A program made the position numbers and the translations under genes. This document shows positions 1-64,000 of a DNA stretch of 64,000 nt, in pieces; the first letter of the stretch is position 1; each line of letters begins with the position of its first letter. The stretch lies in NCBI RefSeq assembly GCF_017811155.1, contig NZ_JACVCV010000018.1, forward strand, positions 1 through 64,000, written 5' to 3'. The notes beneath the pieces were generated by a model, which saw only the letters and a list, made by a program, of their open reading frames with translations, did no database searches and had not been told where the DNA came from. The stretch is from Lunatimonas salinarum (GTDB lineage: Bacteria > Bacteroidota > Bacteroidia > Cytophagales > Cyclobacteriaceae).

Positions 1-168
1 AAATTGGTCCCATATCCGTGGGAAAGGGAAGACTATGCCCCGAAAATTGACCACCAACAGCCAAAAGCGAAAAAAACCCGCTTTCAACGAAAGGAATTCC
101 AATCACAATACCCTAACTTAATAGAATTGCCCCTGAACCGCTGGAATCAAGCGAGCATATATGGATGA
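1..168 (+). CDS. 3' end of an unidentified gene (partial)
   Basis: Frame 1 is open from the first base to a TGA at 166-168 and reads as a basic, proline-containing C-terminus (starts KLVPYPWERED, ends NRWNQASIYG). The start lies outside the window. The composition looks like real protein rather than noise, but no family is recognisable from about 55 residues. Confidence 0.4.
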   Translation, partial: KLVPYPWEREDYAPKIDHQQPKAKKTRFQRKEFQSQYPNLIELPLNRWNQASIYG

Positions 169-472
169 ATGGGTCAGAAAACCTGCCAGGAAAAAACACG
201 TTAGTCATTTGATTGGTAAATAATAATTTGTATTTTTAAATGTTTTAATTGCAAACCTAAATAGGGCTATTGGTTTCACCACTTATAATAAAAACTGATA
301 AGGGGTATTTTTGCAAAGGATTTTATCCTATCTGTTTAGTTTTAGTAGACTCCAATTCTAGTGAAAGAAAGTCATTTAGAATTAAAAATAGACGTATTGG
401 CGCAGGGGTCTTTCGAAGCAAAATTTCCCTATTTGCATCAAATCAAAAACAACATTTGATATAGACGCAAAA
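169..472. other. AT-rich gap without a convincing gene
   Basis: About 300 bases of AT-rich sequence. One frame opens from a TTG at 270 and closes at 464, but it has no ATG, no recognisable motif and low-complexity composition, so I do not call it a gene. No RNA gene or strong hairpin is seen. It probably holds the promoter of the gene at 473. Confidence 0.4.
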
Positions 473-1309
473 ATGATCTGTACACATCAAAAATATCTTT
501 TTTTCATAGTAATGCTCCTTTTTGTACAGCTTTTATTGAAAAGCAGACCAAACAGGTTCGAAAAAATAGATGCTGAGCACGGTCCGATCTATTCGGATAG
601 CATTCTATCCGCAAAACTTGAGTTAGCCTTTCAAAATAACTCCCAGCCCATGTTTAGCCAATTCTTTTTGGATTGGAATGAAACTATCCAAGCAAATACC
701 GAGGCGTTTGTAGGTCAAAATGACACTATTAAAGCAGTGTTCGACTCGTATAGAGCATTTTTTATACCACTCGATTTATTAAAAATCGGAAATTGGGAGC
801 GAGGTAATGAGCTTAATGTTAACAGCAAATATGTTGCTGTTCAAAATAAAATAATATTTTCGATTACAACGGCCGACAACTTCGATGATTTCAGTAAGAC
901 CAGAGAAATTTATTACATAGACTCAATCAGCAATTTTAGGCCCCCACTGTCAATGAACGATGGTAAGGTTTTATATTTAACTCCAGAGTATAAAAAATCA
1001 TTAAACTATTTCTTAGGTGTAAAAATAATCGAATCGAAGGAACCTTATAAAATGAACCGTGGCTTACCTTTGGATGAGGTTGAGAAACGTTACAATAGGA
1101 TAAGACCATTTATTCCGATTCTTTATGGACATTGGGGAGGACATTGGCATATTGAAACGCATCCCCTTGTTTATTCTATTATTTTTAATAAAGATCTGAA
1201 CTTGGCTAGGTTTGACTTTAGAGTTGGATACCAAGGTGGAGAAGCTATATTAAAAAAGGAAAATAATGTTTGGGTAATTAAGCGAAGTGAAGTCACATGG
1301 ATAGAATGA
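473..1309 (+). CDS. Membrane-anchored or exported protein of unknown function
   Basis: A 278-residue protein that I do not recognise. Residues 7-22 are strongly hydrophobic behind a short basic N-terminus, so this is either a signal anchor or a signal peptide; no lipobox cysteine is visible. The rest is soluble, with many aromatic residues and lysines. Near the C-terminus there is a tryptophan/glycine-rich stretch (YGHWGGHWHIE) followed by beta-rich sequence. The gene is AT-rich like the other genes in the first 5 kb and unlike the housekeeping genes further on, which suggests a transferred segment. It stands alone upstream of the IS element. No function can be assigned. Confidence 0.65.
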   Translation: MICTHQKYLFFIVMLLFVQLLLKSRPNRFEKIDAEHGPIYSDSILSAKLELAFQNNSQPMFSQFFLDWNETIQANTEAFVGQNDTIKAVFDSYRAFFIPLDLLKIGNWERGNELNVNSKYVAVQNKIIFSITTADNFDDFSKTREIYYIDSISNFRPPLSMNDGKVLYLTPEYKKSLNYFLGVKIIESKEPYKMNRGLPLDEVEKRYNRIRPFIPILYGHWGGHWHIETHPLVYSIIFNKDLNLARFDFRVGYQGGEAILKKENNVWVIKRSEVTWIE

Positions 1310-1435
1310 TATTTATAAAGTAGATAAATCTATCTCAAATAATCCAATATATATCAATATTTTATGTTTAAAATAATTCACTTGAAAACATTTATAAAAT
1401 ATTAAAGGAATTTTCGGTAGGTATTTATATATAAA

Positions 1436-1443
1436 AAAATATA
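1436..1443 (+). repeat. Left target-site duplication of the IS1595-family element
   Basis: The octamer AAAATATA immediately precedes the left end of the insertion sequence and is repeated exactly at 2409-2416 after the right end. Eight base pairs is the duplication length known for the IS1595 family. Confidence 0.8.
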
Positions 1444-1456
1444 TTGAATTAGACAT

Positions 1457-2347
1457 TTAATAAATAAAGGCTTTGTAGGGGTAGGGCGGCTGTGCCAGCA
1501 TCCTCACAACCAGATTCTCGAATATCCCCTCCTTCATCATGTGCCGGTTAAACCGGTAGGTATATTCGTTGATATACGGTTGCAGGGCCACCACTGAATG
1601 GTGGGTTCCCCTAACCCAGGCCTTGAACATCATAATCACACGGTGCATAGCACCAAAATTCTCCCCCTTTTTGCCCGACTTTTCACGCACTAGGTTGGGA
1701 AATTCCTTCTCCATCCCTTTGTAACCGGCCCAGCAGTCCGTTTTCACCTGCGCATCTGTCGCTATATGGTCCCTCATAAAGCTGCCCAGATTGGCCTTGG
1801 ACGCCGATTCGATCACCCTGCCATACCAACGTGACACACCTCCCCGCACCTTTTCGATCCCGACTACCACGATCCTCTTTTTCCCTTCGTTTCTGCCTAT
1901 TGCCTTGTCATCCTGGCCTCCCACGTAGGTTTCATCCACCTCCACCGTACCTACCAAGGGGTAGTTTCCACTACTTTCCATCGCCTTCATCACCTTCTGC
2001 TTGAATAGCCAGCAGGTTTTCTGCCTCAGTTCGAGCTTTCTGCTAAGCTCGCAGCTGCTGATCCCGTTTTTACTGGTGGAAATGTAATAGACTATGTAAA
2101 ACGCCTTGAGAATGGGGAATTTGCACTGGTGGAACAGTGTGCCCGAGGTCGGAGATTCCAGTCTACAGCATCGGGTACACTGCCTGTCGAATTCCTTAAT
2201 GCCCTTACAATAGGAGGTGTTGCCACATTTCTTGCAGATGTATCCCTCTTTCCACTTCAGCTCCGCCAAGTACTTATAGCACTCCCTGTCGGAGGGAAAC
2301 TTCTCCTGAAACTCAAATATGGAGAGACTCTTATACCTTTTTTCCAT
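1457..2347 (-). CDS. IS1595-family (ISXO2-like) transposase
   Basis: A 296-residue DDE transposase counted from the ATG at 2347; the frame extends to a TTG at 2368, but the ATG start (MEKRYKSL) fits better. An N-terminal zinc ribbon is seen at C38xxC41 and C57xxC60. The ISXO2-like catalytic domain follows, with D138 in the VEVDETYVGG motif, D204 in KTDCWAGY and E261 in INEYTYRFNR, preceded by the family stretch WVRGTHH. Length and domain order are normal for the family, and no frameshift or internal stop is present. The stop codon lies within the left terminal repeat. Confidence 0.93.
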   Translation of the reverse strand: MEKRYKSLSIFEFQEKFPSDRECYKYLAELKWKEGYICKKCGNTSYCKGIKEFDRQCTRCCRLESPTSGTLFHQCKFPILKAFYIVYYISTSKNGISSCELSRKLELRQKTCWLFKQKVMKAMESSGNYPLVGTVEVDETYVGGQDDKAIGRNEGKKRIVVVGIEKVRGGVSRWYGRVIESASKANLGSFMRDHIATDAQVKTDCWAGYKGMEKEFPNLVREKSGKKGENFGAMHRVIMMFKAWVRGTHHSVVALQPYINEYTYRFNRHMMKEGIFENLVVRMLAQPPYPYKAFIY

Positions 2348-2374
2348 AGAAGCCGTGTTTAAGAGCAATATAGG

Positions 2375-2383
2375 TAGATTTTG
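2375..2383 (+). promoter_or_regulatory. Possible outward -7 element in the right end of the IS
   Basis: TAGATTTTG inside the IS differs by one spacer base from the Bacteroidota -7 consensus TAnnTTTG. It points out of the element and sits about 37 bp before the ATG of the gene at 2421. A clear -33 TTTG at proper spacing is not seen, so this is only a candidate hybrid promoter. Confidence 0.25.
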
Positions 2384-2408
2384 ATCATTTACAAAATGCC
2401 TAATTCAG

Positions 2409-2416
2409 AAAATATA
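2409..2416 (+). repeat. Right target-site duplication of the IS1595-family element
   Basis: AAAATATA, identical to 1436-1443, directly follows the right terminal repeat. Only four bases separate it from the ATG of the next gene, so the insertion hit the leader of that gene. Confidence 0.8.
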
Positions 2417-2420
2417 AATT

Positions 2421-2915
2421 ATGTGGGAACGATGTATGTTCTGTTTTGGCCGAGGAGAAGTCCCTCATACAATTCCTAGACAAAATCATAGTCCGGGGGA
2501 GGATAGTTTTGTAACTAGGTATGAAAGATGTGTTCATTGTTATGGCACAGGGGGAAAGATAGTAGACAATAAAACTTCTCATAGTGGTGGGACTAAAGGA
2601 AAGGGAACTAGTGTTGAAAACATAAAGGATCCAATTACTCCAAAAGAGCCGTTAACAGAAAAGCAGAAGCTCAATAACTTTGCTGATTTTTTAGCATTTC
2701 TTGTAATGATTTTCCTTTTTTATTTATTATTCACTGAGCCCTTAGATTTAAGCGTTTGGGCTAAATTGGGAATTGGTTTTGGTTCATACTTTCTCACACA
2801 TTGGCTATTACTGCAGTATAAGCCAGTACTGGTTTTCCTAAGATTTGTAGTGAAATGGGCTATTTATGCTGGGTTAGTAATACTTGTTTTATGGATTATT
2901 TCTCTTTTTAACTAG
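2421..2915 (+). CDS. Small membrane protein with two DnaJ-type CxxCxGxG zinc knuckles
   Basis: A 164-residue protein. The N-terminus carries two copies of the DnaJ cysteine-rich repeat: C5MFC8FGRG and C37VHC40YGTG. DnaJ has four such repeats binding two zinc ions, so two could bind one. A polar linker follows, and then about three hydrophobic segments (roughly residues 88-108, 115-131 and 137-163), which would leave the zinc knuckles at the N-terminal side of a membrane domain. There is no J domain, so this is not a DnaJ. An in-frame stop at 2415-2417 fixes the start close to 2421. The IS element ends 12 bp upstream and has separated the gene from its old promoter. The next gene begins 60 bp downstream and may be co-transcribed. 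Function unknown. Confidence 0.7.
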   Translation: MWERCMFCFGRGEVPHTIPRQNHSPGEDSFVTRYERCVHCYGTGGKIVDNKTSHSGGTKGKGTSVENIKDPITPKEPLTEKQKLNNFADFLAFLVMIFLFYLLFTEPLDLSVWAKLGIGFGSYFLTHWLLLQYKPVLVFLRFVVKWAIYAGLVILVLWIISLFN

Positions 2916-2975
2916 GGGGAATTACAGTTATCAACAATTTAATAGGTTTTCGAGACATTCTTACCGGAATTAGCA

Positions 2976-5099
2976 ATGAAATCATTCGTAAAAACACTTC
3001 TTCTTGTAAGCATATCAATTTTCAATGTTTTACATGCACAAAACTGCAAAAAACTGGATGAATGGACCCAAAGTGTGGAACTCGAATTTCCGGACATTGA
3101 CTTCAAACAATTGAAAATTGGAAGTGAAACACACGATCGAATAAAATATAATCTTCTTTCAGATAAATATTTTATCCCGGTGTTTAATGAGCCATTTGAT
3201 AAAATCAGTAAATCTAAAAAAAAGCAAATAGCACATAGGATCAATCAATGCAGGCCGAAACTCAAAGTTGGAGGAGGGAATGCTACTATTTTAAAGCCAC
3301 GAGAAAGCGTGGGAAGACTGAGTCACTACATGGGGCAGGTTTTTCTGCAAGAAAATTCCTACAAAGTAGCGGTTCAACATATTCAAGAGATGCGATCGAT
3401 ACGGATGGGGTATGATCAAACAATTATGGCCTTAAATAGCGAGATATTGACATTCTCAGAACTAAATGACTACAAAAGCCTATTGAACTCAGAATATAAG
3501 ATTTTAATGGATTCTGAGTTGGTTTATTTATCTAATCTTATAGAACAGCAAGAATTCGAACTTGCAAATAAAACTCTGTTGGCCAAATCACAGTCATTAT
3601 TAGGATTAGAAAAATCGTTGTTTACCCTGCAAAAGTTGCTGAAATTTAAATTAGATTATGCAGACCTTTTTCTAAAAGCAGAAATATCGGTAAAACAGCA
3701 AGCTGATCAAATCATCAATAAGAAGACAAATGAAGTATTGAATTCTCTTATTCTTGTTGAAATGGATAAGGTAGAAAATATTGTACTCAATGAGAATGGT
3801 ATTGACCAGATAAATGATCTGTATAGTTTGGCAAATGACAATTACCACTTCTTTCGGGACCATGATCTCATCAAGAAACTATTCGCCGAAATAGAATGGA
3901 AAAAAACTCAGATTGTCAGTGACATTTCGGAAAGTATTATTTTGAAAATTAAGAAAAGTCAAGATATCTGGGAATTAAAACAAATTGAAGAAACATATTT
4001 ATCATCGGTATTGACCGATGATCCTGCTGTCGAGGTTATTTCTGATCAACTTTTATTGAGAGAACAAAACATAGTGGAAAAAGAAAGACAAGAAGAATTT
4101 ACACGCTTTGAAGAGCAGAGAAAAAGGCAGCAAAAAATCAATAGCCAAAATCTTAAAGTTATTCAACGGGGATATGCGGAAGGCGAATTTTCCAGAGCTG
4201 AGTTTTGGTTCCCTGGAGCTATAGAATTCCTTGCTTCCGGTGAAATTTCTAATTTTCCCGATAATTTGGAGTCGAGACTTTGGGTATTTCATTTTTATCA
4301 TGGGCTTTTAAGTGGAAATCGGCAGGGCTTGCCAAATGAGGTGTATGATATGGAGTTTCAACTCAGGATGGTTATTGCCTATATGAGTGAAATTAACATG
4401 GGCACTGAAAGGATTAAAAGAATGTTTAATTCAACAAATATCGAAGAATTTATCGTTAGTGATGTGGAGATATTTGGTATGTTGGATGCAAGAATGCTTA
4501 TGGAAAATAGCCGAAATCAATTAGAAGCTTTAAATCCCATCATATCTGCAACAATTAATTTAATATCCCACTACAGTGATAGAGTGATCAGTCCTCCAAC
4601 AAAATATAAGTTTTATTCTTATGGAAGTCAAAAGCTATTGAAAGCGCTTGGTGTTAAAGAGGAAGAAGTTGAGCGATTTAGGCCTGACTACAAAGATAGT
4701 TGGGCTATTTTAAGAGATAACATGATGACTAAGGTAAGTGCGGAAATAAGTAGCGATAGTAGTATTCCATTATATTCTGAGTTGCACGGACATTGGTTAG
4801 GTACATTATCTATTGAATCCGAGGAAAAAATCCCATTGGAAGTTTATTTTCAGCCACATGATATATATCATGAAATGTCTGGAATCTACTTAAATGGGGA
4901 GTCTTACTTTATGCCAGCTGTAATCTACAGCGGAAATAATTATGTTGAAACGAGTGCGGAAATGAAAAACATCAATTTTAAGGTATTGTTTGTCGGACAG
5001 CTATCTGAAAATGGAGAAAAATTGACAGGTTGGTTACATCACTATGAACTGGGTAATCGTGAGTACCAGGTTAGCTTCCGGAAAAAAAATCAAGATTAG
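2976..5099 (+). CDS. Large exported protein of unknown function
   Basis: A 707-residue protein with a clear Sec signal peptide (MKSFVKTLLL..., predicted cleavage after residue 21, LHAQ). The long middle part is lysine/glutamate/glutamine-rich and mostly helical, with stretches that look coiled-coil (for example near residues 370-395, rich in E, R and Q). The last 110 residues or so are beta-rich and contain LHGHWLGTLSIES, loosely resembling the YGHWGGHWHIE stretch of the protein at 473-1309. No catalytic motif or named domain is recognised. It is AT-rich and lies 60 bp after the zinc-knuckle membrane protein, so the two may form an operon. Probably periplasmic or surface exposed. Confidence 0.65.
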   Translation: MKSFVKTLLLVSISIFNVLHAQNCKKLDEWTQSVELEFPDIDFKQLKIGSETHDRIKYNLLSDKYFIPVFNEPFDKISKSKKKQIAHRINQCRPKLKVGGGNATILKPRESVGRLSHYMGQVFLQENSYKVAVQHIQEMRSIRMGYDQTIMALNSEILTFSELNDYKSLLNSEYKILMDSELVYLSNLIEQQEFELANKTLLAKSQSLLGLEKSLFTLQKLLKFKLDYADLFLKAEISVKQQADQIINKKTNEVLNSLILVEMDKVENIVLNENGIDQINDLYSLANDNYHFFRDHDLIKKLFAEIEWKKTQIVSDISESIILKIKKSQDIWELKQIEETYLSSVLTDDPAVEVISDQLLLREQNIVEKERQEEFTRFEEQRKRQQKINSQNLKVIQRGYAEGEFSRAEFWFPGAIEFLASGEISNFPDNLESRLWVFHFYHGLLSGNRQGLPNEVYDMEFQLRMVIAYMSEINMGTERIKRMFNSTNIEEFIVSDVEIFGMLDARMLMENSRNQLEALNPIISATINLISHYSDRVISPPTKYKFYSYGSQKLLKALGVKEEEVERFRPDYKDSWAILRDNMMTKVSAEISSDSSIPLYSELHGHWLGTLSIESEEKIPLEVYFQPHDIYHEMSGIYLNGESYFMPAVIYSGNNYVETSAEMKNINFKVLFVGQLSENGEKLTGWLHHYELGNREYQVSFRKKNQD

Positions 5100-5128
5100 G
5101 TTCGGATATAGTTTTCATTTGGAAGAAC

Positions 5129-5332
5129 TTAAGCTGTCGTCTTTGCTTGCTCTGCCGGGTTAAACGATAATGAAAGCCCACAAAGGGCAGCTGTACCAAT
5201 TGCCAAACCTGTCAAACATCGATTATATCTTGCAGTTGAACATCTTCCAAACTTCTCTCCGAACTTCTCTCCGAACTTTTTGACTGCCTTTTTAGGAGAA
5301 CGGAAAAAATCCCTGATATTCAAATTATTCAA
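5129..5332 (-). CDS. Doubtful small ORF with a KFGE tandem repeat
   Basis: A 67-codon frame opening only with TTG at 5332 that would encode a basic N-terminus with KFGEKFGEKFG, then a short hydrophobic stretch. The KFGE repeat comes from a 12-bp tandem duplication (cttctctccgaa) at 5252-5263 and 5264-5275. No homologous family is recognised and nothing independent supports translation. Confidence 0.2.
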   Translation of the reverse strand: MNNLNIRDFFRSPKKAVKKFGEKFGEKFGRCSTARYNRCLTGLAIGTAALCGLSLSFNPAEQAKTTA

Positions 5333-5620
5333 AATCCCGAAACCCCCAAAAGCTTCTCCGAAAGGTGTTTTAAATCTAAAAATTGAAAATTCAATTTAAA
5401 GCCTTCTTTATTCACAAGAGCATTGAAGCCTATGACGTATTGGACAGAGGTCTTTAAAATATGCTCAGCGAGGCATTGGGATGCCCTATCCCTAAAATCG
5501 CCACCATTGAAGTCCCCTATTATTCGCTCTCTTTTTCAATCAGATAGTCGCGTGCATAAGGTGCATTGGTATTTTTCACTACTGCTTTGTCGTAGAAAAT
5601 TGGCCTGTCGTATTGTTATG
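5329..5620 (-). pseudogene. Possible decayed coding sequence
   Basis: On the minus strand two frames give protein-like stretches that would join by one frameshift near 5525-5538. The upstream piece (about 5620 to 5526) reads YDRPIFYDKAVVKNTNAPYA and continues ARDYLIEKESE before two stops. The downstream piece (5538 to 5329) includes GDFNGGDFRDRASQCLAEHI and ends at a TGA. Neither piece has an ATG. The 70-codon plus-strand frame at 5423-5635 over the same bases shows no better support. The identity of the ancestor is not recognised. Confidence 0.25.
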
Positions 5621-5642
5621 ACTTTTCAAAAATGAATCAAAG

Positions 5643-6443
5643 TTATCCGTTGATAGAATTGAATTTAGCCAACTCCTTCCTCAAAAAGTCGGAAAGGGCG
5701 TGTATTCGCTCGGAGTCGTAGTACTTGAGGGCTGTCGCGGAAAACTGATACGCTGCCAAGGGGTTCCCGTTGTTGAGATACCGGACGGCTTGATTGTAAT
5801 ACTGTAATCCCAAAAGCTCCCTAAGCGCGATGGGCTGATATACCTCCGGTAAAGAAGCTGACCCGTCTATCGGTTCCCAAAAGAGGGAGCCAGAGTCGGT
5901 GGTGACATAAGACTCTAGATAATGTTGCAGTTCTTCTGTCTCTGTGATAAACCCGTACCGGGGGTCAGTCACTTCCAGCAACAACACCTCCCCATTTACG
6001 GATACCTGGAGAAACACGTGGTAGGAAGTCTCTATCGCCTCATAAGAAAAACCGAACGCTTCCAACAATGCCGCTAAGATAAGCGACCCGCTTACGCAAT
6101 CGTAAAGCCCTTCTCTCAACACATCTGACTCCAGCGTGTATTGCTGGTACTCGTGAAAAATCACCGCATGGGAGCGGAAAAAAATGGCACGCACCATTCG
6201 CTCAGACCTCCCAAATCGGACAAAGTCCTTTTCCAATTTTCGATACAGGTTAGCAAAGGACTGACTTTCATCAATCCACGCCGCCACCAGGCTTTTGGCA
6301 GCCACCTCCGGCCTATCCAAATGCCTGCCAAAAGTCGCACTCCCACCAGCCATCGAAAAAACCGTCACCATATACAGACACATCCAAAACAAAGAAGCGC
6401 GCATTTCCAACCACGTTATTTTAATGTTATCTAAAGTTAACAA
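5643..6443 (-). CDS. Transglutaminase-like exported protein
   Basis: A protein of up to 266 residues. A papain/transglutaminase-like core can be read: C116 in YDCVSGS followed by a hydrophobic helix, H142 in SYHVFLQV, and D160 in VTDPRYGF, in the spacing of a Cys-His-Asp triad. The first ATG gives a poor signal sequence; the ATG at codon 14 (position 6404, MRASLFWMCLYM) gives a better one, so the mature protein is probably exported. The C-terminal 60 residues are helical and TPR-like (QYYNQAVRYLNNGNPLAAYQ). It is monocistronic, convergent with nothing close, and a terminator of the next gene lies just upstream. The substrate is unknown; some members of this superfamily are peptidases rather than transglutaminases. 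Confidence 0.7.
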   Translation of the reverse strand: MLTLDNIKITWLEMRASLFWMCLYMVTVFSMAGGSATFGRHLDRPEVAAKSLVAAWIDESQSFANLYRKLEKDFVRFGRSERMVRAIFFRSHAVIFHEYQQYTLESDVLREGLYDCVSGSLILAALLEAFGFSYEAIETSYHVFLQVSVNGEVLLLEVTDPRYGFITETEELQHYLESYVTTDSGSLFWEPIDGSASLPEVYQPIALRELLGLQYYNQAVRYLNNGNPLAAYQFSATALKYYDSERIHALSDFLRKELAKFNSING

Positions 6444-6460
6444 TTTGTTAACATCAAAAC

Positions 6461-6490
6461 AAAAAAATAACCCCTGTGTTTACAGGGGTT
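6461..6490 (-). terminator. Rho-independent terminator of the TonB receptor gene
   Basis: A perfect 9-bp stem (AACCCCTGT / ACAGGGGTT, 6469-6477 with 6482-6490, loop GTTT). Read on the minus strand it is followed by seven T (6461-6467). It lies 26 bp after the receptor stop codon. Confidence 0.85.
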
Positions 6491-6515
6491 AGTTGGAACA
6501 TGGGCAATCTGAGGT

Positions 6516-9392
6516 CTATAATGCGTAGGAAAGGCTGAAATTAATCAACGTACCGGGGTTTAGGCTAGAGAATAGTTGATCAGCCGCCCGATAAGAACGG
6601 AATACCTCCTGCCTGGATTGATTTAGCAGGTTTTGTATGTTCAGGCCGGTTTGCATCCGCTCATCTTTGCCAAATGTTTTGTTTACACTGATGTTTACGG
6701 AATGAAAAGGAACCGTGTACGTATCGGTTCGGTTACCGAATCCGATGTAATTCAAGGTAGAACCCTGCACATTGTAAAAAACGCCCGCTTCCAGGCCAGC
6801 GACAAAATCGTTAAAGGAGATCCCCGTATTGATGATATAAGGGGCCTGTCCTGCCATGTCCCGGTAGGACGCGATCTGTTGCCCTTCCCTAGCCGTTAGC
6901 TGCCTGGAACGGAGCTCGGAAGCGGACATTTGAATACGTGATTCGGTCAATGTCCCGTTGAAGCTAAAAAACAGGTTCTCTAGCTTGGGTGCAACAAATG
7001 CCAAGGATCTTCGAATTTCCAACTCCACGCCTGCCACGGTGCCATTGCCCACATTTCGAGGCTGAAAAGCACCCGGGTCGGATAGAAATTGAACCATCTC
7101 TATGGGCTTGTCAAAGGTTTTGTAGAAGGCACTCACTGACAGTAATTGACCTGCCGGCATGAACTTCTCCCATCTCAGATCAAAATTGTTGATACGGGTG
7201 GCTTCTAGCTGCCCATTCCACAAAACCTCAGTACCCCCATTGGTGGTCTCCGGAAACAAGCCGCCTATAAAGGTTCTTCCGGTAATGGGATCCAGGATCT
7301 CTGCAAAGGACATTTCCTTAAAGGATGGACGTGCGATCGTCCTCGAAAACGAGAGGCGCACATTTTGGTTCTCCTGTAGGCTATTGATCAAGTTTATGGT
7401 CGGAAACAGATCCAGGTCATTCAGTACGCGCTCATTGACAAAGACGATCGTTTGGGTCTGATTGGATCCGGTATAGTATTGATCGTATTTCTCGGCCCTG
7501 ACACCCACGATCGCTTTCAACTTCGGTATCGGAGAGAACTCGCTGTGTACATAAACTCCCAGATTGGTCAGGTTGGCCTGAAAACTATTTGGGTTACTGG
7601 GGATAAACAGCGGGCTGTACCGGACGCCATTTCGGTTTGACGCTGAGAAAAGATTTTCCTCCCGAAGTACTTCATTCGGATCTCCCGTAAAAACGGTATT
7701 TCCGGTGGAAAACTGAAAATCGTTGATCAAAAAATCCCGGTCTTTGTACACATAGGAGGTTCCGAACCGCAATTTTGCCTGATTGCCAAACAACAAATGG
7801 CTATTGGTCAAATCCACCTTGCCTACCAGGTTTTGTTCCTCAAGCGATCTCCATATCCGCTGTGGCAGGCCAACTTCAGAGGAAATGGTTTGATTGGGCC
7901 TCCTGAACCGGAGTACACGCACGTCCGGGTCGTCCATGGTGGAAAGGGTCGGAGACACCTTCCAATTTACTTCCCACTTTCCGCCTGTCAGAAAATGGGC
8001 GCCGTTGATCATCAGGCTGGTCAGCGAGCGCTCGCTGTATTCGATATTATACTGGTCTGCCTCAAAGACAGCTCCCAGGTTGGTGTTTTCAAAATCAAAT
8101 ACACCCACTTTGGATTCCCCGTTCTGTAGGCGGATAAGATTTAACCGGTATTTTGACTGATCGGTTTTGTAGGCCAGTCCAAACATGCCTCCTAGCAGTA
8201 CGTTGTTCACACCGAAACTACCTCGTGACCGCTCCAAAGGCTCCAGCTCGGTCACATTATTTTCCCTTGGCTTGGCATAGAGATTATATTCCGCATTTTG
8301 GAAAAATTCGGAGCTATTCTTGTAAGTCAGCGCTACATTGTAGCCAAGTTTATGACTACCTATGGCCAGCTGATTCCCCAAAGAGAAGCCCATGCCCATA
8401 TTCATCAGGTTTCGCTCGGTTCGTCCGCCAAATTCGGGATTAAAATCCCGAAGAATTCGCTGGTAAAGTTGACCCCTTTCACCACCCGGATTACCGACTA
8501 CCTCCGCATACTGCGGAATATCGGATATCCCTTTGGTGGGAATCTCCCGGTAGCCATTATCAAACCCCAAGAAGTCTGTGGAACTCCTACCTGCACGCAA
8601 AAAATTGGATTTGAAGTGCATAGAGGGATTAAAGCCTCCACTCAACGAAAAGCGCATGGTTTTTTCCTCCGGAAAATCCTTCGTCTCTATATCCACGACT
8701 CCACCGGTAAAGTCGGCGGGTAAGTTGCTGGTAAAGGACTTGGAGACAACGATATTGTCAATGATGTTTGTCGGAAAGATATCCATCTGTATAGTATTCC
8801 TATCGGGATCCAATCCGGGGATATCCACCCCATTCAAGATGGTTTTTGTGTACCGATCTCCCAATCCTCGGATATACACATACTTACCACCCTCAATCGA
8901 TACCCCGGTTACCCGCTTGATTGCGGAGGCGGCGTCTCCGTCGCCCATTTGCCGAAATGCGGCCGCGGAGATCCCATCCATCAGCTGAGCGGCGTTTCGT
9001 TTCACCGTCATCAGGGCGGCCTCCGTGCTTCGGATAGCCTCGGCAGAGATCGTCACGGTCTCTAGGTCAGAAGTAAATTCGGTAAGCTTCAGATTATCTA
9101 AGATCGTAACCTGCCCGTCGGTGACCTGCACCCCTTCTAATACCAACGTATTAAATGAAATAAAGGAAGCCTGAAGGGTATATGTGCCGGGAGCCAATTG
9201 AAGCTCGAAATCCCCATCAAAATCGGTGACGGCGCCAAGTTGCGTGCCGACCACCGAAACGGCAACACCGAAAAGCGGCTCTCCGGAGCGCTCATCGTAG
9301 ATAGACCCTCTGATAACGCCGTTCTGCGCTATAGCTGAAAAGGTAAGCAATGCCAATACCAGTACTAACCAGCTTGTGACAATTTTTTTCAT
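6516..9392 (-). CDS. TonB-dependent outer-membrane receptor
   Basis: A 958-residue outer-membrane receptor. It has a signal peptide (cleavage near residue 22, SAIAQ), then a carboxypeptidase-regulatory-like beta-sandwich at about 25-115 (GVIRGSIYDERSGEPLFGVA, DFDGDFEL), a TonB plug at about 125-240 (YVYIRGLGDRYTKTILNGVD), and a long beta-barrel ending in a C-terminal beta strand with aromatic and hydrophobic residues (NFSLSYAL). Such receptors import a scarce ligand using TonB/ExbBD. No SusD partner is present, so this is not a classical Sus pair. Instead a lipoprotein gene lies upstream on the same strand, separated by 96 bp that include a terminator-like hairpin. The ligand cannot be inferred. 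Confidence 0.93.
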   Translation of the reverse strand: MKKIVTSWLVLVLALLTFSAIAQNGVIRGSIYDERSGEPLFGVAVSVVGTQLGAVTDFDGDFELQLAPGTYTLQASFISFNTLVLEGVQVTDGQVTILDNLKLTEFTSDLETVTISAEAIRSTEAALMTVKRNAAQLMDGISAAAFRQMGDGDAASAIKRVTGVSIEGGKYVYIRGLGDRYTKTILNGVDIPGLDPDRNTIQMDIFPTNIIDNIVVSKSFTSNLPADFTGGVVDIETKDFPEEKTMRFSLSGGFNPSMHFKSNFLRAGRSSTDFLGFDNGYREIPTKGISDIPQYAEVVGNPGGERGQLYQRILRDFNPEFGGRTERNLMNMGMGFSLGNQLAIGSHKLGYNVALTYKNSSEFFQNAEYNLYAKPRENNVTELEPLERSRGSFGVNNVLLGGMFGLAYKTDQSKYRLNLIRLQNGESKVGVFDFENTNLGAVFEADQYNIEYSERSLTSLMINGAHFLTGGKWEVNWKVSPTLSTMDDPDVRVLRFRRPNQTISSEVGLPQRIWRSLEEQNLVGKVDLTNSHLLFGNQAKLRFGTSYVYKDRDFLINDFQFSTGNTVFTGDPNEVLREENLFSASNRNGVRYSPLFIPSNPNSFQANLTNLGVYVHSEFSPIPKLKAIVGVRAEKYDQYYTGSNQTQTIVFVNERVLNDLDLFPTINLINSLQENQNVRLSFSRTIARPSFKEMSFAEILDPITGRTFIGGLFPETTNGGTEVLWNGQLEATRINNFDLRWEKFMPAGQLLSVSAFYKTFDKPIEMVQFLSDPGAFQPRNVGNGTVAGVELEIRRSLAFVAPKLENLFFSFNGTLTESRIQMSASELRSRQLTAREGQQIASYRDMAGQAPYIINTGISFNDFVAGLEAGVFYNVQGSTLNYIGFGNRTDTYTVPFHSVNISVNKTFGKDERMQTGLNIQNLLNQSRQEVFRSYRAADQLFSSLNPGTLINFSLSYAL

Positions 9393-9430
9393 GGATTATG
9401 TTTTGTTTAGTAATACAGCAGATAGCTAAA

Positions 9431-9464
9431 AAAGTAAGGGAAGGGGTGAGGATACACCCCTTCC
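9431..9464 (-). terminator. Terminator or attenuator between lipoprotein and TonB receptor
   Basis: A perfect 10-bp stem (GGAAGGGGTG / CACCCCTTCC, 9439-9448 with 9455-9464, six-base loop). On the minus strand a T-run (TTTTTT at 9429-9434) follows after five bases. It lies 24 bp after the lipoprotein stop, so readthrough into the receptor gene would be only partial. Confidence 0.7.
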
Positions 9465-9488
9465 AAAAAATGGATTGTACTTCAATAA

Positions 9489-10991
9489 TTACAAATCGTC
9501 CAGTTGACCGGCAACAGCCGCCCAGGACCAACCCTGAAAAGCAGCCTTATCAGCTCCGACGGTATTCTCCCCTAAGGGGACTTCACTGCCATGCGCATGG
9601 GTACCGTTTCGAAACACATCCGTAAGCGTTGCTCCTTCAGCCAACGTAACCTCTAGACTTTCGAAACTCAGGACACCGCTCTGAAAATTTGCCAAGCTTG
9701 CATCGCCGCTTATGGAAAGGTCTCCCCGACCCTCCGTGGCAGATGGGCTGCCAAAACCATAGAAGTAGATATTTTGGAAGGTACCTCTTGCACCGTCTCT
9801 AAAGTCTCCCATTTCAGCGGCAGCATGTCCTCTTATGGTGCCATTGGTCAGTGTATGGGCTCCATTGAAAGAACCCTCAGGCCCATCAATCTCCAACGCG
9901 TGGTCAGTATTCGAACCACATAGGATAATAAAGTTGTCCAGTGTACCAGACCACGCCTGATCGGTATCCAACGCATCGTCACCGGAGTTCCATACGATTG
10001 CATTCTTCACACTTACCGTGCCACCAAACCACTCTATTCCATCGTCCTGATTGGCTATTACCTCGATATTTTCGATAATGGTTTTAGAGCCTACACCTCC
10101 CAGGGTCAATCCATTGATTTCATTACCCTCCCCGATATTGGCACCGCCGTGTCGGATAGAGATGAATTTCAATATTCCTGAGTCATCCTCCGGATCGCTG
10201 CCTCCGTAAAGTCCGTTAGTGTCTGAGGGCGGAATCCCTTCGATCTGCACTTCGGTAACATCTCCTGCAAACGAACTGCTGGCATTACCGAGTATCAACA
10301 ATCCTCCCCATAAACCGTCGATATCCGGATCCAGATTGGGACTCGAAATCATTCCAGGCTCAATCTCATCGGCCACGGAGGTAAATATGATGGGTTGTGT
10401 TTCCGTCCCTTGAGCGTCTATTCTCGCTCCTCTTGCGATGATCAATGCAGTTGCATTGGGGCCTGAACCCGCTTCTCCTTTCACAATCACACCCGGCTCA
10501 ATCGTGAGTGTTGCCCCGGCGGTAACTGCGATTCTTCCCCCCAGCACATAGGTTTTACCGGTCTCCCATAGCGCATCTTCGGTGATGTTGGAAGTCAACC
10601 GAATCACGCTGGCAACATCTCCCACCGTCAATACGTGGGTTACCGTCTGCGTATCACCGTTGCTGTCTGTGGCTACAAATTCAAAGACAATGTTTCTATT
10701 GGCATCTGCTTCGGTAGATGTATAGGAAAATTCATGGCTGACCGCAGTCTCACCGGTAAAAGGAAGCGATTCCAAAGTTGTTCCGTCCTTTCTAATTACC
10801 ACGGAAACCAGCCCATCCGGAGCAAGGATCTGCGCGGTCACCGGACCTACCGCTTGCCCGGCTTCGATTACCGCTGTGGCGGGAATCCCCGTAATGGATA
10901 CTGAATTGTTTGGCTGCTCGTCTTCCGTACAGGCCCCTAAAACAAGGATTCCCAACGTGAAAGACAACATAACCCGGAAAATCTTTTTCAT
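9489..10991 (-). CDS. Surface lipoprotein with repeated parallel-beta-type motifs
   Basis: A 500-residue lipoprotein: signal peptide and lipobox LVLGAC with C21 as the lipidated residue, followed by an acidic TEDEQ. Residues about 30-125 look like an immunoglobulin-like domain. Then comes a region with typical beta-helix phrases (GRIAVTAGATLTIEPGVIV, GSKTIIENIEVIANQDDGIEW, TLTNGTIRGHAAAEMG). Proteins of this layout are common in Bacteroidota beside TonB receptors, where they are usually annotated only as hypothetical. It is co-directional with and upstream of the receptor gene; a role in capturing the receptor's ligand at the surface is inference from context. No catalytic residues are recognised. 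Confidence 0.75.
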   Translation of the reverse strand: MKKIFRVMLSFTLGILVLGACTEDEQPNNSVSITGIPATAVIEAGQAVGPVTAQILAPDGLVSVVIRKDGTTLESLPFTGETAVSHEFSYTSTEADANRNIVFEFVATDSNGDTQTVTHVLTVGDVASVIRLTSNITEDALWETGKTYVLGGRIAVTAGATLTIEPGVIVKGEAGSGPNATALIIARGARIDAQGTETQPIIFTSVADEIEPGMISSPNLDPDIDGLWGGLLILGNASSSFAGDVTEVQIEGIPPSDTNGLYGGSDPEDDSGILKFISIRHGGANIGEGNEINGLTLGGVGSKTIIENIEVIANQDDGIEWFGGTVSVKNAIVWNSGDDALDTDQAWSGTLDNFIILCGSNTDHALEIDGPEGSFNGAHTLTNGTIRGHAAAEMGDFRDGARGTFQNIYFYGFGSPSATEGRGDLSISGDASLANFQSGVLSFESLEVTLAEGATLTDVFRNGTHAHGSEVPLGENTVGADKAAFQGWSWAAVAGQLDDL

Positions 10992-11140
10992 GATAGTAGT
11001 AAGATTAAGTAAGTCAACTATTTTTCCGCTGCAAAATTGACTTAAATAATACTACCTCAGCTCATGAAACGAGTTATCAAATTTTAAAATAATATTCTGA
11101 AATTTAACCTAATCTTAACAATCGTTCTTAAAAACACTTC

Positions 11141-13990
11141 CTAGTCCTTTGTCTCCGCGGCGTTCGCCAATTCCTGCGCTAAAAATCTGGCTGTGTGGCT
11201 CCTGGAATGACCGACCAAACGCTCCGGTGTGCCGCTGAAAAGCACTTCACCACCCCCTGACCCTCCTTCGGGCCCCAGATCAATAATGTAATCAGAAACC
11301 TTGATCACATCGAGGTTATGTTCGATGATCAGGACAGTATTGCCCTTTTCCACCAACTTGTTCAACACCTCCAGCAAGTGTTCGATGTCCTGAAAATGCA
11401 GCCCTGTAGTAGGCTCATCGAGGATGTAAAAGGTCTTGCCCGTATCCTTTTTGGAGAGCTCGGTGGCCAGCTTCACGCGCTGAGCTTCTCCGCCGGAGAG
11501 GGTGGTGGCGTGCTGCCCCAGCGTGATGTAGCCCAACCCTACTTCAAAGAGGGTTTGGATTTTTCGGAGTATCTTGGGCTGATTTTCAAAAAACTCCACT
11601 GCCTGCTCCACGGTCATATCCAGCACATCGGAGATGCTCTTGCCTTTGAAGCGCACCTCGAGCGTTTCCCGGTTATAGCGCTTACCCTTACACGTCTCAC
11701 AGGGCACGTGCACATCGGGAAGAAAATCCATCTCAATAAGCTTCATCCCCGCTCCTTCACAATCTTCACAGCGACCCCCCTTTACGTTAAAGGAGAACCT
11801 TCCGGGCTTGTACCCCCTGATTTTGGATTCCGGTAATTCTGTAAATAGGGCCCGAATATCGGTAAAAACACCCGTATAGGTAGCGGGATTGGATCGGGGA
11901 GTGCGGCCAATGGGCGATTGGTCTACTTCGATGACTTTGTCCAAATGTTCCAAACCCTGAAGGCTCTTGTAAGGAAGTGGCTCCTTCTTCGAGTGATAAA
12001 AATGCTGATTTAACAGCGGGTACAGCGTTTCGTGTATCAGCGAACTTTTGCCCGATCCAGAAACTCCCGTGACGCAAATCATCGTCCCAAGCGGGAAGGA
12101 AACCGAAACATGCTTCAGGTTGTGCCCGGTGGCGCCTTTTAAAACCAATGCTTCTCCATTGCCCTTTCTGCGTTTTTTGGGCACCGCAATCTGCTTCTCG
12201 CCATTGAGATACTTGGCTGTCAAACTGTCCAGCCTCAGAATCTCAGCAGGCGTGCCACTCGCTACTACCTGTCCTCCATGCCGACCCGCTCCAGGCCCTA
12301 TGTCCACAAGGTGGTCCGACTCCAGCATCATATCCTTATCGTGTTCTACCACCAGCACCGAGTTGCCCAAATCACGCAGATCCTGCAATGCCTTGATTAA
12401 CTTGACATTGTCCCGCTGATGCAGGCCGATGCTGGGCTCATCTAGAATATACAACACGCCCACTAGCTGCGTGCCAATCTGGGTAGCCAACCGGATTCGC
12501 TGTGCCTCCCCCCCTGACAACGTGCGGAGCGGTCGGTTGAGCGTCAGGTAGCTCAGGCCTATATCCAACAAAAACCCTATGCGCTTGCGAATTTCCTTCA
12601 ATACTTCCACACCGATCAAACGTTGTTTTTCGGTCATGCGGCTCTCCACATTGGAAAACCAATCCGAGAGCGCCGAAATATCCATTACCGCAAGCTCACC
12701 TATATGCTTGCCCGCTATCCTAAAATGCAGCGACTCCTTCTTAAGCCGGTACCCGTCGCAATCAGGACAAGTACGGGAAGTGGTAAAATCCGCCACCCAC
12801 TTTTGGATCTTATCCGAACCGCCCTCCTGTTGCTTTTGGAGAAAATGAATGATACCCTCAAAGGTTGTGTTCCACGTGGTGCCGGGGTATTTGACAGAAT
12901 CCACCTCCACTTCCATCTTATCGCCGTATAAGAGGGTTTGTATCACCTCCTCACTTAGTTTATTGATCGGCGTGGAAATGCTAGCCTTGTACCGCTTTAA
13001 GATGGCATCTATCTTCTTGAAGATCCAAATATCCCGGTACTCTCCCAGTGGTGCAATGCCTCCACGGCTGATACTCAGCTCCGGATCGGGAATAATATTT
13101 TCCCGTGTAATCTCTTCGATGATACCCAACCCATTGCAGGTAGGGCAAGCCCCGTAGGGACTGTTGAAGGAAAAGTTATTGGGGGCAGGCTCGTCGTAGC
13201 TGAGGCCTGTTTCGGGATCCATCAGGTATTTGGAGAAATGGTACACCGCACCACTTTCGTCTCGCAGCATGATGATCCCCTTTCCCAGGTTTAGGGCGGT
13301 CTTTAAGGACTGAACGATGCGGTACCGATCGGATTCATCTGCCACGATACGGTCTACGACTATTTCTATATCGTGGATCTTGTACCGGTCCAATTGCATC
13401 TTGGGTACCAGATCCATTACCACGCCGTCCACGCGCATCTTGGAATACCCCATCTTACGCACCTGCTCAAAGAGCTCGCGATAATGCCCCTTCCTACCCT
13501 TGACCACAGGTGCCAGCAAATACAGCTTCTTGCCACCAAATTGCTGAAAGAGCTGCTCCACGATCTGATCCTCTGTCTGCCGCACCATCCGATGTCCCGT
13601 CAAGTAGGAAAAAGCTTCTCCTGCGCGGGCATAGAGAAGCCGCATAAAATCGTAGATTTCGGTGACCGTCCCTACCGTGGAACGTGGATTTTTGGAAGTC
13701 GTCTTCTGTTCGATGGATATCACCGGAGACAGACCGTTGATCTTATCCACATCGGGCCGTTCCATACCGCCCAAGAAAGAACGGGCATAAGCCGAAAAAC
13801 TCTCCATATACCTGCGCTGTCCTTCGGCATAAATGGTATCAAATGCCAAAGAGCTCTTTCCACTACCGCTTATTCCAGTGATTACCACCAGCTTGTACCG
13901 GGGCAGGCTTAAGTCGATGTTTTTGAGATTGTGCTCCCGCGCACCAAAAATCTCTATTAATTCCTCGGTGAGTACGTTTTCTTCAGTCAT
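11141..13990 (-). CDS. uvrA: Excinuclease ABC subunit A
   Basis: A 949-residue, full-length UvrA, the damage-recognition ATPase of nucleotide excision repair that works with UvrB and UvrC. It contains two ABC ATPase modules: Walker A GISGSGKSS near residue 40 and GVSGSGKSSLI near residue 640, signature LSGGEAQR twice, and Walker B LYILDEPSIGLHQRD and FYILDEPTTGLHFQD. Two zinc modules are present: CPTCNG with the later CPDC pair, and CEDCEGAG ... CETCKGKR. UvrC is encoded at 47.1 kb in this window on the other strand; UvrB is not here. Flanks are unrelated genes, so it is probably its own transcription unit. Confidence 0.98.
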   Translation of the reverse strand: MTEENVLTEELIEIFGAREHNLKNIDLSLPRYKLVVITGISGSGKSSLAFDTIYAEGQRRYMESFSAYARSFLGGMERPDVDKINGLSPVISIEQKTTSKNPRSTVGTVTEIYDFMRLLYARAGEAFSYLTGHRMVRQTEDQIVEQLFQQFGGKKLYLLAPVVKGRKGHYRELFEQVRKMGYSKMRVDGVVMDLVPKMQLDRYKIHDIEIVVDRIVADESDRYRIVQSLKTALNLGKGIIMLRDESGAVYHFSKYLMDPETGLSYDEPAPNNFSFNSPYGACPTCNGLGIIEEITRENIIPDPELSISRGGIAPLGEYRDIWIFKKIDAILKRYKASISTPINKLSEEVIQTLLYGDKMEVEVDSVKYPGTTWNTTFEGIIHFLQKQQEGGSDKIQKWVADFTTSRTCPDCDGYRLKKESLHFRIAGKHIGELAVMDISALSDWFSNVESRMTEKQRLIGVEVLKEIRKRIGFLLDIGLSYLTLNRPLRTLSGGEAQRIRLATQIGTQLVGVLYILDEPSIGLHQRDNVKLIKALQDLRDLGNSVLVVEHDKDMMLESDHLVDIGPGAGRHGGQVVASGTPAEILRLDSLTAKYLNGEKQIAVPKKRRKGNGEALVLKGATGHNLKHVSVSFPLGTMICVTGVSGSGKSSLIHETLYPLLNQHFYHSKKEPLPYKSLQGLEHLDKVIEVDQSPIGRTPRSNPATYTGVFTDIRALFTELPESKIRGYKPGRFSFNVKGGRCEDCEGAGMKLIEMDFLPDVHVPCETCKGKRYNRETLEVRFKGKSISDVLDMTVEQAVEFFENQPKILRKIQTLFEVGLGYITLGQHATTLSGGEAQRVKLATELSKKDTGKTFYILDEPTTGLHFQDIEHLLEVLNKLVEKGNTVLIIEHNLDVIKVSDYIIDLGPEGGSGGGEVLFSGTPERLVGHSRSHTARFLAQELANAAETKD

Positions 13991-14060
13991 ACTTGATTAG
14001 ATCCCGTGGTGATCGGCGAACCTGCAAAACTAGCACATATTCGGAGATTTGGCCAATAAC

Positions 14061-14085
14061 GCCTACTAAACTTCCCCTAGTAGGC
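14061..14085. other. Inverted repeat between the AsmA-like gene and uvrA
   Basis: A perfect 8-bp stem GCCTACTA / TAGTAGGC around a nine-base loop, 22 bp past the stop of the AsmA-like gene. There is no T-run on either strand, so it may be a Rho-type or processing hairpin rather than a standard terminator. Confidence 0.4.
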
Positions 14086-14107
14086 TTTGGTTCTGTCGGG
14101 ACTCAAA

Positions 14108-15787
14108 TTAGTTCTTGCGGGCCTTCTCCCGTAGTTCTTCCTCCGAATCGCCGGTGATCGTAGATTTCAGCCCGCTGAGTACTAGCTGCCACCAATAGTT
14201 AAAAATAAATTTACGCTGATCCCGAACTTGGTAAACCGCGCCCTTTTTTAATTCCCCCCGCTTCGTGGGGTTCTGTGACTTAATCACCAATTTATTCGCC
14301 AAAAAAGACCCTATACGCTGAAACATATTCTGGTCATGGCCAAAATTCTTGTCCAAAATCTCAATCTCCAGATCCTGAAACTTGGCAATCAACTCTCCCG
14401 ACCCATCATAATCGTTTGCCGAAATATTGAAATGCAAGTCTGTCAGCCGCCCGCCCTTCAGCGCCACCCGGGTAGCCGGTTCCACCATGGCGTTTATCGC
14501 CCTCAGGTCAAATCCCCCTACGCTTCCTTGCATGGTAAATCTTCCCTTGTCATCGCGTAAAAAATACCTGCCATGGAGGGTAATTTTTCCCTGACCCATG
14601 AGTCTAGCCTCCGCGGACATATGTAACGTATCATTTTGGTGCAAGTCTTCTTTATACGTCGTAAAGGGATACAGGGTAGCGTGTACCTGATCGAAATAGA
14701 TCATTCCGGATCGTGGGGCGTCGTTGTCGGGGCGTTCCTCGTACGAGACTCGCATATTCTCCACGGCGATGGTGTCGATTTTTACGCCTACATCGATGGA
14801 CTTCACGATCTCATGGATCATCTTAGGACGTTTCTCCCTGTCGTCCGGTCGGCGCTTGTCCCGAAACACTTCCAATTCTGGATCGGTGATCAAGAGCTTT
14901 TCAGCATGCAAGGTGCCGGAACCAAAATACCCCGCCAAATCAATTCCCAACAGCTGCAATCTCCCCCGATGGAGCGCCATCCAATCGGTTTCCTTTTCAA
15001 ACTGCCGAATGTAGGCGTACTTTTCCAATTTATTAATAAACGAAACCTTTTCGATGATCAAATGCCTTTCATCTGTATCAAAGGATAGGTCTTTGGCGCT
15101 GATTGCATTTCGATAATCGTTGAGGTGAACCGTTGCCTCAGCCATATAGCCCTGTATGAATGCGACGTCAAACAAAGCGCGGCGATCGGTCAAATGCGCA
15201 TTTGTAAACACAAATTCATCTGCGAACACAAACAAATCGTGTAGACTTAATCTGGTTGAATCGGTGTAACTGTCTTTGTTGAAAAAATTCAGCTTATTGA
15301 CGCGGATATGATTTACGGATATGCGGTCATAGTCCTTTCCCTTCCGTTCCGTTGCTTCGGTGTTTCCGATTTCCAGCTTCTCCAAAGGAGGTGTCGAGCT
15401 TTCCAACACCAACTCCTCCAAATGCGCCGAGTCCAAACGGATGGAATTGTCGAGCAAAACATCTACCCATCGAAACCCGGTAAGGTTGGCCTCTTTCAGG
15501 TTTAGGGTAAACCGGATTTTGTCTTTATCACTTTCCACCTCACCCGGGCTGATGGCCACATCCCTCAACCGAAGCACCGAACCAAAAAAATCATAGTCGA
15601 TGCGGATATCCCCAAAATGCACCTCGTGACCGGCAAAATCGGAGGTCCGGGTGATCATGTCCCGGACAATTCGCTCCCCGTATTTGCTCAGGTACAGGTT
15701 GACGAGGGAAGGCAAACTAAAATAGACCACAGCAACAACGGCTAGGAATACGACCGCCAGCCGCAACACAATGTGAAGGTGCCTCAT
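14108..15787 (-). CDS. AsmA/DUF748-like inner-membrane-anchored protein
   Basis: A 559-residue protein with one N-terminal transmembrane anchor (residues about 6-27) and a long, regular beta-rich periplasmic part. The recurrent pattern of hydrophobic strands with phrases such as EVHFGDIRIDYDFFGSVLRL, LDSAHLEELVLES and ISVNHIRVNKLNF is typical of the AsmA/DUF748 superfamily. Members of that superfamily are long beta-groove proteins linked to lipid movement between the membranes. The gene sits upstream of uvrA on the same strand but 117 bp away with a hairpin between, so it is probably separate. No catalytic motif is seen. The family placement rests on pattern, not on a signature. Confidence 0.6.
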   Translation of the reverse strand: MRHLHIVLRLAVVFLAVVAVVYFSLPSLVNLYLSKYGERIVRDMITRTSDFAGHEVHFGDIRIDYDFFGSVLRLRDVAISPGEVESDKDKIRFTLNLKEANLTGFRWVDVLLDNSIRLDSAHLEELVLESSTPPLEKLEIGNTEATERKGKDYDRISVNHIRVNKLNFFNKDSYTDSTRLSLHDLFVFADEFVFTNAHLTDRRALFDVAFIQGYMAEATVHLNDYRNAISAKDLSFDTDERHLIIEKVSFINKLEKYAYIRQFEKETDWMALHRGRLQLLGIDLAGYFGSGTLHAEKLLITDPELEVFRDKRRPDDREKRPKMIHEIVKSIDVGVKIDTIAVENMRVSYEERPDNDAPRSGMIYFDQVHATLYPFTTYKEDLHQNDTLHMSAEARLMGQGKITLHGRYFLRDDKGRFTMQGSVGGFDLRAINAMVEPATRVALKGGRLTDLHFNISANDYDGSGELIAKFQDLEIEILDKNFGHDQNMFQRIGSFLANKLVIKSQNPTKRGELKKGAVYQVRDQRKFIFNYWWQLVLSGLKSTITGDSEEELREKARKN

Positions 15788-15894
15788 GTAGTGAATTGAT
15801 TTAGAGATAAATTGCAGGAGAAATATAATTCAAATTTATCTCATCTCTACATGTCGCGTCAATTTTTTGATAGGAGCAAAGGAATCGGAAACCG

Positions 15895-16836
15895 CTATAA
15901 GGGAAGTTCGATGGTGTAGGATTTTCCCCTTCCCACAGTCAATTTAGTGGATCTCAACCAAGCATTGTGTAGCTTGACTTCTTTGTAGTTACTTCCATGC
16001 TGAATAGCCCACGTAGCTAAATTCGAAATGGGGGCCGTTACCTCCACCTCCCGGTAATTGGGAAGCTTGTACAGGTCCGATGCCTGCAGCTCAAACCCGT
16101 AGTGGGACGGGCGCGAAAATAATTCCTTCATGGCCAAAATACGGAACATGTACCTACTGGTTTCTTCGTTTAGGTACAGGTCGTAATAGTCAGGTACCTG
16201 TTGCTCGTTGATTCGTCGGTTTAGGCCCGCCATGCCCATGTTATAGCTGGCAGCGACATTGGTCCAACTGCCAAAACGCCCATAGGCAGAACGCAGGTAC
16301 TTACACGCAGCTACCGTCGCTTTTCGCCAGTGGTACCGCTCGTCCACTTCGCTGCTCACCTCCAACCCAAATTCTTTGGCGGTGCTGGGCATAAACTGCC
16401 AAAAACCCCTCGCCCCTGCCGGAGACACGACGTTCATCAGTCCGGACTCAATCAGCGCCACGTACTTAAAATCATCCGGAATCCCATTTTCCCGCAATAC
16501 CTGCTCGATTTCCGGAAAGAACTTTCCAGCCCGCTTCATCATCAGTACCGTATTCGACTCCCAGTAGGCATTGACATACAGCTCCCGCTCCAGTCGCTCA
16601 TACACGTCCGGCTGATGCAGGGGAACCGACTCGCCCGCAAAATCCAGCTTTTCTGGCAATTTAAAAATCGATACCCTGGGCCCAGGAGCTTCCTGAGCGG
16701 GGCCCAAGAAGGTTTCCTCTTGGTCACCTGCTGAGGGGACATAGGAGTTTTCCGAAATTTGGTTCCAAAGGAACCCCAAGCCCAGAAAGAGAATCCCTAC
16801 CAAGGCATATAAGACCGTAAGCTGACTAGTTTTCAA
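15895..16836 (-). CDS. Membrane-anchored lytic transglycosylase (MltD-like SLT domain)
   Basis: A 313-residue protein with an N-terminal membrane segment at residues about 7-24 and an SLT (goose-lysozyme-like) domain from about 115 to 225. The catalytic glutamate is E130 in YVALIESGL, followed by the family motifs SPAGARGFWQFMP and AASYNMG. It would cleave the MurNAc-GlcNAc bond of peptidoglycan in the periplasm with formation of anhydro-muropeptides. No LysM repeat is visible in the 85 residues after the domain, unlike longer MltD proteins. The terminator of the upstream oxidoreductase lies between the two genes, so it likely has its own promoter. Confidence 0.88.
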   Translation of the reverse strand: MKTSQLTVLYALVGILFLGLGFLWNQISENSYVPSAGDQEETFLGPAQEAPGPRVSIFKLPEKLDFAGESVPLHQPDVYERLERELYVNAYWESNTVLMMKRAGKFFPEIEQVLRENGIPDDFKYVALIESGLMNVVSPAGARGFWQFMPSTAKEFGLEVSSEVDERYHWRKATVAACKYLRSAYGRFGSWTNVAASYNMGMAGLNRRINEQQVPDYYDLYLNEETSRYMFRILAMKELFSRPSHYGFELQASDLYKLPNYREVEVTAPISNLATWAIQHGSNYKEVKLHNAWLRSTKLTVGRGKSYTIELPL

Positions 16837-16983
16837 ATTTCAACAATTAACTAATTTCTCCCTGCACGTACTCCCGATCTAATCACCGGGTGCCAAAAGT
16901 CACCTGTACTATTGGAACTACCACCTAAAGATAGTGTATTCGCCTCAATCCAAAAACCGAAAAATGGTGAAAGGCAATCCCAT

Positions 16984-17010
16984 AAAAAAACCCGAGCGTC
17001 ACTCGGGTTT
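16984..17010 (-). terminator. Rho-independent terminator of the molybdenum hydroxylase operon
   Basis: A perfect 9-bp stem AAACCCGAG / CTCGGGTTT (16988-16996 with 17002-17010, loop of five). On the minus strand the stem runs into seven T. It begins 8 bp after the stop of the gene at 17018. Confidence 0.88.
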
Positions 17011-17017
17011 AAAAAGG

Positions 17018-19309
17018 TCAGCCCAGCCGAAAGGGAAGTTGGTATACCCGCTTGCCGCTTAGCTTATAATAGGCGTTTGCCAATGCGGGGGCCAAGGGAG
17101 GTACCGGTGGTTCACCCACGCCGGTAGGCTTGCGGGAACTCTCTATGATGTGCACATGAATCTTTTGGGGTGACTCCGGCATGCGCACCAGTTGGTATCC
17201 GTCAAAATTGTTCTGCTCTACCTGCCCGTTTTTTAGGGTAATGGCAGAGGTGTTGGCTATACTGGTCCCAAAGATCGCCCCTCCTTCAAACTGGGAGCGA
17301 ACCCGATCGGTGTTTACGGCGATTCCGCAATCTACGGCATAGTGCACCACCGGGATAGTGATCTTGCCATCTGACCCCCTTCGCAATTCTACCACACAGG
17401 CCACATATGTCAGAAAACTCTTGTGCACGGCAAAACCCATGGCCGTGCCGGCAGGGAGTGATTTTCCCCATCCCGACTCCTCCGCCACCCGGCGTATGAC
17501 CCCTTTGAGTCGGGCGGTTTCCCAAGGAAAGTCATCCAGTGATTCGCCATAATTCCCGAAGTCACCTTTTATCTCTCCCTCAAAGTTCAGTTTTCCGTCG
17601 TCTGCCAACATCTCCAGGTTAAACGCTACGGGATCTTTGCCGCAGGCCTCCGCCACCTCATCCATCATGGAACAAATCGCAAAAGCATGGTGAATATTAC
17701 TTACAGACCTCATCCATCCGATTCGGGTATGGGCTTTGGATTCGTGGGTTTCGATACGGATGTGGGGTACTTGAAAGGGATAGTCTATGCAGCCCAGTCC
17801 CAATTCTCCGTCAGACGGATGCAACTCTTCGGTATTTGAGGTAGCACCGATGGCGGGAAAAACGGTGTGATGATTCCATCCTGTAAGTCGCCGGTTTCCA
17901 TCTAGCGTGACCCGAATACGCTGCGCACTGTGTGAATGAAAAAAATCATGGTGAAGGTCATCTTCTCTGGTCCATTGCACCCGGATGGGCATACCTGTTT
18001 CCTTTGCCAATAGGGCCGCCTCTACCAAAAAATCCGGCTTGGACTTCCGTCCAAAGGCCCCTCCCAGCAGGGTGACGTTTACCGTAATATCAGCCAAGGA
18101 AATACCGGTTGCCTCTGCCACCGATTCCCTCGCCCACTGTGGATGCTGCGTTGGTGCCCAAATGTCAAATTTGCCACCTTCCCAGCGAGCAATGGCCGCC
18201 GGCGGCTCGATGGTGGCATGTGCATAGAATGGGGCTTCATATACCCGGTCTATCACTTGGGAGGCTTGAGCCAGCGCCGACTGAAAATCACCTCGCTCAC
18301 GCCGCACCATGCCGTCATTTTGGGTACTGGCCTTCATTTCCTCTAACTGTTGCCGAGAGTCATAATTAGCGTTGGGACCCATATCCCACTCGATCTCAAG
18401 GGCCTTTCTACCCTGAATCGCAGCCCAAGTATGGTCGGCAATGACCGCAAGTCCTTCCAAGGGCTTGTTCAATCCAGGAGGAATGCCAGAACCCGCAATC
18501 TTGACCACCTGCCGAACACCGGGCACAGCCAGTGCTTTTTCATCATTGTAGGATAGGATTTTGGCTCCGACTACCGGGGACCGGGCGATCACGGCGATTT
18601 TCATCCCGGGTAGGTCTACGTCTGCCCCAAACACTGCTTTACCGGTAACGAAGTCGTGCAAATCAACTATGGGCGTATCTTTACCCACCAGCTTGTAGGC
18701 AGAAAAATCCTTTAACGACACCTGACTCGGATCGGGAAGTGGCAGTGCCTGCGCCTTGGAGGCGATCTCACCAAAGCCAAAAGACCGACCACTCCCGGCA
18801 TGGCTGATCCGGCCATTTTCAGCTACACATTCCGAAGCCTCCACGCCCCATTCTGCAGCCGCAGCCTGAATCAACAGGTACCGGGCGGTGGCACCGGCCT
18901 GACGCATGGGTTCGTAAAACATCCTTACCGAGAAGGATCCGTCGGTATTCTGATTTCCATAGGTGTCTTCGTCACCCACTGCTTGCTCGATCTTCACTTC
19001 GCTCCAGTCTGCTCCCAACTCGTCCGCGACGATCATTGGCAGGGAAGTACGTATACCTTGCCCCATTTCGGAGCGGTGCGCGATAATCGTAACGGTGCCG
19101 TCGGGATCGATTCGCAAGTAGGCATTTGGCGAAAACATGCCTTCACCGTCCTTGGTGCTGCACTGAAAAGTGACGCCTAGCATCAGCCCTCCCCCGGCCA
19201 AGGCGCCCAGCTTCAAAAAATCCCTTCGGGAAGATTTGTAAATTCGGGTAGTGGAGGAGTCCTTTTTGGGGAAACGTAGAAACGGAAATTTAGGGATCAT
19301 GGATTTCAT
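17018..19309 (-). CDS. Molybdopterin-binding large subunit, xanthine dehydrogenase family (IorB-like)
   Basis: A 763-residue molybdenum hydroxylase large subunit of the isoquinoline 1-oxidoreductase beta type. It begins with a Tat signal (SSR28R29DFLKLG), so the folded holoenzyme is exported. Molybdopterin-binding motifs include GGAFGRKSKPDF and the C-terminal TGVGEPPVPPLAPALANAYY, whose GVGEP glutamate is the family's catalytic base. It would hydroxylate an aldehyde or N-heterocycle, with electrons passing to the [2Fe-2S] subunit encoded 15 bp upstream (19325-19777). Related enzymes often use a c-type cytochrome as acceptor; none is next to these genes. The substrate is unknown. Confidence 0.93.
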   Translation of the reverse strand: MKSMIPKFPFLRFPKKDSSTTRIYKSSRRDFLKLGALAGGGLMLGVTFQCSTKDGEGMFSPNAYLRIDPDGTVTIIAHRSEMGQGIRTSLPMIVADELGADWSEVKIEQAVGDEDTYGNQNTDGSFSVRMFYEPMRQAGATARYLLIQAAAAEWGVEASECVAENGRISHAGSGRSFGFGEIASKAQALPLPDPSQVSLKDFSAYKLVGKDTPIVDLHDFVTGKAVFGADVDLPGMKIAVIARSPVVGAKILSYNDEKALAVPGVRQVVKIAGSGIPPGLNKPLEGLAVIADHTWAAIQGRKALEIEWDMGPNANYDSRQQLEEMKASTQNDGMVRRERGDFQSALAQASQVIDRVYEAPFYAHATIEPPAAIARWEGGKFDIWAPTQHPQWARESVAEATGISLADITVNVTLLGGAFGRKSKPDFLVEAALLAKETGMPIRVQWTREDDLHHDFFHSHSAQRIRVTLDGNRRLTGWNHHTVFPAIGATSNTEELHPSDGELGLGCIDYPFQVPHIRIETHESKAHTRIGWMRSVSNIHHAFAICSMMDEVAEACGKDPVAFNLEMLADDGKLNFEGEIKGDFGNYGESLDDFPWETARLKGVIRRVAEESGWGKSLPAGTAMGFAVHKSFLTYVACVVELRRGSDGKITIPVVHYAVDCGIAVNTDRVRSQFEGGAIFGTSIANTSAITLKNGQVEQNNFDGYQLVRMPESPQKIHVHIIESSRKPTGVGEPPVPPLAPALANAYYKLSGKRVYQLPFRLG

Positions 19310-19324
19310 TGTTTTGGCGTAAAA

Positions 19325-19777
19325 CTAGCGGGTGGTGCTTAAGATGGCTTCTTTGATGCGATTATAGGTGCCGCAGCGGCAAAGATTGCCCGCCATCGCC
19401 TGATCTATTTCCGCATCCGAGGGAGAAGGGTTTCGTTTCAGCAGGGCGGTAGCGTTCATGATCTGACCCACCTGACAGTAACCACACTGCGGAACGTTGT
19501 GCGCTACCCAAGCTTCTTGTACCGGATGACTGCCGTCTTCCGACAATCCTTCGATGGTGGTGATCGCCTGGCTACCGACCTCCGAAACCGGCAGGGAGCA
19601 GGATCGAACCGCAACATCGCCAAGCAAAACCGTACAGGCACCACAGAGAGCCTGACCGCATCCAAATTTAGTGCCCTTCATACCAAGTAAGTCTCGAATT
19701 ACCCACAAAAGGGGCATTTCCTCCGGTGCTTCTATTGTTTGCTGGGAACCGTTAATAGTCAGTGTGTAATTTGCCAT
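19325..19777 (-). CDS. [2Fe-2S] small subunit of the molybdenum hydroxylase (IorA-like)
   Basis: A 150-residue protein with two [2Fe-2S] clusters. The plant-ferredoxin-like N-terminal part has C40, C45, C48 ([10 protein letters not shown]) and C60; the helical C-terminal part has C98, C101, C133 and C135 ([14 protein letters not shown]). Both sets of four ligands are complete. The frame extends upstream to 19834, but the added 19 residues are not family-like and the ATG at 19777 ([13 protein letters not shown]) matches the usual start. It forms a heterodimer with the large subunit downstream (15-bp gap) and carries electrons from molybdenum to an outside acceptor. It lacks its own Tat signal and is presumably exported with its partner. 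Confidence 0.93.
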
Positions 19778-19942
19778 AGCGTGATAAATAAGTGTGTCGA
19801 TAGTAAAGTTACATTTTTTTCTAAAGAATGTCACCTAAAAGCAATTTAATTTGCCCAATGTAAGATCTTGTGTTATAATTCATTCAGTTGCCAAAAATAG
19901 CCAAATAACCCCTTCCTTCTGCGAGTAAAAAACCCCTCCCTC

Positions 19943-20572
19943 TCAACCCCCATCAGCTAGGTTATCCTCCTTCCGAAACACCTTCGCCACCATGAAGCCC
20001 CTTTGCCACTCCACCTGCTGCTGCACCTTCCATCCAAACCGCTCAAAAAACGTGTCGTAAGCAGGTAAGTCACGTCGAGGGTGATTCACCAACAACCGAA
20101 AAAACTGTATCATAGTCTTCCATACAGCCTTTTTGTGGGCTTTTGGGTAAAAATCCACCACCAGCCATCGCGTCCCGGGCAGCACCCGTCTACCTACCTC
20201 CCCAAAGAAACGGTCGAGTTCCCTGTCATCCAAAATATCCAGCAGATACTGGGTCATCACCACATCAAACACCCTCGTAGGCGGCACTTGTGCCATGGAA
20301 TCCACGAAATCGACGTTTCCAGAGGCAATCCTATCCTTGGCAAGTATCGTCATTCGCACAGATGGCTCCACATACACGACACCACCGAAACGGCCCACCC
20401 GATGCAGCAAATATGGCAGATTTAGCCCGCTGCCCCCACCGCAATACAGTACCTGATCGCCTGGCATCACCTGATCCAAAAGAGCGAATTTGCTGCGGGT
20501 ATGATCGCGGCCCAGCACCAACCTGGCTAGAAAATCATATACCGAAGCAATCCGATCGTAGTTGTTTTGCAC
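19943..20572 (-). CDS. Class I SAM-dependent methyltransferase
   Basis: A 209-residue Rossmann-type methyltransferase. The start region (NNYDRIASVYDFLARLV) is the pattern seen before the SAM fold in UbiE/COQ5-like enzymes. Motif I is VLYCGGGSGLNLPYL at residues 41-55, with Tyr-Cys where most members have an Asp. Motif II ends in the acidic residue of VVYVEPS, and VFDVVMTQYLLDIL is the motif IV region. It lies 14 bp downstream of a UbiA-like prenyltransferase gene on the same strand. A joint role in modifying a prenylated quinone or another lipid is inferred only from that pairing. Confidence 0.8.
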   Translation of the reverse strand: MQNNYDRIASVYDFLARLVLGRDHTRSKFALLDQVMPGDQVLYCGGGSGLNLPYLLHRVGRFGGVVYVEPSVRMTILAKDRIASGNVDFVDSMAQVPPTRVFDVVMTQYLLDILDDRELDRFFGEVGRRVLPGTRWLVVDFYPKAHKKAVWKTMIQFFRLLVNHPRRDLPAYDTFFERFGWKVQQQVEWQRGFMVAKVFRKEDNLADGG

Positions 20573-20586
20573 GGCCTTAGGAATTA

Positions 20587-21459
20587 TTAGAGCGGTAACA
20601 GAATAAGCACTACGGGCATCAGAAACGATAACTCCAACCTCCTCCGTACGGACTCTTTAGGGAATTTGCTGTACGAAAGGAAGTACCTCACATGCCAGGT
20701 ATACATCAACAGGAGCAAAACAGTGAATACATGGTAATAAGAAGGCAGTAGAAACAACAATACCAAGAAATAAACCAACCCCAGCATGCCCACCCACTGC
20801 AACGCTTTCTTGGCCAATCGATGACCTAAAAAGGTAGCCAATGAACGCTGTCCTGAAAGCTTGTCTGTCTTGCAGTCCAAAAGGGAAAGGAATACCAGAT
20901 TATACCAGGCCAGCAAAAAATATCCAAAGGCGATAGCTATCCAAGCAAGGTTCAATGTGGGAAGTTCTTTATTAAACAGCGGCAATAAGAGAATGCCCAA
21001 CACGTAAAACAGGGCTATGCTGGTTTCTTTCCAAGGGGCAAGCGGTTGTTTGTAGTATTGGGTGAGGAGCAAATTCAAAAGTATCAGCCCTCCCAGCATC
21101 AGTGCTGCAGCAAAGAGTTGCTTCGACGGCAGCAAAAGAAAAGCCCCGACTACCACGACCACGGCAGCCACGGGCAGCGCCACCCGAAGCACGCTAAAGT
21201 ACCGCTGATGAAACCTGTGCCTCGGGGAGGCATGGCTTGTCTGCATATGACGGGCATCTAGAAGATGATCAAAGGTATAAATAACCCAAACAGACAGTGC
21301 CATCAACACAAAAGCCGCTAAAGCCAGCTCCACCCGAAACAATCTGGCAAAAAAATACATTCCTGCACAGGCGCCAAACGCAACATCTAACGAGAGAAAA
21401 TGAGCCAGTCTGTAAAATCTGCATGCCATCACCCCAAAGTTAGGCAATAGAATAGGCAA
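20587..21459 (-). CDS. UbiA-like prenyltransferase family membrane protein
   Basis: A 290-residue integral membrane protein with eight or nine hydrophobic segments. The two aspartate motifs of the UbiA superfamily are present in reduced form: D64HLLD68 in YTFDHLLDAR after the second helix, and D195CKTD199 in LLDCKTDKLSGQRSLATFLG, where the conserved RSLA-x-x-LG tail is also seen. UbiA enzymes move an isoprenoid diphosphate to an aromatic or lipid acceptor with Mg2+ bound at these aspartates. The first motif lacks the usual leading Asn, so substrate and even activity are open. It is the first gene of a two-gene unit with the methyltransferase and diverges from the SGNH hydrolase at 21509 across 49 bp. 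Confidence 0.72.
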   Translation of the reverse strand: MPILLPNFGVMACRFYRLAHFLSLDVAFGACAGMYFFARLFRVELALAAFVLMALSVWVIYTFDHLLDARHMQTSHASPRHRFHQRYFSVLRVALPVAAVVVVVGAFLLLPSKQLFAAALMLGGLILLNLLLTQYYKQPLAPWKETSIALFYVLGILLLPLFNKELPTLNLAWIAIAFGYFLLAWYNLVFLSLLDCKTDKLSGQRSLATFLGHRLAKKALQWVGMLGLVYFLVLLFLLPSYYHVFTVLLLLMYTWHVRYFLSYSKFPKESVRRRLELSFLMPVVLILLPL

Positions 21460-21508
21460 AAGACATCAAAAAAAGCGTAATTTACCAACTCAACTAACCG
21501 ACGAATCG
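21460..21508. promoter_or_regulatory. Short divergent promoter region
   Basis: Only 49 bp separate the starts of the UbiA-like gene (minus) and the first SGNH hydrolase (plus), so this stretch and the first codons must hold both promoters. No exact TAnnTTTG element was found. The next in-frame ATG of the UbiA-like gene (MACRFYRLAH, ten codons in) could be the true start, which would widen the gap. Confidence 0.3.
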
Positions 21509-22147
21509 ATGAAGAAATGGTATATAGTGTGGATTGTCTGGGCTGCGATTGCGATGGATGCCTTTGCCCAAGAGCCTAAACGGGTTGCCTGTGTGGGAAA
21601 CAGCATCACCCAAGGACCTGGACGGGATAACATCAATAGTTATCCCCTGATGATGCAAAAGCTGTTAGGGGATGCCTATGAGGTAAAAAACTTCGGCGTG
21701 AGCGGAAGTACCCTGCTGAAAAAAGGGGATATGCCCTATTGGGAGCAAGCGCAATACCAACAAGCGTTGGATTTCAGGCCGGACATTCTGGTCATCAAGC
21801 TGGGCACCAATGACTCCAAACCCCAAAACTGGGCTTTCAAGGACGCATTCCTCTCAGACTATCAAGACATGTTAAATGCATTCCTCGCCGTGATGCCGGA
21901 GGATGGAAAGATTTATGTCTGCCTCCCCGTACCTGTGTTTGAAGACAACTGGGGTATCACCGAATCGGTCATCGTCAAAGAAATGACCCCTCAGATCAAA
22001 AAGGCCGCCCGAGGGGCCAAGGCATCCATCATTGACCTGCACAGGCCTTTTGCTAAAAAGAAAGGCCTCTTTCCGGATGGGGTACATCCAAATGCAGAAG
22101 GCAATGCACAGATGGCGGAGATTATTGCGGAAAGAATCAGCAAATAA
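21509..22147 (+). CDS. Exported SGNH/GDSL hydrolase
   Basis: A 212-residue secreted esterase-type protein. The signal peptide is cleaved near residue 20 (DAFAQ). SGNH blocks are all visible: block I with the nucleophile S32 in CVGNSITQG, block II Gly in FGVSGST, block III N101 in KLGTNDSK, and block V D190/H193 in PDGVHPNAEGN. The layout is that of sialate O-acetylesterase-like and similar carbohydrate esterases. The true substrate is not readable. It is the first of two tandem SGNH genes, 14 bp before the second. Confidence 0.88.
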   Translation: MKKWYIVWIVWAAIAMDAFAQEPKRVACVGNSITQGPGRDNINSYPLMMQKLLGDAYEVKNFGVSGSTLLKKGDMPYWEQAQYQQALDFRPDILVIKLGTNDSKPQNWAFKDAFLSDYQDMLNAFLAVMPEDGKIYVCLPVPVFEDNWGITESVIVKEMTPQIKKAARGAKASIIDLHRPFAKKKGLFPDGVHPNAEGNAQMAEIIAERISK

Positions 22148-22161
22148 CTAGGAATAAATTC

Positions 22162-23097
22162 GTGAAACGGCACCTCGTTATCCTCGTTTTAACTGGCCTT
22201 CTCGTTGGCGCGGTACAGGCCCAGACCAGCTATCCCATCCGTAAAGAGGCCAAACGCGTGTTATTTATCGGCAATAGCATCACCTATGCCGCCCATTACG
22301 TAGACTTTACCATTGCGGCCTTTTACTTGGAAAACCCAGGCACCAAGATGGAAGCCATCAACGTAGGCTTACCCAGCGAAACTGCCAGTGGACTTTCCGA
22401 GCCCGGACATGCAGGTGGGCGCTTTCCCCGTCCCTACCTGCACGATCGGCTGGAAAGGATCTTGGAAAAAGTGAAGCCAGATGTGGTTGTTTCCTGCTAT
22501 GGCATGAACGACGGCATCTACCTGCCGCTGGACGAGGAGCGGTTTGCAAGGTATCGGGAAGGTATCGAGCGTTTGCACGCAGCGGTGACACAGCGATCCA
22601 TTCCCATCATCCACCTCACCCCTCCAATTTTTGACCCGAAGAAAGATCCCGCTTACGCAGAAGTGCTGGATACTTATTCTGAATGGCTCATTTCCCAACG
22701 AAAGAACTCGCAGTGGCAGGTAATAGATCTACACTTTCCGATGAAGGAACACCTGATAGCCAAGCGCCAAACAAATCCCGATTTCTTCTTGGCTGAGGAT
22801 GCGGTACATCCAAACGAAATCGGCCACTGGATCATGGCCCAGGCACTATTGGACGGATTGGGATTCCCTGAGGCGAAAAACATGGCCTCGCCGGATGCAT
22901 ACTTTGACTCCAAGCCCTCCGGTCAAGATGTCCTGGCGTTGGTAAAAGCCGCTCAGTCACTGACCAAAGATGCCTGGCTGACCCATATTGGGCACGACCG
23001 CCCGGGGATGAAAGCAGGCGTACCGCTAAAGCAGGCAACGAAGGAAAGCAACAAACTCCGAAAAGAGATCCGTAAACTTTGCCGTTCGGCTTTTTGA
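22162..23097 (+). CDS. Exported SGNH/GDSL hydrolase (second, longer paralogue)
   Basis: A 311-residue secreted SGNH hydrolase starting at a GTG codon. The signal peptide ends near residue 20 (VQAQ). Catalytic blocks: S39 in FIGNSITYAAHYVD, N116 in CYGMNDGIY, D213 and H216 in AEDAVHPNEIGHW. It is about 100 residues longer than its neighbour; the extra part is C-terminal and helical (KAAQSLTKDAWLTHIGHD). Proteins of this kind in Bacteroidota usually act on acetylated or otherwise esterified glycans. It is probably co-transcribed with the 21509 gene. It is convergent with the RNA methyltransferase gene. Confidence 0.86.
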   Translation: MKRHLVILVLTGLLVGAVQAQTSYPIRKEAKRVLFIGNSITYAAHYVDFTIAAFYLENPGTKMEAINVGLPSETASGLSEPGHAGGRFPRPYLHDRLERILEKVKPDVVVSCYGMNDGIYLPLDEERFARYREGIERLHAAVTQRSIPIIHLTPPIFDPKKDPAYAEVLDTYSEWLISQRKNSQWQVIDLHFPMKEHLIAKRQTNPDFFLAEDAVHPNEIGHWIMAQALLDGLGFPEAKNMASPDAYFDSKPSGQDVLALVKAAQSLTKDAWLTHIGHDRPGMKAGVPLKQATKESNKLRKEIRKLCRSAF

Positions 23098-23356
23098 AAC
23101 AGAAAAGGAAGGTTACGTTCGCTGCACAGGTAACACTGAACTCAACAAAAAGGAGGTTAGAAATAGGAGGATGTAGTCGACTTTATACCCAGTCGGAGGA
23201 AGGTGTAACCTAATGTCTTTTCGGAACGGTTCCCCATTCCCGCAAAAAAAACGTCTTAGAGCAACAGCCAAACCTTCGTTCCTTCAGGAAGGGTTACTGA
23301 ATGCGGGTTCCTGCTCGTTGGCACTTCCAGATTCCATAGTTACCACAAAACCCAGG
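23098..23356. other. Convergent intergenic region
   Basis: About 260 bp between the stops of two convergent genes. I see no intact gene and no strong terminator; a weak inverted repeat (AACCTTC ... GAAGGGTT) lies near 23270-23296. Confidence 0.4.
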
Positions 23357-23899
23357 CTAATCCTTATCAAATATTCCCAATTTACCTCCAACATCCCAAA
23401 GCGTGATCCCAATGCTCACAGAAATGTTAAAGGAATGCTTGGTGCCAAGTTGGGGGATTTCTATTACTTGATCCACTTCGCTCACCACACCTTCATCCAC
23501 CCCGAAGACTTCGTTGCCAAAAATCAGTGCATAAGTTATGCCTTGCTCCGGCTGAAAGTGAGTTAGGGCAACACTGTGGGAAGCCTGCTCCAGTGCCACG
23601 GTTTGAATGCCCTCGTTTTTAAGCTTTTTGATCAGTTCCAGGGTGTCGGGCACGTGTTCCCAATCCACCGACTCGGTGGCGCCAAGGGCGGTTTTCTGAA
23701 TCTCCCGGTGGGGTGGCTTTCCCGTTATGCCACAGAGGTATATCTTTTGGATACGGAAGGCATCTCCGGTACGAAAGGCAGAACCTACATTGTTTAAGCT
23801 GCGAACATTGTCCAGCACCAGAATCAACGGGCTTTTTTCCACAGACTTATACTCCTCCACCGACAGACGTTCCAGCTCGTCCATACTCAATTTCCTCAT
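23357..23899 (-). CDS. TrmH/SpoU family RNA 2'-O-methyltransferase
   Basis: A 180-residue SPOUT-fold enzyme that puts a 2'-O-methyl group on tRNA or rRNA using SAM held in a trefoil knot. Motif 1 is DNVRSLNNVGSAFRTGDAF, motif 2 IFGNEVFGVDEGVV, and motif 3 IPQLGTKHSFNISVSIGI. The arginine of motif 1 and the asparagine of motif 3 needed for activity are present. There is no long N-terminal substrate-binding domain, so this is the short SpoU type. Which RNA position it modifies cannot be read from the sequence. Confidence 0.92.
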   Translation of the reverse strand: MRKLSMDELERLSVEEYKSVEKSPLILVLDNVRSLNNVGSAFRTGDAFRIQKIYLCGITGKPPHREIQKTALGATESVDWEHVPDTLELIKKLKNEGIQTVALEQASHSVALTHFQPEQGITYALIFGNEVFGVDEGVVSEVDQVIEIPQLGTKHSFNISVSIGITLWDVGGKLGIFDKD

Positions 23900-23953
23900 G
23901 CTTTTATCGCGTTTTCCGGACGCAAAGATAGTAGTATGGGCCTATTTTTTAGG

Positions 23954-25111
23954 TTATTCATCAACTTGGATACGCTCAAGGGCTTTTTCCATGGTCAGGA
24001 TCCCCGAATTTAGCTGCAATAGATCCGTTACATCGACGGTTAGGTGAACAAATTCGGGAAGTTCTGCGCGTGGGTATCCCCCAAACCGTATGCTTAAAAC
24101 CAATTTTTCGTCTTCCCTCAAGCTCTTAAGGGTCCTGCCGTAAGTGAGCATATTTCCCTTTAATTCTTCGATAAACCGGGGATATTCCTCCGCTAGTTTC
24201 TCTGTATCCGGTTCTATGTTTCCAGCACTGCCCATACTTTGTCGCAGAATAAAACTATACATACTTTCATCCGGTCTTGTGAGCATATTGAGGTGGTAGA
24301 TCACGCCAAAGTCCGGAATACGGTCGTAAAAGGCATAGCCGGTGTAGTAAAAAGTCTCGGAAAGATCCGGTCGGTACAGTCGGTCGAAGATATTGGCCAA
24401 AAGCTCCAAGTCCTGCTCCTTGGACGGATCTTCCCCGGCATAGCTGATTTTGGATAGCATTTCCTCCTTTGTAAGCTGCCCATTTTGATATGCGATTAAG
24501 TCACCGAATACAACCTCGGCAGCAAAACGCTGCGTTCTTCCGGTGACGTTAGAAGCTTGAAATTGCGGCACAAAGCGCCCTCCCGAAACAAAAGGCGAAC
24601 GCTCTTCCACGATTTTGATCCGGTCCTCGGGACCCAATTGGGTGAACAAGTGGGCATAATCCAAGAAGTACTCTGCCACAAGTTGCTTGGAGCGCAAGGT
24701 GTGTGCCTGCTCTAGGCTATCGCGGTCGAATGGGTTGCCTGGTATAGGACTCATTGTTCGAGTACTGTCCAACAAGGAACGTCCGATTCGGATCTGTGAT
24801 CCCCGGTGGGGTACAGTACCTGACAGTGGCTTTCCGTTGGGTGATTGCAAAAATCGGATATTGGGTGCCACAGATACTGAGGCATGGGCAGGCAGGGTCA
24901 TCATGACGCCAAAGCCACTGAGGTATTGAGCCTGCCTACGGTCGTCCCGGCGGCTGACCAAAAAATCCTGGTCGGGCTCGAAGAGGCTGTTTAGAATCGC
25001 ACTGGCCACTTTCAGTTCGCGCTGCATGCGGTCGCGGTCAATCTCCTGGCATAAGGCGAACTGACTTCCGGATAGGAATACCAAAATCAAAATAATCATG
25101 CTCGATTTCAT
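23954..25111 (-). CDS. Exported protein of unknown function in a sigma-factor operon
   Basis: A 385-residue protein with a signal peptide (MKSSMIILILVFLSGSQFAL, cleavage near CQ). The rest is soluble with mixed helices and strands and no recognised domain. Its ATG overlaps the stop of the anti-sigma-like gene by four bases (ATGA), so it is translationally coupled to it and is the third gene of an ECF-type sigma operon. It has no lipobox at the expected place and no metal-binding motif. It may be a periplasmic partner or effector of the sigma circuit; this is inference from position only. Confidence 0.75.
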   Translation of the reverse strand: MKSSMIILILVFLSGSQFALCQEIDRDRMQRELKVASAILNSLFEPDQDFLVSRRDDRRQAQYLSGFGVMMTLPAHASVSVAPNIRFLQSPNGKPLSGTVPHRGSQIRIGRSLLDSTRTMSPIPGNPFDRDSLEQAHTLRSKQLVAEYFLDYAHLFTQLGPEDRIKIVEERSPFVSGGRFVPQFQASNVTGRTQRFAAEVVFGDLIAYQNGQLTKEEMLSKISYAGEDPSKEQDLELLANIFDRLYRPDLSETFYYTGYAFYDRIPDFGVIYHLNMLTRPDESMYSFILRQSMGSAGNIEPDTEKLAEEYPRFIEELKGNMLTYGRTLKSLREDEKLVLSIRFGGYPRAELPEFVHLTVDVTDLLQLNSGILTMEKALERIQVDE

Positions 25112-25944
25112 GGCTGCTTGGGTTTAGAGGTATCTGTTTCGGCTAATAAGTAGTGTAAGAGGTCACTGATCTCCTGTTGCAGTTGTTCATTTTCGTATTG
25201 TATGCCGTTCAGTCTGTCCAACAAGAATACCAGATCCTCCTCCCGTAGCTGTTGGAGGGTTTGCGAGAAATCCTCCAGCAGGGCTTCGGTATACTGCTTT
25301 TGTGCCAGCGCTACCCCTTCCCAATAGGAGGCAAGGTGTAAGGCCTGTTCCTGTTGCGCTGCTTGGAAGGAGGCATCCATGCGCCGTTCCATTCCTGATC
25401 CTATCTTGCCAATTAACTCCTCCTCAGCGACCTGAAACCGCCGGGCTAGTTCTCGATCAAGGGTATTCTCCAGATGGCGAAATAGGGAGTCGACGGGGAA
25501 TTTTTCGGGAGTACGCAGTAGATTTTCAGAGCTATCCGAAACGGTCGCCGCTGCCTGAGGGGTTGGCGAAAATTCAGGATTTCCAAAGCCGATATAGAGT
25601 CCTGTTTGGCCCCAACGTAAATGGAGCTCGGTGGCCTTTGCTGCTACCATCAGGCACACGAGGGCTATTACCAAGGTCGCCGCATACTGAATGGGTTTAG
25701 GGATGCCTTTCGGCAGGGGCAGGTTGGTTTGACGCACCACCGGCTTGGCCAAGGGCAGAGGAGTTTTATCATCTAGGTATTTTAGGCGCTGCCGAAGGGA
25801 AGCAAATTGCGCCAACTCTTGTTTTGCGGCGGGGTTATCTTGGAGGTACTGGGTCATACGCTGGTGCGTCTCGGGATCCAATTCACCGTACAGATAATCG
25901 ATCCAGGCGGTTTCATCAGGGATAAAGCTCATAAGCGGTATCAT
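25108..25944 (-). CDS. Anti-sigma-factor-like single-pass membrane protein
   Basis: A 278-residue protein. The N-terminal cytoplasmic part (WIDYLYGELDPETHQRMTQY) resembles the zinc-less anti-sigma domains that begin with a short acidic helix and a YLxGELxxE-like phrase; no HxxxCxxC zinc motif is present. One transmembrane helix lies at about residues 86-103. The periplasmic part is glutamine/glutamate-rich and probably coiled-coil (about 170-270). Its start codon overlaps the sigma-factor stop (ATGA); an ATG four codons later at 25932 is also possible. The order sigma, anti-sigma, exported protein supports a membrane-held regulator of the adjacent sigma factor. Confidence 0.72.
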   Translation of the reverse strand: MIPLMSFIPDETAWIDYLYGELDPETHQRMTQYLQDNPAAKQELAQFASLRQRLKYLDDKTPLPLAKPVVRQTNLPLPKGIPKPIQYAATLVIALVCLMVAAKATELHLRWGQTGLYIGFGNPEFSPTPQAAATVSDSSENLLRTPEKFPVDSLFRHLENTLDRELARRFQVAEEELIGKIGSGMERRMDASFQAAQQEQALHLASYWEGVALAQKQYTEALLEDFSQTLQQLREEDLVFLLDRLNGIQYENEQLQQEISDLLHYLLAETDTSKPKQP

Positions 25945-26519
25945 TTGGAGTGGTAGGAATAACCACTCAGTGTTTCTTTTAGATGTTTAAATGCGTAATA
26001 AAGCCGGGATTTGGCGGTATTTTCGGAAATTCCCAGGGACTCGGCGATTTCCCTGAATTTCAGTCCCTCGAATTCCTTCATGATCAGTACCTCCCGCTGC
26101 ATCTCCGGCAAGCGCAGGATGGCTTGTTCCAATTGGTCGGTAGCTTCTTGCTGAATCATTTGCTGCTCCGGATCGGCGTTTTTACAGGGTAAATCCACCA
26201 TGTTGCTTGCTTTCCCATCGGACAGATCTGACAATGCAGCGCCCTTTTGCCGACGCTTTTGGTTCCTGCATTGGTTGGCCAAAATGGTGTACAGCCAAGA
26301 CCGGAATTTCTCCGGATCTTTGAGGTTTTCGATTTTGCCGTGTACCGTGATAAATGTAAGCTGCGATACCTCCATGGCCAAGTCGTGATCTCCCAAGAAC
26401 CTGAGTGCGTAATTATACACGCGTTTATACCAGTCGTTGATGAGTATATCCTTTGCGAACGAATCACCGGAAATCGCGCGGGTTACTAGGGCAATATGGA
26501 CGGATGGGCCGGTGTTCAT
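25941..26519 (-). CDS. ECF-type sigma-70 family RNA polymerase sigma factor
   Basis: A 192-residue group 4 sigma factor with only regions 2 and 4. Region 2 covers about residues 25-90 (YALRFLGDHDLAMEVSQ, RSWLYTILANQCRNQKRR); region 4 covers about 130-185 with the helix-turn-helix FREIAESLGISENTAKSRL. The linker carries two cysteines (DLPCKN and an earlier NQC), which need not be functional. It is the first gene of a tightly coupled three-gene unit and diverges from mutS across 214 bp. The usual logic of such operons is that the next gene restrains the sigma factor until an envelope signal arrives. Confidence 0.93.
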   Translation of the reverse strand: MNTGPSVHIALVTRAISGDSFAKDILINDWYKRVYNYALRFLGDHDLAMEVSQLTFITVHGKIENLKDPEKFRSWLYTILANQCRNQKRRQKGAALSDLSDGKASNMVDLPCKNADPEQQMIQQEATDQLEQAILRLPEMQREVLIMKEFEGLKFREIAESLGISENTAKSRLYYAFKHLKETLSGYSYHSK

Positions 26520-26733
26520 CGGTATTTCTGGTGCCGGTTTTCAGGGTTTGGTTGGTTGTAAGATGCCCCATGGGTAAAAATAGTTTTATTTGGACAGAAA
26601 ATTTTTCGGATACTTGGAATTGGGAAAATCGAACCTCTCCGGCACGCATAGCTGGAAGGACTGATCGCAACCATTTTTCTTTGTGGGATGGATCGAGTAA
26701 ATTCAGGGTTTCATTTACGATCAAATTGGATTT

Positions 26734-29334
26734 ATGGCTAAAGCAGCAGTAAAAGAGACGCCGCTCATGAAGCAGTACAACGCCATCAAGGCCAAGCACC
26801 CCGGCGCCTTGCTGCTGTTTCGGGTGGGAGATTTTTACGAAACCTTCGGAGAGGATGCGGTAAAGGCCAGTAAAATATTGGACATCGTACTGACCAAGCG
26901 GGCAAACGGAGCCGCCTCCCATATTGAGTTGGCAGGCTTTCCCCACCATTCCCTGGACACCTACCTGCCCAAACTGATCCGCGCGGGCAACCGCGTAGCC
27001 ATCTGCGATCAATTGGAGGATCCCAAGGAAGTAAAAGGCATTGTGAAGCGGGGCGTGACCGAGCTGGTGACTCCGGGACTTTCCTTTAACGACAACGTGC
27101 TGGACAAGCGGCGAAACAATTTTCTCGCTTCGATCTATTTTGATCGCGAGGCCTTGGGCGTAGCCTTTCTGGATCTTTCCACCGGAGAATTTATGGCCGC
27201 ACAGGGTCAACCTGCGTATATCGAGAAGTTGCTACAAAGCTTCAGTCCCTCGGAGGTGATCTATTCCAAGGCGGCAAAAGCCCGGGCTGCTGAGTTTCTG
27301 AAAAGCGACTTTACCACTTTCCACTGCGAGGATTGGGTATTTCAATACGATTATGCCTACGAACGCCTTACCCAGCATTTTCAGACCAACTCTCTAAAAG
27401 GCTTTGGGATCGAAAACCTGCCCCAGGGGATCGTGGCAGCTGGTGCGGTGCTCTTTTATTTGGAGGAGACCGAACACAAGGAGGTCAAGCACATTGCCTC
27501 CATATCCCGCATAGCGGAGGAAAAATACGTGTGGCTGGATAAGTTCACCATCCGCAACCTGGAGCTAATCCACCCGCAGCAGGAGGGTGGCGTGCCGCTG
27601 ATACAAATCTTGGATCACACGCATACTCCCATGGGCAGCCGCATGATGAAAAAATGGATGGTGCTTCCTCTAAAGGAAAAAGAGCCTATTGTAGAGCGAC
27701 AGCGAATGGTAGCGCACTTCTTCGAAAATCCCGCTTTCCGTGAGGAGGTTGCCTCTCACCTTAAGCACATCGGCGACCTGGAACGGCTAATCTCCAAGGT
27801 AGCCGTGGGGCGCATCAACCCACGGGAGATGAACCAGCTTAAAAAAGCCCTAAAAAGTACCCTCCCCATCAAGGCACTGCTTAGCGCAGCGAGCAACAGC
27901 TCTCTAAAGAAGTTGGCGGATCAGTTGAACTCCTGCGAATTTTTGCTTGAAAAGATTGATCGGGAGCTGATGGAGGATGCGCCCATGCTGACCCATCAGG
28001 GCGGCATCATCAAAAATGGTGTGGATGCCGATTTGGACGAATACCGAAAGCTGGCCAATTCCGGCAAAGATTACCTGATACAGCTACAGCAGCGGGAGGT
28101 GCAAAAGACAGGAATCAGTTCCCTCAAGGTAGCCTATAACAAGGTCTTCGGCTACTACCTGGAAGTGAGCAATACGCACAAGGACAAAGTTCCCCAAGAA
28201 TGGATCCGCAAGCAAACGCTTGTAAATGCGGAGCGCTACATCACCGAGGAGCTCAAAATATATGAGGAAAAGATCCTTCATGCGGAAGAACGGCTGATTG
28301 CTTTGGAGCAAAAATACTTTAACCTGCTTGTGCAGGATGCCACCGATTACGTGTCGAGCATTCAACAAAACGCCCGGATATTGGCCACCTTGGATGTGTT
28401 GCTATCCTTTGCGCAGGTGGCGTCGGAAAACAATTATTGCATGCCCAAGATGGCAGATACCGAATCCATTGAGATCAAGGATGGGCGGCATCCGGTAATT
28501 GAAAAACAATTGCCGATTGGCGACGCCTACGTGCCCAACGACATCTTTCTGGACAATGCCACGCAGCAGATTATCATTATCACAGGCCCCAATATGGCCG
28601 GGAAATCGGCCCTGCTCCGGCAAACGGCCCTGATCGTGCTGATGGCACAGATGGGCAGTTTTGTCCCGGCCTCTTATGCCCGTTTGGGCATCATTGACAA
28701 GGTATTCACCCGGGTGGGTGCTTCAGACAATCTCTCCAAGGGTGAGTCCACTTTCATGGTGGAGATGACCGAGACAGCCAGCATTCTCAACAACCTAAGT
28801 GACCGCAGCCTGGTACTTATGGACGAGATCGGTCGGGGTACCTCTACCTACGACGGGATATCCATCGCTTGGTCCATCGTGGAGTACCTGCACAACCAAC
28901 CCAAGTGCCGAGCCAAAACGTTGTTTGCCACCCATTACCATGAGTTGAATCAGCTGGCGGAGGATTTTCCCAAGGTGAAAAACTTCAATGTATCCGTGAA
29001 AGAACTGGGCAACAAGGTGATCTTTATGCGGAAACTGGAAAAGGGAGGGAGTGAGCACAGCTTTGGGATTCATGTGGCCCAGATGGCAGGCATGCCCAAT
29101 CCGGTCGTGCTTCGTGCCGCCGAGATCATGAAGCACCTGGAGAAGGACAAGGACCTCAAAGGGCAGCGCGACAGGATCAAGGATATGCCTAAAAACAACT
29201 ATCAGCTGAGCTTGTTTGAGATGGATCCCAAATTTAAGGCGGCGCAGGAGATGCTCGATGCCATCGACATCAACACTATTTCGCCCGTAGAAGCGCTGCT
29301 TAAGCTAAACGAAATCAAAAAAACCCTGGCCTAG
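26734..29334 (+). CDS. mutS: DNA mismatch repair protein MutS
   Basis: An 866-residue MutS1. The N-terminal mismatch-recognition loop has the conserved Phe-x-Glu in FRVGDFYETFGEDA. Then come the connector, lever and clamp domains (KVFGYYLEVSN, WIRKQTLVNAERY), and the C-terminal ABC ATPase with Walker A TGPNMAGKSALLRQ, Walker B VLMDEIGRGTSTYDG and LFATHYHEL. The length is normal. It binds mismatches and recruits MutL after replication. The tRNA genes follow 150 bp downstream. The long antisense frame over its 5' end (26464-27210) is a shadow. Confidence 0.98.
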   Translation: MAKAAVKETPLMKQYNAIKAKHPGALLLFRVGDFYETFGEDAVKASKILDIVLTKRANGAASHIELAGFPHHSLDTYLPKLIRAGNRVAICDQLEDPKEVKGIVKRGVTELVTPGLSFNDNVLDKRRNNFLASIYFDREALGVAFLDLSTGEFMAAQGQPAYIEKLLQSFSPSEVIYSKAAKARAAEFLKSDFTTFHCEDWVFQYDYAYERLTQHFQTNSLKGFGIENLPQGIVAAGAVLFYLEETEHKEVKHIASISRIAEEKYVWLDKFTIRNLELIHPQQEGGVPLIQILDHTHTPMGSRMMKKWMVLPLKEKEPIVERQRMVAHFFENPAFREEVASHLKHIGDLERLISKVAVGRINPREMNQLKKALKSTLPIKALLSAASNSSLKKLADQLNSCEFLLEKIDRELMEDAPMLTHQGGIIKNGVDADLDEYRKLANSGKDYLIQLQQREVQKTGISSLKVAYNKVFGYYLEVSNTHKDKVPQEWIRKQTLVNAERYITEELKIYEEKILHAEERLIALEQKYFNLLVQDATDYVSSIQQNARILATLDVLLSFAQVASENNYCMPKMADTESIEIKDGRHPVIEKQLPIGDAYVPNDIFLDNATQQIIIITGPNMAGKSALLRQTALIVLMAQMGSFVPASYARLGIIDKVFTRVGASDNLSKGESTFMVEMTETASILNNLSDRSLVLMDEIGRGTSTYDGISIAWSIVEYLHNQPKCRAKTLFATHYHELNQLAEDFPKVKNFNVSVKELGNKVIFMRKLEKGGSEHSFGIHVAQMAGMPNPVVLRAAEIMKHLEKDKDLKGQRDRIKDMPKNNYQLSLFEMDPKFKAAQEMLDAIDINTISPVEALLKLNEIKKTLA

Positions 29335-29487
29335 CTGTATTTTTCCACCTAAAAATCAAAGGGGTAGTGAACACCATGCTTGCCGATTACAAATATTTGA
29401 CTGGAAATATTGCCTTTTATAAAAAAGCAGGTAAATTTGCAATCACATTAGGCCGCTGCAAACGGGTACGGCTGAAACGTATTAAAA

Positions 29488-29560
<73 letters not shown>

Positions 29561-29566
29561 CTGCTA

Positions 29567-29586
29567 AAGCCCTCTACCAAGGGCTT
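29567..29586 (+). terminator. Hairpin after tRNA-Gly
   Basis: A 7-bp stem AAGCCCT / AGGGCTT with a six-base loop, seven bases after the tRNA. It is followed by TATTCTTTA, a weak T-run. Probably a terminator or processing signal. Confidence 0.6.
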
Positions 29587-29650
29587 TATTCTTTATGGGC
29601 CTGTTAGATTATTGAACAGCCTATTGAAAGAAAACCAGTCAATATAATAT

Positions 29651-29734
29651 GCCGGGATGGTGGAATTGGTAGACACGCAAGACTTAAAATCTTGTGACCA
29701 TTAGGTCGTGCGGGTTCAAGTCCCGCTCCTGGTA
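29651..29734 (+). tRNA. tRNA-Leu (anticodon UAA)
   Basis: An 84-nt class II tRNA with a long variable arm (TGACCATTAGGTCG). The acceptor GCCGGGA pairs with TCCTGGT, the anticodon stem-loop is CAAGA-CTTAAAA-TCTTG with TAA at 29685-29687, and the T arm is GGTTCAAGTCC. CCA is not encoded. The defence genes start 255 bp downstream, and tRNA-Leu genes are frequent integration sites, though no att repeat was found. Confidence 0.97.
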
Positions 29735-29739
29735 CATGC

Positions 29740-29768
29740 AAGCTTCCTCGAAAAGGGAAGCTTTTTTT
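29740..29768 (+). terminator. Rho-independent terminator after tRNA-Leu
   Basis: An 8-bp stem AAGCTTCC / GGAAGCTT (29740-29747 with 29756-29763) running into seven T. Confidence 0.88.
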
Positions 29769-29989
29769 ATGTCTTGGGCTAAAAACATTCTTTTGCCTAT
29801 ATTGTAGCTTCGCTAAGCCTTTGAAGTATTCAGGTGATCCCTATCCATGAATGGTTTCCAAAGCCTTTTGCTTTACAGGTGGGTAGCACCGAGGGCTTTT
29901 GTTCCATGCTTCGTTAGCTGCCCCCCAAGCAACTGGGACTTTTCCACTAACCAAATCAACCGAAGAACAAGACGTTACAAAATAGCACA

Positions 29990-31795
29990 ATGAAGAACTT
30001 TAAGGAAAAAGCCGACCTGATCTGGAAAGTCGCCGACCTGCTGAGAGGAGACTACAAGCAGTCAGACTATGGAAAGGTGATCCTCCCCATGACCGTCCTG
30101 AGACGATTGGACTGTATTCTGAAGCCCACAAAGCAAAAAGTCCTCGACTACCTTCCCAAGGTGGAATCCCTGAAAGAGGGCGTCATCGACATTGCGCTTA
30201 ACAAGATCGCCGGACATAATTTTCACAACCGGAGCGCCTTTGACTTCGATAGGATTGTGGCCGATCCGAATAATGTCGCGGCCAACCTTCGAAACTACAT
30301 CCATGGCTTTTCTACCAGCGCTCGGGAAATCATCGAGTATTTCAACTTTGATGATCATATCGACCGGATGGATGACCCAAAGGCCGATATCCTTTTTCGG
30401 GTGGTCAAGTCCTTTCAGGAGATTGACCTTTCGGATATGGATTCCATGGAAATGGGCTACACCTTTGAGGAACTCATCCGAAAGTTTGCAGAACAGTCCA
30501 ACGAAACGGCAGGGGAGCACTTTACCCCACGGGAAATTATCCGTCTGATGGTGAACCTCTTGTTTATCGAGGACATGGAGATGCTGACCATCGAAGGCAT
30601 TGTCAAAACGCTCTATGATCCAACCGCCGGAACAGGCGGAATGCTCTCCGGAGGGGAACAATATGTAAAAGAGCTCAATCCAAAAGCGGAACTCAAGGTT
30701 TTTGGACAGGAGATCAACCCGGAATCCTATGCCATCTGCAAGGCCGATATGTTGATCAAAGGGCAAAATCCCAGCAACATCAAATTTGGCAATACGCTTT
30801 CCAACGATCAGCTGACAGAAGAACAATTTGACTATCAAATTTCCAACCCTCCCTTTGGGGTGGACTGGAAGAAGGTAGAGAAACTCATCAAGGCAGAAGC
30901 CAACAAAAAGGGCATGGATGGCCGATTCGGTGCCGGTTTGCCTAGAATCAACGACGGTTCCTTGCTGTTTTTGCAGCACATGATCTCCAAGATGAAACCC
31001 AATGGCTCCCGAATTGCCATTGTTTTCAATGGATCCCCCCTATTCTCAGGAGCTGCAGAAAGTGGTGAGAGCAATATCCGAAAATGGATCATCGAAAATG
31101 ACTGGCTGGAAGCCATTGTCGCCTTACCGGATCAACTTTTTTACAATACAGGGATCAGCACTTACATCTGGATTGTCACCAATCACAAAAGCACGGAGCG
31201 AAAGGGGAAAGTACAGCTAATCAATGCCACGGGAACAGGCGCAGATTCGTTGCATGAAACGACTCTGCAAAAGGGGAACCGTTTCTGGCAGAAAATGGAC
31301 CGGAGCTTGGGCAATAAGCGTAAAAAAATCATTGAAAACGGATCTGAAAAAGGAATAGGCTTTATCACCAACCTCTATGGCAATTTTGAAGAAAATCAAT
31401 TCGTCAAGATCCTTCCGAATGCCTTTTTTGGGTACTGGCGGATCACCGTGGAGCAACCACTCAGAGATGAAAAAGGCAAAGTCGTCAAAGCCAAGGGCAA
31501 ACCAAAACCCGACGCTTCTTTACGTGACTATGAAAACATACCTTTTCTTGTAAAGACGCAGGATCCTGCGTCTCCTTTCCGCAAACAAACCATCGAAGAA
31601 TATTTCGATGCAGAAGTTAAACCCCACCTGCCTGATGCATGGATAGACCACAGCAAGACCAAAATTGGCTACGAGATTAATTTTACGAAGTATTTCTATG
31701 AGTTTAAACCACTTCGATCTTTAAAGGATATTAAGGCTGATATTTTAGCTTTGGAAGAAAAGACGTTGGAAATGGAAAAATACATTTTGGAATAA
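29990..31795 (+). CDS. hsdM: Type I restriction-modification N6-adenine methyltransferase subunit
   Basis: A 601-residue HsdM. The N-terminal helical HsdM domain (residues about 1-145) is followed by the amino-methyltransferase fold: GEHFTPREI at 175-183, SAM motif I DPTAGTGG at 210-217, and catalytic motif IV NPPFG at 286-290. The protein is intact and ends normally (FKPLRSLKDIKADILALEEK). HsdM methylates adenine only in complex with an HsdS specificity subunit, and restriction needs HsdR. Here hsdS is truncated (34233) and hsdR is not in the window, so HsdM may be an orphan. The next gene starts 13 bp downstream and clearly belongs to the same transcript. Confidence 0.95.
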   Translation: MKNFKEKADLIWKVADLLRGDYKQSDYGKVILPMTVLRRLDCILKPTKQKVLDYLPKVESLKEGVIDIALNKIAGHNFHNRSAFDFDRIVADPNNVAANLRNYIHGFSTSAREIIEYFNFDDHIDRMDDPKADILFRVVKSFQEIDLSDMDSMEMGYTFEELIRKFAEQSNETAGEHFTPREIIRLMVNLLFIEDMEMLTIEGIVKTLYDPTAGTGGMLSGGEQYVKELNPKAELKVFGQEINPESYAICKADMLIKGQNPSNIKFGNTLSNDQLTEEQFDYQISNPPFGVDWKKVEKLIKAEANKKGMDGRFGAGLPRINDGSLLFLQHMISKMKPNGSRIAIVFNGSPLFSGAAESGESNIRKWIIENDWLEAIVALPDQLFYNTGISTYIWIVTNHKSTERKGKVQLINATGTGADSLHETTLQKGNRFWQKMDRSLGNKRKKIIENGSEKGIGFITNLYGNFEENQFVKILPNAFFGYWRITVEQPLRDEKGKVVKAKGKPKPDASLRDYENIPFLVKTQDPASPFRKQTIEEYFDAEVKPHLPDAWIDHSKTKIGYEINFTKYFYEFKPLRSLKDIKADILALEEKTLEMEKYILE

Positions 31796-31808
31796 GTTAT
31801 ATTGCAAT

Positions 31809-33110
31809 ATGAGAATTAATAGATTGGAGCTGAATAATTTTCGGAACTTTGAATATGCAACTTTTGAGTTTCCTACAAACTTCACCGTAATTATAGGAGA
31901 AAATGGGAAAGGCAAATCTTCCATTCTTCAAGGATTACGGCTTGCAGCTGGGACATTCCTTTTAGGAATTGACGAGGCCGATCGATATCATATTCTAAAG
32001 GAAGATATACGTAGAATTGATTTACACAATCGATTTGTACCGCAAAAAAACTGTTTTTTTTCAGCTTTTGGTTTGATTGGGGATCAAGAGATTCATTGGA
32101 AACGATCTATTGCAAAACCAGGAGGACGCACAGATATTAAGGAAGCTTATGCGCTTATTGATAGGGCAAAGGAACTCAATGATGCTGTCAATGAACATAT
32201 GCGAGAAGATATTGATCTTCCTGTAATTGGATTTTTCAGTACCGCCAGGTTATGGGTTGAACCCAAACAAACCATTAACCTAAAAAAGAAAGGCTCTAGG
32301 TTAAGAGATGGATATTCAAGATGTCTAGGGGATCATTCGGACAAAAAATCCCCCATGGAGTGGATCAAATCTGCCTCTTGGAAAAAGCTAAAAGAAAGGC
32401 CGGAAAGTGTCCTTTTAGATGCTGTTTTGGAAGCCATAGATATTTGTGTGCAAAACTGGAAACCAACTGAGTGGGATGAAGATTCAGATGATTTGGGGGG
32501 GCAATTTACAAATGATAGAGATGAAAAAAACTTCTTACCATTATTCTATTTAAGTGATGGGTTGCGAACAATGGCTGCAATGGTAGCAGAAATTGCCTAT
32601 AGATGTGTTATCCTGAATGCTCATTTGGGCAGGGAAGCTGTGAAGTTGAGCAAGGGAATTGTATTGATTGATGAGCTTGATATGCACATTCATCCAAAAT
32701 GGCAACAACACGTGGTCAGTGATTTAAAACAAGCTTTTCCAAATATACAATTTATTGCCACTACACACTCCCCATTTATTGTTCAGTCCTTAAAAGCTGA
32801 AGAGTTGATTAATCTGGATACAAGTATCAATGACGATCCTTATAAAATGAGTATTCAAGATGTATCATCTCGCATCATGAAAGTGGAGCCGAGAAGCTTG
32901 GAATATAAACAGAAATTTGACCTCACATTAGAATACCTTAACCTTCTTTCTCACATTAAAGATAACAAGAAGGAAATGTCAATGGAATTCAAATATCAGC
33001 TTGATGAAATGGAAAAATCAGCCGAAATCAATGACCCTGCTGTAGCTGCTTTCTTAAAAATGAATAGATTGGCTGTAATTGGAAAAACGGATATTGAAAA
33101 TACGAAATAA
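31809..33110 (+). CDS. AAA/ABC-type ATPase of a Septu-like defence pair (PtuA-like)
   Basis: A 433-residue SMC/RecF-like ATPase of the AAA_21 type. Walker A is GENGKGKS at residues 30-37 after MRINRLELNNFRNF; the signature-like LSDGLR is at 248-253, Walker B IVLIDELDMHIHP at about 285-297, and the switch histidine in ATTHSPF at about 317-323. It lacks a TOPRIM domain, so it is not an OLD nuclease. The HNH nuclease gene begins 16 bp downstream; an ATPase plus HNH protein is the layout of the phage-defence system Septu (PtuA/PtuB). AAA ATPase genes between hsd genes are also known as restriction-linked ORFs. The gene is AT-richer than hsdM, hinting at a different origin. The Septu assignment is by architecture only. 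Confidence 0.8.
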   Translation: MRINRLELNNFRNFEYATFEFPTNFTVIIGENGKGKSSILQGLRLAAGTFLLGIDEADRYHILKEDIRRIDLHNRFVPQKNCFFSAFGLIGDQEIHWKRSIAKPGGRTDIKEAYALIDRAKELNDAVNEHMREDIDLPVIGFFSTARLWVEPKQTINLKKKGSRLRDGYSRCLGDHSDKKSPMEWIKSASWKKLKERPESVLLDAVLEAIDICVQNWKPTEWDEDSDDLGGQFTNDRDEKNFLPLFYLSDGLRTMAAMVAEIAYRCVILNAHLGREAVKLSKGIVLIDELDMHIHPKWQQHVVSDLKQAFPNIQFIATTHSPFIVQSLKAEELINLDTSINDDPYKMSIQDVSSRIMKVEPRSLEYKQKFDLTLEYLNLLSHIKDNKKEMSMEFKYQLDEMEKSAEINDPAVAAFLKMNRLAVIGKTDIENTK

Positions 33111-33126
33111 AGACAATAAATAGCCT

Positions 33127-33825
33127 ATGCGTCCAATAGAAAGAGGTGCTAGACCATTGAATCCTGATAGAACTCCAAAAACCTATACCTCTTATGGGAA
33201 TTCTCGCAGGGATTTGATTGACCGAATGGGTCAGTATTGTGCTTATTGCAATCAAAAATTACCCGCGTCTTTGGCAGTGGAACATGTTCAGCCAAAAGCA
33301 TTGGAGCCACATTTAGAACTAGAATGGGAAAATTTTGTGCTAGCCTGTACAAACTGCAATTCTACCAAAGGAAAAAAGCCGGTTAAATTGGCGGAATATT
33401 TGTGGCCAGATGTGCATAACACCCATTTAGCATTTATTTATACCGCAGACGGAAAAGTAAAAGTGAATCCTAATTTACCTGGAAACATCAAGCTTAAAGC
33501 TCAAAATCTGTTAGACTTGGTTGGCTTGCAAAAGTATCCTGACAACCCAACCTCCAGCGATAGAAGGTGGGTTAACCGAAGAGATACATTTGTTAAGGCA
33601 AATGCTGCTATGCTTTTATACAATCAAGCGATAGAAAATGGAGCTGGTGACGAATTTGAAAAACTATTAGGCTATTGGTCTGCGGACAACGGTTTTTTTT
33701 CGATTTGGATGCAGATATTTGACAAAAATACTGCGATTAAAAAGGAAATTATAAAGGCATTTACAGGAACAGCTAACTGTTTTGATGCTGACTTTAATCC
33801 CATTCTACGTAACCAGGAATTATGA
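33127..33825 (+). CDS. HNH endonuclease of a Septu-like defence pair (PtuB-like)
   Basis: A 232-residue HNH nuclease. The zinc-stabilised beta-beta-alpha-metal site can be read in full: C38xxC41 in YCAYCNQ, catalytic E52-H53 in AVEHVQPKA, N69 in EWENFVLA, and C74xxC77-N78 in ACTNCNSTKG. This is the phrase pattern seen in PtuB and related HNH proteins that work with an AAA ATPase. The remaining 140 residues are helical and end in INPILRNQEL-like sequence without a known domain. All active-site residues are present, so the nuclease is probably functional. Its TGA stop overlaps an ATG (TTATGAG at 33820-33826) that opens a short 41-codon frame. Confidence 0.82.
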   Translation: MRPIERGARPLNPDRTPKTYTSYGNSRRDLIDRMGQYCAYCNQKLPASLAVEHVQPKALEPHLELEWENFVLACTNCNSTKGKKPVKLAEYLWPDVHNTHLAFIYTADGKVKVNPNLPGNIKLKAQNLLDLVGLQKYPDNPTSSDRRWVNRRDTFVKANAAMLLYNQAIENGAGDEFEKLLGYWSADNGFFSIWMQIFDKNTAIKKEIIKAFTGTANCFDADFNPILRNQEL

Positions 33826-34236
33826 GCATCTACCATCAATACAACGATGCTGAATTCGAAGGGCATGGAGAAATTTTTAAAGTTTGTGCAAGCCCAATTT
33901 TTCGCTGTAACCCTATTCAGAACTCCGGATACTGGGGGAACATCTAAGATTACTGGGGAAGTTACTGGGGAACTTGCCCCGCAGGAAACCCTGCAAGATA
34001 TAACAACTATAAAAAAGGTGGTTTTCGTATTGGAAGGAGAAATGAAAAGACAACAACTACAAGATGCTTTACAGATAAAACACAATGATTATTTCAGAGT
34101 GGAATACATCTCCCCGGCTTTGGAACACAAGTACATTGAACTAAAATATCCCAATAGTATTAACCATCCCAAGCAAAAATACCGACATACCGCCAAGGGG
34201 CAGGCACTGAAAGCACAACTCAACCAAGAACTATGA
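33822..34236 (+). pseudogene. Winged-helix C-terminal remnant (RecG-like/AlbA_2 or Fic-type protein)
   Basis: An intact frame from ATG 33847 to 34236 (129 codons) carries, from about residue 20, FFAVTLFRTP, a GEVTGEL linker and a winged-helix domain (KRQQLQDALQIKHNDYFRVE, then KQKYRHTAKGQAL). This is the usual last domain of large AlbA_2/RecG-like ATP-binding proteins, and is seen in some Fic proteins; the whole N-terminal catalytic part is missing. In a different frame, an ATG overlapping the HNH stop (33822) encodes NDAEFEGHGEIFKV, which fits the sequence normally just before FFAVTLF. A frameshift plus an upstream deletion therefore explain the locus. Its stop overlaps the hsdS start (ATGA), which preserves the old operon order hsdM - accessory gene - hsdS. 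Confidence 0.55.
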
Positions 34237-34634
34237 AAACCTACGATTCCTACAAAGATTCCGGCATTGAATGGATCGGGGAGATTCCTAGTCATTGGGA
34301 AAAGGCAAGATTGGCAAATGCAGGGAAATTTTATAAAGGAAAAGGCGTTTCAAAAACTGATCTGACTTTACAGGGGCTACCAGTAATTTTGTATGGAGAC
34401 CTTTACACGAAATACAATATCAAAGCATCAAAAATAGAAAGACGAATACCAAAGGAAGTAGCGGAAAAATCCTTTTTACTTGAAAAAAATGACTTGCTTT
34501 TTGCTGCTTCCGGTGAGACTCCTGAAGAGATAGGCAAGTGTATTTGCTTTTTTGGTGAAGAAGAGGCCTATGCCGGAGGTGATTTGGCCAAAGAGATAAT
34601 GATGAAGAAGATTTATAAGCGGTTGAATGAATAG
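34233..34634 (+). pseudogene. hsdS: Truncated type I specificity subunit (hsdS fragment)
   Basis: A 133-codon frame whose N-terminus is classic HsdS: SYKDSGIEWIGEIPSHWE, then the first half of a target-recognition domain up to AYAGGDLAKEI. Complete HsdS has about 400-450 residues with two recognition domains and two conserved coiled coils. Here everything after about residue 120 is lost and the last residues (MMKKIYKRLNE) are not family sequence. A protein this short could not direct HsdM to a two-part site. The break falls against an antisense Fic fragment, pointing to a deletion or rearrangement at about 34600-34665. Half-size HsdS proteins can dimerise in some systems, but they still need a full recognition domain. 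Confidence 0.85.
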
Positions 34635-34996
34635 GTTCGAGGATTTGGGGAGACATACTTTAAAAGGCGTTGTTTGCTTTCATCGGATCGAGCTAACTGC
34701 AAATCCGTCATAGATCGTGCTGAGATACGTCCATTTCCATCATCTAATGAGTGTACCGTTACAAACCACAAATGAGCAATAGCCGCTTGCAAAACAGGAT
34801 CAACATCAATTTTAGCGTTGAACCAATCGAAAAGGGTTTCCATTTCCTGAGCAACTATTTCTGATTGAGGAGCTTCAAAATGAACTCGTTTCTATCCCAC
34901 GGCACCAGAAACGATTTGCATAGCACCTGTCTCTCTCCATGACCCCACAGAAATTTTATGCATGCCCTCAGGTGAATTGGAAGAGTTTCCCTCCGT
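34613..34996 (-). pseudogene. Fic family protein, degenerate internal fragment
   Basis: On the minus strand one frame reads as the middle of a Fic protein of the DUF4172 kind: GMHKISVGSWRETGAMQIVS, GAVG, an in-frame TAG at 34892-34894, then KRVHFEAPQSE, EMETLFDWFNAKID, AAIAHLWFVTV and the catalytic loop HSLDDGNGRISAR. The canonical loop is HPFxDGNGR followed by xxR; here Pro-Phe is Ser-Leu and one residue is inserted before the arginine. The C-terminal part is replaced by unrelated sequence overlapping the hsdS fragment, and the N-terminus ends at a stop near 34997, close to the atp terminator. Fic enzymes AMPylate proteins; this one is dead. Confidence 0.75.
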
Positions 34997-35012
34997 TTAG
35001 AAAGTCCCCAAC

Positions 35013-35048
35013 AAAAAACCCCACCGGAAGTTAAGCATTCCAGTGGGG
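35013..35048 (-). terminator. Rho-independent terminator of the atp operon
   Basis: An 11-bp stem CCCCACYGGAA / TTCCRGTGGGG (35019-35029 with 35038-35048, one G-T pair, eight-base loop). On the minus strand it runs into six T (35013-35018). It lies 30 bp after the atpG stop. Confidence 0.9.
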
Positions 35049-35077
35049 TGGTTGTAGGTGTTTTATACGGAACGAAA

Positions 35078-35953
35078 TTAATCGCTGCTTTCCAGCGCCT
35101 CTGCACCGGCCACGATCTCCAGGATCTCGTTGGTGATGGCTGCCTGACGAGTACGGTTGTAGACCAGTTTCAATTGCTTGAGCAGGTCGTTGGCGTTTTC
35201 GGTCGCCTTATCCATCGCCGTCATCCGTGCCCCGTGCTCCGAAGCATTGCTGTCGAGAATGGCTTTGTAAAATTGAATTTTCAGCGAGTTGGGAACCAGT
35301 TCCTCGATGATATATTCCCTAGAAGGCTCCACGATGTAGTCCTGCTGATTTGCACCTGTTTCCACCAAATCGTTTTGCTCGATGGGCAAAAACTGCTCAG
35401 CCTTGACCACTTGGGTTGCCACGTTTTTAAACTCGTTATACACGATAATTACTTTGTCAAAGCTGCCGGATTCAAAGGCATTCATTGCATGCTCCGCGGC
35501 CACCTTTACCCGGTCAAAAGAGACGTCTGCAAAAAGCAATGCATAATCGTCTATAAGTGGATAATCACGTTTCTTAAAGTAGTCGAACGCCTTTTTTCCG
35601 ATAGGCATCACCGTAATCTGCTTACCTGCGTAAGTCGTTTCCAACTCGAGGGAGGTCGCTTTGATGACGTTGGAATTGAACGCGCCGCAAAGACCTTTAT
35701 CGGAAGTGATGGGTACAAACAGAACCTTCTCTACCTGTCGCTGCTGTGCATATACGATATCCGTGCTGCCCTCAGATCCTGAGGAAATATTGTTGAGTAT
35801 AGCGGTCAGCTTTTGGGAATAGGGCCTCATTTGGACAATTTTATCCTGTGCCCTCCGCAATTTCGCCGCAGCGACCATCTTCATAGCTTTGGTAATCTGC
35901 TGCGTGGAGCTGACCGAATTGATTCTTTCTTTTACTTCCTTAAGGTTCGCCAT
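35078..35953 (-). CDS. atpG: ATP synthase F1 gamma subunit
   Basis: A 291-residue gamma subunit, the central rotor shaft of F1. The N-terminal coiled coil is MANLKEVKERINSVSSTQQI followed by TKAMKMVAAAKLRRAQ, and the conserved C-terminal helix is LKLVYNRTRQAAITNEILEI. The phrase LCGAFNSNV marks the globular Rossmann-like part. It is the last gene of the atp operon, 44 bp after atpA and followed by a strong terminator. No atpD or atpC comes after it, unlike the order in many other bacteria. Confidence 0.97.
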   Translation of the reverse strand: MANLKEVKERINSVSSTQQITKAMKMVAAAKLRRAQDKIVQMRPYSQKLTAILNNISSGSEGSTDIVYAQQRQVEKVLFVPITSDKGLCGAFNSNVIKATSLELETTYAGKQITVMPIGKKAFDYFKKRDYPLIDDYALLFADVSFDRVKVAAEHAMNAFESGSFDKVIIVYNEFKNVATQVVKAEQFLPIEQNDLVETGANQQDYIVEPSREYIIEELVPNSLKIQFYKAILDSNASEHGARMTAMDKATENANDLLKQLKLVYNRTRQAAITNEILEIVAGAEALESSD

Positions 35954-35997
35954 GATCGTTTACTGTGCCCTTGATATAGGTTTATCCCCGAGAGGAA

Positions 35998-37578
35998 TTA
36001 AGCTGACGCATATTTGGGTGCCAATTCTGCCGTAGCTTTCTTTAACAAATCGCCGGCAGTATCCAAGTCTCCCTTACGGATAGCGGCAAGCGCATCCCCA
36101 TATTGTGCGTTTACCAAGTTATAGAAATCCGCTTCGAAAGCCTTTACTTTCTCCACCGGGATCATGTCAAGGAATCCTTTGGTAGATAGGTAGATGATCG
36201 CCACCTGTAGTTCCACACGTACGGGGGAGTATTGCTTTTGCTTGAGGATTTCTTGGTTTCTCCTACCCCTTTCGATGGTTCGTTTGGTAGTTGGATCCAA
36301 GTCGGAGCCGAATTTAGAGAAGGCTTCCAATTCGCGGAATTGGGCCTGATCCAGTTTCAACGTACCGGCTACCTTTTTCATTGCCTTGATCTGCGCATTA
36401 CCTCCAACGCGGGATACGGAGATACCCACGTTGATGGCGGGCCGAATACCGGAGTTGAACAGGTTGGTTTCCAAAAATATTTGTCCATCCGTAATTGAAA
36501 TCACGTTGGTAGGAATATAGGCAGACACGTCACCGGCTTGTGTTTCGATGATCGGAAGGGCTGTAAGCGACCCACCACCTTTTACCAAGGGTCTCAGGGA
36601 CTCCGGAAGGTCGTTCATCTGCTTGGCTATCTCGTCTGAAGCGTTGATCTTCGCTGCGCGCTCCAATAACCTGGAGTGTAGGTAAAACACGTCACCAGGA
36701 TAAGCTTCTCGTCCCGGAGGCCTTCTCAATAGAAGGGATACCTCCCGGTAAGCCACCGCCTGCTTAGAAAGGTCATCGTATACTACCAAGGCCGGTCTAC
36801 CGGTATCGCGGAAAAACTCCCCGATGGCCGCACCTGTAAACGGCGCAAAAAACTGCATAGGCGCAGGATCAGCTGCCGCCGCACTCACGATCACAGTGTA
36901 TGGAAGCGCGCCTCCTTTTTCCAAGGCTGCTACCACGTTCGCCACAGTAGAGGCTTTTTGACCTACCGCTACGTAGATACAGAATACCGGCTCTCCTTTA
37001 TCGTAAAACTCCTTTTGGTTCAGAATGGTATCGATGGCGACCGCAGTCTTTCCTGTCTGACGGTCACCGATGATCAATTCCCGCTGCCCTCTACCGATTG
37101 GAATCATCGCATCAATGGACTTAATCCCTGTCTGAAGTGGCTCGTTAACCGGCTGACGGTAGATTACCCCGGGAGCTTTGCGTTCCAGAGGCATTTCATA
37201 AAGCTCACCGGCGAGGGGTCCTTTACCATCTATAGGCATTCCCAAGGTATCCACCACACGGCCCAGCATTCCTTCACCAACCTTGATAGAGGCAATTTGT
37301 CGGGTTCTTTTGACAGTATCTCCCTCTTTTACGACCTTGGAATCGCCAAACAACACTGCACCGACGTTGTCTTCCTCCAGGTTCAACACCATGGCCTTCA
37401 TGCCGCTTTCAAACTCAATCAATTCACCGGCCTGGGCTTTGGAAAGTCCATAGATACGGGCAACACCATCACCTACTTGAAGGACGGTACCCACTTCTTC
37501 CAGTTCCGCTTGAGTCCTGGCTCCGGAAAGCTGTTCTTTCAGGATAGCCGAAACTTCATCAGGTCTTACATTTGCCAT
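35998..37578 (-). CDS. atpA: ATP synthase F1 alpha subunit
   Basis: A 526-residue alpha subunit, the non-catalytic nucleotide-binding subunit of F1. It has the N-terminal beta-barrel ([20 protein letters not shown]), Walker A GDRQTGKT, the ATP synthase alpha/beta signature region [14 protein letters not shown] with its conserved arginine, and the helical C-terminal domain. Length is normal. It lies between atpH (33 bp upstream) and atpG. Confidence 0.98.
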
Positions 37579-37611
37579 TCTTATATCGAATTATTTGTAT
37601 ACTAGTATCAA

Positions 37612-38172
37612 TTAAAATTTCTTCTCGTACAGGTTCTCTGTGAAGTCCAACCTTAACTTGCGCAACTTGCTATGAATCGACTCATCCAACTGCCGGTCAT
37701 CTACTTTAAGCACGAAACCACCAATCAACTTCGGGTTCACTTTTTCGATCAGCTCTACCTGTTTCTTTCCGGATACCTCTTTTACAATCTCCACAAACCG
37801 GGTGCGAAGTTCCTTGTCGATGTTAAACGTAGTGGTAACCTCTGCCAGTTGGATACCCATCTGAATGTTGTATTGGCGGTGAAATTCACGGGCCATGGCA
37901 GGGAGGAAGGACTCCCTTCCCTTTTGGGACACCAGCTTCACAAAGGTAAGGGTCAGCTCAGATGCGCTGCTTTTGAGAATAGACTCCAATACGGTGAGCT
38001 TTTTGTCAGAACTCACTATCGGGCTTTTTAGCATGCCCGCCAGCTCCGGATGGGCTGCTTCCAGCTCAAGGAGGCGGGTCATGTCCTGATGGACCTGTTC
38101 TAAAATGCCTTTTTCGACAGCGAGTTCGAGGAGAGACTTTGCATATCGGGAGGCGACTCTAAATTCAGACAT
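37612..38172 (-). CDS. atpH: ATP synthase F1 delta subunit
   Basis: A 186-residue delta (OSCP-type) subunit linking the b-stalk to the top of F1. The N-terminal helical domain begins SRYAKSLLELAVEKG, and the C-terminal domain has the family motif NPKLIGGFVLKVDDRQLDES. Three bases separate it from atpF upstream. Confidence 0.96.
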   Translation of the reverse strand: MSEFRVASRYAKSLLELAVEKGILEQVHQDMTRLLELEAAHPELAGMLKSPIVSSDKKLTVLESILKSSASELTLTFVKLVSQKGRESFLPAMAREFHRQYNIQMGIQLAEVTTTFNIDKELRTRFVEIVKEVSGKKQVELIEKVNPKLIGGFVLKVDDRQLDESIHSKLRKLRLDFTENLYEKKF

Positions 38173-38175
38173 GCG

Positions 38176-38670
38176 TTAGTTAAGTTTAATTTCCTTTACG
38201 AATTCTTCGACCAATTTCTTTTGCTCAGGCTCAGCCGATAACTTCTGGCGCATCAGTTTCTCTGCGATCAGCAGGGACATTTCCGCGACCTGGATTTTGA
38301 CATCCGTGAGGGCTGCTTCCTTTTCTGTCTGAATTTGTGCTTTGGCTTCTGCTATCATCTTTGCCTCTACTTGAGAAGCGGCTGCCGTAGCTTCTTCCAT
38401 GATTTTCGCCGCATACTCGTTGGCCGATTTTAATATTTCGTCCCGCTCGATTCTGGCTTCCTGAAGGATTTTCTCGTTTTCAGCCACTAGGCTTGCCATC
38501 TCTTTTCTGGCTTGCTCAGCTGACAAAAGTGCGGTTTCGATGGTCCCCTCCCTTTCTTCCAATGCAGAAAGGATCGGCTTCCAGGCGTATTTGGCCAGGA
38601 TAATGAATAGAATGGCAAAGCCTATTGTTTGCCAAATAATCAAACCTAAATCAGGACTAATCAGATCCAT
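38176..38670 (-). CDS. atpF: ATP synthase F0 b subunit
   Basis: A 164-residue b subunit. One N-terminal transmembrane helix (LGLIIWQTIGFAILFIILAK) is followed by WKPILSALEEREGTIE and a long charged, alanine-rich coiled coil. It forms the peripheral stalk as a dimer. Only one b-type gene is present, so a homodimer is expected. It lies 70 bp after atpE. Confidence 0.97.
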   Translation of the reverse strand: MDLISPDLGLIIWQTIGFAILFIILAKYAWKPILSALEEREGTIETALLSAEQARKEMASLVAENEKILQEARIERDEILKSANEYAAKIMEEATAAASQVEAKMIAEAKAQIQTEKEAALTDVKIQVAEMSLLIAEKLMRQKLSAEPEQKKLVEEFVKEIKLN

Positions 38671-38740
38671 AACGCTATATTTCTTCTTGTTTGTTCAATG
38701 TGAAAAGAGGGACTGGCCTATCGCCAATCCCCCATTGTTT

Positions 38741-38998
38741 TTAGAAAGTAAGGTTACCGTTCAATGCAATCAGTAGACATACTACCACTGCAAAAAGGGA
38801 AACCACCTCAATAAGAGCTGCGATAATCAGCATGGCAGTCTGGATTTTTCCAGCAGCCTCTGGCTGACGTGCAATTCCTTCCATGGCTTGTCCGCCGATA
38901 CGACCGATACCAAGACCTGCGCCTATCGCTACAATTCCGGCACCAATACCCGCACCCATAAGTGCAAAACCGGCAGTCAATAATAATGAAGTTAACAT
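38741..38998 (-). CDS. atpE: ATP synthase F0 c subunit
   Basis: An 85-residue hairpin of two transmembrane helices with the polar loop ARQPEA. Helix 1 is the glycine-rich [18 protein letters not shown]; helix 2 carries the ion-binding carboxylate E64 in [13 protein letters not shown]. The Gln/Glu and Ser/Thr ligands typical of Na+-type rings are not evident near E64, so proton coupling is likely (inference). Confidence 0.97.
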
Positions 38999-39041
38999 AG
39001 GTGTGATTTATTTATGAATAATTGAACAAAGAAATTCCAAA

Positions 39042-40073
39042 TCAATGGTGATCATCATGTGCATGTTCGGCCACCGCGGCTCCGATATACATCGCAGAGA
39101 ACAAGGTAAACACATAGGCCTGTATGGTAGCCACCAGCAATTCAATGATATTGATAAATACCACCATTAGCGTACTCGCTACACCCACAGCATAGGATTC
39201 GAAAACGAAGATCAATCCTATAAAGCTCAATATCACGATGTGTCCTGCTGTGATAGCCACAAATAATCGGACGGTAAGTGCAAAGGGCTTGGTGAATAGA
39301 CCGATAATTTCTACCGGCACGATGATTAGCAACAGCGGTAAAGGAACACCTGGCGTCGCCACCACGTGCTTCCAATAGGCCTTGTTTCCATTCAAATTGG
39401 TCACTAAGAACGTGATAATGGCCAAAGTCACTGTCACGGCGATATTCCCTGTGAGGTTAGCCGCACCTGGCATTAGTCCCAAGAGATTTCCTATCCATAT
39501 GAAGAAAAACAACGTCAGGAGGTAAGGAGTAAACTTCTTGTATTTTGGACCGATATTAGGTATGGCGATTTCGTCCCTTACGAAAATAACAATGGGCTCC
39601 ACAAAGGATGCGATTCCCTTGGGGGCCTTGTTGGGGTTATTTTTGTAATGTTTTGAAGCGGATAAAAGCAAATAAAGTGAAATACCCAAAACCAAAAAGA
39701 GCATGGCCACGTTTTTGGTAATAGAAAGATCGATGAAGGACCGGCTTTCATCTAGTGCCTGTAGTTTGTCATGATCATCTATAAGATAGCCATTATGTTC
39801 TTTTCCAAAATGGTGGGTTTCCGGATCTAAGAAGTCGGTGGAAGAATAAAATTCAAAGCCCCTGTCGGAGGAATAAATGATGACAGGAAGTGGTAGTGTG
39901 ATGTGGGTATGACCTATGGTAGCGAAGTGCCATTCATGGGAATCCTTGATATGGTGCATGATGAAACTTGTCTTGTCTTCATCTTCACCGGAAGCAGCTA
40001 TTGCCTGTGCCGAAAACGCCAGAAAAAACACTGACAATAAGGCAGTTAAGCATACAAATTTGCGGATCATCAA
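39042..40073 (-). CDS. atpB: ATP synthase F0 a subunit
   Basis: A 343-residue a subunit, longer than the usual 240-270 because it begins with a cleavable signal peptide (ALLSVFFLAFSAQAIA) and a histidine-rich periplasmic extension of about 95 residues before the first helix; this is usual for Bacteroidota. The proton-channel helix has the essential arginine in LTVRLFVAITAGH. The C-terminus is also histidine-rich (EHAHDDHH). It lies 43 bp upstream of atpE. Confidence 0.96.
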   Translation of the reverse strand: MMIRKFVCLTALLSVFFLAFSAQAIAASGEDEDKTSFIMHHIKDSHEWHFATIGHTHITLPLPVIIYSSDRGFEFYSSTDFLDPETHHFGKEHNGYLIDDHDKLQALDESRSFIDLSITKNVAMLFLVLGISLYLLLSASKHYKNNPNKAPKGIASFVEPIVIFVRDEIAIPNIGPKYKKFTPYLLTLFFFIWIGNLLGLMPGAANLTGNIAVTVTLAIITFLVTNLNGNKAYWKHVVATPGVPLPLLLIIVPVEIIGLFTKPFALTVRLFVAITAGHIVILSFIGLIFVFESYAVGVASTLMVVFINIIELLVATIQAYVFTLFSAMYIGAAVAEHAHDDHH

Positions 40074-40088
40074 CTTCTTTTGTTTTGC

Positions 40089-40475
40089 CTATTTCAAATG
40101 AAGGCGCAAATTAGTTATTAAGCTGTATATATCAAACAATAAGTACAACAAATAAATTATAAAGAAATTAACAACAAACCAAAGTAAATTCTCATCTTCC
40201 CCCCATAAAAGCACAAAAACAAACAGCAGACTGACAATTAATCTGAAAACCGTGCTACCTAAGATTATAGATACAGAATTTAATTTGTCGTTTTTTAATA
40301 AATGTATTGAAAATATGCCAGTTAGCCCTGTCAATATCGCAAAGAATACCGTGATAGTCCATACCTGAGGGTGCATCCATGGACCGGGCAAAAGCCACTG
40401 AAGGGCTGCAATCATCAAGCAAAGTAACCCGGTAAATACCCCCAATTGAATAAGCAAGGTTTTATACGATTTCAT
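40089..40475 (-). CDS. Small four-helix membrane protein in the atp operon
   Basis: A 128-residue protein with four hydrophobic segments (about 8-27, 36-57, 68-92 and 98-118) and a basic C-terminus. It lies between the atpZ-like gene and atpB, the place held in other bacteria by atpI, whose product also has four helices and helps assemble the c-ring. No AtpI signature is readable, so the equivalence is positional. It is co-directional with 14-15 bp gaps on both sides. Confidence 0.8.
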   Translation of the reverse strand: MKSYKTLLIQLGVFTGLLCLMIAALQWLLPGPWMHPQVWTITVFFAILTGLTGIFSIHLLKNDKLNSVSIILGSTVFRLIVSLLFVFVLLWGEDENLLWFVVNFFIIYLLYLLFDIYSLITNLRLHLK

Positions 40476-40489
40476 GAGGCAGCGTTGGA

Positions 40490-40708
40490 CTAGTTACGGT
40501 CTGTAGGAAGGCTTTTGAATAATTGATAAAAGGCAATCAGCGTACCCAAAAAAGAGCCCGTCAATAACCAAACGGGAAAACTATAAGTCGTATTGTCATC
40601 CAATCGATGCCCGAGGTATCCTCCCAGTCCTATCAGGGCCATCATTTGAAAGGCCAATCCGATGAAGCGGACATAACCTGGGGTATCTTTTTCGCGGGGT
40701 ATTTTCAA
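40490..40708 (-). CDS. AtpZ/AtpI family protein
   Basis: A 72-residue protein with two transmembrane helices, matching the short AtpZ/AtpI family: YVRFIGLAFQMMALIGLGGY, GHRLDD, WLLTGSFLGTLIAFYQL. AtpZ-type proteins lie at the head of atp operons and have been linked to ion (Mg2+/Ca2+) supply and F0 assembly. It lies 26 bp after the bactofilin gene. Confidence 0.85.
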   Translation of the reverse strand: MKIPREKDTPGYVRFIGLAFQMMALIGLGGYLGHRLDDNTTYSFPVWLLTGSFLGTLIAFYQLFKSLPTDRN

Positions 40709-40734
40709 GTAAGTGAGTACTTAATCGCTGCGGG

Positions 40735-41103
40735 TCATTCGGATCTATCTCCCATATGGCATTTGCCGTTTAGTTCCGCACCGTTTTCAATAATGAGTTT
40801 CTTTGTATAGATATCACCTAATATAACGGCAGTCTTTTTTAGGTAAAGGGCACCATTGCATCGGATCTCGCCTTTCACATGTCCGGCAATTTCTATTTCC
40901 TTGGCTGATAGGTTTCCATGCACCTCGGCCGAATCGCCCACAATGATTTTATTTTGGGATTCCAGAGATCCTTCTACCGTACCCTCCACCCGAATATTTC
41001 CCGGAGTGGCAATGTTCCCGACAATGACCGTTCCCGCAGCTACTAGGTTGCTGGAACTGACCATCTCCGTAGCATTAAGCTTATCTTCCTTATTAGTTGC
41101 CAT
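40735..41103 (-). CDS. Bactofilin (polymer-forming cytoskeletal protein)
   Basis: A 122-residue bactofilin counted from the ATG at 41103 (MATNKEDKLN); the frame extends to 41157 inside the M23 gene, but that start overlaps the neighbour and is not family-like. The core has the six-residue periodic right-handed beta-helix pattern: VIVGNIATPGNIRVEGTVEG, then SAEVHGNLSAKEIEIAGHVK and AVILGDIYTKKLIIENGAEL. Bactofilins polymerise without nucleotide and position cell-wall enzymes. It is 2 bp from the stop of the M23 peptidase gene, a pairing known from other bacteria (for example CcmA with Csd1 in Helicobacter). The atp genes follow 26 bp downstream. Confidence 0.93.
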   Translation of the reverse strand: MATNKEDKLNATEMVSSSNLVAAGTVIVGNIATPGNIRVEGTVEGSLESQNKIIVGDSAEVHGNLSAKEIEIAGHVKGEIRCNGALYLKKTAVILGDIYTKKLIIENGAELNGKCHMGDRSE

Positions 41104-41105
41104 AG

Positions 41106-41975
41106 TTAGTCGAACGTAATGAATTCCTGCGGATTCAAGGGGTTGCCTTTGTACCAAAGTTCTAAATGCAAATGCTGTCCCGTGGTCAGTTCACCGGTAT
41201 TCCCTATGATGGCCACGATCTCTCCTCCCCGCACGGCATCACCTACCGACTTCAATATTACTGAATTATGTTTGTAAATTGAAATCAGCTCATTCGAATG
41301 CTGTATTCCCACCACATAGCCGGTTTCCAAAGTCCAAGAGGCGAAAATAACCGTTCCCTCGGCGATGGCTTTGATAGGTTCATTTTCTGCAGCTACGATA
41401 TCTACACCAAAATGATTGCTTGACGGTGTATAACCGCTTACTACCACCCCTTTCAGCGGGGGAAAGAAATAGGTATCGGCAAAGGCACTGTTGTTTATTC
41501 GACCAAAACTGGTTTCATCCAGTGGCATGCTTTCAAATTCACTGATAACACTCAGCGTAGCTTCACTGTACTTATAAAGGTCGATTTCACTTCGGTTTAC
41601 CTCCAGTTGGGCCGGTTCCTGATTGATGAGCGTATCCTCGGGCATTTCACCTCCGGAGATAATTTGCTGTATGTTTTTCACATAGCGATCTTTCGCCTGA
41701 ACCTCCATAATGAGTGAATCCACTACTTCGGACAGCTGATAGATCCGTGCGGTATTCTCAGACTCAATATACGCTGGGTCAAACCAACGGGCCAGCAACG
41801 TCTTGGAAAGCATCAATGATATGCCAAATGAGGTAATGAGCAACAAAAACAACAATAAAGCGATCCTTATTTTCGTAATACTGATAGAGGTGATTACAGA
41901 AAAATCCTCCTCTCTTCGGATCACGAAAAGAAATTTTGTCTCTATCCAATCGTTTAATTTCTGTTTGAAGCTCAA
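41106..41975 (-). CDS. Membrane-anchored M23 family metallopeptidase
   Basis: A 289-residue protein: a cytoplasmic N-terminus of about 35 residues, one transmembrane helix (36-57), a helical periplasmic linker, and an M23/LytM domain at about 175-285. Zinc ligands are H188 and D192 in NHFGVD and H270 in GQHLHLE, with H268 as the catalytic histidine, so the active site is complete. It would cut peptidoglycan cross-bridges or stems. It is probably guided by the bactofilin encoded next to it. It starts the run of genes that continues into the atp operon and diverges from sprE over 110 bp. Confidence 0.93.
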   Translation of the reverse strand: MSFKQKLNDWIETKFLFVIRREEDFSVITSISITKIRIALLLFLLLITSFGISLMLSKTLLARWFDPAYIESENTARIYQLSEVVDSLIMEVQAKDRYVKNIQQIISGGEMPEDTLINQEPAQLEVNRSEIDLYKYSEATLSVISEFESMPLDETSFGRINNSAFADTYFFPPLKGVVVSGYTPSSNHFGVDIVAAENEPIKAIAEGTVIFASWTLETGYVVGIQHSNELISIYKHNSVILKSVGDAVRGGEIVAIIGNTGELTTGQHLHLELWYKGNPLNPQEFITFD

Positions 41976-42055
41976 GTTAGGTGCGTTTGTATGATCTTAG
42001 GAAGTGCAAAAATAGGATATTAATGGAAGTCTTTACATATTTATTTTAAAAGAGG

Positions 42056-42062
42056 TAATTTG
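42056..42062 (+). promoter_or_regulatory. Possible -7 element for sprE/porW
   Basis: TAATTTG is close to the Bacteroidota -7 consensus TAnnTTTG (one spacer base short). CTTTAC lies about 20 bp upstream at the -33 place. It would give a leader of under 20 nt before the TTG start at 42086. Confidence 0.3.
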
Positions 42063-42085
42063 CAGGCACTTAAACCCGACCGAAG

Positions 42086-44734
42086 TTGAGAAGTAATACG
42101 CTATATACTGTCTTTTTGTTTTGCATCCTTTTAGTCACCTCCTGCACTTCGCAGAAGGATACGTACATGAACAGGCTGTACCATAACACAACGGCCAAAT
42201 TCAACGCGTATTTTCTGGCGTTGGATAAAATACGGGAAGTGGAGGCGAACATTGAGTCCGAATACGAGGAAGACTATTCGCAGGTGTTGCCCGTTTTTTA
42301 CCCCATTGACAGTACGGTGATCGAATCCAACAATGAAGCACTGATGCAAGCGAGGGACTTGGCCTCCAAAGCCATCGATTGGCATAGAATCAGCAAATGG
42401 GTAGATCCTTCCTATTACCTGTTGGGCAAAATCGACTATTTCCAAGGTAACTTTGACGAAGCCCAAAATACATTCAAATACCTCAATGTGAACAGCAAAC
42501 AAAAAGAGGTTCGCCACTTATCGCTGATCGGATTGTTGCGGTCATTCATAGACCTTCAAAAATTTGACGATGCCGTGTACGTGATGGACTTTCTGTCCAA
42601 AGAGTCCGGAATCAGCGATGAGAATCGATTTCTGCTGTACCAGACCTTGGCGTATTACTACGAGGCCAAAGGGGAAACGGATATGGTGGCTCCTGCGCTT
42701 TTTCGGGCACTGGAATTTGCCGAAGATAAAAGGGCCATTTCCCGAATGAATTTTATCTTGGGACAACTCTATCAGCAGGCGGGACTAGACGCCGTTGCCT
42801 ACGAATATTACCAAAAGGCGATCACGGGAAGCCCCAGTTACGAACGAACCTTTTTTGCGGTTCTCTATTCCCAGCAGGTAGCAGAACTGGGAAAAAGCAA
42901 AGACCTTCGCCGGGTAAGGAGCTACTACGATGACCTGTACAAAGACCGGAAAAACCTTGAATTTAGGGATGTAATCCTCTACGAAAAGGCCCTATTTGAG
43001 TACAAACAAAGCGAAAAAGAAGAAAGCATTCGATTACTTACCTTAGCCGCGAAAGAACCCACCGAAAACCGTCGGCAAAAAGGGTATATTTACGAGAAGC
43101 TGGCAGACATTTACCTACAGGACTACAACGACTTCCTGACTACCAAATACTACTTGGACAGTGCTATGAAGCAATTCCGGGAGGGCGACAAAAACTACGA
43201 GGTACTGGCCGCAAGAAAGGAAATATTTGACCAATACGCCTTAAATTTCGAGTTGATCCAAGCCAATGATAGCCTGATTTCGCTTAGCCGGCTTTCTCCC
43301 GAGCAGCAGGAAGCCTATGTGGACGATTTTCTCAAAAAGGAGGAAGAGCGCTTGATCCAGGAGGCAGAGATGCAGCGAAACAAAAAACCCTCTGGAATTT
43401 TTGATAACCTCTTGGCATCTGCAGGAGGTGGTGGCTCGGGCACATCGTTTTACTGGGAAAATCCAAGCGCCATGTCACAGGGAGCCATCGAATTTAATCG
43501 CGTGTGGGGAAACCGACCCTTGACTGACAACTGGCGTAGAAGCGCACGTGGGTTTCAAGAATCTCCCAACACCGATAATTCTCAAGATGCAGGTATTCAA
43601 TCAATCTCCGAAGACCAGGAAATGACTTCAGCGATGGCCGCCCTGAATCTTCCAGATCGGCAAAGCTTGCTCTCCCGCATTCCCAAGGACCAAGCGACCA
43701 TAGACCGGTTGGTAGACGAGATGGAGGATGCCAACTTCAATTTGGGAAAATTATTGTTTTTTGATCTCAAGGATCCGCATCGGTCGATTTCTTACATGGA
43801 GACCTTGGTAAACGAATACCCGGGTACCCTAAAAAAGCCCGAAGCCTATTACACCCTGTACCTTGCGAATAAAGAATTGGGACAGGACTTTGGACAATAT
43901 GTATCTTTATTGAACAAGGAATTTCCAGAATCCCAATACACCAAATCGGTCAATAATCCCGAGTCGGTATCCGGAACACAGGCCAATTTTGAGTCTTCAC
44001 AAAATTATGCGGCCGCTTACCGCCTATATCAGACAGGAAATTACCAAGACTCAAGGGAACTCGTCCGGAACACATTAAATAGCTATCCGCTGACCAAAAA
44101 CACCGATAGGCTGTTGATTTTGGATATAATGAATACGGGCAAGCTCGGTAATTTAGAAGAATACCGAATCAAGCTCGAAAATTTCCTCTTGAACGCTTCC
44201 GATCCGGAATTGATAAACTTGGCAAGGAAAATGCTAGATGGCGTAGGAGGTGGCGAAGAACAGGATGACGCCATGGCAGATGCGGCCCATGATAGGGAAG
44301 AAGAGCCGGAAAAAACTACCGAAGTGGGAAATGGTGATACCGAAGAAGCCGCCGAAGAGCAGATTTACCGGGTCAATGAATCCCAAACCCATGTCTTTAT
44401 TTTAGCCATGGAACCAAGTACGGCGGCGGAATCAAAAAACCTGACGGCAGATTTGGAGAAATTTCACAGCACAAATTTCCCCAACGATCGCCTGCGGACA
44501 GGAACGATCGCCTTGGACAGGGAAAACACCATTGTGATCATCAGCCCATTTTCCAATTATGAAAAGGCGCGGGTTTACCGAGATCAGTTTTTAAATTCTT
44601 TTAACACCGAAAACCTACCGGAGGAGGCAAAATTGAGTAGTTTTGTTATTTCGATAGAAAACTTCCAACAACTGAATCGACGCAAAGACCTCGAAGAATA
44701 TCGGACCTTCTTCCGGAAGTCATACAACAACTAA
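42086..44734 (+). CDS. sprE: Type IX secretion / gliding lipoprotein SprE (PorW), TPR protein
   Basis: An 882-residue lipoprotein: signal peptide with lipobox LLVTSC ending at C20, then the SprE/PorW-like start YMNRLYHNTTAKFNAYFLAL. Tetratricopeptide-like helices fill much of the protein (for example SYYLLGKIDYFQGNFDEAQN and QLYQQAGLDAVAYEYYQKAI). The last 120 residues form a separate alpha/beta domain (YRVNESQTHVFILAMEPS) after an acidic linker. In other Bacteroidota SprE/PorW joins the outer-membrane Sov translocon to the PorK/GldK-N ring. The start codon is TTG. PBP1A begins one base after its stop. Confidence 0.85.
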   Translation: MRSNTLYTVFLFCILLVTSCTSQKDTYMNRLYHNTTAKFNAYFLALDKIREVEANIESEYEEDYSQVLPVFYPIDSTVIESNNEALMQARDLASKAIDWHRISKWVDPSYYLLGKIDYFQGNFDEAQNTFKYLNVNSKQKEVRHLSLIGLLRSFIDLQKFDDAVYVMDFLSKESGISDENRFLLYQTLAYYYEAKGETDMVAPALFRALEFAEDKRAISRMNFILGQLYQQAGLDAVAYEYYQKAITGSPSYERTFFAVLYSQQVAELGKSKDLRRVRSYYDDLYKDRKNLEFRDVILYEKALFEYKQSEKEESIRLLTLAAKEPTENRRQKGYIYEKLADIYLQDYNDFLTTKYYLDSAMKQFREGDKNYEVLAARKEIFDQYALNFELIQANDSLISLSRLSPEQQEAYVDDFLKKEEERLIQEAEMQRNKKPSGIFDNLLASAGGGGSGTSFYWENPSAMSQGAIEFNRVWGNRPLTDNWRRSARGFQESPNTDNSQDAGIQSISEDQEMTSAMAALNLPDRQSLLSRIPKDQATIDRLVDEMEDANFNLGKLLFFDLKDPHRSISYMETLVNEYPGTLKKPEAYYTLYLANKELGQDFGQYVSLLNKEFPESQYTKSVNNPESVSGTQANFESSQNYAAAYRLYQTGNYQDSRELVRNTLNSYPLTKNTDRLLILDIMNTGKLGNLEEYRIKLENFLLNASDPELINLARKMLDGVGGGEEQDDAMADAAHDREEEPEKTTEVGNGDTEEAAEEQIYRVNESQTHVFILAMEPSTAAESKNLTADLEKFHSTNFPNDRLRTGTIALDRENTIVIISPFSNYEKARVYRDQFLNSFNTENLPEEAKLSSFVISIENFQQLNRRKDLEEYRTFFRKSYNN

Positions 44735-44735
44735 A

Positions 44736-47048
44736 ATGGCAAAGCAAAAACCTACTACCACCGGATTTAACGTCCAAAGAACCATCAAGTACCTTTGGAT
44801 TTTTTTTGTGGCGAGCATCCTCGGATTTGTGTTGTTTATCTTAGCGGTAAGCTCCAACTTTTTGGGCCTTTTCGGAAGCATGCCCGACTTCAAATCCTTG
44901 GAAAACCCGGAGAGCGAGTTGGCTTCCGAGTTATTCTCAGCTGACGGCGTCTTGCTGGGAAAGTATTTCCGAGAAAACCGCAGCCCTGTGACCTATAACG
45001 AATTGAGCCGCAACCTCATCAATGCCTTGATTGCTACGGAAGATGTTCGATTCGATGATCATTCTGGTATAGACCCGCGGGGAATGGCCCGAGTACTATT
45101 TAAAAGCCTCATCCTACAGCAGCGGGGGGCAGGCGGAGGGAGTACGCTTAGTCAGCAAACAGCGAAAAACCTGTTCAAAACAAGAACTAAAGAAATGCAG
45201 GGTACCCTAAATAGGGTTCCAGGCCTAAGTATGCTAATCATCAAAACCAAAGAATGGTTAGTGGCTGCCCAACTGGAAAAATCCTACACCAAGGATGAAA
45301 TCCTTACCATGTACCTCAACACCTCGGATTTTGGCAGCAATGCCTATGGGATAAAAACCGCTTCCAAAACCTTCTTCAATAAAGAGCCCAATGACCTAGC
45401 AGTGCAGGAGGCAGCTACCTTGGTGGGCCTTTTCAAAGCACCTACATATTACAGCCCCGTATTCAACCCCGAAAATAGCCTCCGCCGTAGAAATACTGTT
45501 TTGGCACAAATGGAAAAGTACGGATTTCTGTCGCAAACGGAATTTGACTCCATCTCCAGCCTTCCGATTGAACTGGAATATCGGGTAGAAAACCACAACG
45601 AAGGGATGGCTACCTATTTCCGAGAAGTTGTCAAGGCTGACTTATTGAAATGGGCAAAGGACAACCTGAAGCCCGATGGATCTTCGTACGATCTTTTTGG
45701 CGATGGCCTTCGGGTTTTTACCACGATTGACAGCAGGCTTCAGCGCTATGCGGAAGAGGCTGTAGCCACCCATATGGCCGACCTGCAGAAAAAATTTGAA
45801 GCAGAAGTGGGCAAACGCGAGCCATGGATTGACAACCAAGGCAGGGCAATCCCCAATTTTATCGAAAATGCCGTTAGGCGCACCGAGGCCTATCGCCTAC
45901 TGAAGCTAAAATACGGGGACGATAACGATTCGATCCAATACAAACTCAACGAAAAGAAAAAAATGCGTGTCTTTTCATGGAATGAAGGAGAGGTAGATAC
46001 GCTCATGAGCACCATGGATTCCCTTCGTCATTATAAAAAGTACCTGCAAACCGGATTTGTCACCATGGATCCCCATACCGGCCACATTAAATCTTGGGTG
46101 GGAGGCATCAATCACAAGCACTTCAAATACGACCACGTAAAGCAGGGTAAACGACAACCTGGCTCCACGTTTAAACCGTTTGTGTACGCAGCGGCAATTG
46201 AAAACGGCTACGGACCCTGCTATTCCGTCATCGATCAACCTGTAGAGGTGAGTGTACCCAACCAGCCTATCTGGCAACCCAGTAATGCAGATGGCAAGTT
46301 TACATACGAACGCATGACCATCCGAAAGGCGATGGCACAGTCGGTAAACTCGGTTACTGCATACATGATGAAGAAACTTAGTCCTCGCGTGGTGGTAGAA
46401 ACGGCCCACCGAATAGGCATTACCAGCGACCTGGACGAAGTGCCGGCATTGGCTTTGGGAACGAGTGATGTATCCATATTGGAGATGGTGGGCGCATTCG
46501 GAACCTTTGCCAATAAAGGAGAGCACATCACACCCATTTACATAGACCGAATCGAGGACAAAAATGGAAATGTACTGTATCAATTCATTCCCAAAAAACG
46601 TCCTGCAATGAGCGAGGAGCATGCCTACCTGATGCTATACATGCTTCGTGGAGGCACCGAAGAAGAGGGAGGCACCAGTCAGGGAGTGCCATGGACACTC
46701 CGAGATCAAGGGAATGAAATCGGCGGTAAGACGGGAACTACACAAAACGCTTCAGACGGCTGGTATATGGCCGTAACCAAAGACCTGGTCAGTGGAATAT
46801 GGGTAGGAGGAGATGACCGTGCCATCCACTTTAGAAGCTGGATCAGCGGTCAAGGCTCCAGAACGGCCCGTCCCATTTGGACCAATTTCATGGCCAAAGT
46901 CTACGACGATCCCTCCACGGGTATCACCAAAGGACCCTTTCCCATGCCGGAAAGACCTTTGAGTATGGAAATCGACTGTTCCATGTATGACCTCAACCGA
47001 CCGGATTTCGACGATTTCCAGTTTGACAGCCAAACGACCGACTTCTAA
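44736..47048 (+). CDS. Class A penicillin-binding protein (PBP1A type)
   Basis: A 770-residue bifunctional cell-wall synthase. After one transmembrane helix (about 18-40) comes the GT51 glycosyltransferase domain with TEDVRFDDHSGIDPRG and GGSTLSQQTAKNLF. The transpeptidase domain has the active-site serine in PGSTFKPF (SxxK), the second motif SVN in AQSVNSVTAYM, and KTGTTQN. All catalytic residues are present. It polymerises and cross-links peptidoglycan in the periplasm. It is one base downstream of sprE and probably co-transcribed. Confidence 0.97.
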   Translation: MAKQKPTTTGFNVQRTIKYLWIFFVASILGFVLFILAVSSNFLGLFGSMPDFKSLENPESELASELFSADGVLLGKYFRENRSPVTYNELSRNLINALIATEDVRFDDHSGIDPRGMARVLFKSLILQQRGAGGGSTLSQQTAKNLFKTRTKEMQGTLNRVPGLSMLIIKTKEWLVAAQLEKSYTKDEILTMYLNTSDFGSNAYGIKTASKTFFNKEPNDLAVQEAATLVGLFKAPTYYSPVFNPENSLRRRNTVLAQMEKYGFLSQTEFDSISSLPIELEYRVENHNEGMATYFREVVKADLLKWAKDNLKPDGSSYDLFGDGLRVFTTIDSRLQRYAEEAVATHMADLQKKFEAEVGKREPWIDNQGRAIPNFIENAVRRTEAYRLLKLKYGDDNDSIQYKLNEKKKMRVFSWNEGEVDTLMSTMDSLRHYKKYLQTGFVTMDPHTGHIKSWVGGINHKHFKYDHVKQGKRQPGSTFKPFVYAAAIENGYGPCYSVIDQPVEVSVPNQPIWQPSNADGKFTYERMTIRKAMAQSVNSVTAYMMKKLSPRVVVETAHRIGITSDLDEVPALALGTSDVSILEMVGAFGTFANKGEHITPIYIDRIEDKNGNVLYQFIPKKRPAMSEEHAYLMLYMLRGGTEEEGGTSQGVPWTLRDQGNEIGGKTGTTQNASDGWYMAVTKDLVSGIWVGGDDRAIHFRSWISGQGSRTARPIWTNFMAKVYDDPSTGITKGPFPMPERPLSMEIDCSMYDLNRPDFDDFQFDSQTTDF

Positions 47049-47078
47049 TCCCCGATTGATGGCTGCACCTGTGCAGAC

Positions 47079-48914
47079 ATGGTAGGCCAAATTACCGCAT
47101 TCATGATGGAATCACCTGCATACCGTCCGGAGGAATACCACCACTTACCGGATCAACCGGGCGTATACCGCTATTACAACGCCGCAGGAGAGTTGATTTA
47201 CGTGGGCAAAGCGAAGAGCCTGAAAAAGCGGGTAGCCAGCTATTTTGGAAACAGCATAGGCATCAATCGGAAAACCCGAAGAATGGTAAAGGAGATTGAT
47301 AGGATCGAATTTACCCTCGTCAACTCAGAGTTTGACGCACTGCTGTTAGAAAACAACCTTATCAAGAAATCCCAGCCCAAATACAACATCCTCCTAAAGG
47401 ATGACAAAACATATCCCTATTTACTGCTTACGAAAGAACACTATCCCCGAATTTACCCGACTCGGAAGGTTATTCCTTCAAAAGGCACCTATTACGGTCC
47501 ATTTGCCAGTGTAAAAGGCATGAATAACGTATTGGAGCTTATACGATCCCTGTTTACCATCCGAACCTGCAAGCTCGACCTATCACCCGCCAAAGTAGCA
47601 GCAGAGAAATACAAAGTATGCCTGGAGTACCACCTTGGAAATTGCCTGGGACCTTGCGAGCGCCTGCAATCCGAGGAAGATTATCAAAAGGACATCGAAC
47701 AGGCCAAATACATTCTAAAAGGCAATCTGGGTATTGCGAAGGGATATTTTAAGGAAAAGATGCAGGAGGCTGCACAAAGCCTGGCGTTTGAGGTAGCCCA
47801 ACGGTACAAGGATAAGCTGGATCTATTGGAAAAATACCAAGCCAAATCGTTGGTTTTAAGCCAAAGTATAGGCAGCTTGGATATTTTTAGCATTGTGGTA
47901 GACGAAAAAGTGGCATTCGTAAACTACTTAAAAATCAAGGACGGCGCTTTGATCCTTTCAAAAACGGTGGAATTGCGAAAGCGGCTGGACGAAGAACCTG
48001 CAGAACTGCTCCTAACGGCAGTAATCAGGCTTCGGGATCAGTTTCAGAGTGAAGCAAAAGAGGTATTGGTAAACATTCCGATGGAAGAAGAAATCGGAGA
48101 CTTCCAAGTTACCGTACCCAAAATTGGCGATAAGCGAAAACTTATTGAGCTTTCCCTGAAAAACGCCCTGTATTACAAAAAGGAAAAAGCCCTGCTGACC
48201 GGTGAAGTCCAAGACAAGAAGAACCGTATTCTGCGCCAATTGCAAAGCGACTTATCCCTTCCGGAACTGCCTGATCACATCGAATGCTTTGACAATTCCA
48301 ATATTCAGGGAACACATCCCGTGGCAAGCATGGTTTGCTTCCTGAATGGAAAACCTGCAAACAAAGAATACCGCCACTATCATATTAAAACCGTGGAAGG
48401 CCCGAATGACTTCGCAAGCATGGAAGAAGTCGTGGGAAGACGATACCAACGCCTACAAGAGGAAGAAAAACCCCTTCCCAAGCTAATCGTAATCGATGGA
48501 GGCAAGGGTCAGCTTTCTTCTGCGGTGAGTGCATTAAAAGCGCAGGGAATCTACGGCAAAATCCCCATCATCGGCATTGCCAAACGCCTGGAAGAAATCT
48601 ACTTTCCGGAAGATTCCTACCCAATCTACATCGATAAAAAATCAGAATCCTTACGCCTTTTGCAGCGCATCCGGGATGAAGCCCACCGATTTGCCATTAC
48701 CTTTCACCGAAATGTCCGCAGCAAAAATGCATTTGGAACACAACTCACAGAAATAGAAGGAGTGGGAAAGCTGACCGCAGAAAAGCTACTTAAGCACTTT
48801 AAATCCATCAAAAAGATAAAGGAAGCTAGCTTAGAAGAAATGCAAACTGTCATCGGCAAAGACAAAGCCGAGAAAGTCATGGCAAAAATCATCGAATGGC
48901 GGAAATCAAGTTAA
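47079..48914 (+). CDS. uvrC: Excinuclease ABC subunit C
   Basis: A protein of up to 611 residues making both incisions in nucleotide excision repair. It has an N-terminal GIY-YIG nuclease (GVYRYYNAAGELIYVGKAKS), a cysteine cluster CLEYHLGNCLGPCE, an RNase H-like C-terminal nuclease (HIECFDNSNIQGTHPVASMV, LIVIDGGKGQLSSA), and helix-hairpin-helix motifs (EIEGVGKLTAEKLLKHF). The first ATG gives nine or ten residues more than usual; the ATG pair at 47103-47108 (MMESPAYRPEEY) is the more likely start. Confidence 0.97.
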   Translation: MVGQITAFMMESPAYRPEEYHHLPDQPGVYRYYNAAGELIYVGKAKSLKKRVASYFGNSIGINRKTRRMVKEIDRIEFTLVNSEFDALLLENNLIKKSQPKYNILLKDDKTYPYLLLTKEHYPRIYPTRKVIPSKGTYYGPFASVKGMNNVLELIRSLFTIRTCKLDLSPAKVAAEKYKVCLEYHLGNCLGPCERLQSEEDYQKDIEQAKYILKGNLGIAKGYFKEKMQEAAQSLAFEVAQRYKDKLDLLEKYQAKSLVLSQSIGSLDIFSIVVDEKVAFVNYLKIKDGALILSKTVELRKRLDEEPAELLLTAVIRLRDQFQSEAKEVLVNIPMEEEIGDFQVTVPKIGDKRKLIELSLKNALYYKKEKALLTGEVQDKKNRILRQLQSDLSLPELPDHIECFDNSNIQGTHPVASMVCFLNGKPANKEYRHYHIKTVEGPNDFASMEEVVGRRYQRLQEEEKPLPKLIVIDGGKGQLSSAVSALKAQGIYGKIPIIGIAKRLEEIYFPEDSYPIYIDKKSESLRLLQRIRDEAHRFAITFHRNVRSKNAFGTQLTEIEGVGKLTAEKLLKHFKSIKKIKEASLEEMQTVIGKDKAEKVMAKIIEWRKSS

Positions 48915-48987
48915 TACCAGTCGTTTGCTATTTTTTCGGATTAGCAGGGCACCTTGGTTCCCGTAGGTAGCCAATAGGATCAACCCT

Positions 48988-50103
48988 CTATATTCGTTCC
49001 AGCTTCATAGGATAGGTCCTCCCGCCATTCCATTGGCACACATAGATATTTTCATCTTGGTCCACACAGACATCATGCCCATGACTCAGGAAGGGGACTT
49101 CCTGGATCTGATGTTCTAACATGCCATTTATGTACCGAGGTGCCTGTCCGCCTGGATTGGAGATCACCCGATCCTGCTCGTCCAAGATGGTGATGTATCC
49201 CGTACCCGCTTTTGCTTTACCATCTATTTGCGACCAACATACGCCCGCGTACACGTTTTTCCCATGAATTACTGCCCTATTTACCATTGCCCCGGGGATC
49301 GTGACGGTTTTTTTGTATCGTCCGTCAAGCGTGTAAAACTTAAAAGAGCACTCTTCGCGGGACGTTACAATCAATTGTGGCTCGTCTGGATTTCTGGTGT
49401 CCAGCGTAACTCCATGTGCGGTTTTCAGTTGGTAGTTGGGATCCGAATTATTCCTACCGCCAAAATGTCGGATGTATCGGCCATGCTGATCGTACTGTAT
49501 GATGTAGCAGGAGCCGTATCCATCGGCTACATAAATATCTCCGTTGGGTCCGATTGCGGTCTCCGAGGGCTTAAAAGCCATGCCTGGCTCATACACTCCG
49601 ATCGTTTGGGGATGTCCCAAATTGAACACCAATTCTCCTTTCATGGTGATCTTCGATACAAAGCCATTGCCACTGAAGTACTTCCACTCATCCGGATGCT
49701 TGTGGTCGTGAAACCAACCACTGTCCGTAATATATAAAAACTCTTCACCTCCCTCTTCACTCAGGGTGAGTCCGTGGCCTCCAGGAAACCGGTTACAAAA
49801 AGCATCAAGCAGATTCCCCGATTGATCATAAAAAATGAGGTTGTTCCGGGGTTCATCGGTCAGTAGGATGATCCGCCCTTTGGAATCGATCACCATCTCG
49901 TGGCAGTTATCGATCGGCACCTTTTTGGGGTCGAGCTGACCCCACTGCGTGTCTACCCGATACTTAAAATCCCCGTGACCCACGATTTCTCCATTGAACT
50001 TATTGGAGCTTGGACGGTAATTGGGGAGGTTCCCGACTGCATGCAACGTGGGAAAAGCCGCTCCCACGGTGGCTACTTTTGCTATGAAATTTCTTCGTCT
50101 CAT
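48988..50103 (-). CDS. Tat-exported six-bladed beta-propeller (NHL-like) protein
   Basis: A 371-residue protein with a twin-arginine start (MRRRNFIAKVATVGAAF). NHL/SMP-30-like blade repeats follow: HEMVIDSKGRIILLTDEPRN, GHGLTLSEEGGEEFLYITDS, ETAIGPNGDIYVADGYG, HGVTLDTRNPDEPQLIVTS, HDVCVDQDENIYVCQWNGG. Each blade has the D-x-x-G-x-I/L-Y-V pattern. It might be an enzyme (lactonase- or lyase-like) or a binding protein; catalytic residues cannot be identified by eye. It is the last gene of the cytochrome/DUF1501 unit, 3 bp after the DUF1501 gene. Confidence 0.85.
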   Translation of the reverse strand: MRRRNFIAKVATVGAAFPTLHAVGNLPNYRPSSNKFNGEIVGHGDFKYRVDTQWGQLDPKKVPIDNCHEMVIDSKGRIILLTDEPRNNLIFYDQSGNLLDAFCNRFPGGHGLTLSEEGGEEFLYITDSGWFHDHKHPDEWKYFSGNGFVSKITMKGELVFNLGHPQTIGVYEPGMAFKPSETAIGPNGDIYVADGYGSCYIIQYDQHGRYIRHFGGRNNSDPNYQLKTAHGVTLDTRNPDEPQLIVTSREECSFKFYTLDGRYKKTVTIPGAMVNRAVIHGKNVYAGVCWSQIDGKAKAGTGYITILDEQDRVISNPGGQAPRYINGMLEHQIQEVPFLSHGHDVCVDQDENIYVCQWNGGRTYPMKLERI

Positions 50104-50106
50104 GGA

Positions 50107-51588
50107 TTAAGCCAATATATCTTTTACCACATGGCCATGAACGTCGGTAAGGCGATACCGTCGTCCCTGGTGCTTGAAGGTGAGTCTTTCGTGATCTACC
50201 CCTAGCAAATGAAGCAGGGTTGCCTGAAAATCATGCACATGAACCGGGTTTTCAACGATGTTATAGCCGAAGGGATCGGTTTTTCCGTAAACCTTGCCTG
50301 GCTTGATCCCTCCCCCTGCCATCCAAGCGCTGAAGGTTCTAGGATGGTGATCCCTTCCATAGTTGGATTTCGTTATTTTCCCCTGTGAAAAACTGGTTCG
50401 ACCAAATTCCCCTCCCCAAATGACAAGCGTGTCTTCCAGCAGGCCCCGCTGTTTGAGGTCCTTTACCAGGGCCGCTGAGGCCTTGTCCGAAGACATTGCC
50501 ATTTTTGTGATTTCGTCCGGGAGATTTCCATGTTGATCCCAACCCATATGATACAATTGGATAAAGTTTACATCTCGTTCGGCAAGCCTGCGCGCCATTA
50601 GGCAATTATAGGCGTAGGTACCCGGAATTCGTGCCTCCTCGCCATATAAATTGAAAATATAGGCGGGTTCGTCCGAAAGGTCTGCGATTTCGGGAACGCT
50701 GCTCTGCATACGATACGCCATTTCGTACTGGCTTAATTTGGAATCAATTTCCGGATCGCCCCATACCTCTTTTTGTTCCGCTTCCAATTCGGCCAAATAG
50801 TCCAACTCTGAGCGACGGCGTTCTCTGGTAATACCATTGGGATTACTTAGGTATAGGACCGGGTCATGACCGGAACGAAAGCGAACGCCTTGATGATGGG
50901 ACGGCAAAAAACCACTGTTCCAAGCTTGCATGTTTAGGTTTTGGGCCCCATTCTTCCCGCGGGACAACATGACAATAAAGGAAGGAAGGTTGTCATTCGA
51001 ACTCCCGAGGCCGTAACTCATCCACGAGCCGATACTCGGCCTTCCGACTTGTTGTGAACCGGTTTGCATAAAAATTACTGCAGGTTCGTGGTTAATGGCA
51101 TCGGTATGCATGGAATTAATCATGCAAATATCTTCCGCAATGTCGGCTGTATTGGGCATAAGCTTGCTAAAATAACCGCCGGTCTTGGGGTGCTGCGTAA
51201 ATTCGAATTGAGAGCCGACTAGCGGGAAGCTGGATTGTGCCGCCAACATTCCGGAAACCCGTTGTCCCCCCCTTACAGAGTCGGGAATTTCCTCTCCCTG
51301 ACGCTTGTTTAATTCGGGTTTGTAATCAAACAATTCGAACTGGCTGGGTCCCCCACTTTGAAAAAGGTAGATGACCCGCTTTGCCTTGGGTGTATGATGG
51401 GTTCCTCCCAAAATTCCGCGATTATTGACCAATTGTCGATCAATTTCTGCTGAGCCAGAAGCCTTCAAGAAGTTGGGGAAAAGGAGACTACCCAAGGCCA
51501 GTCCGCCCAGGCCTCTCGACGTTTTTTGTAGGAACTCCCTGCGGGTTTTGAAATATTCATTCGCCTGAATTTCTTTCAAATAGCTCAT
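50107..51588 (-). CDS. Tat-exported DUF1501 protein
   Basis: A 493-residue protein of the DUF1501 family, part of the alkaline-phosphatase/sulfatase-like superfamily. Tat motif TR16R17EFLQKTSRGLGGL. Family phrases are FQSGGPSQFELFDYKPEL near residue 85, and GEFGRTSFSQG and GRDHHPRTFSAWMAGGGIKPG near 395-430. DUF1501 genes nearly always accompany DUF1549/DUF1553 cytochrome genes, as here (gap 4 bp). Their biochemical role is not established. Full length and without lesions. Confidence 0.9.
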   Translation of the reverse strand: MSYLKEIQANEYFKTRREFLQKTSRGLGGLALGSLLFPNFLKASGSAEIDRQLVNNRGILGGTHHTPKAKRVIYLFQSGGPSQFELFDYKPELNKRQGEEIPDSVRGGQRVSGMLAAQSSFPLVGSQFEFTQHPKTGGYFSKLMPNTADIAEDICMINSMHTDAINHEPAVIFMQTGSQQVGRPSIGSWMSYGLGSSNDNLPSFIVMLSRGKNGAQNLNMQAWNSGFLPSHHQGVRFRSGHDPVLYLSNPNGITRERRRSELDYLAELEAEQKEVWGDPEIDSKLSQYEMAYRMQSSVPEIADLSDEPAYIFNLYGEEARIPGTYAYNCLMARRLAERDVNFIQLYHMGWDQHGNLPDEITKMAMSSDKASAALVKDLKQRGLLEDTLVIWGGEFGRTSFSQGKITKSNYGRDHHPRTFSAWMAGGGIKPGKVYGKTDPFGYNIVENPVHVHDFQATLLHLLGVDHERLTFKHQGRRYRLTDVHGHVVKDILA

Positions 51589-51592
51589 GTTG

Positions 51593-54500
51593 TTAGTTTT
51601 TGTAGTAGGACTCTGTTGAATTCAGGATCGTATTGGCTACACGTGCCATTGCCGCAGAATTTGTAAAAGGAATGTTTGCGGAGGGAGCCTGGTATCCAAT
51701 GTTTAAAAACTCCTTGGCCGCCATAGGTTCCTTGGCAAAGTACGCGGCTTCTTCAGCATATTGTCTTTCCAAAATAGCATGCTCCCGGTCCGTTGGTTTT
51801 CTGCCGATCAAGGCCAGGAAAAGGGCATCGATGGATTTAGAGATGTCCATACCCGACTCGAGAAGAACCTTTTCTGAAAGAACCCGGCAGGCTTCAAGTA
51901 TCTGCGGGCTATTCAGCAACACCAAAGCCTGCAATGGAGTATTGCTTCGCTGTCGCTGAACCTGACATTCAGACCGATTGGAGGCATCAAACACAAGCAT
52001 ACCTGGAGCGGGCGCATTCCGCTTCCAAAAGGTATAGATGCTTCGTCGATAAAGACCGTTTTCGTAATCGATCTTATATTCCGGAAAAAATGCATGGGTG
52101 ATCGTCTCCCTCCATAGTCCTTCCGGCTGATAAGGGAAGGCTGACTCCCCTCCCACAATTGGTTGCAACAGCCCACTTACCGCCAGCACATTGTCTCGCA
52201 CCATCTCGGCGGAGCGGCGGTACCGGGGACTTCTGGCCAACAGCAGATTGTCCGGATCGATTTCCCGAAGGTCTTCCCGGATAACGGAGGACTGCTTATA
52301 GGTAGACGAAGTCACCATCATTTTGATCAAACGCTTAACATCCCAGCCACTTTCTTGAAAGTCAATGGCCAGCCAATCCAACAGTTCGGGATGGCTGGGC
52401 AACGCCCCCTGATTACCAAAATCCTCGTTGGTCCGTACCAGCCCGCGGCCAAACATCAGATACCACAGCTGGTTCACAGCCACCCGGGCTGTGAGAGGAT
52501 TATCTTTGTGGGTCAACCATTTACCGAGTCCGTATCGGTTCTTGGGAAGCTCCTCCGGCCAGGGTAGGATGGCGGAGGGAACGCCCCTTTCAACTCGCTC
52601 TCCCGGGGAATCGTAAGCCCCTCGTTCCAACAGATAGGTCGGTCGGTCGTTTTCATAATCGCCCATCACCATGATCTCCTGAACTGTATCGATGGCCATC
52701 ACTTCTTTCAGCTGTAGAGCCCGTAATGCCTCTCGTTGGCGTTCCAGTTTCTGATCTACATGTAGGGAATAAAATTCCAACGCTTCCTTGGATTGGGAAG
52801 CGACCGATTTGCGAAACCGCTCAACTCCCGTTTCCTCATCGTATAGGTATGTAGCCACCAATTCGCCAGCTTCCTTATCAAGCACCCGAACCTCATCAAT
52901 CATGCCGCCGTCGAAATCCGCATCGTAGTGACTGGCACCCATTACGAAACCTTCGTATTTCAGGTATACAAAGCCTTTTGGATCTTTGTAGGGTACGGTA
53001 GAGCGGTAAATATGGTCTCGTTGGATGGCTAGATCAGCCTTCTTCCCATTATGCCAAACGGTCATCCCCTTGGCCGAACTAGACCCGTCATAGGTCCAGA
53101 CAAAGTGGTGCCACTCATTCAAGGGTAATTTTTCGGTTAGCCGTACCTCCAAGGATTGGAAGGGATGGGCATGGTTTAATCGAAAGGAAAGCCGCGTGGA
53201 GTCCATCCAAACATCCCATCCTCTATAGCCTTGAATTCTACCATTTCCATTATATAGAATTCGGGCCTCATCAAACTCCTTTGGCGTTTTAATCCAAAAA
53301 CTCACCGTAAAAGGGTCCATACGCTCAAAGCTGACCCTACTGCCATCGGCAATCACTTTGCCCTCATTGTATTCGATTGCCTTGCCCTTTTTGCCATCCA
53401 CCAAATTATGCCCGAAAATCCGTGCTACCCCAGACCCCTTCGCATAGTCCTCGACGGTTTCATCGACGATACTATCAAATCGAAGATCTATTTTGGTGAC
53501 CTTCTCTACCACACTTTGTAACATGGCGTAGCCAGGCTGCGATGCAGCCCAAGCTAGCGCCTCCGTCTCATTCAGCTGGCTTTGCGATTCAATTTCGGAA
53601 GCTTTGGCATCGATTTCCTCCAGCAAAAAGGCTCTGATTTCCGCGACTTCCTCCGATGGAAGTGGCATGACCGGACCCGCATTCATCGAGTATTTATTGG
53701 GGATACGGCTGCCATTTTCAATAGAATTTCCAGAAAAGATCGCATCTCCCCGTTCAATGGTACTATTGAAGAAGGCATATAATTGGAAGTAATCCTTTTG
53801 GGAAATGGGGTCGTATTTATGATCATGGCAGCGGGCACAAGATACCGTCAGCCCCATAAAAGCCGTTCCTACCGTATTCGTTCTGTCTGCGACGTATTCA
53901 ACCCGAAACTCCTCCGGGATGACGCCTCCTTCTGAATTTTGCTTATGCAGTCGATTAAAAGCGGTCGCCAACCGTTCCCCTTCGGTTGCGTTTGGAAGTT
54001 GGTCACCGCCGACCTGCGCAACCACGAACGCATCGTAGGGCATATTCTGATTAAAAGCATCGATAACCCAATCCCGATAGGGCCACATTTCATGATGAAA
54101 ATCATCCAGGTATCCTTCCGTATCGGCAAATCGAGCTACATCCAGCCAATGTGCCGCCATGCGCTCCCCGTAACGAGGAGAGGCAAGCAGGTCATCTACC
54201 AGTCTTTCAAAATAATTGCTAGTACTGTCTGCCATAATCGCTTCCAACTGACCCACGGTAGGAGGGAGTCCCGTTAAGTCGAAAAAGACCCTCCGCACCA
54301 GAATCTCCTTTCGGGCTTCCGGGGAAGGAGCAATCCCAAATTTATCCAGCTTCGCTGCTATAAAGTAATCTATCGCATTGGCCGCCCAGGACTCGTTTTT
54401 GATTTCCGGAAGGGTGGCTCTTTCAGGCTTGATGAACGACCAATGCTTTTTGTATTCAGCTCCTTGCTCCACCCATTTGATCAATAGCGCCTTTTCTTCT

Positions 54501-54862
54501 GTCGTAAGGTGCAAGTTCGATGCTGCAGGGGGCATCATGATCTCGGTATCCTCAGATAGGATTCGACGAACCAGTTCACTTCTGCGCAGATTACCCGGAA
54601 CAATGGCCCTATTTCCGCTTTGCAGCAACGCAAAGGCCCCTTGGGAAGCGTGCAGAAATAAGCCGGCTTCCTGATTGTTTTTGTCGGGTCCGTGACAGGC
54701 AAAACACCGATCAGATAGTATTGGCTTTATATGAAGGTTATAGTCTACGATTTCGGGTAGGGAATGCGCTGCCCTTTCGACGTCTTGGGGCGTATCGACC
54801 CCGCAGCCTAAAAAAAGGCATGCCATAAAAACAAAGACAATCTCCAATCTGAAGTGTATCAT
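51593..54862 (-). CDS. Planctomycete-type cytochrome c lipoprotein (PSD1/DUF1549/LamG/DUF1553)
   Basis: A 1089-residue lipoprotein (lipobox ending at C20, CLFLGC). Domains in order: a PSCyt1 cytochrome c domain with heme site C53FAC56H57; DUF1549 from about 150 to 370 (RRVFFDLTGLPPTVGQLEAI) containing a second CxxCH in CARCHDHKYDP; a LamG/concanavalin-like jelly roll at about 480-660 (FTVSFWIKTPKEF, EWHHFVWTYDGSS, GGMIDEVRVLD); and DUF1553 from about 760 to the end (NPLTARVAVNQLWYLMFGRG, YRRSIYTFWKRNAPAPGMLV). It is an envelope protein binding up to two hemes. The combination with LamG suggests a carbohydrate target, which is inference. It heads a three-gene unit. Confidence 0.92.
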   Translation of the reverse strand: MIHFRLEIVFVFMACLFLGCGVDTPQDVERAAHSLPEIVDYNLHIKPILSDRCFACHGPDKNNQEAGLFLHASQGAFALLQSGNRAIVPGNLRRSELVRRILSEDTEIMMPPAASNLHLTTEEKALLIKWVEQGAEYKKHWSFIKPERATLPEIKNESWAANAIDYFIAAKLDKFGIAPSPEARKEILVRRVFFDLTGLPPTVGQLEAIMADSTSNYFERLVDDLLASPRYGERMAAHWLDVARFADTEGYLDDFHHEMWPYRDWVIDAFNQNMPYDAFVVAQVGGDQLPNATEGERLATAFNRLHKQNSEGGVIPEEFRVEYVADRTNTVGTAFMGLTVSCARCHDHKYDPISQKDYFQLYAFFNSTIERGDAIFSGNSIENGSRIPNKYSMNAGPVMPLPSEEVAEIRAFLLEEIDAKASEIESQSQLNETEALAWAASQPGYAMLQSVVEKVTKIDLRFDSIVDETVEDYAKGSGVARIFGHNLVDGKKGKAIEYNEGKVIADGSRVSFERMDPFTVSFWIKTPKEFDEARILYNGNGRIQGYRGWDVWMDSTRLSFRLNHAHPFQSLEVRLTEKLPLNEWHHFVWTYDGSSSAKGMTVWHNGKKADLAIQRDHIYRSTVPYKDPKGFVYLKYEGFVMGASHYDADFDGGMIDEVRVLDKEAGELVATYLYDEETGVERFRKSVASQSKEALEFYSLHVDQKLERQREALRALQLKEVMAIDTVQEIMVMGDYENDRPTYLLERGAYDSPGERVERGVPSAILPWPEELPKNRYGLGKWLTHKDNPLTARVAVNQLWYLMFGRGLVRTNEDFGNQGALPSHPELLDWLAIDFQESGWDVKRLIKMMVTSSTYKQSSVIREDLREIDPDNLLLARSPRYRRSAEMVRDNVLAVSGLLQPIVGGESAFPYQPEGLWRETITHAFFPEYKIDYENGLYRRSIYTFWKRNAPAPGMLVFDASNRSECQVQRQRSNTPLQALVLLNSPQILEACRVLSEKVLLESGMDISKSIDALFLALIGRKPTDREHAILERQYAEEAAYFAKEPMAAKEFLNIGYQAPSANIPFTNSAAMARVANTILNSTESYYKN

Positions 54863-55214
54863 TTTCGCCTACTCCCTATTTACACCATTATCCAAATGCG
54901 TAGAATTAGATACGCTTTTTAATCCAGCGTTCCCTAAGGTACAAAAAAATCTTTCAATGTATACCTATGCTCACTTAGGAAAGTTGGGGGAATTCACCCC
55001 GTCATCCTGGTGCACTGCCCGCTTCCATTGAGCCCCATTGCTCCTCTGTAAAATCTTATTCTGATACAAACCCAATTGCACTCATCCTGCATTCGTCTAG
55101 ACACGGTGAAATCTTTGGTTAGATGCCACAGGAAGCCGCATCGAAAGGGCCACTTTCTTGACTCACAGTTCTATTCCCCCGCCACAGTCTTAGAAATTCA
55201 AACTCCTTTACATT
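54863..55214. other. Gene-free spacer upstream of the cytochrome unit
   Basis: About 350 bp with no open frame worth calling, no RNA gene and no clear repeat. The end next to 54863 must hold the promoter of the minus-strand three-gene unit; no exact TAnnTTTG was found. Confidence 0.4.
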
Positions 55215-55255
55215 AAAAAAGCCGACAGGCTGACTTTGTGAAAAGTCAGCCTGTC
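55215..55255 (-). terminator. Rho-independent terminator of the gldKLMN operon
   Basis: A perfect 12-bp stem GACAGGCTGACT / AGTCAGCCTGTC (55224-55235 with 55244-55255, eight-base loop). On the minus strand it is followed by GGC and six T. It lies 31 bp after the gldN stop. Confidence 0.92.
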
Positions 55256-55286
55256 CGTTCAATTATTTCCCCTTTTAAATACCAAT

Positions 55287-56102
55287 TTACCATTCCCAGA
55301 GGTCATTCTCCCATTCGAGTAACTTGTATTCAAACTCCAAAGACTTTAAGTAGGCCTGCATTTTGGCGTTTGGATCGCTGTTATCCACCATATCGGCAAT
55401 CAAGGCATTATCCGGGTTGGTATACTTCCGCACCACCGACCGGAAAAGCCTCAAGTCAAACGCTTGACTGTAGGGAATATTCTTAGATGGATTTTGATAA
55501 TTTACCCACTTTGCATCAGGATGATTTTTGAAATGCTCGTAGAAATCCTTGTATTTAAAAAACCCGATAGTACGTTCCCCAGCATTACTGTTGGTTTCAG
55601 AGGGCATGGTTAGTATAATGTATTTTACATCAAACTTCGTCTCCGAGCGGTTTTTGTCGAAGATAAAGTCTTCCTTAAAATCCACGTAATAAAGGTCTCT
55701 CACAAAGATGCTATCACCGATCTCATTAATCCAAAAGTTTGATTGAAAATCAGTAATGGACAGCTCCGTGGTGAAATCCTCATCTGCATAAGGAGTTAAC
55801 TCCATATTCTCAACAGCTTGAAGGATATTGCGCATGATTCCACCCAGCTTCAGCCCACCGGTACCATAAAATGGAAGGTTAAACTTCTCCCTCAGGTCTA
55901 TCCTTCTCCATACGGAAATCTGATACATCTTATCGTCTTCCCGAATGGGCAAAACAGAAAAAGTCGTGTCCATCTTCATCCCTGAATCGCCCCCAACAGA
56001 GGGGTTCTGGGAGTCAGGTCCTTGTGCCCGCGCTTCTGATCCGACCAAAAGCAGCAGAAAGCTAACCCCGATTACTGAAAATATTCCCTTCAATGCGTTC
56101 AT
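55287..56102 (-). CDS. gldN: Type IX secretion / gliding protein GldN (PorN)
   Basis: A 271-residue periplasmic protein with a signal peptide (cleavage near EARAQ). GldN-like phrases include YQISVWRRIDLREKFNLPF and FFKYKDFYEHFKNHPDAKWV, then RLFRSVVRKYTNPDN. GldN forms the ring with the lipoprotein GldK under the outer membrane. It is the last gene of porP-gldK-L-M-N, and the order supports the call. Confidence 0.95.
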   Translation of the reverse strand: MNALKGIFSVIGVSFLLLLVGSEARAQGPDSQNPSVGGDSGMKMDTTFSVLPIREDDKMYQISVWRRIDLREKFNLPFYGTGGLKLGGIMRNILQAVENMELTPYADEDFTTELSITDFQSNFWINEIGDSIFVRDLYYVDFKEDFIFDKNRSETKFDVKYIILTMPSETNSNAGERTIGFFKYKDFYEHFKNHPDAKWVNYQNPSKNIPYSQAFDLRLFRSVVRKYTNPDNALIADMVDNSDPNAKMQAYLKSLEFEYKLLEWENDLWEW

Positions 56103-56148
56103 GATGCTGTACTTTACTGGTGTATGTCAGATAACGAAACGATTTGTC

Positions 56149-57750
56149 TTAGCGTATGTTAATCGTGTAGACTTCGTTGAGCTGACTCCTAATTTTATTC
56201 CCCTGAAAGTTTGTTCTGGTAACCTCGTTAACGATTACGATCAACTTGTCTCCCGCCTGAGCCTCTGCAAGCAAGCTGGTAGTAGAAACACTCTCGCCGG
56301 AAATTCGAACACTGGAACGAGGTACATCGTTTCTAACCAAACGAACTTCGCCGGCCGATACCTCGAAATTAGCATCCTTAGCCATGGTCTGAGCAAATGT
56401 CGGCTCAGGAATCGCCCTAACCTTCAATTGCCTAGGCCCCGGAAAAGGGAAGGTATTTTGAAGATCAATCGCATTGTCCCCGTTAAACAGACGTATGGTC
56501 GGCGCAGGAACCGGACGGATATCGTACTCCAAAGATCCAATACGATTGCCACCGCTCGCCACGGTGATGTTTACCTTTCCACTGGCTCCTGGAATAATAG
56601 TTACATCTGCGGGCCGCGTACCTTTGATGGCCTGTCCTCCACTTACCGAAAATTCCGGTGCATAGGAATTACCCAAAGCAGGTACATCGATATTCAGTTC
56701 GTTTGCGCACTCTGCGTAAAGCTGACGAACGACAACCGAAGAAACCTGGATTACGGGCTGCGCGACAAAATACTCGTAATCGACTGTCAATACACTATCC
56801 ACTCCCCCGATAGGAACAACTATTTCACCACGGAGTTTCCTAGCTGCCAACCCCCTGTCATCGTAACTGCCTGCGGGCGGAACAGGGAACTCAATTTTAC
56901 CGAAGCCATCCTCTACCGGGATTTCACGACCATCCGCAGTCATTCTTAATTGTACCCCAGAAGAAGATGAAGCTACAAACATGTCCGCTTCAAACCTCGT
57001 ACCCGCTGCAACGATATTCGAATTGGCCGCCACACGGGCCATCAACTTATCTGCCTCAAAAATAAAGGATCCCAGGGAGTTGGTAATGCGGTTTAGCGCT
57101 TCACTTTCCACATTTAAAATCTCATTCTGATGCTGACTCAATATTGCCAAAACCGCACCCACAGGAGATTTGACGTAGTTGAGATTTACATAGTCCTTGT
57201 AGTTTACTTCGCTATCGTTTTTGAATAAATCAATCTCGTCGGCATTTTTTGCGATGTCGCCAAAGGAACCGTCCAACCCAAGTCCTTCCAGTATGCGATT
57301 AACCTCCGCCGGATAGCCATTTAATTTTTCCTGCATCTCATACCCTACCCGATTATTATTGAAGAGGTTACCGGGAACTTCTACGTTTTTGAGGGCCGCA
57401 GTTCTAAAATTACCCTCTTCATTCAACAAATCGGCTTGTTCTATCAGGGTCTCTTTGATATCCTGAATGTAATTAAACATTTCCCTACTCAGCGATCTAA
57501 TTTCCCTAGACGCAGCTAGCTTTGGCAGATCCTTTTCATTGTTTCCCTGTTGTTCCACCGTCGAAGCAATGATACTAACCGACATTTCATTTTTTCGAAT
57601 GAAATTTTCCGAGGTTCTCTCCAGTCCATCGTTGAGAAGGATAAACTTTTGTAGGATTTGGTTGCTTATTTGTAGGGCCAAAAGAGCGGTAAGGACAAGG
57701 TACATCATACCTATCATCCGCTGTCTTGGTGTCTCTTTTCCACCTGCCAT
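56149..57750 (-). CDS. gldM: Type IX secretion / gliding motor protein GldM (PorM)
   Basis: A 533-residue protein. The N-terminus is GldM-typical: MAGGKETPRQRMIGMMYLVL with one transmembrane helix (about 13-31). The long periplasmic part has a helical first domain and several immunoglobulin-like domains (TVDYEYFVAQPVIQVSSVVV, PTIRLFNGDNAIDL). GldL and GldM form the proton-driven rotary motor of the type IX system, with GldM reaching across the periplasm to the GldKN ring. Spacing to gldL is 56 bp and to gldN 46 bp. Confidence 0.96.
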   Translation of the reverse strand: MAGGKETPRQRMIGMMYLVLTALLALQISNQILQKFILLNDGLERTSENFIRKNEMSVSIIASTVEQQGNNEKDLPKLAASREIRSLSREMFNYIQDIKETLIEQADLLNEEGNFRTAALKNVEVPGNLFNNNRVGYEMQEKLNGYPAEVNRILEGLGLDGSFGDIAKNADEIDLFKNDSEVNYKDYVNLNYVKSPVGAVLAILSQHQNEILNVESEALNRITNSLGSFIFEADKLMARVAANSNIVAAGTRFEADMFVASSSSGVQLRMTADGREIPVEDGFGKIEFPVPPAGSYDDRGLAARKLRGEIVVPIGGVDSVLTVDYEYFVAQPVIQVSSVVVRQLYAECANELNIDVPALGNSYAPEFSVSGGQAIKGTRPADVTIIPGASGKVNITVASGGNRIGSLEYDIRPVPAPTIRLFNGDNAIDLQNTFPFPGPRQLKVRAIPEPTFAQTMAKDANFEVSAGEVRLVRNDVPRSSVRISGESVSTTSLLAEAQAGDKLIVIVNEVTRTNFQGNKIRSQLNEVYTINIR

Positions 57751-57806
57751 AATATTATCTTATTTGTTTACTTAACAACAAAATGTATCTACAGTCTTAC
57801 TTTGGC

Positions 57807-58619
57807 TTATCCCTTCATTGCAGAAAGCATGCCCCCGTAAATCTTGTTTAGAGAGTTTACATTTGTGTTAAGCTTGGCCAATTCGGTTTTGAAGGCTTGT
57901 GTCTCTTTTCCAGCTTCGTTTAGGCCTTCCATCGCAGCAGTGATATTGGAATAGAACTTGTTAATCACCTTGACGTGATTTTGCGAGTCCTGCAGTTCCA
58001 TCTCATATATATTGTTCAGGGCACTAAGATTTTTGGTCACACTCACGATCTGATCGCGATATTGCTTCGCATCTTGGCTGGCGGAAGACATTTCTGCAAG
58101 CGCAGAAGCTGTCTTTTCATAAGAATCATTGATAGATATGAGCGTTTGGCTGGCCTTTCGTACGTTTTGTGCGTAATCGTTGGTAGCTACCGACGCATCT
58201 GCCAAGCTTCCCATCTTCTCAGTAGAACTAACCAAATTCTGAATGCCTTTGCCTAGACTTTCGATTAATTCCGGTCCAATTTTTGCATTCTCCAACATTT
58301 GATCCAGCTTTTGGGTGGTATTGTCGGTAGCAGCTTTGGTTGCCTTCTTTACCGGCACTGCCGCAGCATTGGGATCATCTGCAAGTTCCGGGTACACCCG
58401 TGTCCAATCAACTTCTTCGTGCTTGGGTTCAAAGGCCGACAGGAAAAATATAAACGCCTCGGTACTCAACCCGACACCAATCATCAGATTCGCCAAGGGT
58501 AGATCCAAAATCTTAAACATGGCACCCAAAATTACCACTGCGGCGCCAATTCCGTAAATTTTTGGCATTATGTTCGTGTAGAACTTGTAGGCCAGAGAGT
58601 TTTTGTTCGTTGCTGACAT
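57807..58619 (-). CDS. gldL: Type IX secretion / gliding motor protein GldL (PorL)
   Basis: A 270-residue protein with two N-terminal transmembrane helices (about 20-37 and 41-63). They carry charged residues within the membrane that are expected of the proton path: K36 in GAMFKILDL and E54 in GLSTEAFIFFLSAFEP. The remaining 200 residues are cytoplasmic and helical, with coiled-coil-like repeats ending NSLNKIYGGMLSAMKG. GldL forms the ring that turns GldM. Family membership is clear from sequence and order. Confidence 0.96.
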   Translation of the reverse strand: MSATNKNSLAYKFYTNIMPKIYGIGAAVVILGAMFKILDLPLANLMIGVGLSTEAFIFFLSAFEPKHEEVDWTRVYPELADDPNAAAVPVKKATKAATDNTTQKLDQMLENAKIGPELIESLGKGIQNLVSSTEKMGSLADASVATNDYAQNVRKASQTLISINDSYEKTASALAEMSSASQDAKQYRDQIVSVTKNLSALNNIYEMELQDSQNHVKVINKFYSNITAAMEGLNEAGKETQAFKTELAKLNTNVNSLNKIYGGMLSAMKG

Positions 58620-58679
58620 ATTATTTGCTAAAAAAGGGGTGATATATAAAATTGAATTTTTGGAATTTGAATTTACCTG

Positions 58680-59774
58680 TTATCGTCTGCTTCTTCGATT
58701 TGTTTTCACGCTCATAGAGCCCGATCGTCCTATGTAGGTCATCGCCGTTCGAAACCCAATGTGTGCTGTTTTCACGTCTTGGTACTCATAGCTTCTCGCG
58801 CTTGTCTCCAAGAAATGCGCGACATCTTTCCAAGAACCGCCACGTACCACTTTCCTTGGTTCGTTGGCATCAAAAAACGTCGGATTCATATCCCAAACCA
58901 TCGCACTTGCTGCCGGGTTGTACGCATCCTCCACCCACTCAGAAACGTTACCCGCCATGTTATAAAGCCCAAACGCATTTGGTGCAAAGGCATCTACAGG
59001 CGCCGTGTAGGCAAACCCATCATCTATGTAGTTTCCTCTTCCCGGCTTGAAGTTGGCCATCAGGCAGCCACGTCTGTTTTTCAGGTAAGGCCCCCCCCAG
59101 GGATACTTCGCAATATCTTTCCCTCCCTTTGCAGCATATTCCCACTCTGCTTCAAACGGCAACCGAAAACGCGGCATGTCAAACTCCGAGCGATCGTTGG
59201 CATTCATGTGGTATGATTTCCATTCACAGAATTTTTTTGCCTGATCCCAACTGACACCTACCACGGGGTAGTCGTCAAATGCCGGGTGATCAAAATAATA
59301 CTGCATTAATGGATCCCCGTAGTGATGGGTAAAACTGTTTGTCCACACAGTGGTATCCGGGATGAGTTCATCAATATTAAACTGAGGTGGGTCCGCTTGG
59401 GTGGTGGGAGTACCGAGCGCAAGATCTCCCATTCGAACCGATTCTAAAAATTGCCGATATTTGTTATTGGAGACCTCGTATTTATCCATAAAAAACTCAG
59501 AGATCGTCACCTGCTTGTTCATAGAAGACATACTGAGCGAGATGTCCTCATCTGCTTGACCCATCCAAAACGTTCCTGCCTTCACAGGAACCATCTGATG
59601 CGGTAAGGCTTGCTGCCATCCTGAACGCTTTGGCACCCCGGTTACTTCCCCTCTTCGGTTTAACTTCTCGCTGGCTGCACCTTTGCTGCCAAAAAGCCCA
59701 CAGCCCTGGAGGAGTGTCGCGACAACTAGCCCGACGGCAAGAGCAAAATAACGCGAGTCCATTTTTCTTAACAT
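58680..59774 (-). CDS. gldK: Type IX secretion / gliding lipoprotein GldK (PorK)
   Basis: A GldK lipoprotein with a formylglycine-generating-enzyme-like fold. The frame opens with TTG at 59807, but ATGs at 59774 or 59762 give a proper lipoprotein signal peptide (RYFALAVGLVVATLLQGC). The FGE-sulfatase-like domain covers most of the rest: VPVKAGTFWMGQADEDISLS, KYEVSNNKYRQFL, FRLPFEAEWEYAAKGG, NAFGLYNMAGNVSEWVEDAY, RKVVRGGSWKD. In the type IX system GldK is structural, forming the periplasmic ring with GldN. A weak hairpin separates it from the PorP/SprF-like gene. Confidence 0.96.
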   Translation of the reverse strand: MLRKMDSRYFALAVGLVVATLLQGCGLFGSKGAASEKLNRRGEVTGVPKRSGWQQALPHQMVPVKAGTFWMGQADEDISLSMSSMNKQVTISEFFMDKYEVSNNKYRQFLESVRMGDLALGTPTTQADPPQFNIDELIPDTTVWTNSFTHHYGDPLMQYYFDHPAFDDYPVVGVSWDQAKKFCEWKSYHMNANDRSEFDMPRFRLPFEAEWEYAAKGGKDIAKYPWGGPYLKNRRGCLMANFKPGRGNYIDDGFAYTAPVDAFAPNAFGLYNMAGNVSEWVEDAYNPAASAMVWDMNPTFFDANEPRKVVRGGSWKDVAHFLETSARSYEYQDVKTAHIGFRTAMTYIGRSGSMSVKTNRRSRR

Positions 59775-59852
59775 AAATGACATTAAATTAATAACATTCA
59801 ATTTCAACTATTTACATTCGCAAAGAAATCGAAATTTAGTAGAAAATGTCAG

Positions 59853-59872
59853 AAAAACACAAGCTTATTGTG
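59853..59872 (-). terminator. Weak hairpin between porP/sprF-like gene and gldK
   Basis: A 5-bp stem CACAA / TTGTG around GCTTA, followed on the minus strand by five T, 19 bp after the stop of the PorP/SprF-like gene. It could lower readthrough into gldKLMN. Confidence 0.35.
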
Positions 59873-59890
59873 CTTTTTGGTTCCGATATT

Positions 59891-60868
59891 TTAAAACCTA
59901 AATCTCGGTGTCCGCTGTATAACCCTCTCTAGCTCCTTCTTAGCCTGAGGTAGATTGTAAGTGAGCATAAATTCGTGCGTAGTCGGAGACTTCGCTTCGA
60001 GCCCTCCTACTACCAGATCAAATGCATAACCCAACCTCAACGAATTATCTTTCATCAGGCTGTAACCCATTAGAACCGAAGCAGATTCTTCTCCTCTGTA
60101 CGCTAAACCAAGACTCAATTTTTTGTTATACGTGCCTATAACGCTGACATCGTACGAAAAATTATTCAAAGATATGGATTTTAATAATATACTTGGTTCA
60201 ACACTGAAAAGCGCAAAAGTGTTTATCCTGTAGCCGACTAAAACATAATGATGATTTTCTAAGCGGTTTTCGAAGCCTTCGCCGAAGTCAAACGAGGGTT
60301 CGTTAAAATGCCGTATGCTGGCTCCAGCATAAAAATTGCTGCGATCGTATAGCAGGCCCATTGAAATGCTGTTGTTGATCTGATTCTCGCGGCCTCCGGA
60401 GCCAACCAAGGGATCCGGATTTACGCCTTCCAGGTTCCCATAATCTATCGTGCTGGAAAAAAAACCGCCGGATGCTCCCAAACTTAACCTTCCCCGGCCC
60501 ATCCTCAAGTGATAAGCCAATGCTAAATTTACTTCTTGGTTATTGATGGCACCAATTTGGTCGTTCACTACTGTAAGTCCAACACCCAAGTTTGCCTTCT
60601 CGAGTGCACTGGAAACGGTTATCAACTGGGTGGTAGGGGCGCCGCCTCCACCTGTCGCCGTACTGTAGGACAACCACTGACTCCGATGCAGGGCCGTGAT
60701 CGCATGGCCTGATTCCTTGCCGGCAAAGGCCGGGTTAAAAAATTGCCCATTATACATATATTGCGTAAACTGAGCATCCTGCTGCGCATGGGAGAGCATC
60801 GGTACCAACAAACAGACACCCAACAATATCCATTTTACACGTGCATGCAGGTAAACTTTTCGGATCAT
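59891..60868 (-). CDS. PorP/SprF family type IX secretion membrane protein
   Basis: A 325-residue outer-membrane barrel protein with a signal peptide (LSHAQQ). The family start of the mature protein is present: QQDAQFTQYMYNGQFFNPAF followed by AG. It ends in a C-terminal strand-like ERVIQRTPRFRF. Members bind to the type IX machinery and hold certain cargo at the surface. In Porphyromonas porP stands directly before porKLMN, as here, so this is probably the core PorP rather than one of the many SprF paralogues. Confidence 0.93.
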   Translation of the reverse strand: MIRKVYLHARVKWILLGVCLLVPMLSHAQQDAQFTQYMYNGQFFNPAFAGKESGHAITALHRSQWLSYSTATGGGGAPTTQLITVSSALEKANLGVGLTVVNDQIGAINNQEVNLALAYHLRMGRGRLSLGASGGFFSSTIDYGNLEGVNPDPLVGSGGRENQINNSISMGLLYDRSNFYAGASIRHFNEPSFDFGEGFENRLENHHYVLVGYRINTFALFSVEPSILLKSISLNNFSYDVSVIGTYNKKLSLGLAYRGEESASVLMGYSLMKDNSLRLGYAFDLVVGGLEAKSPTTHEFMLTYNLPQAKKELERVIQRTPRFRF

Positions 60869-60891
60869 GTGTGAATCACATTTTGTGTTTG

Positions 60892-60919
60892 AAAACCTAT
60901 TCTACACATTTTAACTCAA
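60892..60919 (-). promoter_or_regulatory. Candidate promoter of porP/sprF-gldKLMN
   Basis: On the minus strand TTG (60919-60917) and TAGGTTTT (60899-60892) are separated by 17 bp, matching the Bacteroidota -33/-7 pattern TTTG-N17-23-TAnnTTTG in all but one base of the -7 box. It would place the transcript start about 17 nt before the ATG at 60868. Confidence 0.45.
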
Positions 60920-60945
60920 TTTACCTTACAAAAGATTAAAAGATG

Positions 60946-61719
60946 TTATAATTTATTTGCCTTTTTTATGTAGAGCTCCAGTGCTCCGGTCATACTTGGG
61001 GCATTTGGTAACGGTGCTTCAATGTCTAGTATGAGGTTCTGTTCCCTTACTGCCTGGGCTGTAGTAGGACCAAAAGCGGCAATACGGGTGTTATTTTGCT
61101 CAAAATCAGGGAAATTGTGGAACAGCGATTTGATGCCGGATGGACTGAAAAAAGCCAAAATGTCGTATTTGATATCCTTGAGATCCGATAGATCTGCCGC
61201 AACGGTGTGGTAAATAATCGCTTCGGTAAAATTGATGTTGTTTTTGGTCAGGAAATCAGGAATGTCTTCCTTTCTGATATCTGAACAGGGAAAAAGGTAT
61301 TTTTCGCCTTTGTGCTTCTTGAAATAATCAAAAAGATCCGAGGCGGTTTTACTCCCAACAAATAATTTTCGCTTTCTGATCACGATGTATTTCTGCAGGT
61401 AGTGTGCGGTCTGCTCGGATATGCAAAAATACTTCATGTCTGCAGGCATCTCAATCTTCTGTTCTTGACAAAGACTAAAAAAATGGTCGATTGCATTCCT
61501 ACTGGTAAATATAATCGCAGTATGCTTGAGGATATCAATCTTTTGCTTTCTAAACTCCTTCAAGGGAACGGGCTCCACCTGAATAAACGGACGAAAGTCA
61601 ATCTTGATTTTGTATTTTTCGGCCAACTGAAAATAAGGTGACCGTTCATCAGAGGGTTTTGGCTGTGAAACTAGAATGCTTCTGACTCGTTGGAGTCTGT
61701 CTTTTACGGCCTTAGTCAT
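60946..61719 (-). CDS. hemD: Uroporphyrinogen-III synthase
   Basis: A 257-residue HemD that closes and inverts ring D of hydroxymethylbilane to make uroporphyrinogen III for heme. The two-lobed alpha/beta fold can be followed: ILVSQPKPSDERSPYFQLAE at the start, AIIFTSRNAIDHFF, YFCISEQTAHYLQKY, then DILAFFSPSGIKSLF and RIAAFGPTTAQAVREQ. The family has low sequence identity, but these four motifs in order are diagnostic. It lies 27 bp after the DUF4271 gene, upstream of the PorP/SprF-like gene. Confidence 0.92.
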   Translation of the reverse strand: MTKAVKDRLQRVRSILVSQPKPSDERSPYFQLAEKYKIKIDFRPFIQVEPVPLKEFRKQKIDILKHTAIIFTSRNAIDHFFSLCQEQKIEMPADMKYFCISEQTAHYLQKYIVIRKRKLFVGSKTASDLFDYFKKHKGEKYLFPCSDIRKEDIPDFLTKNNINFTEAIIYHTVAADLSDLKDIKYDILAFFSPSGIKSLFHNFPDFEQNNTRIAAFGPTTAQAVREQNLILDIEAPLPNAPSMTGALELYIKKANKL

Positions 61720-61746
61720 CTTTATTTTTCCTTTGTTAGTATAGGT

Positions 61747-62868
61747 TTACCCAATGAGCAATCTTGAAATCACCAAAAAGGGAATTAATTCTGAGGTGCA
61801 AATGTACGAAAATAAATGATAATTCTTAAAGGACAATCTTTTCCTCATTAAGACACCTAATACCAACAATGCCAAGATATAACAACTGAAAAAAGCTTTT
61901 AAGAAAAAGATTACAAAATCTTCTATGGCGTGATACTCGTTGGCGAGGCCTATGAGCATCACGCAGGTAATCACTAACGTACTCAGGGAAAGGACCCGCA
62001 GTATATACAGAAAGTGTGGAATCTCGAACTTAGCGATATCAAATACATACGTGCTGATCCTTAGCCAGATAACCTTTAAAGTGGAGGCAGCCATCAAGAG
62101 CAGTGTGCCCGCAATCCAAATGAAAAAATAGTGGTTCATATCATTGATTAGCACCAGGCCGATCGGCGCTACTGATAAAACCTTGGATATGGTTATTATG
62201 ACCAGCATCAACAACATGTTTAATAGAAGTAGGTAGTAAAGCAGCGCATTGGTAAAAAACTTCGTAAATGAACTGCCTTCCGTAAATTCCTCCGACGAAA
62301 TGAGATAGCGTGGATTTAAAAATAACGGAAAAACGACCGGGTGAATCATTCGAAACAACGCTCCCAAAAGCATCAGCAAAAAAAGCGAAGTAAAGAAAAA
62401 CTCCGGAAACACATCCCGTTCGCGTTGGGCATAATCACCCAAAAATCCCTGGCTGGAACCTTGATCGTACAAGCCTGGAGGGTTCGGCCCCATTTTTCTG
62501 ATAGAGGCTTCCTCTGCACGAATCCCCTTTTTGTAAAGGGTGAATTCAGCGGTAGAATCATCTAAGGGCAGCACCGCATTTATATCCTTGAGCGGTAGCT
62601 TTAATAGCGTATCCGCATCTGCCTGCAACCACAAAATGTGTTCTATAAACAACGTGGAGCCTTCCGGCATCTGAATATGGAAAGTGCTTAGCGGAAAGCT
62701 CGCCCTATCCACCGATACTTGGATGCCGGCTGGGCGGTCGTAAAATTGGCCGGAAGGAAGGAGGGAAAAACGCTCATCGTAATTTTCCAACACTTGTGAA
62801 AATGCTGGAGCGCCTGCCAGCAAATTCATCAAAAAAAATAGCCCCAAAAGCTGTACCTTGCTGTTCAT
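61747..62868 (-). CDS. DUF4271 membrane protein
   Basis: A 373-residue protein: signal peptide, an extracytoplasmic beta-rich part of about 130 residues, and a C-terminal domain of about six transmembrane helices (from about residue 150), which is the DUF4271 layout typical of Bacteroidota. Its ATG directly follows the TAA of the BamA-like gene with no base between. Function is not established. The repeated neighbourhood with hemD and the type IX genes in this phylum is from general knowledge, not from this window. Confidence 0.85.
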   Translation of the reverse strand: MNSKVQLLGLFFLMNLLAGAPAFSQVLENYDERFSLLPSGQFYDRPAGIQVSVDRASFPLSTFHIQMPEGSTLFIEHILWLQADADTLLKLPLKDINAVLPLDDSTAEFTLYKKGIRAEEASIRKMGPNPPGLYDQGSSQGFLGDYAQRERDVFPEFFFTSLFLLMLLGALFRMIHPVVFPLFLNPRYLISSEEFTEGSSFTKFFTNALLYYLLLLNMLLMLVIITISKVLSVAPIGLVLINDMNHYFFIWIAGTLLLMAASTLKVIWLRISTYVFDIAKFEIPHFLYILRVLSLSTLVITCVMLIGLANEYHAIEDFVIFFLKAFFSCYILALLVLGVLMRKRLSFKNYHLFSYICTSELIPFLVISRLLIG

Positions 62869-64000
62869 TTAAAATCTCCCTGTATAGCCAAAGTGTATGC
62901 GTGAATAATTAAACCCGAACGGCTGATCTGCCGAAGTTCCGAGCGCATAGACAAAATGAAACAGGCCACCTGAGGTTTGTATGCTAAAACCACCCCCAAA
63001 CGAATAGGGAAAGTCTCTGACCAAAGTCGGTAGGCGATTCACCATCACTGCCGCATCTGCAAAAATCAGGAAATAGGTACTAGTATCAAAATAAAATCGG
63101 GGTTCTATCGTGGCATGGACATACTGCGAGGCAAAGAAGTGGTTTTCATTAAATCCACGGATGGTCTTGAGGCCGCCCAACCGAAACAAGTCATTCAGAA
63201 GCAGGTTTGGATTCTCCATATACCCTGCCTGAACCTGGAATACCGCACCAAAAGTGGGTTTCCAGAGGTGATAATAGCTGTAATCTGCTTGCAAGTAATA
63301 CTGAAGCGTACGGGTGAGCAAATTTTGGTAAAGCTGAGGGGGAAGACCGGTATTTTGGAGCAAGCGCTTATTGCCTATTCCAACATCAAGTACTGCCCTG
63401 CCTCCACGCTTGGGAAAAAAAGCGTCGTCTAAATCCATGTATTCCAGGTTCATTCCATAGTTATTGAAGCGGAAGTCAGCGGCAGAGGGAAGTTCTGTGG
63501 CTTCACGGAGGTGAAATGTTGACAGAAGGTCTCCTGCTTGCCGTCGGTTGAAGAAACTCAGGTATAGACTTGGATTGACTCGATAGCCCAGCGAAAACTT
63601 AACGTCCCGGTTTAGAAACGTGGTGTCTTCCTTTAATAAATAGAAAGAAGCGCTCACGTCTAAACCCGATCCGAATACCATGGGTTCGGTCGCATCGAGC
63701 CGGAGATTTTGGGAATACTGGCTAAGCCTCTGCCAATTGATACGATAGTTTCGTCCTTTACCGGACACATTATAAAGTACCATATCAAATTGGCCGGTGA
63801 CCAACAGCCGGTTTCCTTCGATTTCGTTTGGTAGGACACCGATGATCCCGTCAATGCTGTTGATCCTTCGATCGTTTACGGGTAAATACAGGGTTGCTTC
63901 CTCGTTTTGGAAACTCAGGCGAGGTTCACCGCTTACCTGCAGATAGGGTATGGTCCGGATCGACTTTAACGAACGGTCGACATTCCGCTGGGAAAACGGC
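62869..64000 (-). CDS. BamA/TamA-family outer-membrane protein, partial
   Basis: The frame is open past the end of the window (the start lies beyond 64000), so only the last 376 or so residues are seen. The first visible part contains RTIPYLQVSGEPRLSF, a POTRA-like or linker stretch. The rest is a 16-strand-type barrel with alternating pattern, the loop-6-like phrase RLGGLKTIRGFNENHFFASQ (related to the VRGF motif of BamA/TamA) and a terminal aromatic strand ending FGYTGRF. It may act in outer-membrane protein insertion or as a Bacteroidota-specific D15-like protein. The general BamA is usually flanked by lpxD or skp-type genes, which are not seen here, so I would not call it bamA. Confidence 0.85.
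   Translation of the reverse strand, partial: PFSQRNVDRSLKSIRTIPYLQVSGEPRLSFQNEEATLYLPVNDRRINSIDGIIGVLPNEIEGNRLLVTGQFDMVLYNVSGKGRNYRINWQRLSQYSQNLRLDATEPMVFGSGLDVSASFYLLKEDTTFLNRDVKFSLGYRVNPSLYLSFFNRRQAGDLLSTFHLREATELPSAADFRFNNYGMNLEYMDLDDAFFPKRGGRAVLDVGIGNKRLLQNTGLPPQLYQNLLTRTLQYYLQADYSYYHLWKPTFGAVFQVQAGYMENPNLLLNDLFRLGGLKTIRGFNENHFFASQYVHATIEPRFYFDTSTYFLIFADAAVMVNRLPTLVRDFPYSFGGGFSIQTSGGLFHFVYALGTSADQPFGFNYSRIHFGYTGRF

Follow-up and report, generated by a model that had tools for sequence, protein, structure and literature searches.

Septu systems place an ATPase gene, ptuA, ahead of a gene for an HNH nuclease, ptuB, and PADLOC divides them into canonical and retron types (PMC8565338). What is described of their mechanism is drawn here from PMC13096335 and PMC11555353. 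Specifically, Septu EcB88 is reported to cut tRNA-Tyr in the variable loop, with both active sites required (PMC13096335), while PtuAB of retron Eco7 is reported to deplete tRNA-Tyr and nicked DNA has been reported for another Septu system. The embedding of defences in type I restriction-modification (R-M) operons is also already known from PrrC, which lies in type Ic operons and is silenced by the restriction enzyme (PMC2610378, PMC3506569, PMC12707154), and from DarTG2 of the RptR island; the insertion site of an embedded module in a type I operon has been termed a potential hotspot in a paper that also mentions Septu within Hma systems (PMC12255303). A limited literature search, run without bioRxiv preprints and most subscription papers, turned up nothing on type I or type III operons that contain Septu. 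Cited in this literature are a structural study of the PtuA–PtuB oligomer (in PMC13096335) and a preprint from 2024 that deals with defences lying within immune systems (in PMC12255303).

Here we analyse a 64,000-nucleotide stretch of the Lunatimonas salinarum genome (hereafter the window), in which an ATPase–HNH gene pair lies between hsdM and an hsdS remnant. The locus is probably best explained as a Septu anti-phage module that was carried as cargo at the hsdM–hsdS junction of a type I R-M operon since stripped of restriction. The observed part of this reading comprises profile membership, catalytic residues, the PtuB fold, a 2.4-kb insert, and the remnant. Like the Septu systems of 8ee4/8eea and EcB88, the pair consists of an ATPase gene followed by an HNH nuclease gene, its PtuA matches at both profile and sequence level, and its PtuB has a predicted fold like that of 8eea; unlike them, it sits in an hsd operon, and its PtuA has 433 aa, versus 465 in 8ee4. 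The effectors of retron Ec78 (Eco7) are likewise a homologous ATPase and HNH nuclease, and the PtuB fold matches those in 9u9y, 9nnb, and 9vh1, but neither a reverse transcriptase (in the seven open reading frames scanned around the pair) nor a retron RNA (in the window) was found, and the window PtuA is about 110–120 residues shorter. PrrC (EcoprrI, type Ic) also ties a nuclease to an ABC-ATPase and is embedded in an hsd operon, whereas it has its own nuclease domain and is described as being invariably tied to type Ic R-M (PMC2610378); PtuAB is mostly unlinked. DarTG2 is a published example of another defence module that resides within a type I operon, but it is a toxin-antitoxin located between hsdS and hsdR (PMC12255303), whereas the window carries an ATPase–nuclease pair between hsdM and hsdS.

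Identity of the ATPase–HNH pair

The two open reading frames, ptuA (31809..33110, + strand, 433 aa), encoding an ABC-type ATPase, and ptuB (33127..33825, + strand, 232 aa), encoding an HNH nuclease, are intact and lie exactly where the initial annotation had put them, with the same strand and the same gaps of 13 bp between hsdM and ptuA and 16 bp between ptuA and ptuB; all three genes are co-directional. A PADLOC run, which that annotation had proposed, matches both proteins as PtuA and PtuB. Specifically, PtuA matches PDLC00278 (E 7e-127; residues 1–422 aligned to profile positions 1–431 of 436), and PtuB matches PDLC00315 over nearly its whole length (E 2e-74), scores that rule out chance open reading frames. 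Relative to the NCBIfam cut-offs, PtuB reaches 55 of the 150 bits for retron PtuB and PtuA 187 of the 500 for retron PtuA, while PtuB lies slightly under the TIGR02646 cut-off (50.8 of 52.15).

Catalytic residues are retained in both proteins. In PtuA, the residues invariant among 14 sequences are G30, N32, G35, and K36, S249, D250, and G251, D288 and E289, and H320, which we take to be the Walker A motif, the SDG signature, the Walker B motif, and the switch histidine (H-loop), respectively. In PtuB, an HNH core of C38, C41, E52, H53, N69, C74, C77, and N78 is invariant in 13 sequences; when the set is widened to 32, E52 is nearly but not fully invariant. Among solved structures, PtuA matches the E. 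coli Septu PtuA 8ee4 best (1.5e-44, residues 1–341), and retron PtuAs rank behind it. For PtuB, a profile built from 13 sequences retrieves PtuB or TIGR02646 proteins as its top eight chains; the window sequence alone, searched against the PDB, places a Cas9 chain (1.8e-4) marginally ahead of a PtuB (2.7e-4). The predicted structure of PtuB, modelled as a single chain (pLDDT 96.4), gave nine Foldseek matches at E <= 0.001, every one of them belonging to a retron I-A complex or to E. coli Septu 8eea (query-normalised TM 0.52–0.65, identity 16–20%). The comparison of models with PtuA/PtuB that the initial annotation had suggested covers PtuB, whose model resembles both 8eea and retron I-A PtuB.

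The gene order agrees with these assignments, ptuA being immediately 5′ of ptuB on one strand, as in Septu. No reverse transcriptase family matched in the seven open reading frames scanned (29990–35106), and Rfam at gathering scores over the window returned two tRNAs and nothing else; with neither a reverse transcriptase nor a retron RNA found, the reading as a retron effector is rejected. Elsewhere in the host genome, the PtuB subfamily is represented by one weak partial match (1e-9), beside the one strong match in the window. By its profiles and motifs and, for the nuclease only, by its predicted fold, the pair is assigned to PtuA–PtuB, that is, to Septu in non-retron form; profiles, conserved catalytic residues, and gene order agree with the Septu-like layout recognised at the outset.

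Architecture and breakage of the type I operon

The locus adjoins a tRNA-Leu gene (taa; 29651..29735, + strand; ARAGORN and Rfam), as first reported, which is the last conserved gene toward mutS. It is followed by the operon leader (29736..29989, + strand), which in blastn comparison is homologous to a genus-mate (G001) until the hsdM start codon and not beyond; window positions 29101–29991 are 84.8% identical to locus L066 (blastn). hsdM (29990..31795, + strand), which starts 254 bp past the tRNA gene, encodes an intact, full-length type I DNA methyltransferase subunit of 601 aa (PADLOC type I MTase, 9e-255) with DPTAGTG and NPPF motifs. From hsdM through ptuB, 3.8 kb run without a stop or frameshift.

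Downstream of the pair, three broken genes lie within about 1 kb. The start codon of the first (33822..34236, + strand) overlaps the ptuB stop (ATGA), and a Fic-like_C piece (33847–34236) follows in another frame. The second (34233..34634, + strand) is an in-frame fusion in which HsdS residues 1–~116 run into the C-terminal ~18 residues of HsdR, and the third is a truncated Fic-domain gene fragment (34613..34843, − strand) whose upstream frame is interrupted by a stop. The initial annotation had described a decayed downstream region with an hsdS remnant; both elements stand, with the refinements that an extra broken gene separates ptuB from hsdS and that the hsdS remnant is joined in frame to the C-terminal tail of HsdR.

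The closest HsdM in our sample of the order (88% amino acid identity) belongs to a genome of the same family (G785), in which hsdM, hsdS, and hsdR form an operon without cargo. Homology between the two loci extends to window position 31780, in hsdM, and restarts at 34228, at the hsdS start; the intervening spacing is 8 bases in G785 and 2.4 kb here. Relative to the nearest intact operon, the window therefore has about 2.4 kb extra at the hsdM–hsdS junction. The hsdS piece ends in 53 bp that share 96% identity with the 3′ terminus of the G785 hsdR, and the last 18 residues of the fusion are 83% identical to the HsdR C-termini of L221 and L222 and 72% identical to that of L088. The simplest reading of the fusion is one deletion from inside hsdS to near the end of hsdR, and this deletion, together with the breakage of one cargo gene and one Fic gene, takes the place of a gradual decay of the whole downstream part as the explanation. 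HSDR_N and Methylase_S had no match on contig C76; other type I genes are present elsewhere in the host genome, and none besides this locus was found on its contig. A working type I R-M system requires intact hsdM, hsdS, and hsdR, and the latter two survive here as one fused remnant, so the restriction activity of the locus appears to be gone.

Nested PtuAB in other genomes

The initial annotation had proposed looking for the order hsdM–ATPase–HNH–hsdS elsewhere, and it indeed recurs. We found hsdM–ptuA–ptuB–hsdS (slot 1) in four loci besides the window (L099, L105, L116, and L117, the last two being near copies with 99% HsdM identity), and hsdS–ptuA–ptuB–hsdR (slot 2) in five (L074, L076, L239, L245, and L362), where neighbouring genes overlap at their start and stop codons or lie a few bases apart. 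One further locus (L114) has the type III order mod–ptuA–ptuB–res, and in L125, which has a short downstream flank, PtuAB comes after methyltransferase, specificity-like, and DndH/mad8-like genes; the ~1,700-aa genes upstream of ptuA in L307, L313, and L316 are unrelated to that of L125. By gene order, L117 is the same locus as that found in G249. The lengths of nested PtuA and PtuB are unremarkable and suggest no added domains.

Three PtuAB searches place these loci among the rest. PtuB of the window's subfamily matched 21 of 395 genomes of the phylum at E <= 1e-20 and none of 14 controls. Joining two split genes reduces the 29 matches listed to 27 loci, and 4/27 sit inside hsd operons (the window, G249, G356, and G287). 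PtuA matched 28 of 390 genomes of the order at E <= 1e-50, in 41 places (controls, 1 of 14); four of the 41 are nested (the window, G249, G803, and G683), and the remaining 37 showed no hsd gene among the nearest open reading frames. In a named collection, 4 of the 52 loci with at least 2.5 kb of upstream and 3.2 kb of downstream flank, among the best 80 of at least 560 PtuA relatives, are nested in type I operons (L099, L105, L116, and L117); the type III locus L114 has flanks of at least this size too. In each of these sets several loci run into the ends of short contigs, so that nesting could have escaped notice; hsd genes were recognised by profiles seeded from nested Bacteroidota operons, which other type I kinds may escape, and type III genes were sought via similarity to L114 alone. 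Plasmid and phage collections added a single distant record from a plasmid and two phage-like contigs without annotation. Nesting is thus a recurrent minority state of PtuAB.

Surveys starting from hsdM give the complementary view. HsdM matched 38 of 390 genomes of the order at E <= 1e-100; 37 loci besides the window were read, and 34 of them had hsdM, hsdS, and hsdR. Among these 34, cargo of at least 100 aa occurs between hsdM and hsdS in 9, between hsdS and hsdR in 14, and at either position in 20. PtuAB is the cargo in 3/34 (L069 in G249, L239, and L245), and other cargo annotated there comprises PD-(D/E)XK_4 nucleases, Abi_2, DUF4268, RhuM, and GmrSD, along with some genes without a family. 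In the class of G287, hsdM occurs at 18 places in 17 of 323 genomes, and no PtuAB was seen in the 17 new places, several of which lie on short contigs. For the class of G803, the figures are 15 places in 15 of 375 genomes; of the 4 among 14 new places that were read, L362 has the slot-2 order given above, L364 has hsdM–ptuA–ptuB with a DpdF-like helicase gene next in line, and in L363 and L365 no PtuAB was seen. Among the annotated cargo of the further loci of these two classes are Fic, Schlafen/AlbA_2, DUF1016, and an M78/DUF4411 pair. Type I operons thus hold many kinds of cargo, of which PtuAB is one.

Trees were computed for PtuA (98 rows, by a quick method; open reading frames of <380 aa or >=520 aa excluded, and L069 and L078 omitted as duplicates of L117 and L115) and for HsdM (44 rows; L069, L125, and HsdMs of <450 aa omitted), with L362 and L364 in neither. 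On the PtuA tree, the slot-1 label requires 4 changes and all nested labels together 7, with stand-alone copies falling between the slot-1 PtuAs; on the HsdM tree, PtuAB cargo requires 5. The window PtuA clusters with the slot-1 locus L099 and with non-hsd copies, which come from Chryseobacterium, G015, and an uncultured Cytophagales. Among the matches listed, its closest relatives, L097 (68%), L098 (59%; upstream view of 1 kb), and L071 (57%), have no hsd operon around them in the sequence in view, while L099 (49%), the remaining member of its small clade, is nested. The simplest reading of these placements is repeated insertion at the same junctions, with losses also possible. The idea of one co-inherited hsdM–hsdS–ptuA–ptuB–hsdR unit arose because a clade of four slot-2 HsdMs matched one of four slot-2 PtuAs; it was weakened by PtuBs that belong to two PADLOC subfamilies, by HsdM and PtuA groupings that disagree, and by HsdMs 71–72% identical to that of L076 (G891 and G910) that carry other genes at this position.

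Possible roles of the nested pair

If the pair works as other Septu systems are reported to, PtuA and PtuB would assemble into one complex, infection would trigger nucleic acid cutting dependent on the ATPase and HNH sites, and this cutting would keep new phage from being made, to the detriment of the host cell. The target may be either tRNA or DNA, the characterised systems being distant from the window pair. The locus, if still functional, would act as a stand-alone Septu expressed from the leader upstream of hsdM, and nested PtuAB in intact operons elsewhere would most simply be an autonomous second defence line that moves with the restriction system.

A PrrC-like arrangement, in which the Hsd complex silences or balances PtuAB, a phage anti-restriction protein frees it, and the window retains an orphaned guard, seems unlikely to us. 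The location and co-directional packing of nested pairs, in both type I slots and in the type III locus L114, are like those of known guards, and, PrrC being an ABC-ATPase tRNase and E. coli Septu cleaving tRNA-Tyr, both would be ATPase–tRNase devices. The four slot-2 HsdMs also form one clade on the 44-row tree; against this, slot-2 loci with related HsdM hold different PtuAB subfamilies, and the relatives of the L076 HsdM in G891 and G910 have other cargo. Most PtuAB copies, moreover, are un-nested (nested, 4/41 and 4/27), the slot-1 PtuAs require four changes and have stand-alone copies interspersed, and the ordinary lengths of nested PtuA and PtuB speak against a large extra domain. In the window itself, HsdS and HsdR are no longer intact and the pair nevertheless persists, a situation that a guard restrained by the whole complex should not easily tolerate.

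The initial annotation saw the pair as kept by selection as the working defence unit, but the downstream decay does not establish this: it is largely one deletion that spared the pair and spared hsdM too. PtuAB may be intact for reasons other than selection, because the pair may simply have lain outside the deletion, hsdM being likewise intact; decay that is mainly one deletion plus broken neighbours is by itself no evidence of selection on the pair. Selection on PtuAB is compatible with the data. Tajima relative-rate counts against a stand-alone Chryseobacterium copy are even for PtuA (35:32 and 27:25) and PtuB (18:19 and 15:12), and this lack of acceleration fits constraint, without dating it relative to the deletion.

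It is rather improbable that the entire locus, ptuAB included, is a passenger on its way to being lost, with no present function. Such a course is suggested by the three broken genes in about 1 kb and by two genus-mates, the two examined, that lack the locus at the corresponding place. Loss in close relatives had been named beforehand as a sign against a maintained pair; the absence is there, yet the same arrangement recurs in other genomes. HsdM evolves faster in the window than in G785 by Tajima counts with two outgroups (34:11 with G794 and 28:19 with G032), and its end branch on a 13-row tree is twice as long (0.10 vs 0.043); a count of 65:13 (window vs G032, G794 as outgroup) was excluded because G794 is too near G032. 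In contrast, the end branches are equal on the 44-row tree (0.055 vs 0.059), Tajima counts with nine more distant outgroups are even, and hsdM compared with that of G785 has a dN of 0.08 against a dS of 1.3–2.0. Accelerated HsdM evolution was dropped, the tests conflicting by outgroup and tree. The even counts for PtuA and PtuB, the uninterrupted hsdM–ptuA–ptuB frames, and the retained catalytic residues also speak against a passenger.

Type I methyltransferases depend on HsdS for target choice. That PtuAB has taken over the cutting role of HsdR and forms a methylation-based system together with HsdM is highly improbable, since just the first ~116 HsdS residues remain and HsdR co-occurs with PtuAB in intact relatives, even if HsdM and PtuAB are the intact genes here and PtuAB adjoins other methylation systems in L114 (type III) and L125 (the methyltransferase/DndH/mad8-like set).

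Our analysis documents Septu as a recurrent type I, and once type III, cargo in Bacteroidota, at two positions beside hsdS, and the empty-slot comparison with G785 places the window cargo at its junction. It is doubtful, but of consequence if true, that nested PtuAB constitutes a third form of Septu beside the stand-alone and retron forms, with the restriction enzyme replacing the retron as sensor or antitoxin: phage anti-restriction proteins would then unleash an ATPase-driven tRNA (or DNA) nuclease, an independently evolved PrrC-like guard, and the window would be a natural example of a guard outliving its ward. Functional coupling between PtuAB and the restriction enzyme is possible, and the intact nested operons provide a concrete set for asking whether the restriction enzyme controls PtuAB as the retron does.

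Boundary with the genus-mate genome

The DNA similarity between the window and the genus-mate G001 ends at the hsdM start codon (window position 29990; G001 position L066:5630). In G001, the leader common to both sequences leads into a glycosyl hydrolase 43 gene.

ptuAB beside other methylation or helicase genes

In Flavobacterium fontis, ptuA-ptuB is flanked by the mod and res genes of a type III system (L114:8143-14465). In Flavobacterium sp. WM.006 (L125:1423-11970), three genes directly precede ptuAB: one for an N6 methyltransferase, one that is mad5/specificity-like and one that is DndH/mad8-like (1705 aa). In G1189 (L364:595-9138), hsdM-ptuA-ptuB is followed by a 1502-aa DpdF-like DEAD helicase in place of hsdS. 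ORFs of 1685-1705 aa are also present upstream of ptuA at three further loci (L307, L313 and L316), immediately adjoining it in two of them; comparison of these ORFs with the 1705-aa gene of L125 found no relationship.

Other genes in type I restriction operons

At L345 (G891), the slot held by ptuAB in the hsdS-ptuA-ptuB-hsdR locus L076 is occupied by an annotated M78/DUF4411 pair (L345:6305-7992). The same slot at L346 (G910) holds ORFs of equal lengths (L346:4976-6663), which on those lengths are read as the same pair. The HsdM proteins of both loci are 71-72% identical to that of L076.

In the HsdM outgroup G032, residues 499-567 of the 1096-aa HsdR (L088:15300-18590, + strand) make up a GIY-YIG nuclease domain (1e-14), which is placed between the helicase and D3-like domains. 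This operon also contains an RloA/RloB (AbiL-like) pair.

Additional genes in nested operons

Two nested hsdM-ptuA-ptuB-hsdS operons have a gene between hsdS and hsdR, of 339 aa in L099 (12933-13952) and 341 aa in L105 (13959-14984). The two genes start alike, and no Pfam match was found for the former. In a third such operon (L069, G249), a 103-aa HTH-like protein is encoded directly upstream of hsdM (L069:7499-7810) and is possibly a regulator of the whole nested unit.
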